Shown: one piece after another, positions 1-53,398 of the stretch
Position numbering within the stretch: position 1 is the first letter of the stretch
Layout of the letters: each line of letters starts with the position of its first letter
NCBI RefSeq assembly: GCF_029255185.1
Contig: NZ_JAPUVO010000105.1
Coordinates: 1-53,398, forward strand
Length of the DNA stretch: 53,398 bases
Direction of reading: 5' to 3'
From: Propionivibrio sp.
GTDB lineage: Bacteria; Pseudomonadota; Gammaproteobacteria; Burkholderiales; Rhodocyclaceae
Notes under the pieces: model-generated
Told to the model about the DNA's origin: nothing
What the model saw: only the letters and a program-made list of their open reading frames with translations
Databases searched by the model: none
Made by a program: the position numbers and the translations under genes

Positions 1-152
1 CCAAAAAGACAGAAAACTACACAATTCCAAACGCTGTGAACAGCCCCTCTGTAACTCATTGAGCGTAAACGATTATTTCTGTGGGTCGACGACAATGGCA
101 TTCGCATTTTGATGCAATTGCCCTGGTGATCGAGCCTCCTCTGAAAAACCGT

Positions 153-158
153 TATAAT
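153..158 (+). promoter_or_regulatory. candidate -10 box upstream of ribF
   Basis: A perfect TATAAT lies 39 bases before the ribF start. No convincing -35 hexamer is visible at 16-18 bases upstream. The rest of positions 1-196 shows no coding sequence I recognise, so this box is the best candidate for the promoter of the ribF-ileS-lspA-fkpB-ispH run. Confidence 0.4.
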
Positions 159-196
159 TCAGCCCTTTTCCGTGTCCTCCCCGGCAACTCATCCTG

Positions 197-1168
197 ATGC
201 TCGTTTATCGCGGTTTTTTGCAAGCAGCCTCTGGCCCCACTGTGCTGACCATCGGCAATTTCGATGGCGTCCATCTTGGCCACCGTTCGTTGCTCGCCCG
301 CTTGAAAGCCATAGCAGCAAGAGACCATCTGCTGCCAGCGGTGCTCACCTTTGAACCACATCCACGTGAATTTTTTGCCCCAGAATCGGCGCCGGCCCGC
401 CTGTCCACCCTGCGCGAGAAGCTTGAACTGATTGCCGACGAAGGCGTTGCGCTGACCTGGGTGAGCCACTTCAACGCCCGCCTTGCCGCGCTTTCGGCAG
501 AAAAATTCGTCGAGCATATCCTGATCGACACACTATGCGTCAAGCATCTGATCATCGGCGATGATTTTCGCTTCGGCGCCGGCCGCCGGGGCAATTTTGC
601 ACTGCTGCGCGAGGCCGGAGAACGTCACGGCTTTCAGGTTGAAGCGATGGATTGCGTGACCCTTGATGGCGAACGCGCGTCAAGTTCAGCGGTCCGTGCC
701 GCGCTCGCCGAGGGGAACATGGAGCATGCCGCACGTCTGCTCGGCCGCCCCTACGCGATAGACGGCCGCGTGGTCCATGGCGACAAGATTGGCCGACAGC
801 TCGGTTTCGCCACCGCCAATATCCGCATCAAGCACAACAAGCCGCCGCTCCTGGGAGTCTTTGCCGTCGAGGTCAAGGGGATCAAGGGGCCTGATGCCCC
901 ACCGCTCAAAGGGGTAGCCAATCTAGGCTTCCGCCCGAGCATCGACGAGACTCTGCAACCGCTGCTCGAAGTACATCTCTTCGACTTCGCCGGCGACCTC
1001 TACGGCACTCATCTGAACGTTCGTTTCCTGCACAAGCTGAGAAACGAAATGAAATTCCCCAACTTTGACGCGCTGAAGGCACAGATTGCGCTCGACGTAA
1101 GCAATGCAAAATCGTTTTTTACCGCAAAGACGCAAAGGCGCGAAGGTCGCAAAGAAAGTGCCGACTAG
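197..1168 (+). CDS. ribF: bifunctional riboflavin kinase / FAD synthetase RibF
   Basis: RibF phosphorylates riboflavin to FMN and adenylylates FMN to FAD in the cytoplasm. The N-terminal adenylyltransferase half shows TIGNFDGVHLGH at about residues 17-28. The C-terminal flavokinase half shows GRVVHGDKIGRQLGFATAN and later the GVANLGFRPS segment. The length of 323 residues is slightly above the usual ~310. The excess is explained by the last 15 residues (TAKTQRREGRKESAD), which are encoded by the left arm of an inverted-repeat element rather than by ancestral ribF. The ATG start at 197 places the nucleotide-binding motif where the family has it. No strong Shine-Dalgarno sequence is visible. 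It heads the familiar ribF-ileS-lspA-fkpB-ispH order, here interrupted by the element. Confidence 0.95.
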   Translation: MLVYRGFLQAASGPTVLTIGNFDGVHLGHRSLLARLKAIAARDHLLPAVLTFEPHPREFFAPESAPARLSTLREKLELIADEGVALTWVSHFNARLAALSAEKFVEHILIDTLCVKHLIIGDDFRFGAGRRGNFALLREAGERHGFQVEAMDCVTLDGERASSSAVRAALAEGNMEHAARLLGRPYAIDGRVVHGDKIGRQLGFATANIRIKHNKPPLLGVFAVEVKGIKGPDAPPLKGVANLGFRPSIDETLQPLLEVHLFDFAGDLYGTHLNVRFLHKLRNEMKFPNFDALKAQIALDVSNAKSFFTAKTQRREGRKESAD

Positions 1169-1585
1169 AAAATTTCTTGACGAACTCAGTCATAAGGTGA
1201 TCGGTGCCTGCATTGAGGTGCATCGATTGCTTGGCCCAGGACTACTTGAGTCTATTTATGCCGAGTGCCTTGCGGCTGAGTTATCCGAACTGGGAGTAAC
1301 AGTAAAAAAAGAAGTGGTCATACCTATTCAATACAAGGGCAAGGTGCTTTCAAAACCTTTGCGCCTTGATTTGCTGGTGGAAGACAGCATCATCGTTGAG
1401 GCAAAATCGGTCGCTCTCTTGATGCCGGTCCATTCAGCACAGCTTCTGACCTACCTGAAAATGACCGACCTCAAACTCGGCCTCTTACTTAATTTCAATG
1501 TTGTTGTTATGCGGGACGGCATCAAACGGATAGTCAATGGTTTGTAAACTTTGCGTCCTTTGCGTCTTTGCGCCTTTGCGGTGAA
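1121..1585 (+). mobile_element. inverted-repeat element carrying a GxxExxY gene
   Basis: The left arm (about 1121-1157) and right arm (about 1548-1585) are imperfect inverted copies of each other. Each holds four heptamers CGCAAAG (one is CGCGAAG) whose CGC cores are spaced 8, 8 and 9 bases apart. Between the arms lies one complete GxxExxY-family gene and nothing else. The unit sits precisely between ribF and ileS. The left arm supplies the end of ribF, and the right arm stops about 2 bases before the ileS ATG. No target-site duplication is obvious. Calling it mobile is inference from the compact IR-ORF-IR structure and from related palindromes elsewhere in the window. Confidence 0.6.
1158..1547 (+). 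CDS. GxxExxY family protein, predicted PD-(D/E)xK nuclease fold
   Basis: This is a small protein of about 129 residues matching the GxxExxY family by its signature GPGLLESIYAECL, followed by the RLDLLVEDSIIVEAK segment and VHSAQLLTYLK. The acidic residues plus ExK and the later Gln resemble a PD-(D/E)xK nuclease active site. The biochemical role of the family is not established to my knowledge. I prefer the GTG at 1158, just outside the left repeat arm and overlapping the ribF stop by 11 bases. An upstream in-frame ATG at 1104 would add 18 residues (FLPQRRKGAKVAKK-like) read from the repeat. The stop codon touches the right arm. Local GC is lower than in flanking ribF and ileS, which fits acquisition. 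It is co-directional with its neighbours and probably co-transcribed. Confidence 0.8.
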   Translation: MPTRKFLDELSHKVIGACIEVHRLLGPGLLESIYAECLAAELSELGVTVKKEVVIPIQYKGKVLSKPLRLDLLVEDSIIVEAKSVALLMPVHSAQLLTYLKMTDLKLGLLLNFNVVVMRDGIKRIVNGL

Positions 1586-1587
1586 AA

Positions 1588-4392
1588 ATGGCTGACTACA
1601 AAAACACACTTAATCTTACCGACACGCCTTTCCCGATGCGGGGTGATCTTGCCAGGCGCGAGCCGCAGTGGGTTGCTGCCTGGCAGGACAAAAAGCTTTA
1701 CGAGCAGATCCGTGAGGTCGCCAAAGGTCGGCCTCACTTCGTTCTGCATGATGGCCCGCCCTACGCCAACGGTGACATCCACATCGGCCACGCGGTCAAC
1801 AAGATTCTCAAGGACATCATCGTTCGCTCGAAGACGCTGGCCGGTTTCGATGCGCCTTACGTGCCGGGCTGGGATTGCCACGGCCTGCCGATCGAGCACC
1901 AGATCGAGAAACTGCACGGCAAGCATATCGCTGGCGACAAGGTGCGCGCGCTGTGCCGTGCCTTTGCTGGCGAGCAGGTCGAACGCCAGAAGAAAGACTT
2001 CATCCGTCTCGGCATTCTTGGCGAGTGGGACAACCCCTACCTGACGATGGCCTTCAAGAGCGAGGCCGACGAGATCCGCTCGCTCGGCAAAATCCTGGAG
2101 AAGGGCTATCTCTATCAGGGGCTCAAACCGGTGAACTGGTGCCTGGATTGCGGTTCGGCACTGGCTGAGGCCGAAGTCGAACACGAGGACAAGAATTCGC
2201 CGGCCATTGATGTCGCTTTCGAGGTCCATCCCAACCACGCTGAAAAACTGGCCAGGGCTTTCGCCCTGACGCACCTGCGCGGCCCGGCCTTTGCCGTGAT
2301 CTGGACAACCACCCCGTGGACCTTGCCGGCCAACGAAGCGGTGAGCATTCACCCGGAATTCGATTACGACCTGATCGACACGCCGAAGGGCGCGCTGATC
2401 CTGGTGCGCGAACTGGCCGCAGCCTGCCTTCAACGTTACGGATTTGACGCTGGCCAGAGCACGGTGATCGGCTCGGTCAAGGGCAAGGCGCTTGACCACG
2501 TGTTGCTCAAGCACCCCTTCCAGGAACGCGACGTGGCCATCATTTGCGGCACGCATGTAACCACCGAAGCCGGTACCGGCCTGGTGCATACGGCGCCGGC
2601 GCACGGCGCCGACGACTACCAGATTGGCAAGGTCTACGGCCTGCCGGTCAACAACCCGGTCGGCGACGACGGCAGGTTTCTCGCCAACACGCCACCACTC
2701 TCGGTCTCAACGCTGGCCGGCAAAACCGTCTGGGAAGCCAACCCGCTGGTCGTACAGGAGCTCGAAGCCCAGGGACGCCTGCTCAAGTCGGAGCGCATCA
2801 CGCACAGCTACCCGCACTGCTGGCGGCACAAGACACCGATCATTTTCCGCGCCACAACCCAGTGGTTTATCGGCATGGATCACAAAGACAACGAAAACGC
2901 CGCGACACTGCGCTGGATCGCCGAACGCGCGGTTGATGAGACGCAGTTCTTCCCGGCCTGGGGCCGCGCCCGGCTCGAAGCGATGATGAAAACCCGCCCC
3001 GACTGGTGCGTTTCGCGCCAGCGCAACTGGGGCGTGCCGATTCCTTTCTTCCTGCATAAAGAAACTGGTGCGCTGCACCCGCGCACCCCGCAATTGATTG
3101 AGGACGTGGCCTTGCGCGTCGAGCAGGCCGGCATCGAAGCCTGGTTCTCGCTCGACGCCAAGGAACTGTTGGGCGATGAGGCGGCGAACTACCGCAAGAT
3201 GAACGACACCCTCGATGTCTGGTTCGACTCCGGAGTGACCCATTCGAGCGTACTGCGCGCATCGCATCAGGCCCAACTCGCCTATCCCGCCGATCTCTAC
3301 CTCGAAGGCTCCGACCAGCATCGTGGCTGGTTCCAGAGTTCGCTCCTCACCGGCTGCGCGATCGACGGTCGCGCCCCATACAAGGCGCTGCTGACACACG
3401 GTTTCGTGGTCGACGGCAAAGGCCTGAAGATGTCCAAATCGAAGGGCAACGTCATCGCCCCGCAGAAGGTCTCCGATACCCTGGGCGCCGACATCCTGCG
3501 TCTGTGGACGGCGGCCACCGACTACTCGGGCGAGTTGACAATTTCCGACGAAATTCTCAAGCGCGTCGTCGAGTCTTACCGGCGCATGCGCAACACCCTG
3601 CGGTTTCTGCTCGCCAACACCGTCGATTTCGACCCGAGCAGGGATCTCCTGGCCCCCGGGCAGTGGCTCGAAATCGACCGCTATGCACTGGCCATGACGC
3701 GCCAGATGCAGGCGCAGTGTGAGGCCGACTATGACAACTACGAGTTCCATCGTGTCGTGCAAGCACTGCAAACCTTCTGCTCGGAAGACCTTGGCGGTTT
3801 CTACCTCGACATTCTCAAGGACCGCCTATACACCGCCGCAGCCAACTCGACAGCGCGCCGTTCGGCGCAAAGCGCGTTGTGGCACATCACCCGGACCTTC
3901 GTGAAACTGATGGCACCGATCCTCGCCTTTACCGCCGAAGAAGTCTGGCAAATCATCAACGGCAACGGTCAGTCAATCATGCTGCAAACCTGGCAACCGC
4001 TGCCCGCTCCCGCCGACGAAGTCATGCTGCTCGACAAGTGGGGCAAGATCCGTCTCTACCGCGCCGAAGTGACGCGCGCCCTTGAGGCACTGCGGATTGC
4101 CGGCAGCATCGGCTCGTCCTTGCAGGCGGCTGTCGTGATTCATGCCGATGGCGAAAAATACGACATCCTGGCCTCGCTCGGCGATGACCTACGCTTTGTC
4201 CTCATTTGCTCAAAGACCCGGCTCGTTCGCAGCGGCGAAGACAAGCTCGAGTGCACAGCGCTCGCCGATGCAAAATGCGAACGCTGCTGGCATGTTCGCG
4301 ACGACGTCGGCAGCGATCCCGGGCATCCGGAGATCTGCGGCCGTTGCCTGAGCAACCTGTACGGCGAAGGTGAAGCTCGTGCCTGCGCGTAA
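1588..4392 (+). CDS. ileS: isoleucyl-tRNA synthetase
   Basis: This class I synthetase charges tRNA-Ile and edits misactivated valine. At 934 residues it has the bacterial length. The HIGH signature is HIGH at residues 65-68, KMSKS is at about 614-618, and the editing-domain segment with [10 protein letters not shown] lies near residues 240-250. The C-terminal zinc finger has Cys pairs at 897/900 (CERC) and 917/920 (CGRC), typical of bacterial IleS. The ATG at 1588 starts only about 2 bases after the right arm of the upstream inverted-repeat element, so its ribosome-binding region is made of repeat sequence (GCGGTGAAAA) without a classic Shine-Dalgarno. The 3' end overlaps lspA by 23 bases. 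Confidence 0.98.
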
Positions 4393-4858
4393 CATCAAGT
4401 CCTGGTTATGGCTGGCCGCGACGCTGATTATGGCCGACCAGATCAGCAAGTGGATCGTGCTCGGCGCGCTACAACCGGGTGATTCGCGCTACGTCGCGCC
4501 GTTTTTCAACTGGGTGCTGACCTTCAACCGCGGCGCCGCATTCAGTGTCCTGTCTGATGCCGGTGGCTGGCAACGCTGGTTTTTCACCGCTCTGGCGCTT
4601 GGCGTCTCGGCCTGGATCGTCACCCTGCTGCGCCGACACAGCAGTGAATTCCGCCTCTCGTTGGCGCTCACCCTGATCCTCGGCGGCGCGCTTGGTAACG
4701 TCGTCGACCGTCTGCGCTTCGGTGCGGTCGTCGATTTCATCCAGTGGCACGCTGCTGGTTATTACTGGCCAGCGTTCAACGTTGCCGATTCGGCGATTAC
4801 CGTCGGCGCCATTCTGCTAGCCTGGGATCAATTCGCGACGAAACCCCCCCGCCGATAA
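4370..4858 (+). CDS. lspA: lipoprotein signal peptidase II
   Basis: This inner-membrane aspartyl protease removes signal peptides from prolipoproteins after lipidation, for example the Pal lipoprotein encoded near 36.6 kb. The 162-residue protein has four hydrophobic segments. The catalytic aspartates are expected in [15 protein letters not shown] and in [11 protein letters not shown]; both motifs are present, as is the conserved FNRGAAFS segment. The start is GTG at 4370 inside the end of ileS (23-base overlap), implying translational coupling. A GTG at 4379 is an alternative. The C-terminus ends in a basic tail. Confidence 0.95.
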
Positions 4859-4897
4859 AACGGTCAAACCCGGCGATCCTGATTTGGCAAAATAATC

Positions 4898-5362
4898 ATG
4901 AGCAAAGCGACTGATTCATGTGAGTTGATGGTCCAGAGAGTATGTTGCGACAGCTATCTGACCCTTCATTACCGCCTCTCGGACAGTGCAGGAAACGAGT
5001 TTGTCAGTACCTTTGACCTCTCCCCGGCGACCTTGCTGATGGGCAGCGGCCAGCTTGCCGCGCCGCTCGAGAAGTGCCTTATCGGACTCTCTGCGCACCA
5101 GCACCAGGTCATCGAACTCTCCTGCGATGAGGCCTTTGGCGAATACAATCCAAAACTCGTTGAACGCATCGCACGCAGCGCTCTACCCCCGGACATCGAA
5201 CTCAAGGAAAACTCGTTAATTGAGTTTGGCGCGCCCGATGGCGGCGCCAGTTTTGCCGGATTCTTGCGCGAACTGAATGACACTACCGCCCTCTTCGACT
5301 TCAACCACCCGCTCGCCGGCAAGCCGATCCGCTTCGAAGTCGAAATCATCGGAATCATGTAA
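4898..5362 (+). CDS. fkpB: FKBP-type peptidyl-prolyl isomerase, SlpA/FkpB type
   Basis: This is a cytoplasmic FKBP-fold isomerase and chaperone of 154 residues. Diagnostic segments are [20 protein letters not shown] near the N-terminus, the [19 protein letters not shown] segment, and [11 protein letters not shown] within the inserted flap domain characteristic of SlyD/SlpA-like proteins. It lacks the His-rich tail of SlyD. The position between lspA and ispH is the usual one for slpA/fkpB in proteobacteria. It ends two bases before the ispH start and is almost certainly co-transcribed with it. Confidence 0.88.
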
Positions 5363-5364
5363 CC

Positions 5365-6312
5365 ATGCAAATCATTCTCGCCAACCCGCGTGGCTTCTGT
5401 GCCGGTGTCGAACGCGCCATCGCCATCGTTGAACGGGCCATTGAAAAATTCGGTGCACCGATCTATGTCCGCCATGAAGTCGTGCACAACCAGTACGTGT
5501 GCGACGATCTGCGCGCCAAAGGCGCCGTCTTCATCGACAACCTGGCCGATGTGCCGACCGGCTGCACGGTCATTTTCAGCGCTCATGGCGTTTCGCAGGC
5601 GGTCCGTGAAGAAGCCGCGACGCGTGGCCTGAAAATCTTCGACGCCACCTGCCCACTGGTGACCAAGGTCCATGTCGAAGTCGCCAAGCTGCGCAAGGAA
5701 GGCCGCGAAATCATCATGATCGGGCACAAGGGACACCCCGAGGTGGAAGGAACGATGGGCCAGAGCCCGCAAGGCATGTACCTCGTTGAAACCGTCGCCG
5801 ATGTGCGGCAGCTTGAGGTTAACAACCGCGACCAACTCGCCTACGTCACGCAAACCACGCTCTCGGTCGATGACGCTGAAAAAGTGGTCTCCGCGCTAAG
5901 GGAACGTTTCCCCGGCATTACCGGCCCCCGGCGCGACGACATCTGCTATGCCACCCAGAACCGTCAGGATGCCGTCAAGCAACTGGCCGCCCAAACCGAC
6001 ATCGTATTTGTCGTCGGCAGCCAGACAAGTTCCAATTCCAACCGCCTGCGCGAAGTCGCCGAACTCCTCGGCGCCAAAGCCTACCTCATCGATCAGGCCG
6101 AACAGATCGACCTGGCCTGTCTGCACGGCGTGACACGCATCGGCGTCACCGCCGGCGCCTCGGCACCGGAAGTGCTGGTTCAGAACGTCATCGCCCGCCT
6201 GGCCGATGCCGGCAAACAAACCATCATTCAACTGACGGGCGTTGAAGAAAACGTGACGTTTGCGCTGCCGAGGGAATTGCAGGCTGCTCAGGCCGCCCAA
6301 AACCGGGGCTAA
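5365..6312 (+). CDS. ispH: 4-hydroxy-3-methylbut-2-enyl diphosphate reductase
   Basis: This is the last enzyme of the MEP isoprenoid pathway and makes IPP and DMAPP from HMBPP. The three cysteines that hold the [4Fe-4S] cluster are visible at residues 12 (GFCAGVERA), 96 ([11 protein letters not shown]) and 194 ([11 protein letters not shown]). The [13 protein letters not shown] segment around 121-133 and the TQTTLS motif are also present. The length of 315 residues is normal. The last 89 bases overlap, on the opposite strand, the 3' end of the convergent TonB-like gene. Confidence 0.97.
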
Positions 6313-7012
6313 GATGCGCCGAATCGCTCGAGTGGCTCGCTCCATTTGACTGAGCGTCGAAGTCAATCTCGAAGACCACCTGGCTCCCCACCGCAGTGCC
6401 GTCAATTTCTCCAGGTCTGAAACTGGTGGCTAAAAAAGTAGCGACTGCAGCATCTTCAAAAGCCGACGGCGAAGTGCTATCTAGAATCTCGACAAAGTCA
6501 ACCGCTCCACGTGCATTAATGTATAAGCGCAGCGACAGTTTTCTGCTGCTTGGCTTATTCGACCCCGAGTCTTCAAGAATATCAAACGACGGTTCGCCCT
6601 GTAGTAAAGGCGGGAGGGTCAATTCAGAACGGTGAAAATATACCGACACTTCGGGCACAACACCTGAAGAAAGCGGCTCTGGAAGTGCGGTTGATTTAGT
6701 CCGGTCTGGCTGTGGTACTAATGGCCACTCTCCTTCGGAAAATCTGTTGTCGGATCCGGAAGGCATCTTCGCCTCAGCTAGCTCAACAGGCGTTTGAACT
6801 GTTTCCCCGTTCGCCACCGGAACCACAGTCGGCTCGATAACGTTGCCCGATTCAGCATTTTTTGCAACGCCCAGCAAAGTCGTTGCCAGTACCACAGAAA
6901 CACCGCGCTGATTCCAAGCACTCGCCGGACGATCAGGCGCGAACTTGATCACACAAATGAAAAGGTGAAGAAGGATGGAGAGGCATAATGCCCACAACAA
7001 ATTTGTCGGCAT
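6224..7012 (-). CDS. TonB-family energy-transducer-like protein
   Basis: The N-terminus has a single membrane anchor ([21 protein letters not shown]) with a His in the helix, as in TonB. A linker of about 140 residues follows that is only modestly proline-rich. Near the C-terminus is a TonB-C-like domain ([23 protein letters not shown], then a segment with FRPGEIDG and VVFEIDFD). About 40 residues continue past the domain, and the last ~29 codons are antisense to ispH. I chose ATG at 7012. An in-frame TTG at 7057 would add 15 residues. No exbB/exbD or receptor gene is adjacent, so its partner is unknown. Base composition is less GC-rich than in ispH, which may indicate separate acquisition. 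Confidence 0.7.
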
Positions 7013-7157
7013 CTTGCTAAGCGGAACAGCGAGCACCGATAGTCCATTCAATGGCAATTAATTAACAAGTAACGAACCCATGCAAAGAATTCTACTGCCA
7101 GCCGGAGAAGGCACGGTACCGCTTATCTACAATTAGTAACCACACGTCGTTTCCCGT

Positions 7158-7185
7158 TTGCGTGCAGCAGACCTTCGGCTATGAT
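7158..7185 (+). promoter_or_regulatory. candidate sigma-70 promoter of the pilin operon
   Basis: TTGCGT (7158-7163) and TATGAT (7180-7185) are separated by 16 bases. This gives a leader of roughly 55 bases before the pilE-like ATG. The match is moderate and rests on sequence alone. Confidence 0.35.
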
Positions 7186-7245
7186 CAGCTTGCAAGACCC
7201 GGCACGGGCTTGAGTGCAGTTAACGAAAACATCAGGCGAAACAAA

Positions 7246-7704
7246 ATGACTCTGCCCCATAAACAACGAGGATTCACACTAATCGAGTTGATGGTGGTTG
7301 TGGCGATCATCGGCATTCTTGCCGGGATCGCCATTCCCAATTACAGCGACTACGTGACCCGATCGCGGGTTCCGAACGCAACTTCGGGCCTGGCCACAAA
7401 ACGTACCCAGATGGAGCAATTCTTCCAGGACAACCATACGTTTAGTGACACCGTAGCCGTTCCTCCTATCGTTGCACCCGCCTGTGTCAATGACACCACA
7501 AACGCTTACTTTGACTTCGCCTGCGACAGCCTTACCGCCACTACGTATAGGGTAATTGCCACGGGCAAGGGGCCGATGACTGGATTTACATACACGGTCA
7601 ACCAGTCCAACGTAAAAACTAGCGCGTTCTCGGGGGCGCCCGCTGGCTGGGTACCTCATACGCCTGACAATTGCTGGGTGACCAGCAAAGGTGGTGCGTG
7701 TTGA
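7246..7704 (+). CDS. pilE: type IV pilin, PilE-like minor pilin
   Basis: A 152-residue prepilin. A short basic leader (MTLPHKQRG) precedes the prepilin-peptidase site G|FTLIE and the hydrophobic helix [19 protein letters not shown], followed by [12 protein letters not shown] as in PilE and Com-type pilins. The C-terminal half has paired cysteines (PACVND / DFACDS and the final [11 protein letters not shown]) that could form the D-region disulfide. The ATG at 7246 gives a normal leader length; an upstream in-frame codon would give an implausible 37-residue leader. Its stop overlaps the fimT start as TTGA. As first gene of a cluster ending in pilY1, it is more likely a minor than the major subunit. 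Confidence 0.88.
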
Positions 7705-8276
7705 AAACCAAGAGTGGCTTCGGCCTGATCGAGTTAATCATCGCCATGGCGATATTTTTCATTTTGTTATCTATCGCGGCACCGAACTTTTCCGGCTGGA
7801 TCCTCAACGCCAAGATTCGAACGAAAGCTGAGTCCGTGCTGAGCGGGCTGCAACTGGCCAGAGCAGAGGCCGTAAGACGTAATTCCGTAGTGCGTTTCCA
7901 ACTGACCACCACAAGCGATGACACCTGCGCATTAGACACCGCAGGACCCAATTGGATTGTCAGTCTGGATGTCGCCACAGGCAAATGTGGAACGGTCGCG
8001 TCGGAGACCACAGACCCTCGAATCATTCAGCTTGGCAGTAGCGCCGAGGGGTCGGGTGGCAGTACCACGCTGCTCTCCGGACAATCCTCCTTTGTTTTTG
8101 ATGGAATGGGTCGTCTGACCTCAACCGCCTCTGCTATCGACATTAAAACCTCACTTGCAGTGCTATGCATCGATGCGGGCGGAACAGCACGCTGCTTGCG
8201 CGTCGACGTCACTTCCGGAGGGCAAATCCGCATGTGCGACCCAGCGCTACCAAACACCACTACCCAGGGCTGTTAA
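7701..8276 (+). CDS. fimT: minor pilin FimT / GspH family
   Basis: This prepilin-like protein starts [28 protein letters not shown]. Its arrangement is typical of FimT/GspH: the N-terminal helix is followed by [17 protein letters not shown], a hallmark of the family, and then a beta-rich globular domain with cysteines. The second residue of the mature helix is Gly rather than Thr, a tolerated change. I use TTG at 7701, overlapping the preceding stop by 4 bases (TTGA), with AAAGGTGG as ribosome-binding sequence. GTG at 7698 is an alternative. The protein is about 191 residues and is translationally coupled on both sides. Confidence 0.85.
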
Positions 8277-8755
8277 TGAAAAATCACCCGACAATCGAGA
8301 AGTCGCAATCCGGAATCATGCTGCTCGAAGCCTTGATTGCCATACTGATATTCTCGCTCGGCATTCTTACCGTCCTCGCCTTGCAGGCGACGTCGATCAA
8401 GCTCACTGGCGACGCCAAATACCGTACCAATGCAACGCTTCTGGCGAACAAGCTTATTGGCCAAATGTGGGTCAGCGGGGGTGATCTCGCGGCACTCAAG
8501 GCCAATTTCGAACCGGGTGGAGCCGCTTACATTGCCTGGCTTGCCGACGTATCCGATAAAGAGGGATTGCCGGGCGTTGTTGCCGAATCTGCCGGAGTTG
8601 TTTCGACCCTCCCACTAGTGACCGTCGACGCTGCCGCCGGGGCGACGGCCGGGCAGGCCGTCATCACCTTGTTCTGGCGAACTCCGGAGATGCCCGCAGA
8701 TCAAGCCGGACACCGCCATATCGTCACAACGCAAATTGTCAGAAACGCGCCATGA
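8276..8755 (+). CDS. pilV: minor pilin PilV
   Basis: A 159-residue prepilin with leader [13 protein letters not shown], cleavage before IMLLEALIAILIFSLGIL, and the TSIKLTGDAKYRTNATLLANKLIGQMW segment that is characteristic of PilV (A-x-x-L-A-x-x-L-I-x-x-M pattern). Near the C-terminus, an ITLFWRTP segment and a HIVTTQIV strand match the family's beta-sheet. The start codon shares its A with the fimT stop (TAATG) and the stop overlaps pilW (ATGA). PilV helps prime pilus assembly at the inner membrane in the minor-pilin complex. Confidence 0.87.
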   Translation: MKNHPTIEKSQSGIMLLEALIAILIFSLGILTVLALQATSIKLTGDAKYRTNATLLANKLIGQMWVSGGDLAALKANFEPGGAAYIAWLADVSDKEGLPGVVAESAGVVSTLPLVTVDAAAGATAGQAVITLFWRTPEMPADQAGHRHIVTTQIVRNAP

Positions 8756-9849
8756 GACACCCCTTAACTTTTTCGCTCCCCGTCAAAGGCTTCACACTCG
8801 TTGAAGTCATGGTTGCCATGGTCATCGGCATGCTCGGGATGATTATCATGCTCCAGGTTTTCTCGGCGGCGGAAGGGCAAAAACGGGTAACAACCGGCGA
8901 AGGCGACCTCCAGAACAACGGCGCATTGGCGCTGTACACGCTCCAACGAGATGTCCGCCTCGGCGGATACGGATTCAATTCCATCAACGTATTTGGATGC
9001 CCAATCACCATACCCGCTCCGCCGGTTGCACGCACGCTGACCTTTCTGGCGCCGGTTATTATTAACCCGCCGGTCGCTGATGTTCCAGCTGGTGATGCCA
9101 ATACCGATACCTTACTTGTTGCTTATGGCAGAAGCGGCGGATCGCCTGAAGGCGACCTGATCACGGCTACCGGAACTGTGGGCAGTGATCAAGTCTTTAG
9201 CGTCCTGTCGCCAACGAACTTCAGCGTTGGTCATCGTGCCTTGGCCGCACCTGTAGAGCCTGCAAATGGTTGCGCCTTGACTTTGGGCACCGTTACAGAC
9301 GTCACCAGCCCGAATGTTACCGTCGCCCCAAGTAATGCTGGCGAGGGTGGATCGCTGTTTAATTTTGGCACATCGCCCCGAATTGTGGCGTACGCCATAC
9401 GTGGCGGCAACCTGACCGTGTGTGACTACATGCAGGCCAATTGCGCCGCCGCGTGTGTTGCCGGAAACGCAAACTGCAACGCAAACTGGACTCCCGTTGC
9501 CAACAATATTGTTAGCCTTCGCGCACAATATGGTCGCGACACGTCAACGCCAATGGACGGGATTGACACCTGGGACCAGACCACCCCAGTGCAACCCTCA
9601 CCTGCCAATCAGTTACTCTTTGCCTGCCTATGGTCCAGGGCCTCGGCCCTGCGGATCGCCCTGGTCGCCCGTAATAGCCAGCCAGACAGCGGCATTCTTA
9701 CCGCGCTGCCTCCAGTCTGGGAAGGCAGTGCGCTCAATGCCATTGACTTGAGTGCAAGAGCAGACTGGCAGAACTATCGTTACCGTGTTTTTGAAACCGT
9801 GATTCCACTTCGCAACCTGTCATGGATGGGGACGGCATTATGCCCGTGA
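8752..9849 (+). CDS. pilW: minor pilin PilW
   Basis: A 365-residue prepilin, the largest of the minor pilins, starting MRHPLTFSLPVKG|FTLVEVMVAMVIGMLGMIIMLQVF. The segment GDLQNNGALALYTLQRDVRLGGYGF is strongly PilW-like. A long variable domain follows with a cluster of cysteines (CDYMQANCAAACVAGNANCNANW). The final part contains the conserved FETVIPLRN motif. It overlaps pilV by 4 bases and pilX by 10. Confidence 0.9.
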   Translation: MRHPLTFSLPVKGFTLVEVMVAMVIGMLGMIIMLQVFSAAEGQKRVTTGEGDLQNNGALALYTLQRDVRLGGYGFNSINVFGCPITIPAPPVARTLTFLAPVIINPPVADVPAGDANTDTLLVAYGRSGGSPEGDLITATGTVGSDQVFSVLSPTNFSVGHRALAAPVEPANGCALTLGTVTDVTSPNVTVAPSNAGEGGSLFNFGTSPRIVAYAIRGGNLTVCDYMQANCAAACVAGNANCNANWTPVANNIVSLRAQYGRDTSTPMDGIDTWDQTTPVQPSPANQLLFACLWSRASALRIALVARNSQPDSGILTALPPVWEGSALNAIDLSARADWQNYRYRVFETVIPLRNLSWMGTALCP

Positions 9850-10448
9850 AAACTGCTCATCGATCCTGTTCTTCTGCGCCACTTGCCCGGTCAAGACAGC
9901 GTGGCGTTGTGTTGCTTGTTGCGCTAATTGTCCTGATCGCATTGACTTTGGCGGGTCTGGCGCTGATTCGCTCGGTTGATACCACGAATCTTATCGCCGG
10001 GAATATGTCGTTTCATGAGTCTGCCGTCCATGCCGGAGAGCGGAGCACAGAACTGGCTGTGACCAACTGGCTACAGCCGAACAACCAAACCGCTGCGGGC
10101 AAGATCGTCCTATACGATCACAACGCGGCAAATGGCTATCGTGCCGTACGCGCAGACCCGGCCACTGGCGTATCGCTGGACGTTTACTGGGCCTCATTGG
10201 CGGGCCAAACCTTAACCGGCGCTACCGACGTGGCAGGAAATACAGTTTCTTACGTGATCCACCGCCTATGCGATGCAACTGGAGATCCGCTCTTGGCGAG
10301 TTGTTCCAAACCACCGGCGATTAATGGTCCCTTCACAATTGGCGTGCCTGGGCCAACCCCTCCCCCGCAAGTCTATTACAGAGTCACCGCCCGTATCGTC
10401 GGGCCAAGAAACACTGTTGCCTATACACAGGCCATTCTCGCCCTTTAA
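9840..10448 (+). CDS. pilX: minor pilin PilX
   Basis: A 202-residue PilX-type protein. A basic leader (MPVKTAHRSCSSAPLARSRQRG) is followed by VVLLVALIVLIALTLAGLALIRSVDTTNLIAGNMSF, the PilX N-terminal domain, and a cysteine pair in the C-terminal half. Unlike the other pilins the mature end begins VVLL with no Glu at +5, which is the normal PilX situation. ATG at 9840 was chosen, overlapping the pilW stop by 10 bases. An upstream in-frame ATG at 9822 is possible. The pilY1 gene follows after 30 bases. Confidence 0.87.
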   Translation: MPVKTAHRSCSSAPLARSRQRGVVLLVALIVLIALTLAGLALIRSVDTTNLIAGNMSFHESAVHAGERSTELAVTNWLQPNNQTAAGKIVLYDHNAANGYRAVRADPATGVSLDVYWASLAGQTLTGATDVAGNTVSYVIHRLCDATGDPLLASCSKPPAINGPFTIGVPGPTPPPQVYYRVTARIVGPRNTVAYTQAILAL

Positions 10449-10478
10449 CGCGGTACCCGGATTTAACAAGGAGTTGCC

Positions 10479-13400
10479 ATGAAAACCAAGCTGACTGCCA
10501 TCACAACGCTGCTGAGCACCCTACTTTTCTTCGCGCTCTCGGCTCATGCCGCAACCACCCAACTTGCCGACTCGCCGCTTTCGGGAGCCACATCGACCGA
10601 GATCAAACCGAACATCCTGTTTGTACTGGACGATTCGGGCAGTATGGACCGGGATTACCTTCCCGATTGGGCCGGATTGACGACGCTCGTCTCGCAAAGT
10701 AAGAACCCGAGCTTTAACGGCGTGGCCTACAACCCGGAAATTCAATACGTCCCACCCAAGTATTTCAACGCTGACGGCAGCCTCAATACCACCGCCTATC
10801 CAGGCCAGTCGTCAGCAATTACCAGCGCCTGGACGTCAGTCAAAAATGATGGCTACGGGGTACAAAGTACGACCAGCAGCAATCTGATCGGCAACGCCTA
10901 TTACTTCACGACGGTCCCAGGAGAATACTGCAAAGACAGTACGCTGAAGGTTTGCATTGCGCTCACTGCGCCCAATGATACCTACCCTAAACCCGCCCTC
11001 CTGCGCTGGTGCAAAACAGCGGCGGATGCCGTCGCGGCAACACCCCCGGATAACGCATGCCAGGCAACCCAGATTGCCGCCAGTGGAACCAATATACCGT
11101 TTGAATTTCCGCGCATGCCTGCGCCACGCAGCAGCACGCTTTCTATCTCCGGGTCAGATCCCACATCGATCAGCAGCATTACCGTCGATGCCATGACTAT
11201 CCTGTCAACGGCTATTGCGGAAACCACCTCGCCAACAGCGATGGCTCTGGCCATTGCGAGCAGCATCAATGCCTGTACGTTCGGTACGACCGGCTCTTGC
11301 ACAATTGCCGGCTACAGTGCGCTTGCCTCAGGCGCCACTGTTATCATCAGCGCTCCCGGTCTTAGCGCTGCGACGCCGAGCATTACCAAATCGGGCCCAA
11401 TGACGATTTCGGCAACCGTATTTTCCCGCCCGGCAACAAATCTTGCGCCCGGCGAAAACCTGTTGACCGTTATTACGTCCACAACTGCGACCTACCCTAA
11501 AGGCGCAAAGCGGGCCGATTGCGCTGCCACCGAGTGCGCCTATGCTGAAGAAATGACCAACTTCGCCAACTGGTGGGCCTACTACCGGACACGCATGCAG
11601 TCGATGAAAACGGCGACCAGCCGTGCGTTCGAGCCGACGAGCGAAAAATATCGAATCGGCTATTCGAGCATCAACAACAATACGACGACCGATTTCCAGA
11701 ACATCACCGACTTTTCTGACGCGCAAAAAAAGGCATGGTATGACAAAGTATTTTCCGCCGTTCCAAAACTCAACACGCCGCTTCGTATTGCCCTATCCAA
11801 TGCCGGGCGCCTGTATTCCGGGAAACTCTCCACGTTCAATGGCGTCGCAGTCGTTGACCCCGTCCAGTATTTTTGCCAACAGAACGTCACCATTCTGTCA
11901 ACGGACGGCTACTGGAATGAAGGTGCCGGCTTCAGGATCGATGGAACGACCGCAGTGGGTGACCAGGACGGACCGACCCTGGAAGTCCGTCCGCAACTCG
12001 ATGCCGGTGGACCGCAAGACCAGAGGAGCACGCTTCAGCAAAACAAACTTCTGACGCCAACCACGGCCACCTGGCTGCAGAAGAAGACCGAACAGTTGCA
12101 AAGCAAAACCGACGGGCTTGAAACGCGCACGTTAACCCAGCTTGAAACAAAAACGTCAAATCTCCAGAGCAAAACCGGGCAATGGCAAAGTAAGGAGTGG
12201 CAACTCCAGAGGAGAACATTGTCGGTTAGTATGATCAGCACGTTAACCCAGCTTCAAGAAAGAACAAAGACACTGTCCGCGCGCTCAGGTCCGATGAGGG
12301 GAAGAACGGCCAATCTTCAAACGCGGACAAAAACCCAAATACAGACCCAAACCTCGCAGTTGCAAAGCAAGACCGGTCAGCGACAAAGCAGAACCTACAC
12401 GTTGCAACAACGGCTAACCCAGGTTCAACAGCGGACATCGAGCAATGGGGGAACATCATGGGGTGGCTGGACCGACGTCGCCTCGTGCTCGCCAGTCACC
12501 AGCGGAATGGACCGTGTGCAATGCCAGACCCTGGTCCAGTCAGCTTGGAACAGCGCTTCAAGCTGCACCACGATCGCTGGTGGCACGACGGTGATTAATG
12601 CCGGAACTGACCTGGAGGCCACAATCTACACGACGCGGTCAGAATGCCAATACACCACGCCTACCGCCTGGGGTGATGTCGGTTCGTGCACGGCGGTAGC
12701 AAAATCCTCAGCGTCGCCTTACTCCGTGGGCACTGCGATCGATTGCCAAACGGTCTGGTCGGGGACCTGGAATGACGCGTCCTCCTGTACAACGTCGGAC
12801 ACGCTGCAATGCCAGTACACCGGCTGGACCGGCTGGTCCAATGTCGGTTCATGTGAGCCTGCACCCCGATCAACGGCCTCACCGTACACGACCGGCTTGG
12901 CAAGACAGTGTCAGATTGACTGGACGGCTTGGGCCGATACCAGTTCGACGTGCAACAGTGTCACGAATTCGGTTGGCTGCCAGTATGGCAGTTGGTCAAC
13001 TTTCACCGACGACGCGACGTGCTCGGATGTCGCCAAATCGACGACGAACCCTTGGAGTGTGATTCACGCCAAGGACTGCTCAGTAAATTACGGTGGCTGG
13101 TCCCCCACGGGCTCCTGCTCAGAGGTTACTACAGGCCTCACGCGGACACAGTGTGCATACGCAGGCTGGAGCCCATGGAGCGATGTCGGTTCTTGCACTG
13201 CTGCTGCCGTTTCCACCGGCCCAGACTACACTGGTCCGGCAAGGCAATGTCAGACAGTCTGGACGACTGCGGTCGCCGGCCCCTGCACTCCCGACGCCAC
13301 AACAACCTGTACGACGGCATGGTCGAACTGGTCTGACGTCACGACAGGCAGTTGCACTGCTGACTCCACGACCGAATGTGGCTACAGGCTGGTGAACGAC

Positions 13401-16400
13401 TGGCACAACACAGCTTCGTGCACATCAAACCCCAGGTCGGCCGGGCCAACGAGCTATACAACCAACTTTGCAACCGAATGCCAGATGACCTGGCCAAGCG
13501 GCTGGGTTAATGCTGCTGGCACGTGTACGGTGGCCGCTGACCAACAGTGCCAATACACAGCGTGGACCGGGTGGACGCCAACGGGTTCTTGCACCGCATT
13601 GGCACAAAGCGCTGAATCGCCTTACACAGTTCTCACCGCGAGTCAATGCCAGACGAACTGGACTCCGTGGTCTACAACGGGGGCTTGCACGGCATCCGGC
13701 ACAACCGAATGCCGGACAGTCGATAACCCGTGGATTGACGCGGCAAGCTGTACCGAAAGCGGCACAGTGCACTGCCGGCAGCAGTTGGTCAGCGACTGGG
13801 CTCCGGCTCCGGCGGCGTCGGCCCTCTCCGACGCGGTAGCCGACACAATTACAACCACTTCGGGAATCTCCTGCACCCCAGGCACCACCGGAGGAGGACT
13901 GACCACCAGTTGCCAGTCTGTAGTCCCGAACCCATCGTTACTGACGCCGACACCGTCGTGCGTCCCGGCGGCGGCGGATAGTTCGAACGGCTATATAGAG
14001 AAAACCTGCACCCTGGCATCAACCGGCCCGACTGACGTTACTTCGTGCGTACCTGTCACGGCAGCAGTGGGTAACAACTATGTTGCAACCACCTGCAGCG
14101 TTCGCGCACTAGGCGCAACGCCTGACACCCTGGCCGACGTTGCAGAGTATTACTGGAAGACTGACTTGCGCGACACAAGCCTTGGTAATTGTACGGGCGG
14201 ACCGATCGTTTCCGGGACGGTTACAACGTACTCCGACGTGTGCCCGAATACAGACTTGCCTGAGTCGGTCGCAAGACAATTCATGAGCACCTACACTCTC
14301 GGTCTCGGTGCCTCGGGTTTGATGCAGTATCAGGCTGATTACAAGACAGCGACAAGTGGCGACTTCTACAGCGTCTTGAGTGAGACGGCAGATGCGGCCT
14401 CGGGTGCATGCCCGTGGCAAACGGCTGGCAAATGCAACTGGCCCAAACCGCAAAGCAATGCGCAAACAAACATTGACGACCTTTGGCATGCCGCTGTTAA
14501 TGGACGCGGCAGCTATTTCAGTGCCGGCGACCCGTCAGCAATGGCAGCAGGCATTAGCAGCGCTTTGCGGGACGTCGGTATCAAGGGAGGCTCGTTGGCG
14601 GCGGTCACGGTCGGCAACCCAAACCTAAGTGCCGATAATAGTTTTTTATTCCAAGTTGGGTTCTCGGCCGGGACCTGGACCGGCAGCCTGTCCAGGTTCG
14701 AAGCTGACCCAGCAAACGCCACCATTGCCGCGACCCCCACCTGGACAGCTGCAAGTCTGCTTGATGCCAAGGTTGCCTTAGGCACCCACACTGCCCGCAA
14801 GATTTTCACCTATAACGCGGAGGGCGAGAGCGCTGCGGGAGCCGCTGACAATCTGAAGCCCTTCCTCTGGAGCACGCTGACAACGGCAGAGCAAAGTTAT
14901 TTCACGAAACCCCATATCGCCAGCCTTTCGCAGTTATGCACGGTCGGAGCGGTCTGCCTTTCGACTGCCAATCAAGAACTTGCCGATGAAGAGAATATGG
15001 TTAACTTCTTGCGCGGAGACAAGACGAACGAGTTGCCGCTATACCGTTTGCGCACAAGCTTATTGGGAGATATCGTCGGCTCCGAAACCGTTTATGTGAA
15101 AAAATCGCCCTGGAATTACACTGACTACCAGTACAACGCCTTCAAGACGGCCAATATTAGCCGTGAGGGGATGGTCTATGTCGCTGCCAACGATGGCATG
15201 TTGCATGCCTTCAACGCATCAGACGGTCAGGAAGCCTGGGCCTATATCCCAAAAATCGTTTTGCCCAATCTCTATCAGCTGGCTGACGTGAATTACGACA
15301 AGCTGCACAGATTCTTTGTTGACGGCTCTCCGGCAATGGGCGATATCTGTGCGAGTAACTGTAACATTGGCGATACCGGAACGGTGTGGAAGACGATACT
15401 CGTTGGCGGCCAAAATAACGGCGGGCGCGGCTATTATGCGCTTGACATCACAAACCCGGCAACACCAAAAGCCTTGTGGGAGTTTACGGATGACAATCTT
15501 GGATACACCTATGGCAATCCGATAATCACCAAACTCAAGAACGGGACCTGGGTGGTGATTTTCGCTTCGGGATATAACAATGTTTCTCCAGGGGACGGCT
15601 TGGGCAGATTGTTTATCGTGAATGCCAACTCCGGCGAGCTCATCCGATCAATCGCCACAAGCGCAGGAAGTACGGCCACTCCCAGTGGATTATCGCGACT
15701 CTCGGGCTGGGCCAATTTCCCCGATAACAACAACACAGTCCAGCGAATTTATGGCGGCGACCTGCTCGGTAATCTCTGGCGCTTCGACATTAATGGCGAC
15801 ATCCCGGCCGGCGAAGACCCGCCGGTTTATGACGCCCAGCGGCTTGCCGTTCTTAAAGATGCGGCGGGCGCCACGCAGCCGATCACCACACGACCCGAAC
15901 TCGGACTGATCAATCACACTCCGGTTATTTTTGTCGGCACGGGCCAACTTCTCGGCACCGGCGATTTGGAATCAAGCCAAATCCAATCCGTCTATGCTAT
16001 CAAAGACCGTTTGAGCGTGAGTGATTATGGAAGCCCGAGGCCTCAAAGCCCCGCACAAACAAGCCCAACGCCCGGGAGCTTTGTCGCCCAAACCATGACT
16101 TCGACCATCTGCGGTTCTGAAAATACTTACTGTACTGAAGGTGAGGCGACCGTTGAAGTGACAAAAAACCCGGTCAATTTTTCCACCAATGACGGCTGGT
16201 ACGTCGATTTCCCGGTCGCTGGAGAACGGGTGAACACGGATATTCGCCTGTTCGCAAGCACATTGCTGCTAACAACCAATACACCAAAATCAGGTGCTTG
16301 CGTTCCGATCGGTATCAGCTACTCCTTTTTCCTGGATTACCGGACGGGCGGATTTGTCGAAGGCACTTCCGGTCTTGCGGGTGTCAAACTCGGGGATTAC

Positions 16401-16559
16401 CTGAGCAGCGCTCCATCCATCGTCCTGACGTCAGATGGCACCCCCAAAATGTACATAAAACCCGACGAGACCACCCCTCCAAAAGCTATGCCCGTGCCAG
16501 GTGGACTTGATCCATCCCCCACACGTCGCATCTCCTGGCGGGAATTGATTTCTGACTAA
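10479..16559 (+). CDS. pilY1: type IV pilus tip adhesin PilY1
   Basis: This is a giant, 2026-residue member of the PilY1 family, which is secreted and acts at the pilus tip in adhesion and retraction control. A signal peptide ends around ALSAHA (residue 24). A von Willebrand A-like start carries a DxSxS metal site (D51-D52-S53-G54-S55). At residues 537-653 lies an array of heptads of the form T-x-x-L-Q-x-(K/R), and at 661-1099 about 16 Trp/Cys modules. The C-terminal PilY1 beta-propeller starts near residue 1555 (MVYVAANDGMLHAFNASDG) and runs almost to the end. Usual PilY1 proteins are about 1000-1500 residues, so the repeat arrays account for most of the excess. A strong ribosome-binding site (AAGGAG) precedes the ATG. 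It is the last gene of the pilin operon. Confidence 0.93.
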   Translation: MKTKLTAITTLLSTLLFFALSAHAATTQLADSPLSGATSTEIKPNILFVLDDSGSMDRDYLPDWAGLTTLVSQSKNPSFNGVAYNPEIQYVPPKYFNADGSLNTTAYPGQSSAITSAWTSVKNDGYGVQSTTSSNLIGNAYYFTTVPGEYCKDSTLKVCIALTAPNDTYPKPALLRWCKTAADAVAATPPDNACQATQIAASGTNIPFEFPRMPAPRSSTLSISGSDPTSISSITVDAMTILSTAIAETTSPTAMALAIASSINACTFGTTGSCTIAGYSALASGATVIISAPGLSAATPSITKSGPMTISATVFSRPATNLAPGENLLTVITSTTATYPKGAKRADCAATECAYAEEMTNFANWWAYYRTRMQSMKTATSRAFEPTSEKYRIGYSSINNNTTTDFQNITDFSDAQKKAWYDKVFSAVPKLNTPLRIALSNAGRLYSGKLSTFNGVAVVDPVQYFCQQNVTILSTDGYWNEGAGFRIDGTTAVGDQDGPTLEVRPQLDAGGPQDQRSTLQQNKLLTPTTATWLQKKTEQLQSKTDGLETRTLTQLETKTSNLQSKTGQWQSKEWQLQRRTLSVSMISTLTQLQERTKTLSARSGPMRGRTANLQTRTKTQIQTQTSQLQSKTGQRQSRTYTLQQRLTQVQQRTSSNGGTSWGGWTDVASCSPVTSGMDRVQCQTLVQSAWNSASSCTTIAGGTTVINAGTDLEATIYTTRSECQYTTPTAWGDVGSCTAVAKSSASPYSVGTAIDCQTVWSGTWNDASSCTTSDTLQCQYTGWTGWSNVGSCEPAPRSTASPYTTGLARQCQIDWTAWADTSSTCNSVTNSVGCQYGSWSTFTDDATCSDVAKSTTNPWSVIHAKDCSVNYGGWSPTGSCSEVTTGLTRTQCAYAGWSPWSDVGSCTAAAVSTGPDYTGPARQCQTVWTTAVAGPCTPDATTTCTTAWSNWSDVTTGSCTADSTTECGYRLVNDWHNTASCTSNPRSAGPTSYTTNFATECQMTWPSGWVNAAGTCTVAADQQCQYTAWTGWTPTGSCTALAQSAESPYTVLTASQCQTNWTPWSTTGACTASGTTECRTVDNPWIDAASCTESGTVHCRQQLVSDWAPAPAASALSDAVADTITTTSGISCTPGTTGGGLTTSCQSVVPNPSLLTPTPSCVPAAADSSNGYIEKTCTLASTGPTDVTSCVPVTAAVGNNYVATTCSVRALGATPDTLADVAEYYWKTDLRDTSLGNCTGGPIVSGTVTTYSDVCPNTDLPESVARQFMSTYTLGLGASGLMQYQADYKTATSGDFYSVLSETADAASGACPWQTAGKCNWPKPQSNAQTNIDDLWHAAVNGRGSYFSAGDPSAMAAGISSALRDVGIKGGSLAAVTVGNPNLSADNSFLFQVGFSAGTWTGSLSRFEADPANATIAATPTWTAASLLDAKVALGTHTARKIFTYNAEGESAAGAADNLKPFLWSTLTTAEQSYFTKPHIASLSQLCTVGAVCLSTANQELADEENMVNFLRGDKTNELPLYRLRTSLLGDIVGSETVYVKKSPWNYTDYQYNAFKTANISREGMVYVAANDGMLHAFNASDGQEAWAYIPKIVLPNLYQLADVNYDKLHRFFVDGSPAMGDICASNCNIGDTGTVWKTILVGGQNNGGRGYYALDITNPATPKALWEFTDDNLGYTYGNPIITKLKNGTWVVIFASGYNNVSPGDGLGRLFIVNANSGELIRSIATSAGSTATPSGLSRLSGWANFPDNNNTVQRIYGGDLLGNLWRFDINGDIPAGEDPPVYDAQRLAVLKDAAGATQPITTRPELGLINHTPVIFVGTGQLLGTGDLESSQIQSVYAIKDRLSVSDYGSPRPQSPAQTSPTPGSFVAQTMTSTICGSENTYCTEGEATVEVTKNPVNFSTNDGWYVDFPVAGERVNTDIRLFASTLLLTTNTPKSGACVPIGISYSFFLDYRTGGFVEGTSGLAGVKLGDYLSSAPSIVLTSDGTPKMYIKPDETTPPKAMPVPGGLDPSPTRRISWRELISD
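12087..12437 (+). repeat. heptad repeat array in pilY1 (T-x-x-L-Q-x-K/R)
   Basis: Residues 537-653 of PilY1 consist of about 15 heptads such as TEQLQSK, TDGLETR, TSNLQSK, TGQWQSK, TANLQTR, TSQLQSK and TYTLQQR. A few are 8 residues long and one longer interruption contains SMIST. At the DNA level the copies are diverged, so this is an old, selected array rather than a recent tandem duplication. The pattern suggests an extended helical or coiled-coil stalk between the VWA-like and Cys/Trp regions. Confidence 0.85.
12459..13775 (+). repeat. Trp/Cys module array in pilY1
   Basis: Residues 661-1099 hold about 16 modules of the form W-x-x-W-x-(4-6)-S-C-T-...-C. The paired cysteines enclose either a short loop (C-x7-11-C, e.g. 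CTTSDTLQC, CTASGTTEC) or a long loop of about 19-21 residues with a central SPY/PY (e.g. starting CTAVAKSSASPY). The two loop classes largely alternate. The W-x-x-W and Cys pattern recalls thrombospondin type 1 repeats, but this is only a resemblance. Confidence 0.8.
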
Positions 16560-16592
16560 CAACTGTAATTCGCTGGAAATTTTCTCGGCAGA

Positions 16593-16717
16593 TCGGGATG
16601 GGGGCGGCCAGTTTCTGACCGATCCCCTCCCACACCACCCGGCATGCAGGTCCGCCCTACCGGGCGCACCAAACCACGAACCCCACCAAGCGGAGGGTTC
16701 TTTGGTAATCGTGTGGT
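16593..16717. other. structured intergenic sequence between pilY1 and pccA, possible mobile-element debris
   Basis: The gap between the convergent pilY1 and pccA genes is non-coding and rich in self-complementarity. CCCGG...CCGGG arms lie near 16638-16664. ACCAAA-(ccac)-GAACCC at 16668-16683 pairs with GGGTTCTTTGGT at 16695-16706, and ACCACGA also matches downstream TCGTGTGGT. No T-run follows, so it is not a canonical terminator. From memory, the GATCCCCTCCCACACCACCC-type stretch resembles sequence near group II introns; this is unverified. Confidence 0.35.
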
Positions 16718-16721
16718 CAGC

Positions 16722-18710
16722 TTAGTCGAACTCGACGATAACCTGATCCACCGACAGGCTTTCACCGGGCTCGGTGACGATTCTTTTTACCTGGCAATCT
16801 TTTTCGGCCTTGAGAATGTTTTCCATCTTCATGGCTTCGATGACGGCGAGTTTTTCGCCGACACTGACCTTTTGTCCGACGTGCACCAAAACCTCACGCA
16901 GCAGTCCGGGCATCGGGGAAAGCAGAAACTTGGAAAGATCCGGCGGTGTCTTGAGCGGCATCAACGCCAACAAACGGTCGGCCTTGGCCGACATCACAAC
17001 GGCCTTGACCTGCTTGCCGAAATGACTGATGCGATACTCCAGTCCGGCGCGCTCGAGTTGCATGCAGATTGGTTGGCCGTTGCACGTTCCGCGGAAAACA
17101 AGTTCCCTGAACAACCAGTCGGAAACAATGTCGTAACGCTTCTCGCCGCAGGTGATCGCGTAGCCACCGGGAATCACATCAAGGGTGACCTGATGGTTCG
17201 TGCCTTCGATGACCACCACCCAGTGCCTGCCCACCTTGCGTGGATGGCCGAGCATCTGATCGCTGATCTGTATTGCACGGTCGATATAGCGGCGTCTTGC
17301 GAAGGCGGCGACGGCAGCGAGCAGTCCCGGATCGTCGTAGGGAACATCGGCAGCAACGAAACCGTTCGGGTATTCATCGGCGATGAAGGCGGTGGTGAAA
17401 ATTCCTGAAACGAAACGCGGATGCTGTACCAGAGCGGCCTGGAAGGGGATGTTCGAGCTAACGCCGCGAATAAAAAAGACATTAAGCGCATCACGCATGC
17501 GTTCGATCGCCTGCAGGCGATTGTCGCCGTAACAGATGAGCTTGGCGATCATCGAGTCGTAGTGCATTGAAATCTCGCCACCTTCGTAAACGCCGGTATC
17601 CACGCGCACCTGGTTGTCGACGGCTACCGGTGGCTGGAATCTAACCAGGCGTCCGGTTGACGGCAGAAAACCGCGGAACGGGTCCTCGGCATTGATGCGG
17701 CACTCGATGGCCCAGCCTTTGGGCTTGATGTCGTCCTGCACAAACGGGAGCGCCTCGCCAGCGGCAACGCGGATCATCAGTTCGACCAGGTCAAGACCGG
17801 TGATCATCTCGGTGACCGGATGCTCGACCTGCAAACGGGTGTTCATTTCGAGGAAGTAGAAGGATTTGTCGGAGCCGACGACAAATTCGACAGTGCCGGC
17901 GCTCTGGTACCTGACCGCCTTGGCCAGCGCCACGGCCTGCTCGCCCATGGCCTTGCGGATGCCATCGTCAATGAACGGCGACGGCGCCTCCTCGATGACC
18001 TTCTGGTGGCGGCGCTGAATCGAACACTCGCGTTCAAGAAGATAAACGGTGTTGCCGTTGGCATCGGCGATGATCTGGATCTCGATGTGGTGCGGACCCT
18101 CGACGAACTTCTCGATAAAGACGCGATCGTCTCCAAAGCTGTTGCGCGCTTCGTTGCGGCATGAATCAAAACCTTCAAAAGCTTCCGTGTCGTTGAAGGC
18201 CACGCGCAATCCCTTGCCGCCACCGCCGGCAGAGGCTTTGATCATCACCGGATAGCCAATTCCCCGGGCGATCGCGACTGCCTGCTTAGCGTCGGCGATG
18301 GCATCGTTGTAACCGGGAATGGTGTTGACCCTGGCCGCGATGGCCAATTTTTTCGATTCGATCTTGTCGCCCATGGCGGCGACCGAATAGTGCTTGGGAC
18401 CGATGAAGATGATTCCATTTTCTTCGAGTCGCCGCGAGAACTCCTGATTCTCGGAAAGAAACCCATAACCGGGATGCACCGCCTCGGCGCCCGTTTGCTT
18501 GCAGGCAGCGATGATTTTGTCGATCGCCAGGTAGGAGTCTTTCGACGCTGCCGGGCCAATGCATACGGCTTCGTCGGCACTGAGCACATGCAGGGAATCC
18601 TGGTCGGCTTCAGAGTAAACGGCGACGGTGGCAATGCCCATGCGGCGGGCAGTCTTGATGACGCGGCAGGCGATTTCGCCACGATTGGCTATGAGAATTT
18701 TCTTGAACAT
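16722..18710 (-). CDS. pccA: propionyl-CoA carboxylase alpha subunit (biotin carboxylase + BCCP)
   Basis: This subunit carboxylates its own biotin using ATP and bicarbonate, and the beta subunit transfers the carboxyl to propionyl-CoA. The 662-residue protein has the biotin carboxylase domain first (KILIANRGEIACRVIKTARR at the N-terminus, the glycine-rich ATP-grasp loop KASAGGGGKG near 160, and EMNTRLQVEHPVTE near 290). A linker/BT region follows, and a C-terminal biotinyl domain has EAMKMEN with the target lysine at residue 628. The two-domain chain with its own biotin carrier, next to pccB, mcm and meaB, supports propionyl- rather than acetyl-CoA as substrate. A palindromic repeat occupies the 122-base gap to pccB. 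Confidence 0.93.
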   Translation of the reverse strand: MFKKILIANRGEIACRVIKTARRMGIATVAVYSEADQDSLHVLSADEAVCIGPAASKDSYLAIDKIIAACKQTGAEAVHPGYGFLSENQEFSRRLEENGIIFIGPKHYSVAAMGDKIESKKLAIAARVNTIPGYNDAIADAKQAVAIARGIGYPVMIKASAGGGGKGLRVAFNDTEAFEGFDSCRNEARNSFGDDRVFIEKFVEGPHHIEIQIIADANGNTVYLLERECSIQRRHQKVIEEAPSPFIDDGIRKAMGEQAVALAKAVRYQSAGTVEFVVGSDKSFYFLEMNTRLQVEHPVTEMITGLDLVELMIRVAAGEALPFVQDDIKPKGWAIECRINAEDPFRGFLPSTGRLVRFQPPVAVDNQVRVDTGVYEGGEISMHYDSMIAKLICYGDNRLQAIERMRDALNVFFIRGVSSNIPFQAALVQHPRFVSGIFTTAFIADEYPNGFVAADVPYDDPGLLAAVAAFARRRYIDRAIQISDQMLGHPRKVGRHWVVVIEGTNHQVTLDVIPGGYAITCGEKRYDIVSDWLFRELVFRGTCNGQPICMQLERAGLEYRISHFGKQVKAVVMSAKADRLLALMPLKTPPDLSKFLLSPMPGLLREVLVHVGQKVSVGEKLAVIEAMKMENILKAEKDCQVKRIVTEPGESLSVDQVIVEFD

Positions 18711-18722
18711 GTTTTAACCTCT

Positions 18723-18817
18723 TTCAACGCAGAGTACGCAGAGACGCAGAGAAAGAAGGAAAACAGGATTTTGATTCATCTCTGCGACCTCTGCGCCTCT
18801 GCGCGCTCTGCGTTGAA
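18723..18817. repeat. palindromic CGCAGAG repeat between pccB and pccA
   Basis: The left arm TTCAACGCAGAG... holds three CGCAGAG units (CGC cores 9 and 8 bases apart). The right arm, read on the opposite strand, holds four (spacing 9, 8, 9) and ends in the same TTCAACGC terminus. The spacer is about 22-25 bases, AT-rich, and contains TTTTGATTC. In the mcm-meaB-pccB-pccA transcript it would form a long hairpin just upstream of pccA. Confidence 0.85.
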
Positions 18818-18832
18818 TGCGGTTGGTTTTTA

Positions 18833-20365
18833 CTACAACGGAATATTGCCGTGCTTGCGCCAGGGGTTTTCCAACTGCTTGTCGCGCAGCATGGCCAGCG
18901 AGCGGCAGATGCGCTTGCGCGTTTCATTTGGCATGATCACGTCATCAATAAAGCCGCGCGCTCCGGCGACGAAGGGGGTGGCAAACTTTGCTTTGTATTC
19001 AGCCTCGCGTTGAGCCAGTTTGGCTGGATCGCCTTTTTCTTCACGGAAAATGATTTCAACAGCGCCTTTAGGCCCCATCACCGCAATCTCGGCCGACGGC
19101 CAGGCGAAGTTGACGTCACCACGCAGATGCTTGGACGACATCACGTCATAGGCGCCGCCGTAGGCTTTGCGCGTGATCACGGTGATCTTGGGTACGGTGC
19201 ATTCAGCATAGGCGTAAAGGAGTTTGGCGCCGTGCTTGATGATGCCGCCATATTCCTGGGCGGTGCCGGGCATGAAGCCGGGAACATCGACAAAGGTGAC
19301 CACCGGGATGTTGAAGGCGTCACAGAAACGGACGAAGCGCGCTGCCTTGGTCGAGCTCTTGATATCCAGGCAACCGGCCATAACCAGCGGCTGGTTGGCC
19401 ACAATGCCGATCGGCGAACCGTCCATGCGGCCAAAGCCGATGATGATATTTTTGGCGAAATCAGCTTGCAGTTCGAAGAAGTCGCCGTCATCGACGGTCT
19501 TGAGGATCAGCTCCTTGATGTCATAGGGTTTGTTTGGGTTATCCGGGACCAGCGTATCGAGCGAATGGTCGAGGCGGTCGGCTGGATCCTGAGCCGGTAT
19601 CCGTGGCGGCTTTTCGCGGTTATTGGCTGGCAGGAAGCCGACAAAGCGGCGCAGGATCATCAGCGCTTCGACGTCGTTTTCGAAGGCCAGGTCGGCAACG
19701 CCGGATTTGCTGGTATGGCTTAGCGCGCCACCTAACTCTTCGGCCGTCACATCTTCGTGGGTCACGGTCTTGACGACTTCCGGGCCGGTGACGAACATGT
19801 ACGAGGAGTCCTTGACCATGAAGATGAAATCGGTCATCGCCGGGCTATACACTGCACCGCCAGCGCAAGGGCCCATGATCAGGGAAATCTGTGGAATGAC
19901 GCCGGAGGCCAGGGCATTCCGCTGAAAGACATCAGCATACCCTCCGAGCGAAGCAACGCCTTCCTGAATACGCGCACCACCAGAGTCGTTAAGACCAATA
20001 AGCGGTGCGCCGACCTTCATGGCGTGATCCATCAGTTTGCAGATTTTCTCGGCGTGCGATTCGGAAAGCGAACCGCCAAAAACGGTGAAGTCCTGCGAGA
20101 AGACGAACATCAGGCGGCCATTGATGGTGCCGTAGCCGGTAACCACACCGTCGCCCGGAACCGATTGTTCGGCCATGCCAAAATCGGTACACCGATGCTC
20201 CTTGAACATGTCCCATTCTTCAAAAGAGCCGGCATCGAGCAGCAGCTCGATCCGCTCGCGGGCAGAGAGTTTCCCCTTGGCATGCTGGCTGTCGACGCGT
20301 TTCTGACCACCACCGAGACACGCGGCGGCGCGTTTGTCTGCAAGCTGGCGAATGATGTCGTGCAT
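18833..20365 (-). CDS. pccB: propionyl-CoA carboxylase beta subunit (carboxyltransferase)
   Basis: This carboxyltransferase moves CO2 from carboxybiotin to propionyl-CoA, giving methylmalonyl-CoA. The 510-residue length is typical. The N-terminal half shows [18 protein letters not shown] and the acyl-CoA-binding region [22 protein letters not shown]. The C-terminal half shows [20 protein letters not shown], the biotin-proximal [14 protein letters not shown], and PKGAVEIIF. The product ends with HGNIPL. GGGAGAA precedes the ATG. It lies downstream of meaB and upstream of pccA in the same direction. Confidence 0.95.
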
Positions 20366-20429
20366 GAGACGTTTCTCCCTGTTGTTTCAAGAGTATTGCT
20401 TACTCAGAATACGGGCAGTCAGAAGCCGT

Positions 20430-21434
20430 TCAACCGTTCAAACTGTGCAGCAATCGATAGGCCGCAGCGCCCGGGGTAGTACGGCCTTCAGCAACATCGT
20501 GCAGCAAGCCGGGCAGGGCGGCATGGACCACCGGGTGTTCACGAAAATAGTGGCGCAAGCCCGAGTCGATCAGGCCCCACATCCAGTTTACGGCCTGGCG
20601 CCGGCGTTTGGCCTCAAACTCGCCGCTGGCGCTCATTGTCGAGCGATAGCGTTCGATTTCAGCCCAGAATTCAGGAATGCCGCGTTTAGCCAGTGCGCTG
20701 ACGGTCAGTACCGGCGGGCGCCAGTTGGGGCTGTTCGAGCGCAGCATGGTGAGCGCCGTTTGCATCTGTACACGGGCGAATTGCGCCGCACGCTCGTCGA
20801 TATCTGCCTTGTTGTAGACGATCAGGTCGGCAATCTCAACGATGCCTTTCTTGATCGCCTGCAGATCGTCGCCGGCGTTCGGCAGTTGCAGCAGGACGAA
20901 AACGTCGACCATGCCGGCCACTGTGGTTTCGGATTGCCCGACACCCACCGTCTCGACGATGATGACATCGAAGCCCGAGGCTTCACAAACCAGCATTGCC
21001 TCCCGAGTTTTATCGGCAACGCCGCCAAGCGCGCCGGCCGAAGGACTCGGGCGAATGAAAGCGCCTTCCTGCTGACAGAGTAGCTCCATACGCGTTTTGT
21101 CGCCAAGGATGGAGCCGCCCGAAACCGAAGATGACGGATCGACAGCCAGAACGGCCACCCGTTTGCCACTCTCGATCAGATAGATGCCAAGGGTCTCAAT
21201 GAAGGTTGACTTGCCAGCGCCGGGAGCACCGGAAATGCCGACGCGGATGGCCTTGCCGGTGTATGGAAGCAGTGTGGTCAATACCCGTTGCGCGCGGACT
21301 TGGTGGTCGTTGCGTGTTGATTCGATGAGGGTGATGGTTTTCGCCAGCGCGCGCCGGCTCCTGGCCAGAACCCCGTCAACCAATTGCTGGTCAACGGGGG
21401 CAAGCAGAGCGCTGGGCGTGTTACTCACGTCCAT
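20430..21434 (-). CDS. meaB: methylmalonyl-CoA mutase-associated GTPase MeaB
   Basis: This G3E P-loop GTPase loads adenosylcobalamin onto, and protects, methylmalonyl-CoA mutase. At 334 residues it shows Walker A GAPGAGKS (69-76), VDPSS with SGGSILGDKTRM, the ETVGVGQSE switch motif, and the guanine-specificity segment YNKAD. The older family name is ArgK/LAO ATPase. It follows the mutase gene with a 21-base gap and precedes pccB, which is the usual functional context. No separate cobalamin adenosyltransferase is present in the window. Confidence 0.95.
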   Translation of the reverse strand: MDVSNTPSALLAPVDQQLVDGVLARSRRALAKTITLIESTRNDHQVRAQRVLTTLLPYTGKAIRVGISGAPGAGKSTFIETLGIYLIESGKRVAVLAVDPSSSVSGGSILGDKTRMELLCQQEGAFIRPSPSAGALGGVADKTREAMLVCEASGFDVIIVETVGVGQSETTVAGMVDVFVLLQLPNAGDDLQAIKKGIVEIADLIVYNKADIDERAAQFARVQMQTALTMLRSNSPNWRPPVLTVSALAKRGIPEFWAEIERYRSTMSASGEFEAKRRRQAVNWMWGLIDSGLRHYFREHPVVHAALPGLLHDVAEGRTTPGAAAYRLLHSLNG

Positions 21435-21455
21435 GGGTGGTTGCCCAGGAGCAGC

Positions 21456-23624
21456 TTAGGCTTTGGCCAGGGCCTTGCGGATTTCGGCGAGAACCGTGGT
21501 TGCCGAATCCTCAATGCGGGTGCCCGGTCCGAATACTGCCCTGGCGCCGGCCTTGAACAGATAATCGTAGTCCTGTGCCGGTATAACACCGCCAGCGAAA
21601 ACGATAATGTCATCGGCGCCCTGATCCTTGAGCGCCTGAACCAGCGCCGGCAGCAGCGTTTTATGACCGGCGGCCAGCGAGGAAACGCCAACGGCATGAA
21701 CGTCGTTCTCGATGGCCAGACGGGCGGCTTCTTCCGGGGTCTGGAAGAGTGGCCCCACATCAATGTCAAAGCCGAGGTCGGCAAAGGCGGTAGCAACGAC
21801 TTTGGCGCCGCGGTCGTGACCATCCTGCCCGAGCTTGGCAATCATGACGCGTGGACGGCGACCTTGTTCTTCGCTGAATTTGTCGATGTCGGCCTTGAGC
21901 GACTCCCAACTGGCAATGCCCTCAACGACGGCGCCATAAACACCGGAGACGGTCTGCTGGGTGGCGCGGAAGCGGCCGAATTTCTTTTCCAGAGCGCTTG
22001 AGATTTCCCCCACCGTTGCCCGCGCCCGCATGGCTTTGATCGCCAGGTCGAGCAGGTTGCCTTCACCGCTTTCGGCGCACTCGGTCAGGGCGTCAAGCGT
22101 GGCTTGCACGGCGGCGGCATCGCGGTTGGCGCGAATGGTTTTGAGACGGGCGATTTGCGAATCGCGAACGGCGTTGTTGTCGATGTCGCGAATCTCGATC
22201 GCGTCTTCCTTGGGCAGTTTGTACTTGTTGACGCCGACGATGACGTCCTTGCCCGAGTCGATGCGTGCCTGCTTGTCGGCGGCGCAGGCTTCGATACGCA
22301 TCTTGGCCCAACCTGACTCAACGGCGTGCGTCATGCCGCCCATGGCTTCAACTTCTTTGATAATCTTCCAGGCCTCGTCGAACAGATCCTGCGTCAGCTT
22401 TTCCATCATGTAGGAACCCGCCCAGGGATCGACGACATTGGTAATGTGGGTTTCTTCCTGAATGATCAGCTGGGTGTTGCGCGCAATACGCGACGAGAAA
22501 TCGGTCGGTAGCGCGATAGCTTCATCAAGGGCATTGGTATGCAAGGACTGGGTGCCGCCAAAAACGGCGGCCATGGCTTCGATGGTGGTGCGTACAACGT
22601 TGTTGTAGGGGTCCTGCTCGGTGAGCGACCAGCCAGAAGTCTGGCAGTGAGTGCGCAGCATCGAAGATTTCGGGCTTTTCGGGTTGAACTCCTGCATGAC
22701 CTTCCACCACAGCAGACGTGCTGCGCGCAGCTTGGCCACTTCGAGGTAAAAGTTCATGCCAATGGCGAAGAAGAAGGACAGGCGGCCGGCAAAAAAGTCG
22801 ACGTCAAGGCCAGAGTCGATGGCCGTCTTGACATAGTCACGCCCGTCGGCCAGCGTGAAAGCCAGTTCAAGCGCTGCTGTCGCGCCCGCTTCCTGCATGT
22901 GGTAGCCGGAGATCGAGATCGAGTTGAACTTCGGCATGTTCTGCGAGGTGTAACCGATGATGTCGGCGATGATTTTCATCGACGGTGTCGGCGGGTAGAT
23001 GTAGGTGTTGCGCACCATGAATTCTTTGAGGATGTCGTTCTGGATCGTCCCCGACAGCTTGTCCTGCGTTACCCCCTGTTCTTCGGCGGCAACAATGTAG
23101 CCAGCGAGAATGGGCAGCACGGCGCCGTTCATGGTCATTGAGACCGAGACTTTTTCGAGCGGGATTCCGTCGAACAGAATCTTCATGTCCTCGACTGAAT
23201 CAATCGCCACACCGGCCTTGCCAACATCGCCGGTAACGCGCGGATGATCCGAGTCGTAGCCTCGGTGCGTGGCCAGGTCAAAAGCCACCGAAACACCTTG
23301 GCCACCAGCGGCCAGCGCCTTGCGATAAAAAGCGTTGGACGCCTCCGCCGTCGAGAAACCGGCGTACTGGCGGATGGTCCACGGACGCACGGCGTACATC
23401 GTCGCCTGCGGCCCACGCACATAGGGCGCGATGCCAGGCAGGGTGTCGGTGTATTCGAGACCGGCAACATCCTGCTTGGTGTAAAGCGCCTTAACGACGA
23501 TGCCTTCCGGGCTCACCCAGTTCAGTGCATTGATGTCGCCAGCGGGGGCTGATTTGGCAGCCGCTTTTGTCCAGGCGTCAAGATTTGATGAGTCAAGTAA
23601 CGGAGGATTACTCTCGTTGGACAT
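21456..23624 (-). CDS. scpA: methylmalonyl-CoA mutase (single-chain, B12-dependent)
   Basis: This enzyme converts (R)-methylmalonyl-CoA to succinyl-CoA by a radical mechanism using adenosylcobalamin. The 722-residue protein has the catalytic TIM-barrel domain ([41 protein letters not shown]) and a C-terminal cobalamin domain with GQDGHDRG. H603 is the cobalt-ligating histidine of the D-x-H-x-x-G motif, followed by GVSSLAAGH and FAGGVIP. It is the first gene of the operon mcm-meaB-pccB-pccA. A methylmalonyl-CoA epimerase gene, needed to link carboxylase and mutase, is not in the window. A ribosome-binding AAAGG precedes the ATG. Confidence 0.97.
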
Positions 23625-23687
23625 GATAAAACCTTTCGGATTGTAAGAAACTTGGGGAGCCTTCTTGAACCGGCAACACGGACCCCG

Positions 23688-23716
23688 ATGCTACTGAATC
23701 CATGGTGCCAAGGCAA
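23688..23716 (-). promoter_or_regulatory. candidate promoter of the propionyl-CoA operon
   Basis: On the minus strand TTGCCT (23716-23711) and TAGCAT (23693-23688) are separated by 17 bases, placing a transcript start about 60 bases before the mutase ATG. Moderate match to sigma-70 consensus, sequence evidence only. Confidence 0.35.
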
Positions 23717-23747
23717 GGAAAAACAAGGCGTGCAGCGATTATTATCG

Positions 23748-24548
23748 TTAGGAATCAAGACTCAAAAACATCTTTAAGGCCAGCGCAATGAGTAGACCAG
23801 CGAAGATGCGTTTCAGGGTGGTGACCGGCAGGCGGTGTGCAAGCTTGGCGCCGAGCGGGGCAAGCAGCACGCTTGGCGGAACCAGCCAGGCCAGCGCGGG
23901 CAGGTAGACGAATCCCAGGCTCGATGCCGGAAGATCAGCATGCCCCCAGCCATTGTAGATATAGCCCAGAGAGCCGCCCACGGCGATCGGAAAACCGATG
24001 GCCGCCGAGGTGCCAATCGCGTTCTGTACGCGAACGTTGCACCAGGTCAGGAAGGGCACGGTGAAAGCGCCACCGCCAATGGCTACCAGCGCCGAAATCG
24101 AGCCGATGCCCAGACCGACGGCAAATACCGCTTGCGCCCCGGGCAACTGGCGTGAGGGTTTGGGCTTCAGGTTGAGAATCATCTGCAGGGCGATAAAACA
24201 GACAAATCCGGTGAAAAAAATTGCCAGCGGTTTGGCCGACACGCTGGACGCGAACAGGGCGCCGAGCAGGGTGCCGAGCAAGATTCCCGGGGTGATCTGG
24301 ATAACCACTTTCCAGAGCACGGCGCCATGCTGGTGGTGCGCGCGCAAGCTAGAAAGCGAGGTAAACAGGATTGTCGCGATCGACGTGCCAAGCGCCATAT
24401 GCAACACTTCATTCGGCGGGAAGCCAGCCTGCGCGGCAAACATCATGGTCAGCGCCGGCACCATCACCAGTCCGCCACCAATTCCCAGCATGCCGGCAGA
24501 AAAGCCGGTAAACAGCCCAAGTCCGATATACGCCAGCCACCAACTCAC
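23748..24548 (-). CDS. TauE/SafE-family sulfite/organic anion exporter
   Basis: This is a polytopic inner-membrane protein of about 266 residues with roughly eight hydrophobic segments. The family duplication is visible: GLFTGFSAGMLGIGGGLVMVPAL in the first half and GSISALVAIGGGAFTVPFL in the second, the paired G-x-G-G-G-x-x-x-x-P motifs of TauE/SafE (formerly DUF81) proteins. Substrates in the family include sulfite, sulfoacetate and other small anions; nothing here specifies one. I chose GTG at 24548, preceded by GGAGAGG, over a start at 24626 that would add a poorly conserved 26-residue extension. It stands alone, transcribed away from the truncated toxin-antitoxin remnant. Confidence 0.82.
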   Translation of the reverse strand: MSWWLAYIGLGLFTGFSAGMLGIGGGLVMVPALTMMFAAQAGFPPNEVLHMALGTSIATILFTSLSSLRAHHQHGAVLWKVVIQITPGILLGTLLGALFASSVSAKPLAIFFTGFVCFIALQMILNLKPKPSRQLPGAQAVFAVGLGIGSISALVAIGGGAFTVPFLTWCNVRVQNAIGTSAAIGFPIAVGGSLGYIYNGWGHADLPASSLGFVYLPALAWLVPPSVLLAPLGAKLAHRLPVTTLKRIFAGLLIALALKMFLSLDS

Positions 24549-24680
24549 ATGCCTCTCCCCGAAAGCACGATTGTAGCCTGCCAGGGCCAGCAGCGCTGGC
24601 TTCGCCGGTAGTGTCCCGCAAACCACGCTGCGGGCCGCGCGACTACAGCATGTAACTACAATTTATAACTACAATGCAGC

Positions 24681-24806
24681 ATGATGGTGCTTGTTGCCCA
24701 CACAGCGCGCGCCGGCAAGGTGCGCATCATTTCGATGAGGAAAGCCAATGAACGCGAACAAAAAATTTATCTTGAGCGACTGGCCGCGCATCGACGCGAT
24801 GAGTGA
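24681..24806 (+). pseudogene. C-terminal remnant of a BrnT-type toxin
   Basis: Only 41 codons remain open (MMVLVAHTARAGKVRIIS..., then RKANEREQKIY). They match the C-terminal strand and helix of BrnT RNase toxins, which typically read LLVAHT...IRIISARxAxxxERxxYE. An in-frame stop at 24666-24668 and the lack of any BrnT-like N-terminal sequence show that the first ~50-55 residues are gone. The end overlaps the following BrnA-like remnant by 59 bases, preserving the usual toxin-then-antitoxin overlap. Confidence 0.65.
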
Positions 24807-24933
24807 TGCTGAAGTTGATTATTCAGACGCACCCGATACCGACCTGGACTTCTGGGAAGCGGCTGTTGTGAACTCACCCAGGGTTAAGAAGCAAGTCACG
24901 TTGTGCAATCCCATGCAGGAAATTCCACAATGA
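24748..24933 (+). pseudogene. truncated BrnA-type antitoxin remnant
   Basis: The 61-codon reading frame begins MNANKKFILSDWPRIDAM and continues with EVDYSDAPDTDLDFWEAAVV and VKKQVTL. This is the N-terminal pattern of BrnA-family (COG3514-like) antitoxins. In intact members the VTL is followed by R-L-D and a ribbon-helix-helix DNA-binding segment. Here it runs into CNPMQEIPQ and stops, so the DNA-binding part is missing. The stop overlaps the rfbA start (ATGA), so this short frame may now act only as a leader coupled to rfbA translation. It could instead be a divergent small protein, but the toxin fragment upstream favours decay. Confidence 0.6.
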
Positions 24934-25814
24934 ATAAACGCAAAGGCATCGTTCTCGCCGGAGGCTCCGGCACCCGGCTTTATCCGGCAACGCAGGTTAT
25001 TTCCAAGCAAATGCTGCCGATTTTTGACAAGCCGATGATTTACTACCCGCTCAGTACCTTGCTGCTGGCTGGAATCCGCGAGGTGCTGGTCATCTCGACG
25101 CCACAGGACACGCCACTTTTTGAGAAACTGCTCGGCGATGGCCGCCAGTGGGGAATCAGCATCTCCTATGCCGTTCAGCCCTCCCCCGACGGGCTGGCGC
25201 AGGCTTTCCTGATCGGTGAATCCTTCATTGGCGACAACCCCTCCGCGCTGGTCCTCGGGGACAATATTTTCTACGGCCATGACTTTGCCGGGCTGCTGAA
25301 GAATGCCAACGAGCGCAGGGCGGGAGCCTCGGTGTTTGCCTATGCGGTGACCGATCCAGAGCGCTATGGCGTTGTCGAATTCAACAGTCAGGGCCGTGCT
25401 ATCAGTCTGGAAGAAAAACCGGAAGCACCCAAATCGCGCTATGCGGTAACTGGCCTTTATTTCTACGACCAGCAGGTAGTCGACCTGGCCAAGTCGATCA
25501 AGCCGTCGCCACGCGGCGAACTGGAAATCACCGATCTGAACCGGCTCTATCTGGAACAGGGTACGCTCGACGTTGAAACCATGGGCCGCGGTTACGCCTG
25601 GCTCGATACCGGCACCCACGAATCGATGCTCGAGGCCAGCCAGTTCATCCAAACCATCGAGCGGCGGCAGGGCTTGAAGGTCGCCGCGCCGGAAGAAATC
25701 GTCTGGCGTAATGGCTGGGTCGATGATGCGCAGCTTGAACGGCTGGCGCAACCGCTCGCCAAGTCCGGTTACGGCGACTATCTGCTCGGCCTGCTGCACG
25801 AGAAGGTACTCTGA
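24930..25814 (+). CDS. rfbA: glucose-1-phosphate thymidylyltransferase
   Basis: RfbA makes dTDP-glucose from dTTP and glucose-1-phosphate, the first step to dTDP-L-rhamnose. The 294-residue protein shows [17 protein letters not shown] (nucleotide-binding, residues 5-21), [30 protein letters not shown] and [19 protein letters not shown], all canonical for RmlA. I use ATG at 24930, overlapping the BrnA-like stop by 4 bases, with AGGAAA upstream. The rfbC start overlaps its stop (TGATG). The companion genes rfbB and rfbD are not in the window. Confidence 0.95.
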
Positions 25815-26362
25815 TGCAGGTGACCCGGTGTGCCATTGCTGATGTGCTGCTCATCGAACCGAAGGTTTTCGGCGACGATCGCGGCTTTTTTTACGAGAGC
25901 TATAACCAGCGCGCGTTCCGCGAAGCCTCCGGGCTGACGGTCGATTTCGTTCAGGACAACCATTCGAAGTCGGCGCGCAATGTGTTGCGCGGCCTGCACT
26001 ACCAGATCAAGCAGCCGCAGGGCAAGTTCGTTCGCGTGATCGCCGGTGAGGTGTTCGACGTGGCTGTCGATATCCGCCGCAACTCGCCAACCTTTGGCCA
26101 GTGGGTCGGCGAGATTCTGTCAGCCGATAACAAGCGCCAGTTATGGGTGCCGCCGGGCATGGCGCACGGCTTTGTGGTGCTCAGCGAGAGTGCCGAGTTC
26201 CTTTACAAGACGACGGATTACTGGGCCCCCGAGTTTGAGCGCTGCATTGTCTGGAATGATCCGACGCTGGCCATTGACTGGCCGGCATTGACCGGCGAAC
26301 CGTTGCTCTCGGGCAAAGACGCCAGGGGGCAGGCGTTTCTGCAGGCGGAGGTGTTCGAGTAG
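25814..26362 (+). CDS. rfbC: dTDP-4-dehydrorhamnose 3,5-epimerase
   Basis: This enzyme inverts C3 and C5 of dTDP-4-keto-6-deoxyglucose in rhamnose synthesis. The 182-residue cupin protein shows EPKVFGDDRGFFYESYNQ, FVQDNHSKSARNVLRGLHYQ (with the catalytic His in LRGLHYQ), VFDVAVDIRRNSPTFGQW, and WVPPGMAHGFVVLSE. These are the family's substrate-binding and catalytic segments. It shares one base with rfbA and ends 21 bases before the phosphomannomutase start, implying one transcript. Confidence 0.95.
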   Translation: MQVTRCAIADVLLIEPKVFGDDRGFFYESYNQRAFREASGLTVDFVQDNHSKSARNVLRGLHYQIKQPQGKFVRVIAGEVFDVAVDIRRNSPTFGQWVGEILSADNKRQLWVPPGMAHGFVVLSESAEFLYKTTDYWAPEFERCIVWNDPTLAIDWPALTGEPLLSGKDARGQAFLQAEVFE

Positions 26363-26383
26363 GTCAAGGGAGTAAGAATTTCC

Positions 26384-27832
26384 ATGAAACACTCAGAACA
26401 AGAGGTGGCCATCCAGGCGCTCATGGACACCAGCGGCGTGCGCTTCGGAACCAGCGGCGTGCGCGGCCTGGTTGCCGACATGACGAACGAGGTCTGCTTC
26501 GCCTACACGAGCGCCTTCCTGCAAGCGATGTCGGCCACTTCGGGGCGTGTTGCGCTGGCCATGGATCTGCGCCCGAGCAGTCCGCAGATTGCGGCGGCGT
26601 GTGCAGCGGCGATTGAGCATGCCGGGCTGAGCGTCGATTTTTGCGGCGCCATTCCAACCCCGGCGCTCGCCTACTACGCACAGACGCAGGGCCTGCCGGG
26701 CATCATGGTGACTGGTAGCCACATTCCCTTTGAGCGGAATGGCATCAAGTTCTACGGCACGGCGGGAGAAATCACCAAGGCTGATGAGGCCAGAATCAAC
26801 GGCGCGCTGGTCGCCGTCCCTACAGAGGGCGTGTCGATTCCCCTGTTGGAAATCAATCGCAGTGCCTACCAGAATTACATCGATCGCTATCTTCAGTTTT
26901 TTGCGCCCCAATGTCTGGCGGGGATGAAGCTCGGCTTCTACGAGCATTCCAGCGTCGCCGGTGATTTGTTGCGCGAGCTTCTGGAACTGCTGGGCGCCGA
27001 GGTGATTTCTCTGGGGCGAACCGACCAGTTTGTCCCCATCGATACCGAAGCGGTCAGTGCGGCCGACGTCCAGCAGGCACGGCGCTGGGCGCAGCAGTAT
27101 GGATTTGACGCTATTCTGTCCACCGATGGCGACGCCGACCGGCCACTGCTCGGCGATGAGCAGGGCCACTGGTTCCGGGGAGATATTGCCGGCATCCTCT
27201 GCGCGCAGTATCTGGGGGCGCAGGCAGTGGTCACCACGGTGAGCTGCAATACGGCGGTTACACAATGTGGCGCGTTCCTGGACGTGCTTAGAACCCGTAT
27301 CGGGTCACCTTACGTGATTGAAGGTATAGAACGATTGATCAAGGCCGGTAAAACGAATGTTGTTGGCTTTGAGCCGAATGGCGGTTTTCTGGTAGGCTCG
27401 GCGCTGAAAAAAAATGGCCGTATGCTAACGCCATTAATGACCCGTGATGCGGTGTTGCCGATCCTCTGCCTGCTTTCGATGGCCAGGGAGCAAGTGATTA
27501 AGGTTTCTGCATTACCTCTGGGTTTGCCAGCACGCTTTACCGCGAGCGACCGTTTGCAGTCTTTTCCTACTGAAACGAGCCGCAGGATTCTCGCTGATCT
27601 TGCCGCATCGGGCGCTGCCGTTGCGGCGCTGTTAGGCGGAGTGTGCGGCAAACCCGCGGGCCTCGACCAGACCGACGGGCTGCGCATCTTTCTTGAAAAC
27701 AATGAGATCATTCATTTCCGTCCGTCGGGCAATGCGCCGGAACTGCGCTGCTACGCCGAAGCCTCCACCCAGGAACGGGCGGGGCTGCTGGTGCAGGAGG
27801 GGTTGCGGTGCATGCAGACGAAGCTGGAATGA
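26384..27832 (+). CDS. phosphomannomutase-type phosphohexomutase
   Basis: This enzyme interconverts 6- and 1-phosphosugars and probably feeds mannose-1-phosphate to the adjacent ManC. The 482-residue protein has GTSGVRGLV near the N-terminus, the phosphoserine loop TGSHIP with the catalytic Ser at residue 112, the metal site DGDADR (248-253), the sugar-binding GFEPNGGFLVGS, and the phosphate-binding FRPSGNAPELR. The sequence between TGSHIP and DGDADR diverges from the AlgC/ManB type, so glucose or another hexose cannot be excluded. The C-terminal third is less GC-rich than the flanks. Confidence 0.88.
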   Translation: MKHSEQEVAIQALMDTSGVRFGTSGVRGLVADMTNEVCFAYTSAFLQAMSATSGRVALAMDLRPSSPQIAAACAAAIEHAGLSVDFCGAIPTPALAYYAQTQGLPGIMVTGSHIPFERNGIKFYGTAGEITKADEARINGALVAVPTEGVSIPLLEINRSAYQNYIDRYLQFFAPQCLAGMKLGFYEHSSVAGDLLRELLELLGAEVISLGRTDQFVPIDTEAVSAADVQQARRWAQQYGFDAILSTDGDADRPLLGDEQGHWFRGDIAGILCAQYLGAQAVVTTVSCNTAVTQCGAFLDVLRTRIGSPYVIEGIERLIKAGKTNVVGFEPNGGFLVGSALKKNGRMLTPLMTRDAVLPILCLLSMAREQVIKVSALPLGLPARFTASDRLQSFPTETSRRILADLAASGAAVAALLGGVCGKPAGLDQTDGLRIFLENNEIIHFRPSGNAPELRCYAEASTQERAGLLVQEGLRCMQTKLE

Positions 27833-27843
27833 TGGTTTACTGG

Positions 27844-27864
27844 ATTCCGGGTCAAGCCCGGAAT
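27844..27864. repeat. REP-like hairpin
   Basis: ATTCCGGG and CCCGGAAT form an 8-bp perfect stem around a 5-base loop (TCAAG), embedded in CTGGATTCC...GGAATGACGG. This resembles the widespread short intergenic palindromes of proteobacteria. It lies between the phosphomannomutase stop and manC. There is no T-run, so it is not a classic terminator. Confidence 0.6.
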
Positions 27865-27902
27865 GACGGCGTTCAAAACAGCATTTTTACCTGGAACTTG
27901 CC

Positions 27903-29342
27903 ATGTACTCACTGATCCCTGTTGTTCTTTCCGGCGGTTCCGGCACACGGCTGTGGCCGCTTTCCCGCGAAAAATATCCCAAGCAGTTGCTGTCGCTGAT
28001 CGGCGATGACTCGCTGCTGCAAGCCACAGTGCGCCGGGTCGAGGGTTTGGCCGGCGTCAAGCTTGGGGCGCCGATGATCGTGTGCAACGAGGAATACCGT
28101 TTTGTGATCGCCGAGCAGTTGCGACTGATGGGCCAGCAGGGGACGATCCTGCTCGAACCCTTCGGACGCAACACCGCGCCGGCACTGACCTTGGCCGCAC
28201 TGGCTGCGATGCGCGATGGCGACGATCCAATCCTGCTGGTGATGCCATCCGACCACGTGATTCTAGATACTCCGGCGTTTCAGGCGGTGGTGCGCCAGGG
28301 TGTAGCGCTGGCCGACGCCGGCTCAGTGGTGACCTTCGGTGTTACGCCGGATTCACCGCAGACCGGTTATGGCTATATACAGTCCGGCGTGGCGTTGGGT
28401 GACGGAGGGGCGAGCGTCATTGCACGCTTTGTCGAAAAGCCTGATCAGGCGACGGCGCAGGCCTATCTTGATGATGGGTCGTATTTCTGGAACAGCGGCC
28501 TGTTCGTGGTGCGCGCCTCGGTATGGCTGTCGGCGATCCAAATCTGCCATGCCGACATACTGACCACCTGTCGCGCCGCTTGGGAACAGGGTACGGCCGA
28601 GGGCGATTTTTTACGGGTCGGCCAGGACGCTTTTGCCGCGTGTCCGAAAGATTCGATCGACTATGCGGTGATGGAACGTATTGCCGCTGGTGACGGTGCG
28701 CTGCCGACCGGCGTGGTGATTCCACTGTCCGCCGGCTGGTCGGACGTGGGCGCCTGGGATGCCTTGTGGGAGGTGCTGCCCAAGAATGACGAGGGGAATG
28801 TGGCACAGGGCGATGTCGTGCTGCTCGACTGTCGCAACACGCTGGCTATGTCCGAAGGCCGCCTGTTGGCCTGCCTCGGGGTTGAAGACATGATCGTCGT
28901 TGAAACCCCGGATGCCGTTCTGGTGGCGCACAGGAGCAGGACGCAGGAGGTGAAGAGAATTGTCGATCACCTCAAGCGCGAAGGCCGGGCCGAGGGGCAG
29001 TTGCACCGCAAGGTGTTCCGCCCGTGGGGCTCCTACGACGGCGTCGATGTCGGCGAACGTTTTCTGGTCAAGCGCATCATCGTCAAACCGGGCGCCAGTT
29101 TGTCGCTACAGATGCACCACCACCGCGCCGAACACTGGATTGTCGTGCGCGGCACCGCCAAGGTGACGCGGGATGAGACGAGCTATCTGGTGTCGGAGAA
29201 TGAATCCACTTTCATCCCGCTCGGCACCAAACACCGCCTTGAGAACCCCGGCCGTCTGCCGCTGGAGATGATCGAGGTGCAGTCGGGCTCGTATCTTGGC
29301 GAAGATGATATTGTGCGGTTCGACGATGTGTACGGACGTTAA
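27903..29342 (+). CDS. manC: mannose-1-phosphate guanylyltransferase / mannose-6-phosphate isomerase
   Basis: This bifunctional enzyme makes GDP-mannose, and its C-terminal cupin domain can isomerise fructose-6-phosphate to mannose-6-phosphate. The 479-residue length is that of the type II PMI-GMP family. The N-terminal pyrophosphorylase has VVLSGGSGTRLWPLSRE, FGRNTAPA, and RFVEKPD. The middle shows SAGWSDVGAWDALWE. The C-terminal cupin shows RPWGSYDGVDVGERF, PGASLSLQMHHHRAEHW and the metal-binding HHHRAEHW histidines. The ruvC frame opens 3 bases after its stop. Confidence 0.95.
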   Translation: MYSLIPVVLSGGSGTRLWPLSREKYPKQLLSLIGDDSLLQATVRRVEGLAGVKLGAPMIVCNEEYRFVIAEQLRLMGQQGTILLEPFGRNTAPALTLAALAAMRDGDDPILLVMPSDHVILDTPAFQAVVRQGVALADAGSVVTFGVTPDSPQTGYGYIQSGVALGDGGASVIARFVEKPDQATAQAYLDDGSYFWNSGLFVVRASVWLSAIQICHADILTTCRAAWEQGTAEGDFLRVGQDAFAACPKDSIDYAVMERIAAGDGALPTGVVIPLSAGWSDVGAWDALWEVLPKNDEGNVAQGDVVLLDCRNTLAMSEGRLLACLGVEDMIVVETPDAVLVAHRSRTQEVKRIVDHLKREGRAEGQLHRKVFRPWGSYDGVDVGERFLVKRIIVKPGASLSLQMHHHRAEHWIVVRGTAKVTRDETSYLVSENESTFIPLGTKHRLENPGRLPLEMIEVQSGSYLGEDDIVRFDDVYGR

Positions 29343-29345
29343 GCC

Positions 29346-29891
29346 TTGTGCAGCAAGCGGTCCCCGTTGATCCGCATCCTCGGCATTGATCCGGGCTTGC
29401 GTATTACCGGCTTCGGGGTCATCGAAAAGTCTGGCAACGCGCTGAGCTACGTAGCCAGCGGCTGCATCAAGACCGATGCCAAGGCCTCACTGCCAACCCG
29501 GCTGGGAACGATCCATGCCGGACTGCGCGAACTGGTCGCGCAGTACCAGCCTGACCAAGCCGTCGTCGAAATCGTTTTTGTGAACGTCAACCCGCAGTCC
29601 ACCCTGCTGCTCGGGCAGGCGCGCGGCGCCGCCATCACTGCCCTGGTTGCCGGCGGGCTGGAGGTCGCCGAATATACCGCCTTGCAGGTCAAACAGGCGG
29701 TGGTCGGCAACGGCCACGCCGACAAGACACAGGTGCTGCACATGGTTCGCCGCCTGCTGTCCTTGCCCGGCGACCCCAACCCCGACGCCGCCGACGCGCT
29801 GGCCTGCGCCATCGCCCACGCGCACGGCGGACAAGGCATGGGCGCGCTGGCGACCAAGGGAATGCGCGTGCGCAACGGGCGGCTGGTTTGA
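29346..29891 (+). CDS. ruvC: crossover junction endodeoxyribonuclease RuvC
   Basis: RuvC resolves Holliday junctions with RuvAB. The RNase H-like fold is marked by [18 protein letters not shown] (first catalytic Asp), [22 protein letters not shown] (catalytic Glu; most relatives have Q where this has I after the Glu), and [15 protein letters not shown] (the two C-terminal acidic residues). The start is uncertain: TTG at 29346 gives 181 residues, while TTG at 29367 gives [10 protein letters not shown], closer to the family's usual N-terminus. It is separated from ruvA by a long palindromic repeat. Confidence 0.93.
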
Positions 29892-29903
29892 GGGTGGATA
29901 ACC

Positions 29904-30038
29904 GCTTTCAACGCAGAGGACGCAGAGACGCAAAGTTCGCAGAGAGAAACAAGAAAAAACGTAGTATCGTTTTCACATGCTTCGACAAATCGCTCTTCTC
30001 TGCGTCCTCTGCGTCTCTGCGCACTCTGCGTTGAAAGC
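29904..30038. repeat. palindromic CGCAGAG repeat between ruvC and ruvA
   Basis: The left arm from GCTTTCAACGCAGAG (29904) and right arm ending CTCTGCGTTGAAAGC (30038) each contain four heptamers with CGC cores at 9, 8 and 9 bases. One left-arm unit is CGCAAAG, the variant found in the GxxExxY-carrying element. A spacer of about 45 bases separates the arms. The whole sits between ruvC and ruvA, 37 bases before the ruvA ATG. Confidence 0.85.
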
Positions 30039-30075
30039 GCTTAAGTTTTAAATTCTAATCATTCAGGAGAAGCCA

Positions 30076-30651
30076 ATGATCGGTCGCCTTACCGGAATAC
30101 TGCTGGAAAAGAATCCGCCGCAGGTGGTCATGGACGTGCACGGCCTCGGCTACGAAGTTGATGTTCCGATGAGCACTTTTTACAACTTGCCGGCGATTGG
30201 CGAAAAGATGACCTTGCTGACCCATTTTGTCGTGCGCGAAGACGGGCAGTTTCTTTTCGGGTTCGCCAGTGAATCAGAACGCTTCGCCTTTCGCCAATTG
30301 ATCAAGATCTCCGGCATTGGCGCGCGTATGGCGCTGGCGGTGCTCTCCGGGCTGTCTGTCACTGATCTGGCGCAAGCTATCGCACGGCAGGAGGTCGGGC
30401 GCTTGATCAAAGTGCCGGGCATCGGCAGGAAGACTGCCGAACGTCTGCTGCTCGAACTCAAGGGCAAGTTGGCTGATGCCTTGCCTTCCGCTACCATTGC
30501 CGTCGAGGACTGTCAGCATGACATCCTCAATGCGCTGCTGTCGCTGGGTTACAATGACCGCGAAGCAGCGGCGGCAATGAAGCCGCTAGCGATTGGCATT
30601 TCCACTTCGGACGGCATCCGTCAGGCGCTTAAACTACTCTCGAAAGCATGA
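30076..30651 (+). CDS. ruvA: Holliday junction branch migration protein RuvA
   Basis: RuvA tetramers bind Holliday junctions and recruit the RuvB motor. The 191-residue protein begins [28 protein letters not shown], and shows two helix-hairpin-helix motifs ([17 protein letters not shown] and [21 protein letters not shown]) and the C-terminal RuvB-interacting domain ([19 protein letters not shown]). AGGAGA precedes the ATG. The stop overlaps the next start (ATGA). Confidence 0.97.
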
Positions 30652-31721
30652 AACAATCCATCTCCTCCGCCCAGAAGCAGATCATCCAGATTGCCATTGT
30701 TGCGCTTCTGCTGATCGGCTGCATTGCCGTGTTGATTCCCTTCACCGGCACCCTGCTTTTTTCCGCTGTCATTTGCGTTACGACAGCTCCGCTGTACAAC
30801 CGCCTTCTCTTGTTCTGTGGTGGGCGCAGCAGCCTGGCCGCTGTGCTGATGTCACTGATGCTGATACTGCTGCTGGTCGCTCCGTTGGCCCTGCTTTCCG
30901 GGTCGCTCGCCGACGGAATCGAATCGGCCATTCGCTACTTCAAACCGATGCTAGAAACCGGACTGCCCAGCGCACCCCCGGACTGGCTCGCCAGGCTGCC
31001 CGTCGTTGGCCCGGATATCAGCGCGTACTGGCACAAGCTGGTCGCCAGCCGGGAAGAGATGAACACCCTCCTGCGCCAACTTCTCGACCCTACGCGCAAA
31101 CTCGCGCTGGCGACCGTGACGATGTTTGGTCAGGGCCTGTTACAACTCATGCTGGTCGTCTTTTTCGTTTTTTTTATGTTTCGCGACGCCGAGTTTTATG
31201 CCGATGCCTTGCGTACCGGCAGCCGAAAACTGGCCGGCGATCTTGGCGAACGCATGCTCAGGCTGGCCGATGGCACCGTCACCGGCGTTATGGTCGGTAT
31301 CGTTGGAACCGCTGCGGCCCAGTCACTGGTGGCGATGATCGGGTTTATCATCGCTGGTGTTCCCGGAGTCACCATTCTCACCGTGACCACGTTTTTCTTC
31401 TCGATGGTGCCAGTGGTTGGCGCCACGCTGATCTGGCTTGGCGCAGCCGCCTGGCTTTACGATGGCGGGCAAACCGGCTGGGCCATTTTCATGATCGTGT
31501 GGGGCATGTTCGGCATCAGCAGCGTCGATAATTTCGTCAAGCCCATTTTGATTTCGCGCACCGCTAGTCTGCCGCTATTGCTGATCATCGTCGGCGTTTT
31601 CGGCGGCGTCCTGGTCTTCGGTTTTATCGGACTCTTTCTCGGGCCGACCCTGCTCGCCCTCGGCCAGGTGCTGATCCGGGAATGGCTGGCGCACCCCGAC
31701 TTCGAAGCGCCCTCCATTTAG
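30648..31721 (+). CDS. AI-2E family (PerM/TqsA-like) membrane permease
   Basis: This 357-residue inner-membrane protein has about seven to eight hydrophobic segments and the family's arrangement: N-terminal helices ([21 protein letters not shown]), a periplasmic/cytoplasmic stretch, then [13 protein letters not shown], the loop [23 protein letters not shown] and the [19 protein letters not shown] end. The family was named for autoinducer-2 export in TqsA, but many members export other solutes, so no substrate is assigned. It overlaps ruvA by 4 bases and ends 2 bases before ruvB, so it is translationally embedded in the ruv operon. Confidence 0.85.
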
Positions 31722-31723
31722 CC

Positions 31724-32806
<1,083 letters not shown>

Positions 32807-32884
32807 GCCAGCCCGGAAATCCATGAAAGCATGTTGTCACGAACCCTTACACTCATCACCATCACGCCGCTTTAGAATCCGCCC

Positions 32885-33328
32885 ATGAAATACGAACAAA
32901 ACCCCAACGCCTTCACCATCCCTGTTCGCATCTATTACGAGGACACCGATACCGGAGGTGTTGTCTATTACGCCAACTATCTGAAGTTTCTCGAGCGCTG
33001 CCGTACCGAATGGCTGCGTGAGATTGGTCACGAGCAGGCCGATTTGCTGCGCGACCAGGGCATTGCCTTTGTTGTGCGCAGTGTCAGCCTTGAGTATCTG
33101 AAGCCGGCGCGGCTCGATGAAATGCTCTCGGTCGGCCTCGAGGTCGAAAGAATCACCAAGTCCCAGATTTTCTTTCGCCAGCACATCCGACGCGCCAATC
33201 CGGCACTCATCGGCGGCTGGGAAGAACTGCTCAGCGGCAGGATTCAGATCGTTTGCGTGAACTCCGCGCTGATGAAGATCACCTCGATCCCCGCTTTTTT
33301 GCGCACCAAACTGGAAGCCCTTCAATGA
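32885..33328 (+). CDS. ybgC: tol-pal system-associated acyl-CoA thioesterase
   Basis: This hot-dog-fold thioesterase of 147 residues shows the 4-hydroxybenzoyl-CoA thioesterase pattern YYEDTDTGGVVYYANYLKFLERCRTEWLR with the catalytic Asp. It is the standard first gene of the tol-pal cluster. A TAGAAT box at 32873-32878 lies so close to the ATG (32885) that transcription from it would give an almost leaderless message. No Shine-Dalgarno is visible. The stop overlaps the tolQ start (ATGA). Confidence 0.93.
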   Translation: MKYEQNPNAFTIPVRIYYEDTDTGGVVYYANYLKFLERCRTEWLREIGHEQADLLRDQGIAFVVRSVSLEYLKPARLDEMLSVGLEVERITKSQIFFRQHIRRANPALIGGWEELLSGRIQIVCVNSALMKITSIPAFLRTKLEALQ

Positions 33329-34002
33329 ACGTCTCGCAAGACCTCTCGATCCTGCACCTGATCCTCAACGCCAGCGCTGTAGTGCAGGCCGTCATGCTGC
33401 TGCTCGCCGGCGTTTCCTTCATGTCCTGGTACTACATCTTTCGCAAATGGTTCACCGTGGGGACGGCACGCGCGCAAACCGAACAGTTCGAACGTGACTT
33501 CTGGAGCGGCGGCGACCTCAACAGCCTATACCAGAGCGCGGTCAACAACCGTCACGGAACGGGCAGCATGGAGCGCATTTTCGAGTCCGGCTTCCGCGAG
33601 TTCAACAAATTGCGCAGCCAAAAAAATCTCGACCCGAAAGACGTCATCGACGGTTCGCGCCGTGCCATGCGCGCCACCTACCAGCGCGAAGTTGACAGCA
33701 TCGACTCCCATCTCGCTTTCCTCGCCTCGGTTGGTTCGGTCAGCCCCTACATCGGCCTGTTCGGCACGGTTTGGGGGATCATGCACTCCTTTCGTGGTCT
33801 CGCCAACGTCGGGCAGGCGACGCTCTCCGTCGTAGCCCCAGGCATTGCCGAGGCCTTGGTCGCCACCGCCATTGGCCTTTTTGCTGCAATTCCGGCGGTG
33901 CTTGCCTACAACCGTTTCGCGCACGAGATCGACCGTCTATCGACGCGCTTCGAATCCTTCATGGAAGAATTCTCCAACATCCTGCAACGCCAGGTGCGGT
34001 AA
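33325..34002 (+). CDS. tolQ: Tol-Pal system inner-membrane protein TolQ
   Basis: TolQ with TolR forms the proton-driven motor that energises TolA. At 225 residues it has three membrane segments: AVVQAVMLLLAGVSFMSWYYIFRKW near the N-terminus, then LAFLASVGSVSPYIGLFGTVWGIMHSF, and ALVATAIGLFAAIPAVLAYNRF near the C-terminus, which carry the conserved MotA/TolQ/ExbB proton channel motifs. I chose ATG at 33325, overlapping the ybgC stop. The next gene, tolR, begins 12 bases after the stop. Confidence 0.96.
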   Translation: MNVSQDLSILHLILNASAVVQAVMLLLAGVSFMSWYYIFRKWFTVGTARAQTEQFERDFWSGGDLNSLYQSAVNNRHGTGSMERIFESGFREFNKLRSQKNLDPKDVIDGSRRAMRATYQREVDSIDSHLAFLASVGSVSPYIGLFGTVWGIMHSFRGLANVGQATLSVVAPGIAEALVATAIGLFAAIPAVLAYNRFAHEIDRLSTRFESFMEEFSNILQRQVR

Positions 34003-34014
34003 GCGGGAAACCTC

Positions 34015-34419
34015 ATGCGCCCACGTCGCCTAAAAAATGAAATCAACGTCGTTCCCTACATCGACGTCATGCTCGTGTTGCTCGTCATCTTCATGGTCAC
34101 TGCGCCGATGATGACTACCGCCAGTATTGATGTTCCCTCGGTTGGCAAGGCCGCACAGGCGCCGGCTGAAGCGCTACAGGTGAATATCCGCGCTGATCAG
34201 TCGCTGTCACTGACAGTGCCTGGCAAATCCGAGCGCAGCCTGAGCCGCAGCGAACTGTCGCAAGCTATCGTCAACGCCCAGCGCAAGAACCCGGAACAGC
34301 CGGTGCTCATCGTCGGCGACAAGAACGTCAAATACGAAGCCGTTCTCGGCGTCATGGATGAACTTCAGCGCCAGCAGGTCAAGCGCATTGGCCTGCTTGT
34401 GCAACCTACGGGCAAGTAA
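34015..34419 (+). CDS. tolR: Tol-Pal system protein TolR
   Basis: This is an ExbD/TolR-family protein of 134 residues with one membrane helix. The proton-carrying aspartate is D17 in INVVPYIDVMLVLLVIFMVTAPMM. The periplasmic domain ends with LQRQQVKRIGLLVQP. It works with TolQ and TolA in outer-membrane constriction during division. Confidence 0.95.
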   Translation: MRPRRLKNEINVVPYIDVMLVLLVIFMVTAPMMTTASIDVPSVGKAAQAPAEALQVNIRADQSLSLTVPGKSERSLSRSELSQAIVNAQRKNPEQPVLIVGDKNVKYEAVLGVMDELQRQQVKRIGLLVQPTGK

Positions 34420-34422
34420 GCC

Positions 34423-35208
34423 GTGAACCTCGCAGCACCGCCACCGGAAACCGAGCAGTCAGACACTGCTGCGCTAGCTCTCTCGGCCCTGGTCCACCTG
34501 CTGCTGCTCAGCGCATTGTTCTTCGGCGTGCAGTGGAAGAGCCAGGCGCCGTCGGCAGTCGAAGTCGAAGTCTGGCGTTCGGCACCGGCGGTTGTGGCCC
34601 AGCCCGAGCTGGTTCCTGAGCCGCCGCCCGAGATCGCACCCGAGCCAAAACCAGTTCCCAAAGTGGAGCCCGTGCCGACAATCAAGCCAGATATTGCGAT
34701 CAAGGACGACAAAAAGCCGAAGAAGGAAGAGCCCAAAAAGCCTGAACCCAAGAAAGAGGCGCCGAAAAAAACCGAACCGGATCGGCGACCAAGCTTTGAC
34801 GAAGAACTCAAGCACGAACAAAAACAGATCCAGCAGCAAAAAACAGTGCAGGAACAGCGTGCCCATGCCGAAGCCGAGGCCAAGCAGATCGCCCAGCTCA
34901 AATCTGAGCAGGCCGCAGCGGCTCGCTCACGCGGGCTGGCCGACTACGTATCCAAGGTGCGCGGCAAAATTCGCGGCAATATCGTTCTGCCTCCAGGCAT
35001 TCAGGGGAATCCTGAAGGCATTTTTGAAGTGACTCAGTTGCCTTCGGGCGAAGTGTTGAGCGTCAGGGTGCGCCAATCAAGTGGCAATTCGACGCTCGAT
35101 GCGGCCATCGAACGCGCCATTCTGAAGTCCTCGCCGCTTCCAAAACCTGAGGATTCCGGACTCTTTGACCGCGAATTGCGAATTCCCTATCAGCCGTTTG
35201 ACAAGTAG
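34423..35208 (+). CDS. tolA: cell envelope integrity protein TolA
   Basis: TolA spans the periplasm between TolQR and TolB/Pal. The 261-residue protein begins at GTG 34423 and has an N-terminal anchor (TAALALSALVHLLLLSALFFGVQW). A Pro/Lys/Glu-rich stretch (PEPKPVPKVEPVP...KKEEPKKPEPKKE) is followed by a charged helical segment (EQKQIQQQKTVQEQRAHAEAEAKQ). The C-terminal domain shows YVSKVRGKIRGNIVLPPGIQGNPEG and SSGNSTLDAAIERAI. The helical domain is shorter than in E. coli TolA, as is common in betaproteobacteria. Confidence 0.93.
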   Translation: MNLAAPPPETEQSDTAALALSALVHLLLLSALFFGVQWKSQAPSAVEVEVWRSAPAVVAQPELVPEPPPEIAPEPKPVPKVEPVPTIKPDIAIKDDKKPKKEEPKKPEPKKEAPKKTEPDRRPSFDEELKHEQKQIQQQKTVQEQRAHAEAEAKQIAQLKSEQAAAARSRGLADYVSKVRGKIRGNIVLPPGIQGNPEGIFEVTQLPSGEVLSVRVRQSSGNSTLDAAIERAILKSSPLPKPEDSGLFDRELRIPYQPFDK

Positions 35209-35250
35209 CAATATTACGTTTCGTTACAAATCCTTCGCATATCAAAGGGA

Positions 35251-35256
35251 TATAAT
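35251..35256 (+). promoter_or_regulatory. candidate -10 box for tolB-pal-cpoB
   Basis: A perfect TATAAT lies 29 bases upstream of the tolB start in the 71-base gap after tolA. The best upstream TTACAA is 21 bases away, longer than ideal. It may allow tolB-pal-cpoB expression separately from tolQRA. Confidence 0.4.
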
Positions 35257-35279
35257 CGCCGATTGTTTAACGGACACCT

Positions 35280-36578
35280 GTGCCAATGCTTCGACCCTTG
35301 CTCAAACTGCGCGGCCTGAGCCTGATCGCCTTCAGCACACTCGCCCTGTTACAGACACCCGCCCAGGCTGAACTGACGATCGAGATCACCGGTGCCGGCG
35401 CCAATCGCATCCCGCTGGCCATTGCCGAGTTTGGTGGTGACGCCGGTGTTGCGCGGGTGCTGACCAGCGTCGTACGCAGCGATCTGGAGCGTAGCGGCCT
35501 GTTCAAGCTGATCGATACGACCGGTGCCGCAATGACTGAGTCGACCACGCCGGGCTATGCCGACTTGAAAAACCGTGGCGCCGACGCTCTGGCGGCCGGC
35601 AGCATCGGCCCCAGTGGTGACGGCCGGCAAGAAGCCCGCTATCGGCTTTACGACGTCAACAAGCAAAGCGCGCTCGCTGGCGCCGCCTTCGTCGCCTCAA
35701 CGCCGATGTTGCGTGCCGCCGGCCATCGCATCGCTGACGCTATTTACGAAAAACTGGTTGGCGAACCCGGAATTTTCTCGACACGTATCGCCTATGTCGT
35801 GAAGAGTGGCGCCAATCGTTACGAGCTACACATCGCCGACGCTGACGGACAGAACGCGCAAGCGGCCCTGAAGTCCAGGGAGCCGATTATTTCGCCGACC
35901 TGGTCACCGGACGGCGGACGCCTGGCCTATGTCTCGTTCGAAAACAAAAAACCGGTGGTTTATGTGCATTCACTGGCCAGCGGGCAACGTATCGTGGTCG
36001 CCAATTTCAAGGGATCGAATTCGGCGCCGGCCTGGTCACCCGACGGCCGAAAACTGGCGGTCGTTCTGTCCAAGGATGGCGGCTCGCAGATATTCATAGT
36101 CAATGCCGATGGCTCCGGGGTGCAGCGCCTGACCGCCTCGTCCGGGATCAATACCGAGCCTTTTTACGCCGCCGATGGACAGTCGATCTATTTCACCTCG
36201 GATCGCGGCGGCAGCCCGCAAATCTACCGCACCGGCGTTAGCGGCGGTGATGCACAACGCATAACTTTTGATGGTAGCTACAACGTTTCGCCGCGCATCT
36301 CTCCGGATGGCAAAACGCTGGCCTTCATCAGCCGGCGCGAGAGTGGCTTCCGTTTGGCGGTCATGGATCTGGGCAGCAAACAGGTACAAATCCTCACCGA
36401 CTCGAGCAAGGATGAATCGCCGACCTTTGCACCGAATGGCCGCATGATCCTGATCGCTACCGAGATCGGCGGACGCGGCGTGCTGTCCGCCGTATCGATT
36501 GACGGACGCATCAAACAACGACTTTCCATCCCGGCCGGTGATGTTCGCGAACCGGCCTGGGCTCCATTCACCAATTAG
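35280..36578 (+). CDS. tolB: Tol-Pal system beta-propeller protein TolB
   Basis: This is the periplasmic partner of Pal and TolA. A signal peptide (LRPLLKLRGLSLIAFSTLALLQTPAQA) is followed by the N-terminal TolB domain (LTIEITGAGANRIPLAIAEFGG). Five or six propeller blades follow, each with a pattern such as SPTWSPDGGRLAYVSFE, APAWSPDGRKLAVVLSKDG and SPRISPDGKTLAFISRR. The length of 432 residues is normal. GTG at 35280 and ATG at 35286 are equally possible starts; they differ by two residues. Confidence 0.96.
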   Translation: MPMLRPLLKLRGLSLIAFSTLALLQTPAQAELTIEITGAGANRIPLAIAEFGGDAGVARVLTSVVRSDLERSGLFKLIDTTGAAMTESTTPGYADLKNRGADALAAGSIGPSGDGRQEARYRLYDVNKQSALAGAAFVASTPMLRAAGHRIADAIYEKLVGEPGIFSTRIAYVVKSGANRYELHIADADGQNAQAALKSREPIISPTWSPDGGRLAYVSFENKKPVVYVHSLASGQRIVVANFKGSNSAPAWSPDGRKLAVVLSKDGGSQIFIVNADGSGVQRLTASSGINTEPFYAADGQSIYFTSDRGGSPQIYRTGVSGGDAQRITFDGSYNVSPRISPDGKTLAFISRRESGFRLAVMDLGSKQVQILTDSSKDESPTFAPNGRMILIATEIGGRGVLSAVSIDGRIKQRLSIPAGDVREPAWAPFTN

Positions 36579-36615
36579 TCGGACAAGCTTAATATTCTGA
36601 AGCAGGAGAAACACA

Positions 36616-37137
36616 ATGAAGCAACTCATCATCCCCGTCCTTCTCGTCCTCTTGGGCGCTGGTTGCAGTTCGACGCCCGACGCCCCCGAGCAAGGCGGTG
36701 CGCCCGTTGAAAGTCGTGGCGCTGGCGTGGCTCCAGTTACGGCAGATGGCGTCAGCGGGAGCAAACTGCCTGCCATCCTTACCGATCCCAAGAGCATTCT
36801 CTCCAAGCGCAGCATTTATTTCGATTACGACAAATTCGAAGTCCGTGCCGAGTACAAGGATCTGGTCACTGCTCACGCCAAGTTCCTCGCTGACAACCGA
36901 CAGTTCAAAATGCTGATACAGGGCAATACAGATGATCGTGGCAGCCGTGAATACAACCTCGCGCTTGGCCAGAAACGTGCTGACGCGATCAAGAAGATGC
37001 TGACCCTGCTCGGCGCTCGCGAAGAGCAGCTTGAGTCGGTCAGTCTGGGTGAAGAGAAGCCGAAGAATGAAGGCCAGAACGAAGCCGCCTGGGCCGAGAA
37101 CCGTCGCGGCGACATGCTCTACAACGGCGAATTCTGA
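36616..37137 (+). CDS. pal: peptidoglycan-associated lipoprotein Pal
   Basis: This outer-membrane lipoprotein anchors the envelope to peptidoglycan. The lipobox LGAGC puts the lipidated cysteine at residue 17, to be processed by an LspA enzyme like the one encoded at 4.4 kb. The OmpA-like domain shows SIYFDYDKFEVRAEY, IQGNTDDRGSREYNLALGQKRA and NRRGDMLY. At 173 residues it has the usual size. A good ribosome-binding site (AGGAGA) precedes the ATG. Confidence 0.97.
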   Translation: MKQLIIPVLLVLLGAGCSSTPDAPEQGGAPVESRGAGVAPVTADGVSGSKLPAILTDPKSILSKRSIYFDYDKFEVRAEYKDLVTAHAKFLADNRQFKMLIQGNTDDRGSREYNLALGQKRADAIKKMLTLLGAREEQLESVSLGEEKPKNEGQNEAAWAENRRGDMLYNGEF

Positions 37138-37138
37138 G

Positions 37139-37891
37139 ATGCCGGCACGTCGTTTCGCTTCGAGGCTATCGACAATTACGTTGCTACTCGCCGTCGTCGG
37201 CGCACAGCAGGTGCACGCCGGCATGTTTGATGACGACGAAGCGCGACGCCAGGTCAAGGAGCTGTCGATTCAGACCGACGAGCGCCTCGATACCCTGTCC
37301 AAAGCTCAATTCGAACTAGTCAACCAGATTCAGGCCCTACGCGAAGAGAATGCCAGGCTGCGCGGCCAACTAGAAACGCTCAGCTACGAACTTGAATCGG
37401 CGAAGAAGCGGCAACAGGATTTCTACATCGACCTCGACGGTCGCCTGCGCAAGCAGGAAACCCAGTTGCTTCCTACTGAAGAAAGCAAGCCAGCGGATAC
37501 GGCTCTGCCCTTGAGCGACCCGGCGACCGAAACACGCGAATACGAAGCGGCGCTTAACCTCTTCAAGGGCAACAAGATCAAGGAAGCGGCAGTCGCTTTT
37601 GAGACTTTTGCCAGAGCACATCCGGACAGTAGCTTGACGCCAAATGCGCAATACTGGCTGGGCAACGCGCATTACGCGCTGCACGACTGCAAAAAGGCCA
37701 TCGACGCGCACCGGGTAGTGGTCAGCAGGTGGCCTCAGCATCCGAAAGCGCCTGACTCGCTGATCAACATCGCCACCTGTCAGCAGGAACTAGGCGACGC
37801 CAAAGGCGTCAAGTCGACCCTTGAAACGGTGCTTATCAAGTACCCGGACAGTCCGGCGGCGGCTACGGCCAAGCAACGTTTAAAAAAGTAG
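37139..37891 (+). CDS. cpoB: cell division coordinator CpoB (YbgF)
   Basis: This periplasmic protein couples peptidoglycan synthesis and Tol-driven constriction. The 250-residue protein has a signal peptide ending near QQVHA. A coiled-coil trimerisation region follows (RRQVKELSIQTDERLDTL through about residue 95), then a C-terminal set of TPR repeats (EYEAALNLFKGNKIKEAAVAF, PNAQYWLGNAHYAL, DSLINIATCQQELGD). ATG at 37139 starts one base after the pal stop. Two extra cysteines in the TPR part are unusual but harmless to the assignment. Confidence 0.93.
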   Translation: MPARRFASRLSTITLLLAVVGAQQVHAGMFDDDEARRQVKELSIQTDERLDTLSKAQFELVNQIQALREENARLRGQLETLSYELESAKKRQQDFYIDLDGRLRKQETQLLPTEESKPADTALPLSDPATETREYEAALNLFKGNKIKEAAVAFETFARAHPDSSLTPNAQYWLGNAHYALHDCKKAIDAHRVVVSRWPQHPKAPDSLINIATCQQELGDAKGVKSTLETVLIKYPDSPAAATAKQRLKK

Positions 37892-37895
37892 CCGG

Positions 37896-38555
37896 GTGAC
37901 CATCGAAGACAAATCGCTCTCGCTGAAAATCAGCGAGATTTTCTATTCCGTGCAGGGCGAAGCCTCGCGCGCTGGCCTGCCAACGGTTTTTGTCCGACTG
38001 ACCGGCTGCCCTCTGCGCTGTGTCTGGTGCGACACCGCACACGCCTTCTCTGGCGGCCAGAGCATGACGCTGACGCAGATTATCGACGATGTTGGTGGCT
38101 ATGACGTCCGCCGGGTTTGCGTCACCGGTGGCGAACCGCTCGCCCAGAAGAATTGCCTCCCGCTGCTCACAGCATTTTGCGATAGCGGCTACGATGTCTG
38201 CCTCGAAACATCCGGCGCACTTGACATTGCCGACGTCGACGCGCGTGTATCCCGAATTGTCGATCTCAAGGCTCCGGGTTCCGGCGAGTCCGGCAAGAAC
38301 TTCTGGCCGAACCTTGATCTGCTCACTGCGCGCGATGAACTGAAGTTCGTGCTCAAGGACAGGAGCGACTACGAATGGGCACGGCAGACCATCGACAAAC
38401 ACCATCTTGACGCAGTCTGCCCGCTCCTCTTTTCACCGGTGCAGGGCGAGCTCGAACCCAAAGCCTTGGCCGAATGGATACTCGCCGATCGGCTGCCGGT
38501 TCGTTTTCAACTGCAACTGCACAAGCTGCTTTGGGGTAATATGCGGGGCAAGTGA
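37896..38555 (+). CDS. queE: 7-carboxy-7-deazaguanine synthase QueE
   Basis: This radical-SAM enzyme carries out the ring contraction in queuosine precursor synthesis. The 219-residue protein has the C-x3-C-x2-C cluster at residues 38, 42 and 45 (GCPLRCVWCDT), preceded by EIFYSVQGEASRAGLPTVFVRL, and the VCVTGGEPLAQ motif. The start is GTG at 37896, five bases after the cpoB stop. It is part of the tol-cpoB-queE run. The pathway partner queC lies 5.2 kb downstream, beyond the liv operon. Confidence 0.95.
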   Translation: MTIEDKSLSLKISEIFYSVQGEASRAGLPTVFVRLTGCPLRCVWCDTAHAFSGGQSMTLTQIIDDVGGYDVRRVCVTGGEPLAQKNCLPLLTAFCDSGYDVCLETSGALDIADVDARVSRIVDLKAPGSGESGKNFWPNLDLLTARDELKFVLKDRSDYEWARQTIDKHHLDAVCPLLFSPVQGELEPKALAEWILADRLPVRFQLQLHKLLWGNMRGK

Positions 38556-38574
38556 TCTTGCTGAGAATATTGCC

Positions 38575-38937
38575 ATGACCGACGAACGCCGCCAGCACTC
38601 GCGAATTTCTTTTAACACCACTGCTCAGCTGGTGTTTACCGCCGGCACGATTGATGTCGTCGTTCTCGACATCTCGTTCAAAGGTGCGCTGATCCGCCTG
38701 CCCGCCGAAACAGCGCTGCAAGATGGCGCGATCTGCAGGTTACATGTTCAACTCGACGGCATGGATGACAAGATTAGCATGGAGACCCTTGTCACCCACG
38801 TTGACGGGTGTGATGTGGGGCTCCTGTGCCTGACTATCGACATCGACAGCATGACCCATCTGCGTCGTCTGGTTGAACTCAATCTCGGCGATCCGGCGCT
38901 GCTCGAGCGCGAACTCTCGGCGCTGATCGCGGATTAA
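38575..38937 (+). CDS. PilZ-domain c-di-GMP binding protein
   Basis: This small 120-residue protein is a single PilZ domain. The two c-di-GMP-binding motifs are visible: RRxxxR-type ERRQHSR near the N-terminus and DxSxxG as LDISFKGALI. The remainder forms the expected beta-barrel with a C-terminal helix (LRRLVELNLGD...LERELSALI). There is no output domain, so it probably acts by protein contact. It follows queE by 19 bases and ends 3 bases before the convergent livF stop. A link to pilus or polysaccharide control is plausible but not shown by context. Confidence 0.9.
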   Translation: MTDERRQHSRISFNTTAQLVFTAGTIDVVVLDISFKGALIRLPAETALQDGAICRLHVQLDGMDDKISMETLVTHVDGCDVGLLCLTIDIDSMTHLRRLVELNLGDPALLERELSALIAD

Positions 38938-38940
38938 AGT

Positions 38941-39651
38941 TTAGATTCCCAGATAGCGATGCCAGATTCCGCGATCGGCATCGAGTTCGGCCGACGCCCC
39001 CTGCCACACCACCCGGCCGCGCTCGAGAATGGTATGCCGGTCAGCCAGTGCAAGCAGTCGTTCGACATGTTTGTCGATAAGCAAAATGGTTTGCCCACTG
39101 CTGCGCAGGGTGTCAAGACAGCGCCAGATCTCCTCGCGCACGAGCGGCGCCAGGCCTTCGCTTGCTTCGTCCAGAATCAGCAGCTTCGGATTGGTCATCA
39201 AGGCACGACCGATGGTCAGCATCTGCTGCTCGCCGCCCGACAGGCGAGTGCCGAGAACGCCAGCGCGTTCCGCCAGACGCGGGAAGAAGGCATAGACCCG
39301 ATCCAGCGTCCAGGGCTTACTTGCGCCATGCCGGTTGGCGGCGAAGGCAAGCAGGTTTTCGCGTACCGTGAGATTGGGGAAAATCTGCCGTCCCTCGGGC
39401 GCCAGAGCAATCCCTGCGCGACCGATGCGATCCGCCGACAGCCCGTCGATTCTTTTTCCGGCAAAACGGATACTGCCCCCTCCCGGCTTTTCCAGTCCGC
39501 AGATCGAGCGCACAGCGGTCGTCTTGCCCATGCCATTACGCCCCAGAAGTGTTGCCACTTCGCCTTCGGCGATGGCGAAACTGACGCCAAACAGTACCTG
39601 GCTCATGCCGTAGGCGGTTTCCAGCGATTCGATCTCAAGCAACGCAGCCAT
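38941..39651 (-). CDS. livF: branched-chain amino-acid ABC transporter ATPase LivF-type
   Basis: This is a cytoplasmic ATPase subunit of 236 residues. Walker A is LLGRNGMGKTTA, the signature LSGGEQQMLTIGRAL, Walker B LLILDEASEGLAP, and the H-loop LLIDKHVERLL. LivF-type proteins are the shorter of the two ATPases in these importers. It is the last gene of livK-livH-livM-livG-livF on the minus strand. The substrate may be branched-chain amino acids or another solute of the HAAT family. Confidence 0.93.
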   Translation of the reverse strand: MAALLEIESLETAYGMSQVLFGVSFAIAEGEVATLLGRNGMGKTTAVRSICGLEKPGGGSIRFAGKRIDGLSADRIGRAGIALAPEGRQIFPNLTVRENLLAFAANRHGASKPWTLDRVYAFFPRLAERAGVLGTRLSGGEQQMLTIGRALMTNPKLLILDEASEGLAPLVREEIWRCLDTLRSSGQTILLIDKHVERLLALADRHTILERGRVVWQGASAELDADRGIWHRYLGI

Positions 39652-39684
39652 CCTTCGATCGCCTTTGCGGTGAGTTCTTTTGGC

Positions 39685-40452
39685 TCATTCAATATCCCCG
39701 AGGTAGGCGCGCCGCACTTCGCTATCGGCGCGTATCGCTGCGGGTTCGCCGGTGGCGATGACGCTGCCGCTGACCAGTACCGAAATCCGGTCGGCCAGGC
39801 GGAAAACGGCGTCCATATCGTGTTCGACGAGCAGCATCGTCACTCGTCGCGCCAGACTCTCGATCAGTTCGACCATACGCGCCGATTCTTCCGGACCCAT
39901 ACCGGCCATCGGCTCATCGAGCAATAGCAGTTTCGGTTTCGTTGCCAGCACCAGCGCCACCTCCAGACAACGCTGCTCGCCATGCGAAAGCTGACCGGCG
40001 CGACGTCCGGCGACGCCGGTGAGTGCGACTTGTCCCAGAAAATCATAGGCCTCGCTGATAATCGCCGAATCAACTGAAAAAGGCCTCCAGAAACTAAAGC
40101 TGGAACCCCAGTCGCGCACCCGCCCCTGAACCGCCAGCGTGACGTTGTCCAGCACCGTCAGGCGCGGGAACAGGTTGGTGATCTGATACGAACGCGCCAG
40201 TCCAAGCGCCACACGTTCATGCATCTGCCGCCGTACCAGATCTTTGCCAGCGAAAACGACGCGCCCGGCATCCGGGAGCATGGTGCCCGAGAGGACGTGG
40301 ATCAGCGTTGTCTTGCCGGCGCCATTAGGCCCGATCAGTGCATGCACTTCGCCGGTCTGAATTTCCAACGACGCCGCGTTGAGTGCGTAGATACCGCCAA
40401 AGTGTTTGCTCACATCACTCACTTCAAGCAGGGTCGTCCGGCACTCATTCAC
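39685..40452 (-). CDS. livG: branched-chain amino-acid ABC transporter ATPase LivG-type
   Basis: This 255-residue ATPase subunit shows VSKHFGGIYALNAASLEI, Walker A IGPNGAGKTTL, signature LSHGEQRCLEVALVLA and Walker B LLLDEPMAGMGPEE, with the C-terminal LivG extension (ISVLVSGSVIATGEPAAIRAD...AYLGDIE). I use GTG at 40452, which overlaps the livM stop by 8 bases. A longer frame upstream lies within livM and is not conserved. Confidence 0.93.
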   Translation of the reverse strand: MNECRTTLLEVSDVSKHFGGIYALNAASLEIQTGEVHALIGPNGAGKTTLIHVLSGTMLPDAGRVVFAGKDLVRRQMHERVALGLARSYQITNLFPRLTVLDNVTLAVQGRVRDWGSSFSFWRPFSVDSAIISEAYDFLGQVALTGVAGRRAGQLSHGEQRCLEVALVLATKPKLLLLDEPMAGMGPEESARMVELIESLARRVTMLLVEHDMDAVFRLADRISVLVSGSVIATGEPAAIRADSEVRRAYLGDIE

Positions 40453-41398
40453 GGCTGCGCCCCCAGCCGAAGAGACCGGCAATACCCAGTGGCGCCCACA
40501 AAACGACCGCCAGCAGCAGGACACCCAGGCCGATCGGCCAATGCGGCACCCACTCGGCCAAAATCTCTTCGCCCAGCAGCAAGAGCACGGCACCGACCAC
40601 ACCACCATAGACGCTGCCGACGCCACCGAGCACAATCATCACCATCAGTGTTCCCGACTGCATCCAGTGCAGCAGATTCGGACTGGCCAGCCCGCTCTGG
40701 TTCACCAGCAAGGCGCCAGCCAATCCGGCCAGTGCGCCGCCGATGACGAAACAGACCAGCTTGTACGCAAACACCGGGTAGCCCAGCGCCTCCATCCGCG
40801 TTTCATTCTCTCGGATGCTCTGGATCACCCGCCCGAAGCGCGAATGGGCGAGACGGTCAAGCGCCACCAGGACCAGCGCCAGAATAGCCAGGACAACAAA
40901 GTAAAAGGTCGTATCGTCCTTCAAATCGAGTCCGCCGAAAATCGAACGCCGCACCAGTGAAAGGCCATCGTCCCCCCCCCAGGCCTTGAGCGAAACCACC
41001 AGATAGAAAACCATCTGTGCGAAAGCCAGGGTAATCATGATGAAATAGACGCCCCGCGTACGCAAACTGATCGCGCCAATCAACAAGGCCAGCAGCGCCG
41101 TCAGCGCCATGGTCAGCGGCCATGCCAGAGCAGCCGAAACTATTCCACTCTCGGCCAGTACTGCCACACAGTATGCACCGGTGCCGAAAAAGGCTGCGTG
41201 CCCGAAAGAAATCATGCCGCCAAAGCCAATGACCAGATTGAGGCTGGTTGCCGCCAGCGCAAAAATCAGCACGCGACTGGCAAAACTGATATAGAAACCT
41301 TGATCAAGGGCAGTTATCAGCCAGGGTAGCGCAAGCAGGGAGGCCAAGGTTATGGCGGCCGCCACCCGGCGGCGTTTTGAAGATTCATAAAGCCCCAT
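40445..41398 (-). CDS. livM: branched-chain amino-acid ABC transporter permease LivM-type
   Basis: This integral membrane permease of 317 residues has about eight hydrophobic helices. Family segments include AATSLNLVIGFGGMISFGHAAFFGTGAY, SLRTRGVYFIMITLAFAQM and GRVIQSIRENETRMEALGYPVFAYKL, the cytoplasmic coupling loop. Near the C-terminus VMIVLGGVGSVYGGVVGAVLL is conserved. It is adjacent to livH (2-base gap) and overlaps livG. Confidence 0.94.
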   Translation of the reverse strand: MGLYESSKRRRVAAAITLASLLALPWLITALDQGFYISFASRVLIFALAATSLNLVIGFGGMISFGHAAFFGTGAYCVAVLAESGIVSAALAWPLTMALTALLALLIGAISLRTRGVYFIMITLAFAQMVFYLVVSLKAWGGDDGLSLVRRSIFGGLDLKDDTTFYFVVLAILALVLVALDRLAHSRFGRVIQSIRENETRMEALGYPVFAYKLVCFVIGGALAGLAGALLVNQSGLASPNLLHWMQSGTLMVMIVLGGVGSVYGGVVGAVLLLLGEEILAEWVPHWPIGLGVLLLAVVLWAPLGIAGLFGWGRSRE

Positions 41399-41400
41399 GT

Positions 41401-42315
41401 TTAGGCTCTCGCCGGAAAGAGGCCTTCCGGTCGCCAGAAAAGAATGGCCGCCATCAGCAGATAAATCAGGACAGATGCAAGCGCTGGTCCGAAATTGGAC
41501 GCCACCTCCGGTGACAGAAACAAGCTGAGCAGTGAAGGCAAGGCGGCGCGGCCCAGGGTATCAACTATGCCCACCAGCAGGCTGCCGACCAGAGCGCCGC
41601 GAATCGATCCGATGCCGCCAATGACGATCACTACGAAAGCTAAGATCAGAATGCTTTCCCCCATGCCGGCCTGGACCGCCAGCAACGGTCCGAGCATGGC
41701 GCCGGCCAGCGCGCAAAGCGCCGCTCCGAAGGCAAAAACGATCGTAAACAGTAGGCGCACGTTGATGCCTAATGCCTCGGTCATTTCGCGATTCGAGGCG
41801 CCGGCACGCACCCACATGCCCAGTCGTGTGTGCGTTACCAAGACATAGAGCAGGACGGCAACCAGTGCGCCGACGCCGATGATCAGTAAACGGTAGGCTG
41901 GATAGAAGAAACCGGCGATGTTGACCGGTCCGGAAAGCGCGTCCGGCGCATTGAGCGGCACCGGCTGTGCGCCCCAGATCATGCGCACCGCCTCATTGGC
42001 AATCAGGATCAGGGCAAAGGTGGCGAGCACCTGCGCCAGATGGTTGCGCGCATAAAGCCGACGCAGCAAAGTGATCTCAAGCAACGCGCCAAGAATTGCC
42101 GTAGCCAGCATGGCAGCGCCGATGCCGACCACGAATGAGTTACTGGCCTGCGTCGCTGCCGCCGCAAGATACGCCCCGGCCATGTACAAGGACCCATGCG
42201 CGAGGTTGATCATATCCATGATGCCAAACACCAGCGTCAGCCCGGCAGCCAGCAGGAACAGCATGAGTCCGAATTGCAAGCCGTTGAGCGCCTGTTCGAG
42301 AATGAGTTGGGTCAT
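41401..42315 (-). CDS. livH: branched-chain amino-acid ABC transporter permease LivH-type
   Basis: This membrane permease of 304 residues begins MTQLILEQALNGLQFGLMLFLLAAGLTLVFGIMDMINLAHG, the diagnostic LivH N-terminus, and shows the coupling loop VRAGASNREMTEALGINV and VVIGGIGSIRGALVGSLLVG. It pairs with LivM. The 120-base gap to livK upstream is filled by a palindromic CGCAGAG repeat, so the repeat lies between the binding protein and permease genes on the transcript. Confidence 0.94.
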   Translation of the reverse strand: MTQLILEQALNGLQFGLMLFLLAAGLTLVFGIMDMINLAHGSLYMAGAYLAAAATQASNSFVVGIGAAMLATAILGALLEITLLRRLYARNHLAQVLATFALILIANEAVRMIWGAQPVPLNAPDALSGPVNIAGFFYPAYRLLIIGVGALVAVLLYVLVTHTRLGMWVRAGASNREMTEALGINVRLLFTIVFAFGAALCALAGAMLGPLLAVQAGMGESILILAFVVIVIGGIGSIRGALVGSLLVGIVDTLGRAALPSLLSLFLSPEVASNFGPALASVLIYLLMAAILFWRPEGLFPARA

Positions 42316-42332
42316 AGGGATGGAAGTTAACC

Positions 42333-42427
42333 GCTTTCAACGCAGAGTACGCAGAGGCGCAGAGATCGCAGAGAAAAACGATATTGATTCTCTCTCTGCG
42401 CCTCTGCGTACTCTGCGTTGAAAGAGC
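42333..42427. repeat. palindromic CGCAGAG repeat between livK and livH
   Basis: The left arm GCTTTCAACGCAGAGTACGCAGAG... carries four heptamers (CGC cores 9, 8, 9 apart). The right arm carries three and ends ACTCTGCGTTGAAAG. The spacer is about 12-15 bases and contains ATATTGATTC, similar to the spacer of the pccB/pccA copy. It ends 8 bases from the livK stop. Confidence 0.85.
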
Positions 42428-42435
42428 TTGCTGTG

Positions 42436-43623
42436 TTATTTCATCGAGCACTGCGCGACGTAGGCATCGGCGTGGTTGGTGAACACTGTGCCCATGGTCT
42501 TGTTGGTCACGCGGCCCTGGGCGTCGCGACCAATTACGCGCAGGTAGTAATTCTGCACCGGGTAGTGGTTGGTATTGAACTTGAAGTCGCCGCGAACCGA
42601 TTTGAAGTGTTTGGCTTCGAGCGCCTTTCTCAGAGCCTCCTTGTCGTCGAGCTTGCCTTTCACGTCACGTACGGCAGCGTCGATCAGGAGGGCTGCATCA
42701 TAGCCCTGCGAGGCGTAGAGCGATGGTAAGCGTCCGAAGTCCTTCTGGAAATCGGCGACGAAACGCTTGTTTTCGGCGTTATCCATGTCGTGTGCCCAGT
42801 GCGATGAGTTGAACATACCGAGCATCGGCGCACCAACTGCCTTGATCACGTCTTCGTCGGCCGAAAAGCCGGGGGCAAAAAGCTGTGAATCAGCCGACAG
42901 GCCGGCGGCGACAAATTGCTTGATGAAATTGATGCCCATGCCGCCGGGAAGAAAAAAGAACACGGCATCCGGTTTGAGCGATCTGATCTGGGCAAGCTCG
43001 GCAGCGTAATCGAGCTGCCCCAGTTTGGTATAAATCTCCTCGCTGACCCTGCCTGTGTAAAAGCGCTTGAAGCCGACCATCGCATCCTTGCCGCCGGGGT
43101 AATTGGGCGCCACCAGAACGACATTCTTGAAGCCTTTATTCTGAACGTACTGGCCAACGGCCTCATGCAGATTATCGTTTTGCCAGGCTACGTTGAAAAA
43201 GAAGGGGGTGCACTGCTCACCGGCATACTGTGATGGCCCGGCGTTGGCCGAAATGAAGAAAGTCTTGCTATCGAAAATCGGCGGGCCAACCGCCAGCATG
43301 ATGTTCGAAAAGACGATTCCGGTCATGAAATCGACCTTGTCCTTCTTCAGGAATTTTTCGACCGCCTGCTGGGCGACCTCGGGCTTCTGCTGGTCATCAA
43401 CCACGATCACTTCAGCAGGCAGACCACCGAACCTCCCGTTCAGGTGCTTGACCGCCAGATTGAAACCGTCACGAATATCGACGCCAAGGCCGGCGCCAGG
43501 GCCGGACAGGGTGGACAGCAAACCAACCTTCAGCGAAGTTCTGTTGGCTTCGGCCGCCTGAACTGAAGACCCCACAAGAAGTAGAGTGGCAAATAGGGTC
43601 AGATATTTCGTCGGGCGCATCAT
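42436..43623 (-). CDS. livK: ABC transporter periplasmic substrate-binding protein (LivK-type)
   Basis: This 395-residue HAAT-family binding protein has a signal peptide (KYLTLFATLLLVGSSVQA) and the type I periplasmic fold: LKVGLLSTLSGPGAGLGVDIRDGFNLAV at the start, VIVVDDQQKPEVAQQAVEKFL, and FMTGIVFSNIMLAV. The pocket residues differ from classical E. coli LivJ/LivK, and similar proteins bind amides, urea or aromatic acids, so the ligand is open. Expressed proteins of this class are abundant, which fits the palindrome immediately downstream acting on the message. Start ATG at 43623 or 43620. Confidence 0.88.
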   Translation of the reverse strand: MMRPTKYLTLFATLLLVGSSVQAAEANRTSLKVGLLSTLSGPGAGLGVDIRDGFNLAVKHLNGRFGGLPAEVIVVDDQQKPEVAQQAVEKFLKKDKVDFMTGIVFSNIMLAVGPPIFDSKTFFISANAGPSQYAGEQCTPFFFNVAWQNDNLHEAVGQYVQNKGFKNVVLVAPNYPGGKDAMVGFKRFYTGRVSEEIYTKLGQLDYAAELAQIRSLKPDAVFFFLPGGMGINFIKQFVAAGLSADSQLFAPGFSADEDVIKAVGAPMLGMFNSSHWAHDMDNAENKRFVADFQKDFGRLPSLYASQGYDAALLIDAAVRDVKGKLDDKEALRKALEAKHFKSVRGDFKFNTNHYPVQNYYLRVIGRDAQGRVTNKTMGTVFTNHADAYVAQCSMK

Positions 43624-43746
43624 CTTCTCCGGGAATGGAAAGCGGGCTGAAAGAAGGCGATTGTAGCGCAGGATGTAGGCAGGGTCTGGCTAAAAGCCGG
43701 TAAAATGGCAGGCTATTCTTGGTCACAAACCGCTTATTTACAAGCC

Positions 43747-44466
43747 ATGCACACGCCATTCGCCCCCAGCCGGCCGCCTGCCGTCGTCCTCCTTTCAGGC
43801 GGCCTCGATTCGGCTACGACCCTGGCCATTGCCCGCGACGCCGGGTACGACTGCTATTGTCTGTCGCTTGACTACGGCCAACGACACGCCGTTGAACTTG
43901 CCGCCGCAGCGCAGGTGGCCAAGAGCCTGGGTGCCTGCGAGCATCGTGTGATGCAACTGGCACTTGGCGAATTCGGTGGTTCGGCACTTACCGACCCGGC
44001 CATCGCCGTCCCGGTCGATGGCGCTCAATCGGGAATCCCCGTCACCTACGTACCTGCGCGCAATACCATCATGCTTTCTTTGGCGCTGGCCTGGGCCGAA
44101 GTACTAGGTAGCCGTGACATCTTCGTCGGCGTCAATGCCGTCGACTATTCAGGCTACCCGGACTGCCGCCCGGCCTACATCGCCGCCTTCGAAACCATGG
44201 CCAACCTGGCAACCCGGGCCACAGTGGAAGGCGCCAGGCTAACCATCCATGCGCCACTGATTAATTTTTCCAAGGCCGACATCATTCGTCGCGGCGGCGC
44301 CCTCGGCGTTGATTACCAGTTCACGGTTTCCTGCTACCAGGCTGATGAAAAAGGCCGCGCCTGCGGTGTTTGCGATTCCTGCCGCCTGCGCCGCGAAGGC
44401 TTTGCAGCGGCAGGCGTTCCTGACCCGACGCCCTACGTGATTGGCAAAAAAGAAACTCAGTTCTGA
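43747..44466 (+). CDS. queC: 7-cyano-7-deazaguanine synthase QueC
   Basis: QueC makes preQ0 from 7-carboxy-7-deazaguanine, using ATP, the step after QueE. The 239-residue protein shows the PP-loop [17 protein letters not shown], the [13 protein letters not shown] segment, [18 protein letters not shown], and a C-terminal zinc site with [14 protein letters not shown] plus an upstream Cys. ATG at 43747 is preferred. An ATG at 43705 overlaps a TAAAAT that may be a -10 box and would give an unusually long N-terminus. It faces livK divergently across about 120 bases. Confidence 0.94.
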
Positions 44467-44487
44467 TCGGTTCGCGACAGCCTTGCG

Positions 44488-44516
44488 TTGACAGGCTTCT
44501 GACCGATCCCTATAAT
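44488..44516 (+). promoter_or_regulatory. consensus sigma-70 promoter for the tRNA-Lys genes
   Basis: TTGACA (44488-44493) and TATAAT (44511-44516) are both perfect and exactly 17 bases apart, 20 bases before the first tRNA. The sequence after the -10 is GC-rich (CCGCCC), a discriminator typical of stringently controlled stable-RNA promoters. That regulation is inferred. Confidence 0.85.
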
Positions 44517-44535
44517 CCGCCCTTCCTCTTTTTCC

Positions 44536-44611
44536 GGGTCGGTAGCTCAGTTGGTAGAGCAGCGGACTTTTAATCCGTTGGTCGCGAGTTCGAATCTCGC
44601 CCGACCTACCA
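44536..44611 (+). tRNA. tRNA-Lys (anticodon TTT)
   Basis: This 76-base cloverleaf has acceptor stem GGGTCGG / CCGACCT, discriminator A and an encoded CCA. The D-loop contains AGCTCAGTTGGTAGAGC, the anticodon loop is CTTTTAA, and the T arm GCGAG-TTCGAAT-CTCGC. The TTT anticodon reads AAA and AAG lysine codons. Confidence 0.97.
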
Positions 44612-44650
44612 GGAAGCATCAGTGTCTTATTGCCGTAGTAATTTCTACGT

Positions 44651-44726
44651 GGGGCGTTAGCTCAGTTGGTAGAGCAGCGGACTCTTAATCCGTAGGTCGA
44701 CAGTTCGAATCTGTCACGCCCTACCA
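44651..44726 (+). tRNA. tRNA-Lys (anticodon CTT)
   Basis: A second 76-base cloverleaf with acceptor stem GGGGCGT / ACGCCCT, encoded CCA, anticodon loop CTCTTAA and T arm GACAG-TTCGAAT-CTGTC. It reads AAG. The D arm and anticodon stem are nearly identical to the preceding tRNA, so the pair probably arose by tandem duplication followed by an anticodon change. Both appear to share one transcript ended by the terminator at 44742. Confidence 0.96.
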
Positions 44727-44741
44727 CGTATTCAAGCATCT

Positions 44742-44767
44742 AGCCCATTTTTCGGAGTGGGCTTTTT
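44742..44767 (+). terminator. rho-independent terminator after the tRNA-Lys pair
   Basis: AGCCCA and TGGGCT form a 6-bp stem around a 10-base loop, followed by TTTTT. It lies 15 bases after the second tRNA. Confidence 0.8.
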
Positions 44768-44837
44768 GTTGCCTGCCCCTCTGATTTTGGTAAAGTCTCC
44801 CGCACCAACTGATCGACTGTTAAAAAAGGAGGACAAA

Positions 44838-45893
44838 ATGACCATGAATGTTCTTGGATACGCAACACACTCTCCCAAGGATGACCTGACTCCGTATCGT
44901 TTCGATCGCCGCGAAGCGCGTGCAAACGATGTGGTGATCGAAATCATCTACTGCGGCGTATGCCACTCCGATTTGCACCAAGCCCGCAATGACTGGGGGA
45001 ATAGCATTTACCCGATGGTTCCTGGCCATGAAATCATCGGCCGCGTGATTAGTGTTGGGCCGAACGTCACCCGCTTCAAAGCTGGCGCTCATGTCGGTGT
45101 CGGCTGTATGGTTGATTCCTGCCAGCACTGCGCGGCTTGCGAACAAGGACTGGAGCAGTATTGCGAGGTGCGTCACACCCTGACCTACAACGATATTGAT
45201 TGTCATGACCGGATGCCGACATTCGGCGGCTATTCCGAAAAGATCGTCGTATCGGATAAGTTCGTGGTGAAAATCCCCGACGGCTTGGATCTGGCAGGAG
45301 CCGCGCCGTTACTTTGTGCCGGCATCACCACCTGGTCACCGCTACGTCATTGGAAGGTCGGCAAGGGCAGCAAGGTGGCGGTCATCGGTCTGGGCGGGCT
45401 CGGCCACATGGCGCTAAAACTCACAAAGGCCTTGGGCGCCGAGGCCTCGCTCTTTACCCGATCACCGGGCAAAGAGCAGGATGCGCGTCATTTGGGCGCG
45501 GACAGAGTCGTACTCTCCACCGATGGCGGGCAAATGGCTGCCGTAAAGGGCCGTTTCGACCTGATCATCGATACCGTGCCTTATATCCACGACGTCAATC
45601 CATACCTGCCTACGTTGTCGCTCAACGGAACGCTGGTGCTCGTCGGGTATCTGGGTGGCCTGGATCCCTTGCTGAATACTATTCCGTTGATCATGGGGCG
45701 CAAGTCGGTGGCCGGTTCCGTTATTGGCGGCATTACCGAAACCCAGGAGATGCTCGATTTTTGCGGCGAGCATGGCATTACCTCGGATATTGAGGTGATC
45801 AAGATTCAGGAAATCAACGAAGCCTACGAGCGCATGCTGAAGAGCGATGTGAAATATCGCTTCGTGATTGACATGGCTTCGCTGAAAGGCTGA
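44838..45893 (+). CDS. NAD(P)-dependent zinc alcohol dehydrogenase (YahK/cinnamyl-type)
   Basis: This medium-chain dehydrogenase of 351 residues probably reduces aldehydes. Catalytic zinc ligands are C42 in YCGVCHSDLH and the His of PGHEIIG. The structural zinc has four cysteines in GCMVDSCQHCAACEQGLEQYC. The Rossmann motif is GLGGLGHMALKLTKALG, and TRSPGKEQDA after the second strand suggests preference for NADPH. It resembles YahK and AdhC-type cinnamyl alcohol dehydrogenases. AAGGAGG just before ATG 44838 fixes the start and predicts strong translation. It is monocistronic: terminator upstream, 269-base gap downstream. Confidence 0.9.
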   Translation: MTMNVLGYATHSPKDDLTPYRFDRREARANDVVIEIIYCGVCHSDLHQARNDWGNSIYPMVPGHEIIGRVISVGPNVTRFKAGAHVGVGCMVDSCQHCAACEQGLEQYCEVRHTLTYNDIDCHDRMPTFGGYSEKIVVSDKFVVKIPDGLDLAGAAPLLCAGITTWSPLRHWKVGKGSKVAVIGLGGLGHMALKLTKALGAEASLFTRSPGKEQDARHLGADRVVLSTDGGQMAAVKGRFDLIIDTVPYIHDVNPYLPTLSLNGTLVLVGYLGGLDPLLNTIPLIMGRKSVAGSVIGGITETQEMLDFCGEHGITSDIEVIKIQEINEAYERMLKSDVKYRFVIDMASLKG

Positions 45894-46000
45894 AAGACAA
45901 TGGAAATACAGGCTTCGAACCTGGGATGGTCGGGTCGCAGTCGTTACTGTTTAACTTCCTGTGGGAATTCAAAGGCAATATTCAGGAGTAATAATCGGCA

Positions 46001-46029
46001 TTGACAGAGTTGAAGCGGTCAATGATACT
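46001..46029 (+). promoter_or_regulatory. candidate promoter for the permease / CoA-transferase unit
   Basis: TTGACA (46001-46006), 17-base spacer, GATACT (46024-46029). It lies in the 269-base gap after the alcohol dehydrogenase, which otherwise shows no gene, and predicts a leader of about 125 bases. Confidence 0.5.
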
Positions 46030-46162
46030 CAGACTGGTTGCATTTGCTAACCTTGGGGCGTGGTGAAAGAGATAAAGGCGGTCGTTTTCCGGATCGCTTT
46101 TACCCTTTCAAAATCGAGGGCGTCAGTGGCGTCCAAAATAAACTAACGGAGGAGCACCTTTC

Positions 46163-47545
46163 ATGATTGGCGTAATCGGCATCGTATTATCACTTGGCCT
46201 GCTCATGTACCTCGCGTACAGAGGCATAACGGTCCTCATCCTTGCACCGATCCTGGCCTTGGTTGCGGCAATGTTCTCGGACATGCCGATCATAGCCACC
46301 TACACGCATGTCTTCATGCCCAACCTGGCCAACTACCTCAAACTGTTCTTCCCCGTTTTCCTGCTCGGCGCTATCTTCGGCAAGGTAATGGAAGACTCCG
46401 GCTGCGCCAAGGCGATTGCCCATGACATCGCCGAAAGGGTCGGCAAGAGCCGGGCCATCCTCGCCGTCGTGCTTTCCTGCGGCATCCTGACCTACGGTGG
46501 CGTCTCGCTCTTCGTCGTCGCCTTTGCCGTCTACCCGATTGCCGCCCACCTTTTCAGGGAAGCCGGAACGCCCAAGTTTCTGATCCCCGGCGCCATCGCC
46601 CTCGGCTCATTTACTTTTACGATGACGGCCCTGCCTGGCACGCCACAGATCCAGAACGCCATCCCGATGCCCTTCTTCAAGACCACCGTTTATGCTGCCC
46701 CGGTCCTGGGTACCATCATTGGCATCATCATGTTCGTTGCCGGCACCTGGTGGCTGATGTACCGCGCCAAGGTAGCCAATGCGCGCGGCGAGTTTTACGG
46801 CAATCACCCGAACGAAGTAGTCAAGGATTTTGACAGCGCCAATCTGCCCAGTGTCTGGGTCGCTCTGCTGCCGATCATCATCGTCCTGGTCCTCAACTTC
46901 ATCCTTTCCGAGTACGTCCTGACGGCCAATGCGACCGGCTATGACTACCTCAAGGCCAAGCCCTTCGAAACCAATCTCGGCGCAGTTCGCGGAATCTGGG
47001 CACTGGTGATTTCCCTGGTGGTGGCCGTCATTTTCGCGATCGCCGTCAACTGGAAGCGCTTTACCGACGTCAAGGAATCCGTCAATGCCGGTGTTTTCGG
47101 CTCAATGCTGCCGATCCTCAACACGGCAAGCGAGGTCGGCTACGGTAATGTCGTCAAGACCCTTAGTGCCTTCGCCATCATCCAGGCGGCCCTACTCTCG
47201 ATTTCTGACAACCCACTGATCACCTCGGCAATCGCCACCAATATCCTTGCCGGCATTACCGGCTCGGCGTCGGGCGGCATGAGCATTGCCCTTGGCGCGA
47301 TGGGCGAAACGTTCTACCAGGCCGCCCTCGCCCAGGGTATCAATCCGCAGGTCCTGCACCGTGTGGTGGCCATCGCCTGCGGCGGCCTTGACAGCCTGCC
47401 GCACAATGGTGCCGTGATCACCCTGCTCGGCATTACCCAGCTCACCCACAAGCAGAGCTATGCCGACATCGGTATGGTTTCCGTCGTGATCCCGGTGATC
47501 TGCTGTGCCCTGGCCATCGTCCTCGGTACGCTCGGAGTGGTCTGA
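46163..47545 (+). CDS. GntP-family permease (organic acid / gluconate:H+ symporter type)
   Basis: This polytopic inner-membrane transporter of 460 residues has about 12-14 hydrophobic segments. Family features include [43 protein letters not shown], and in the second half [31 protein letters not shown] with the [16 protein letters not shown] segment. Members move gluconate, and others move 3-hydroxybutyrate or short-chain acids. The CoA-transferase downstream favours a short-chain organic acid here, by inference. GGAGGAG precedes the ATG. A hairpin separates it from the next gene. Confidence 0.85.
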
Positions 47546-47552
47546 TTCTCCT

Positions 47553-47585
47553 TTGCCGGGATCCCTCAGGGGTTCCCGGCAATTT
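47553..47585 (+). terminator. hairpin between the permease and CoA-transferase genes
   Basis: TTGCCGGGA (47553-47561) and TCCCGGCAA (47574-47582) form a perfect 9-bp stem with a 12-base loop, starting 7 bases after the stop codon and followed by only three T. It is probably a partial terminator or mRNA-stabilising hairpin. Confidence 0.55.
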
Positions 47586-47711
47586 GGCACATGCTACTGG
47601 ATATGCGCAACGCATCGTGCGAGCCTCACCAAACGACCGGCCTGCGATCGCCGTGTTCACCCGGCTGCAATCCCTTGTCAGGCAACCACCACCAACCCAA
47701 GGAAGCATGAC

Positions 47712-49712
47712 GTGATCCTAACAACCCATCCGCTGTTGACCAACCCACAACACGTGCCGACCAAGCGCAACAAGATTGTCAGCGCCGCCGAAGCCGTGCG
47801 CCTGATCCGTGACAACGACACCGTGGCGACCGGCGGTTTTGTCGGCATTGGTTTCGCCGAGAATATTGCGATTGCGCTTGAGAAGCGCTTTCTTGGGGCC
47901 GATCCGCTGTCACCGGCGGGCAGCCCGCGCAATCTCACACTTGCCTACGCTGCCGGCCAGGGCGACGGCAAGGAGCGTGGTCTGAACCACCTCGGCCACG
48001 AGGGCCTGGTCAGGCGCGTTATTGGCGGACACTGGGGGCTGGCTCCCAAGCTGCAAAAGCTTGCCGTGACCGACCGCATCGAAGCCTATAACCTGCCGCA
48101 AGGCATCATTACCCATCTCTTCCGCGACATTGCCGCGGGCAAGCCTGGGCTGCTCTCGCGCGTTGGCCTTGGCACCTTCGTTGATCCACGCCACGGTGGT
48201 GGCAAGCTCAACAGCATCACCACAACAAATGTGGTCGAGTTGATGGTCATCGACGGCGAGGAATACCTTTTCTACAAGACCTTCCCGATCAATGTTGGCA
48301 TCATTCGTGGCACGACTGCCGATCCTGACGGCAACATCACCATGGAGAAGGAAGCGCTGACCCTGGAAGCCAATGCCATTGCCATGGCCGCGCACAACTC
48401 GGGCGGCATCGTCATTGTCCAGGTCGAGCGCATTGCCGAGCGCGGTACGCTCAACTCCCGCCAGGTCAAGATTCCCGGCATTCTGGTCGATTGCGTGGTG
48501 ATCGCCGAGAAGCCTGAATACCACATGCAGACGTTCAGCGAACCCTACAGCCCGGCCTATGCTGGCGAAATCCGGGTTCCCATGTCGTCAATCCCGGCGA
48601 TGGAACTCTCCGAGCGAAAAATTATTGCCCGCCGTGCGGCTTTTGAGTTGAAACCCAATGACATCGTCAATCTCGGCATTGGCATGCCCGAGGGCGTCTC
48701 CAGCGTTGCCGCCGAAGAAAAGGTCATTGACTTGATGACCCTCACCGCCGAACCCGGCGTGGTTGGCGGTGTTCCGGCGATGGGTTTGAGTTTTGGCGCA
48801 GCGACCAACGCTGAAGCAATTATCGACCAGCCGACCCAATTTGACTTCTACGACGGTGGCGGGCTGGACATCACGTTTCTCGGACTGGCGCAGGCTGATG
48901 CCCTAGGCAATCTCAACGTCAGCAAGTTCGGACCGCGACTGTCCGGTGCTGGTGGCTTCATCAACATCAGCCAGACCGCAAAAAAAGTTGTTTTCGTCGG
49001 TACTTTCACCGCAGGGAAACTCGATGTCGCCGTCGTCAATGGCGCGTTGAAAATTCTCACCGAGGGCGAAACGGCGAAATTCGTTCCGCTCGTCGAACAT
49101 CGCACCTTCAGCGGTGAATATGCCTTCAAGAGAAAACAGACAGTTCTCTACATTACCGAGCGCTGCGTTTTCCGTCTGATCGAGAGCGGGCTGGAACTGA
49201 TCGAAATTGCCCCCGGTGTCGATCTGGAGCGCGACATTCTGGCGCTAATGGCCTTTCGTCCAGCCATCAGCCCGCAGTTGAAAACCATGGATGCGCGCAT
49301 CTTTCGCGATGAGCCGATGGGCTTGCGTGACGACATGCTGACGTTGCCGCTCGAGCAGCGCTTCGCCTACGACGCGGAGCACAATATTTTCTTCGTTAAT
49401 TTCGAGGGACTGAACGTTCGCAGCCAGCACGATATCGACACTATCCGTCGCCTGATTGAAGCTCGGCTCGAACCATTGGGCCGTAAGGTCTATACGATCG
49501 AGAACTACGATAACTTCACCCTTAACCCTGATTTACTTAATGCCTATATGGATATGGTGCGTGATGTGGTCGTTCGGTTTTACGTTCGTGCCACACGCTA
49601 TACCGCCAGCAGTTTCACCCGTGCCCACATCGGTGACGCGTTGACACAACGGTCGGTCGCGCCTGATTTTTTCAACACTCCGGAGGAAGCTCTGGTCCGC
49701 TTGCAACAGTAG
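47712..49712 (+). CDS. acyl-CoA:acetate/3-ketoacid CoA-transferase, extended form
   Basis: This enzyme transfers CoA between short-chain acyl-CoA and free acids. The 666-residue chain fuses both CoA-transferase halves: an N-terminal part with [13 protein letters not shown] and [12 protein letters not shown], and a C-terminal part with the catalytic-glutamate region [17 protein letters not shown], followed by [24 protein letters not shown]. Propionate CoA-transferases of this kind are about 520 residues. Here about 130 additional residues follow (from [14 protein letters not shown] to the end), containing a [10 protein letters not shown] segment of unknown role. GTG at 47712 has AAGGAAG upstream. 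Coupling with the permease suggests uptake and activation of acetate, propionate or a ketoacid. Confidence 0.87.
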
Positions 49713-49912
49713 TTCGCATGACACGCACAAGGCGTGGCTTCACAACAAGGCTAGCCAGCATGCCGTTGGCGGAGGCGGTGCTGAATTATGTGGATGTGTT
49801 GTACTTCAAGGCTGCAACAAAGGTTTTTTGTTCGCGCCAAATTTCACGATCAAGCCTGACAAACTGCTAGCCGTCCCGAGTGGTGCCTGGGATGGTTGGT
49901 TGCACGCCCTGT

Positions 49913-52006
49913 TTATTTTACGCGCATTCCGGGCAAGGCTCCGGCGTCCGGTGCAAGCAGGAAAATCCCAGGGGTATTGCCATTCGGGTCCGAGGCGGCG
50001 AGGACCATGCCCTCACTGATGCCGAACTTCATCTTGCGCGGCGCGAGATTGGCAACCATCATCGTCATGCGGCCAATGAGCAGCGCCGGGTCGTAAGCGG
50101 ATTTGATTCCAGCGAAGACCTGCCGTGTTTTCATTCCGCCATTTTGCGTTTCCCCAATGTCGAGTGCCAGGCGGATCAGTTTTTCTGCCCCCTCGACGTG
50201 GTCAGCAGCGACAATGCGCGCGATGCGCAGATCGATCTTCATGAAGTCGTCGATGCTAATGCTGTCGTCATGACCAACGGTGGTTTGGGCAACGGTCTCG
50301 GGGGCGGGGGAGAACGTCGCCTTGTTGGCGTCGACCAGCGCCGCAATCTGCTTCGGATCGATGCGTGTCATCAGGTGGGTGTAGCTGTTGATTTGGTGTC
50401 CGGCGGCCAGCGGTTTCGCCGCGTCACTCCAGGTCAGCGGGGCGATGCCGAGGAAGGCTTCCACGGCTTGCGCGACCTTGGGCAGCACCGGCTTCAGGTA
50501 AAGCGTAAGCAGGCGGAAGGCTTCGATGGCTTCGGAACAGGCGGCATGAAGTTGAGCACTTACTTCGGGATTATTATCAGCTTGCTTGGCAAGTTCCCAA
50601 GGCTTGCGATCGTTGATGATGACGTTGGCGCTATCGGCCAGGGCCATCACTTCGCGCAGGGCGCGGCCAAATTCGCGGTCTTCGTAGGCTTGGGCGATGG
50701 TCTGCGCGGTATCGCGTAGCGGCTTGAGCCAGGGGGCATCAGTCGTTGTTAGTTGGCCGTCGAATTTTTTGCTGATGAAACCAGCGCAGCGGCTGGCGAT
50801 GTTGATGTACTTGCCGACCAGGTCCGAATTAACGCGGGCGGCGAAATCCTCAAGGTTGAGGTCAATGTCTTCCATCGAATTGTTGAGCTTGGCGGCATAA
50901 TAGTAGCGTAGCCACTCGGGGTTGAGTCCCTGTTGCAGGTAGCTCTCGGCGGTAATGAAGGTGCCGCGTGATTTGGACATCTTGGCGCCGTCGACGGTCA
51001 GGAAGCCGTGCGCGAAGACGCTGGTCGGCGTGCGATAGCCGGCGTGCTCAAGCTCGGCCGGCCAGAAGAGGGCGTGGAAATACAGGATATCTTTGCCGAT
51101 GAAATGATAGAGCTCGGTTTGCGAATCCGGTTTCCAGTACTCGTCAAAGTCGATGCCGCGACGAGTGCACAGGTTTTTGAATGAGCCCATGTAGCCAATT
51201 GGGGCGTCGAGCCAGACGTAGAAGTATTTGCCGGGCGCGTCGGGAATTTCGAAACCGAAATAGGGTGCGTCGCGCGAGATGTCCCAGTCGGTGAGCTTGT
51301 TTTCGTCCGAATTTTCGTCAAAACCGAGCCACTCTTGCATCTTGTTTGCGGCTTCCGGTTGAAGACGGCCAGATTCGCGTGTCCAGCGGCGCAGGAAGCT
51401 CTGGCAGCTCGAGTCGGAGAGCCTGAAGAAGTAGTGGTCGGAGTTGCGCAGTTCCGGTTTGGCGCCGGAAACGGTCGAGTACGGATCGATCAGGTCATTT
51501 GGTGTATAGGCGGCGCCGCAGTTCTCGCAGTTATCTCCGTATTGATCCTTGGCGCCGCACTTGGGGCATTCGCCCTTGATGAAACGGTCGGGAAGAAACA
51601 TCTGCCGGACCGGATCGTAGTACTGCTCAATGCTGCGCTTCTCGATCAGGCCACCCTTTTGCAGGCGGGAATAAATCTCGTTGGCACAGTCACGAGTTTC
51701 GTCGGAGTGCGTGGTATAGAAGTTGTCGAAAGCGACATGGAAGCCGGCGAAGTCACGCGAGTGTTCGCTGTGTACCCGCGCTATCAGTGCTTCCGGCGTG
51801 ATGCCGTCCTTTTCGGCGCGCAGCATGATCGGTGTGCCGTGCGTGTCGTCGGCGCAGACGTACCAGCATTCGCTGACCCTTTCCTTGGGCTGCATCTTTT
51901 GGAAGCGTACCCAGATGTCGGTCTGGATGTATTCGACGAGATGGCCGAGATGGATGGCGCCATTGGCATAGGGCAGGGCGGAGGTGACGAGGATTTTTCG
52001 GGTCAT
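49913..52006 (-). CDS. metG: methionyl-tRNA synthetase with C-terminal tRNA-binding domain
   Basis: This synthetase charges initiator and elongator tRNA-Met. The 697-residue protein shows HLGH (HIGH motif) at residues 19-22, a zinc knuckle region [18 protein letters not shown], the KMSKS loop at 342-346, and the anticodon-binding helical domain. A C-terminal EMAPII/Trbp111-like domain ([26 protein letters not shown] ... GLVLAASD-like end) promotes dimerisation. It is divergent from apbC and convergent with the CoA-transferase, the usual metG-apbC pairing in betaproteobacteria. Confidence 0.97.
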
Positions 52007-52142
52007 GGGCTGCGATCAGGAGTTCCGGTGAAGCGTCGGTGGAGCCGCGCGCGGCAAAGCGTGCATTCTATCAAAGCGCGGTCGATCCCGTTTTCGGGTA
52101 AACTGGACGAAATTACTCGGGTATCTCGACAAGGAGTGCAGA

Positions 52143-53234
52143 ATGGCTTTAACACTGGATGCCGTACAAGCGGCGCTGAAAAATCTGATCGATCCGAACA
52201 CGAAGAAAGACTTTCTGTCGACCCGTTCGGCAAAGAACATAGCGGTCGATGGCGACAAGGTGTCGCTTGATGTTGAACTGGGCTATCCGGCGAAAACACA
52301 GGTCGACGGCATTCGCGGCATGGTAGAAGCGGCGCTCAAGGCGGTTCCGGGGGTCAGCAGTGTAGCCGTCAACGTGACGATCAAGATCATTGCCCACGCC
52401 GTGCAGCGCAATCTGAAGCCACTCAAGGGCGTCAAGAATATCATTGCCGTAGCGTCTGGCAAAGGCGGCGTTGGCAAGAGTACAACCGCAGTCAATCTGG
52501 CGCTGGCCCTGGCCCAGGAAGGTGCGAGCGTTGGTCTGCTCGACGCCGACATCTACGGCCCCTCAATTCCGCAGATGCTCGGTCTGGCTGGTCGCCAGCC
52601 GGAGTCGGAGGACGGCACATCGATGGATCCGTTGATCGCTTACGGGGTGCAGACAATGTCGATCGGCTTCATGATTGATGTCGATTCGCCAATGGTCTGG
52701 CGCGGTCCGATGGTCACCCAGGCGCTTGAGCAATTGCTCAATCAGACCCATTGGAGGGAGCTGGACTATCTCATCGTCGACATGCCGCCGGGTACCGGCG
52801 ATACACAATTGACACTGGCGCAGAAGGTTCCGGTGACCGGTGCGGTGATCGTCACCACGCCGCAGGACATCGCGCTGATCGATGCGCGTAAGGGCCTGAA
52901 AATGTTTGATAAGGTCGGGATTCCGATTCTCGGGCTGGTCGAGAACATGAGCATCCATATCTGCTCCAAGTGCGGCAACGAAGAGCATATCTTCGGCCAT
53001 GGTGGCGGCGAGAAGATGTGTCAGGACTACGATACCGAATTGCTCGGTTCGCTTCCGCTCGAACTCTCGATCCGGGAACTGGCCGATGCCGGGCGGCCGA
53101 CGGTGGTTGGCGCCCCTGATTCCCGCGCCGCCGACATCTACCGGGCGATTGCCCGCCGTCTTGCGGTGAAGGTCGCTGAGCGCGCCAAGGACATGAGCGC
53201 CAAGTTCCCGAATATTGTTGTTCAAAACACCTGA
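52143..53234 (+). CDS. apbC: iron-sulfur cluster carrier ApbC / Mrp-family P-loop ATPase
   Basis: This protein loads [4Fe-4S] clusters onto client enzymes. The 363-residue chain has an N-terminal MIP18/DUF59-like domain (residues about 5-80) and the deviant Walker A GKGGVGKST starting at residue 106. It also has the DADIYGPSIPQMLG switch, DMPPGTGDTQLT, and the cluster-binding CxxC in ICSKCGNEEHIFG. AAGGAG precedes the ATG. Divergent from metG over 136 bases. Confidence 0.95.
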   Translation: MALTLDAVQAALKNLIDPNTKKDFLSTRSAKNIAVDGDKVSLDVELGYPAKTQVDGIRGMVEAALKAVPGVSSVAVNVTIKIIAHAVQRNLKPLKGVKNIIAVASGKGGVGKSTTAVNLALALAQEGASVGLLDADIYGPSIPQMLGLAGRQPESEDGTSMDPLIAYGVQTMSIGFMIDVDSPMVWRGPMVTQALEQLLNQTHWRELDYLIVDMPPGTGDTQLTLAQKVPVTGAVIVTTPQDIALIDARKGLKMFDKVGIPILGLVENMSIHICSKCGNEEHIFGHGGGEKMCQDYDTELLGSLPLELSIRELADAGRPTVVGAPDSRAADIYRAIARRLAVKVAERAKDMSAKFPNIVVQNT

Positions 53235-53253
53235 ACCTGAAGCAGGTGGATAT

Positions 53254-53333
53254 TCACCTTTGCGGTGGATTCAACCTTAAAAACTCAGTTGTTCACCGCA
53301 AAGGCGCGAAGGACGCAGAGTGCCGCAAAGAAA
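53254..53333. repeat. CGCAAAG-type repeat downstream of apbC
   Basis: A full arm TTCACCGCAAAGGCGCG... (from about 53293) contains four heptamers (CGCAAAG, CGCGAAG, CGCAGAG, CGCAAAG). About 25 bases upstream is CACCTTTGCGGTG (53256-53268), which pairs with the arm's terminus over 12 of 13 bases. The orientation is end-to-start compared with the complete palindromes. The copy mixes both heptamer types and may also end the apbC transcript as a hairpin. Confidence 0.7.
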
Positions 53334-53341
53334 TCAACAGC

Positions 53342-53398
53342 TTAGATCTTGTTGTTCTTGTCCATGGCGCTCACCCATATGGTGAATGGGGGAAACCA
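53342..53398 (-). CDS. possible 3' end of a membrane-protein gene, truncated by the window edge
   Basis: The minus strand is open from the edge to a TAA at 53344-53342, encoding WFPPFTIWVSAMDKNNKI as a final hydrophobic stretch followed by a polar tail, as in an inner-membrane protein C-terminus. It is only 18 codons, so this is tentative. A plus-strand start (ATGGCGCTCACC at 53364) is an equally simple alternative. Confidence 0.25.
   Translation of the reverse strand, partial: WFPPFTIWVSAMDKNNKI

Follow-up and report, generated by a model that had tools for sequence, protein, structure and literature searches.

Why are ribF and ileS, which are normally adjacent, separated in one Propionivibrio genome by a gene of the GxxExxY family, and why does that gene lie between two inverted arrays of short repeats? 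Taken together, gene and repeats have the appearance of a single, very small mobile element that recurs in distant bacteria, often at the same junctions between housekeeping genes. We analysed a stretch of 53,398 nucleotides from Propionivibrio sp. (the window; contig NZ_JAPUVO010000105.1), and the locus comprises these features:

197..1168, forward strand: ribF (C-terminus ...FFTAKTQRREGRKESAD); it extends into the left arm, and its 3' end with the stop codon is within the arm or just beyond it
1115..1154, forward strand: left arm, with four CGCAAAG-type heptamers at 1123, 1131, 1139 and 1148 and TTTTTTAC on its outer side
1158..1547, forward strand: GxxExxY gene, a predicted PD-(D/E)XK nuclease of the Cas4/RecB type with intact catalytic residues
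1549..1588, reverse strand: right arm, with four inverted heptamers starting at 1549, 1558, 1566 and 1574
1588..4392, forward strand: ileS, the downstream neighbour of the unit, from the list of open reading frames and profile matches

The two arms are 40 nucleotides each and 88% complementary, and their heptamers have the same 8-8-9 spacing (the third one on the left, at 1139, is CGCGAAG). They enclose one intact gene as their sole cargo. In profile searches, this gene matched TIGR04256 (GxxExxY) with 144 bits and PF13366 (PDDEXK_3) with 141.4 bits, where the curated cut-offs are 35 and 22 bits. The list of open reading frames begins the gene at an ATG at 1104, within ribF; the GTG at 1158, three bases past the left arm, is more likely to be the start. 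The stop codon (TAA, 1545–1547) is followed by a single base and then by the right arm, which at its outer end overlaps the ileS start codon by one base. An earlier note on this DNA had described four heptamers per arm, at 8-8-9 spacing, bracketing a complete GxxExxY gene, and the coordinates and the profile matches agree with that description. We also noticed that ribF runs through the left arm (1115–1168), and that a repeat-encoded tail (TAKTQRREGRKESAD) replaces the short native C-terminus of its relatives. (At the empty ribF-ileS sites of relatives, ribF closes with a short tail and a stop codon.)

What kind of protein does the element encode? Across 62 GxxExxY proteins, G26, G28, E31, Y34, D71, E81, K83, Q95, N112, and R124 are invariant, and Y99 is conserved in at least 90%. 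The motif of RecB/Cas4-type PD-(D/E)XK nucleases consists of E, D, ExK, and QxxxY residues, and its counterparts E31, D71, E81, K83, and Q95 are all among the invariant positions. An AlphaFold2 model of the window protein (pLDDT 96.7, pTM 0.90) had two Foldseek matches with E under 1e-3. The best hit was SSO0001 (E = 2e-4), which we take to be a Cas4, followed by lambda exonuclease and LHK-Exo (E about 1e-2); with TM-scores of 0.4–0.5, the match in fold is a distant one. From the conserved residues and the modelled structure, we predict that GxxExxY is a RecB/Cas4-type PD-(D/E)XK nuclease whose catalytic residues are intact.

GxxExxY thus resembles Cas4 and RecB proteins, including solo-Cas4 and the Cas4 of mobile elements, in its E-D-ExK-QxxxY residues and its predicted fold. 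Unlike Cas4 proper, it has no conserved Fe-S cluster cysteines (no column that is invariant or nearly so in the 62 proteins is a cysteine). Its named neighbours are housekeeping genes, and its profile hits to Cas4 are weak and come from a second GxxExxY gene of the home genome only (E = 0.003–0.018 in PADLOC). PADLOC had no match for the window protein itself, and with just those weak matches for the second gene, we rejected a label of anti-phage defence. We also rejected a phage origin, as tblastn found no match in 50,697 phage records; seven plasmid records match GxxExxY. A search by sequence for a solved structure of a relative gave no significant match. According to PMC5704561, Cas4 genes occur in mobile elements too. 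PMC8934634 describes a case in which its pipeline called a GxxExxY domain and a different tool called cas4 at that place, and PMC12085832 lists a GxxExxY protein in an algal virus genome, so the family is also found outside bacteria. Where they name GxxExxY, the latter two papers assign it no function.

Do GxxExxY genes elsewhere also have arms? We gathered 99 GxxExxY loci, including the two of the home genome, from lists that favour close or high-scoring relatives, and we scored the 94 loci with full 200-bp flanks. The flank-to-flank inverted-repeat score was at least 14 for 49 of these 94 loci versus 1 of 224 neighbouring ORFs from the same loci (that lone control, near L069, scored 28). Scores of at least 15 were seen for both home loci, 20 of 25 loci from the same family, 14 of 23 others outside Flavobacteriales (a group that spans several phyla and includes other Pseudomonadota), and 13 of 44 Flavobacteriales, which amounts to 36 of the 50 loci outside Flavobacteriales. 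Two or more chained heptamers on each side were found at 2/2, 20/25, 13/23, and 1/44 loci in these same groups, that is, at 35/50 loci outside Flavobacteriales versus 0/230 control ORFs. (Five of the 230 control ORFs have a chain of three heptamers on one side alone, and 5 of the 94 loci have chains in the wrong orientation on both sides.) The neighbour-ORF controls rule out chance or an annotation artefact. The family is widespread: in a separate draw of 398 genomes from the phylum, 65 had a match to GxxExxY. This draw gave 30 loci, and 22 of the 29 that could be scored reached at least 12, a level reached by 6 of 224 of the earlier neighbour-ORF controls. Their arms are again heptameric, along with CACAGAT/CGCAGAT relatives. 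Flanking arms at other GxxExxY genes, which the earlier note had proposed as a check, are therefore strongly enriched, and the main exception is Flavobacteriales, whose genes mostly have no heptamer arms.

Two further observations concern the diversity of the family. Four loci (L051, L052, L053, and L059) form a separate GxxExxY clade with other repeat units nearby (CGCAGAT-like and ACAGGAT-like), which suggests that protein and repeat type co-vary. And in one family of the phylum sample (f39), very many genomes have GxxExxY, some with as many as five matches.

The two arms of a gene evolve as a pair. At least two heptamers are present on each side at 43 of 72 loci, with eight subtypes among them, and the left and right subtypes are identical at 39 of these 43 loci versus 7.6 expected (none of 100,000 shuffles was as high; these shuffles treat related loci as more independent than they are). 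Within the trpE-trpG junction alone, the subtypes agree at 12 of 13 loci versus 3.0 expected. Arm subtype also tracks the gene tree, with 19 changes versus a mean of 26.9 in shuffled data (the lowest of 300 shuffles had 22).

That the arms of one gene stay matched might be explained at the level of RNA: the arms would form hairpins through which expression of gene and operon is stabilised or tuned, and they would have been inherited vertically with the gene since ancient times. The GxxExxY transcript does fold far better than shuffled sequences (z = -6.9), with the arms paired. However, this explanation is hard to reconcile with dispersed cargo-less copies that have duplications, with the empty site in the sister species, and with repeated entries into the same junctions (all described below), and we consider it very unlikely.

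Is the unit really an insertion? Across 28 genomes of the genus, the ribF-ileS junction could be read in 25: 18 are empty, with spacers of 16–24 bp, one has 84 unrelated bases, and 6 are occupied. A tree built from the flanking proteins has 27 rows, of which 8 are occupied (the junction with 84 bases was scored as empty), and on it occupied and empty junctions are interleaved, with 6 changes, at least 4 of which are forced by starred branches. L140, which is the sister of the window on this tree (support 100/99), is empty at ribF-ileS. The earlier note took the unit to be an insertion between two normally adjacent genes and looked to close relatives for empty sites; these empty junctions, the sister's among them, bear out both points.

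In all six of the occupied junctions in the genus, the heptamers begin 2–3 bases past the same ribF Phe codon. The gene is complete in four of them, while L136 and L139 keep just a 3' remnant. In L136 (from G208), GxxExxY was replaced internally, with the 3' remnant and the arms retained; the insert has a short ORF that, by eye, resembles a HigA-type antitoxin. L138 has a cargo-less palindrome at the ribF-ileS place, with no ribF hit. No clean duplication is readable at the occupied ribF-ileS sites because the native spacer is missing there, and by eye we saw no duplications at either the ribF-ileS or the trpE-trpG junctions. Monophyly of the ribF-ileS genes within the genus was not rejected (p = 0.12), and a single clade (90/94) unites all six of the genes at this junction that have a full reading frame. 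Recurrent insertion is therefore not established at the window's own site.

Other junctions were occupied repeatedly. Within the family, 34 genes lie at four junctions: 6 at ribF-ileS, 15 at trpE-trpG, 10 at trpD-trpC, and 3 at rarA-serS (7 of the 34 were assigned by one flank only). Further sites are prfB-lysS, murC-ddlB, pilB-pilC, and (from annotation) fabD-fabG; at unannotated loci, gene names are our reading of the translated neighbours. Among 21 trpE-trpG loci (L178–L198), 6 are occupied, 7 are empty (12–30 bp), 2 have other sequence, 5 have no upstream trpE hit, and 1 is at a contig edge. A single origin was rejected both at trpE-trpG (AU test, p = 5e-7) and at trpD-trpC (p = 2e-4), with p-values that are somewhat too small because a quick first tree had already been inspected when flanking genes were used to define the sites. 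Also, one well-supported clade of genes (99/98) spans trpE-trpG and trpD-trpC. Related elements therefore either came into these junctions more than once or passed from one junction to another. We also noticed that in five trpE-trpG elements (L033, L034, L049, L165, and L169), the right terminus ends in GGTGAAAGG-like sequence and the trpG start follows shortly after, which means that the element may supply the ribosome-binding site of trpG.

On the gene tree, genes from one site tend to group together (7 changes versus 16 in shuffled data), and this is what might be expected from homing. Homing endonuclease genes of the PD-(D/E)XK type exist, and they are small stand-alone nuclease genes at conserved sites; GxxExxY is likewise a small, stand-alone gene for a predicted nuclease, and the conserved sites that it occupies have empty alleles among relatives. 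If GxxExxY were a homing gene, the nuclease would cut the empty junction of a relative, the gene would be copied by homologous recombination via its flanks, and each clade would be specialised for a single junction. The interleaving of occupied and empty ribF-ileS alleles among close relatives, and the common starting point of the heptamers at 6/6 occupied junctions, would also fit. But GxxExxY lies between genes and within its own inverted arms, and it has dispersed cargo-less copies, unlike these homing genes. Palindromes at many unrelated sites, some of them with target duplications, would need transposition in addition, and the single clade at both trpE-trpG and trpD-trpC also requires real transposition. 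We think that homing is quite unlikely to be the explanation.

The arms also recur without the gene. Within the window, there are four such copies:

18728..18812, no strand: cargo-less palindrome of the CGCAGAG type, a complete arm pair
29912..30030, no strand: cargo-less palindrome of the CGCAGAG type, a complete arm pair
42341..42417, no strand: cargo-less palindrome of the CGCAGAG type, a complete arm pair
53275..53398, forward strand: left part of a CGCAAAG-type copy, similar to a class of 150 bp and cut off by the end of the window

The three complete pairs and the partial copy confirm the earlier note's observation of arms without cargo elsewhere in the window. The excess of heptamers in the window alone is modest (20 matches with up to 3 mismatches, where 100 shuffles averaged 10.4 and never exceeded 19). 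In the home genome (3.26 Mb in 141 contigs), CGCAAAGNCGCAAAG occurs 87+82 times with up to 2 mismatches, versus 36+25 for the reversed pattern. This genome has one further GxxExxY gene, at the trpE-trpG junction, and inverted arms of the CGCAGAG subtype lie on either side of it. (This second gene, at 1441–1930 of L002, has an apparent frame-shift near its 3' end, that is, near the C-terminus; its arms are still well matched.) Both arm subtypes recur as cargo-less copies: the stretches of the home genome that we examined contain 33 inverted pairs, of which 19 are CGCAAAG and 14 are CGCAGAG.

Some of these copies have target duplications. With the ends of each copy fixed at CCTTAAAAACTCAGTTGTTCAC and CCTAGAAACCTCAC, 8 of the 19 CGCAAAG-class copies in the home genome are flanked by perfect 5-bp duplications of the form TTNAN, whereas 6.1% of mismatched pairs show them (p = 1e-5 by permutation). 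In a cruder test, the CGCAAAG class reached p = 0.03 and the CGCAGAG class had no significant duplications (p = 0.61); in 38 palindrome copies from G106 that we read by eye, there was no clear duplication. Target-site duplication at fixed ends, which is a mark of MITEs, was found on just the one cargo-less class. The 38 G106 palindromes (L239–L257 and L259–L277) are closely similar and nearly all CGCAGAG, and many of their ends start with TGAA, which gives ATGA/TCAT at the junction.

Duplications of 5 bp are normally the products of transposases, and those on the cargo-less copies could equally be attributed to an unseen transposase. This is the basis of the strongest rival to our proposal: the arms and the palindromes would be MITE-like and moved in trans by a transposase that makes 5-bp duplications, and GxxExxY would be a stowaway that serves otherwise, such as in defence, repair, or the protection of repeats. 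Besides the 8 of 19 copies with duplications at fixed ends, the ends themselves (CCTTAAAAAC / CCTAGAAACC) and the AT-rich duplications resemble the IS1380 family, whose members have comparable ends and 5-bp AT-rich duplications. The copies also resemble the MITEs of IS elements in being short and in having inverted ends. However, no parent IS was found, and the gene-bearing relative encodes a predicted nuclease, not a DDE transposase. In particular, PF13701 (IS1380-type) has no match in the home genome, although assemblies can miss IS copies; PF13701 is above its cut-off in 6 of the 28 genomes of the genus. Furthermore, the long end sequence occurs 10 times in the home genome, and eight of these are complete arm pairs, too short to hold a transposase. 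(Of the other two, one is cut by the end of the window and one is a remnant.)

The distribution of the repeats also bears on this. We considered the strict triple-heptamer places listed for three genomes (100 of the 120 in G106, 24 of the 31 in G069, and 26 of the 26 in G010). These form 68 inverted pairs, with 14 places unpaired. Among the listed pairs, 66 of 68 are shorter than 200 bp; the other two are wide (464 and 471 bp; from G106 and G069), and both enclose GxxExxY genes. The G010 gene and the second G069 gene are absent among the strict inverted pairs listed.

Across the 199 genomes of the family, 36 have GxxExxY and 163 do not. At least 10 triple-heptamer hits were found in 14 of the 36 gene-bearing genomes versus 2 of the 163 gene-less genomes (Fisher p = 3e-10), so 14 of the 16 repeat-rich genomes carry the gene. 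(We preferred a threshold of 10 because the gene's own arms can contribute a few hits.) If the hits must also be three times the reversed-pattern control, then the counts are 11/36 versus 0/163 (by hand); the two gene-less genomes that are repeat-rich, G088 with 36 hits and G117 with 16, have high controls as well (17 and 7). The association holds within genera: when we shuffled within the 19 mixed genera (78 genomes), 11 of 13 repeat-rich genomes were carriers versus 5.5 expected (p = 7e-4), and lower thresholds gave p = 3e-3 (at least 6 hits) and p = 3e-5 (at least 4 hits). There are exceptions. Sixteen of the 36 gene-bearing genomes have fewer than 4 triple-heptamer hits; in G040, the gene's arms are CACCAAG and the repeats among the matches listed are CACAGAG; and in G065, the arms are CACGAAG and the few repeats listed are mixed, mainly CGCAAAG and CGCAGAG.

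The link between gene and repeats across genomes, and the wide pairs that hold GxxExxY alone, support the earlier note's view of an autonomous element with non-autonomous derivatives. They count against a stowaway: GxxExxY is the only cargo of the wide pairs (2/2 among the places listed), and repeats build up mainly where the gene is present, within genera too. We regard the stowaway explanation as unlikely, albeit one to be taken seriously.

One of the closest known systems is REP/REPIN-RAYT. PMC2817692 describes RAYT genes flanked by two inverted REPs, and from that account, the two systems share a gene between two inverted repeats, many cargo-less inverted doublets, and an association of gene with repeat. 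Given this similar architecture of inverted pairs and one gene flanked by two repeats, the palindromes might be REPINs that are moved by a RAYT-type Y1 transposase, with GxxExxY between two of them by accident. But there is no match to Y1_Tnp in 5 of the 16 repeat-rich genomes, including G106 (120 hits), and none of 24 Y1_Tnp loci is bracketed by arms, as a RAYT would be by its repeats (at 3 of the 24, a run of heptamers occurs at another place in the locus). A RAYT/Y1 transposase as the mover is largely refuted by these results, and we give this explanation almost no credence. Also, RAYTs are Y1 enzymes related to IS200/IS605, whereas GxxExxY is a predicted PD-(D/E)XK nuclease, and here the arms consist of tandem heptamers and one class has 5-bp duplications.

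We propose instead that the arms and GxxExxY form a mobile element, and that the nuclease acts on its own arms and spreads palindromic derivatives; we put the chance that this is correct at about even. The mobile unit would be the arms plus the gene, or about 460 bp. The arms, which can fold as a hairpin or a cruciform, would be the recognition sites of the nuclease. It would process the folded arms, and perhaps the target as well, which would lead to the copying of the element and of gene-less palindromes to new sites; the palindromic derivatives would be moved in trans. Gene-bearing copies would persist in the junctions of co-directional housekeeping genes, where the arms may supply stop codons and a Shine-Dalgarno-like sequence (identified by eye), so that the operon need not be broken. 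We infer that this enzyme recognises the arms, works on their hairpin form, and drives the spread of the repeats, much as RAYT transposases are thought to spread REPs.

More tentatively, a lone Cas4-like nuclease might move both itself and a swarm of palindromes, without a transposase, an integrase, or an HUH enzyme, by recognising hairpins of the end heptamers. These would then be the smallest self-mobile elements of their kind, present in many bacterial phyla and leaving housekeeping operons unbroken. We lean somewhat against this fuller version. To our knowledge, no single PD-(D/E)XK protein transposes DNA alone.

We found no description of this kind of element in the open-licence literature. 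In titles and the starts of abstracts, nothing links GxxExxY to inverted repeats, and searches for the repeat letters and for the arm-encoded peptide returned only papers that look unrelated by title. The recurrent link to inverted repeats gives the GxxExxY family a role that can be tested, and it would account for one class of the dispersed palindromes that several phyla have. The system would be a nuclease-only counterpart to REP/RAYT. If it is true that the nuclease alone moves DNA, then this would be a new chemistry of transposition.
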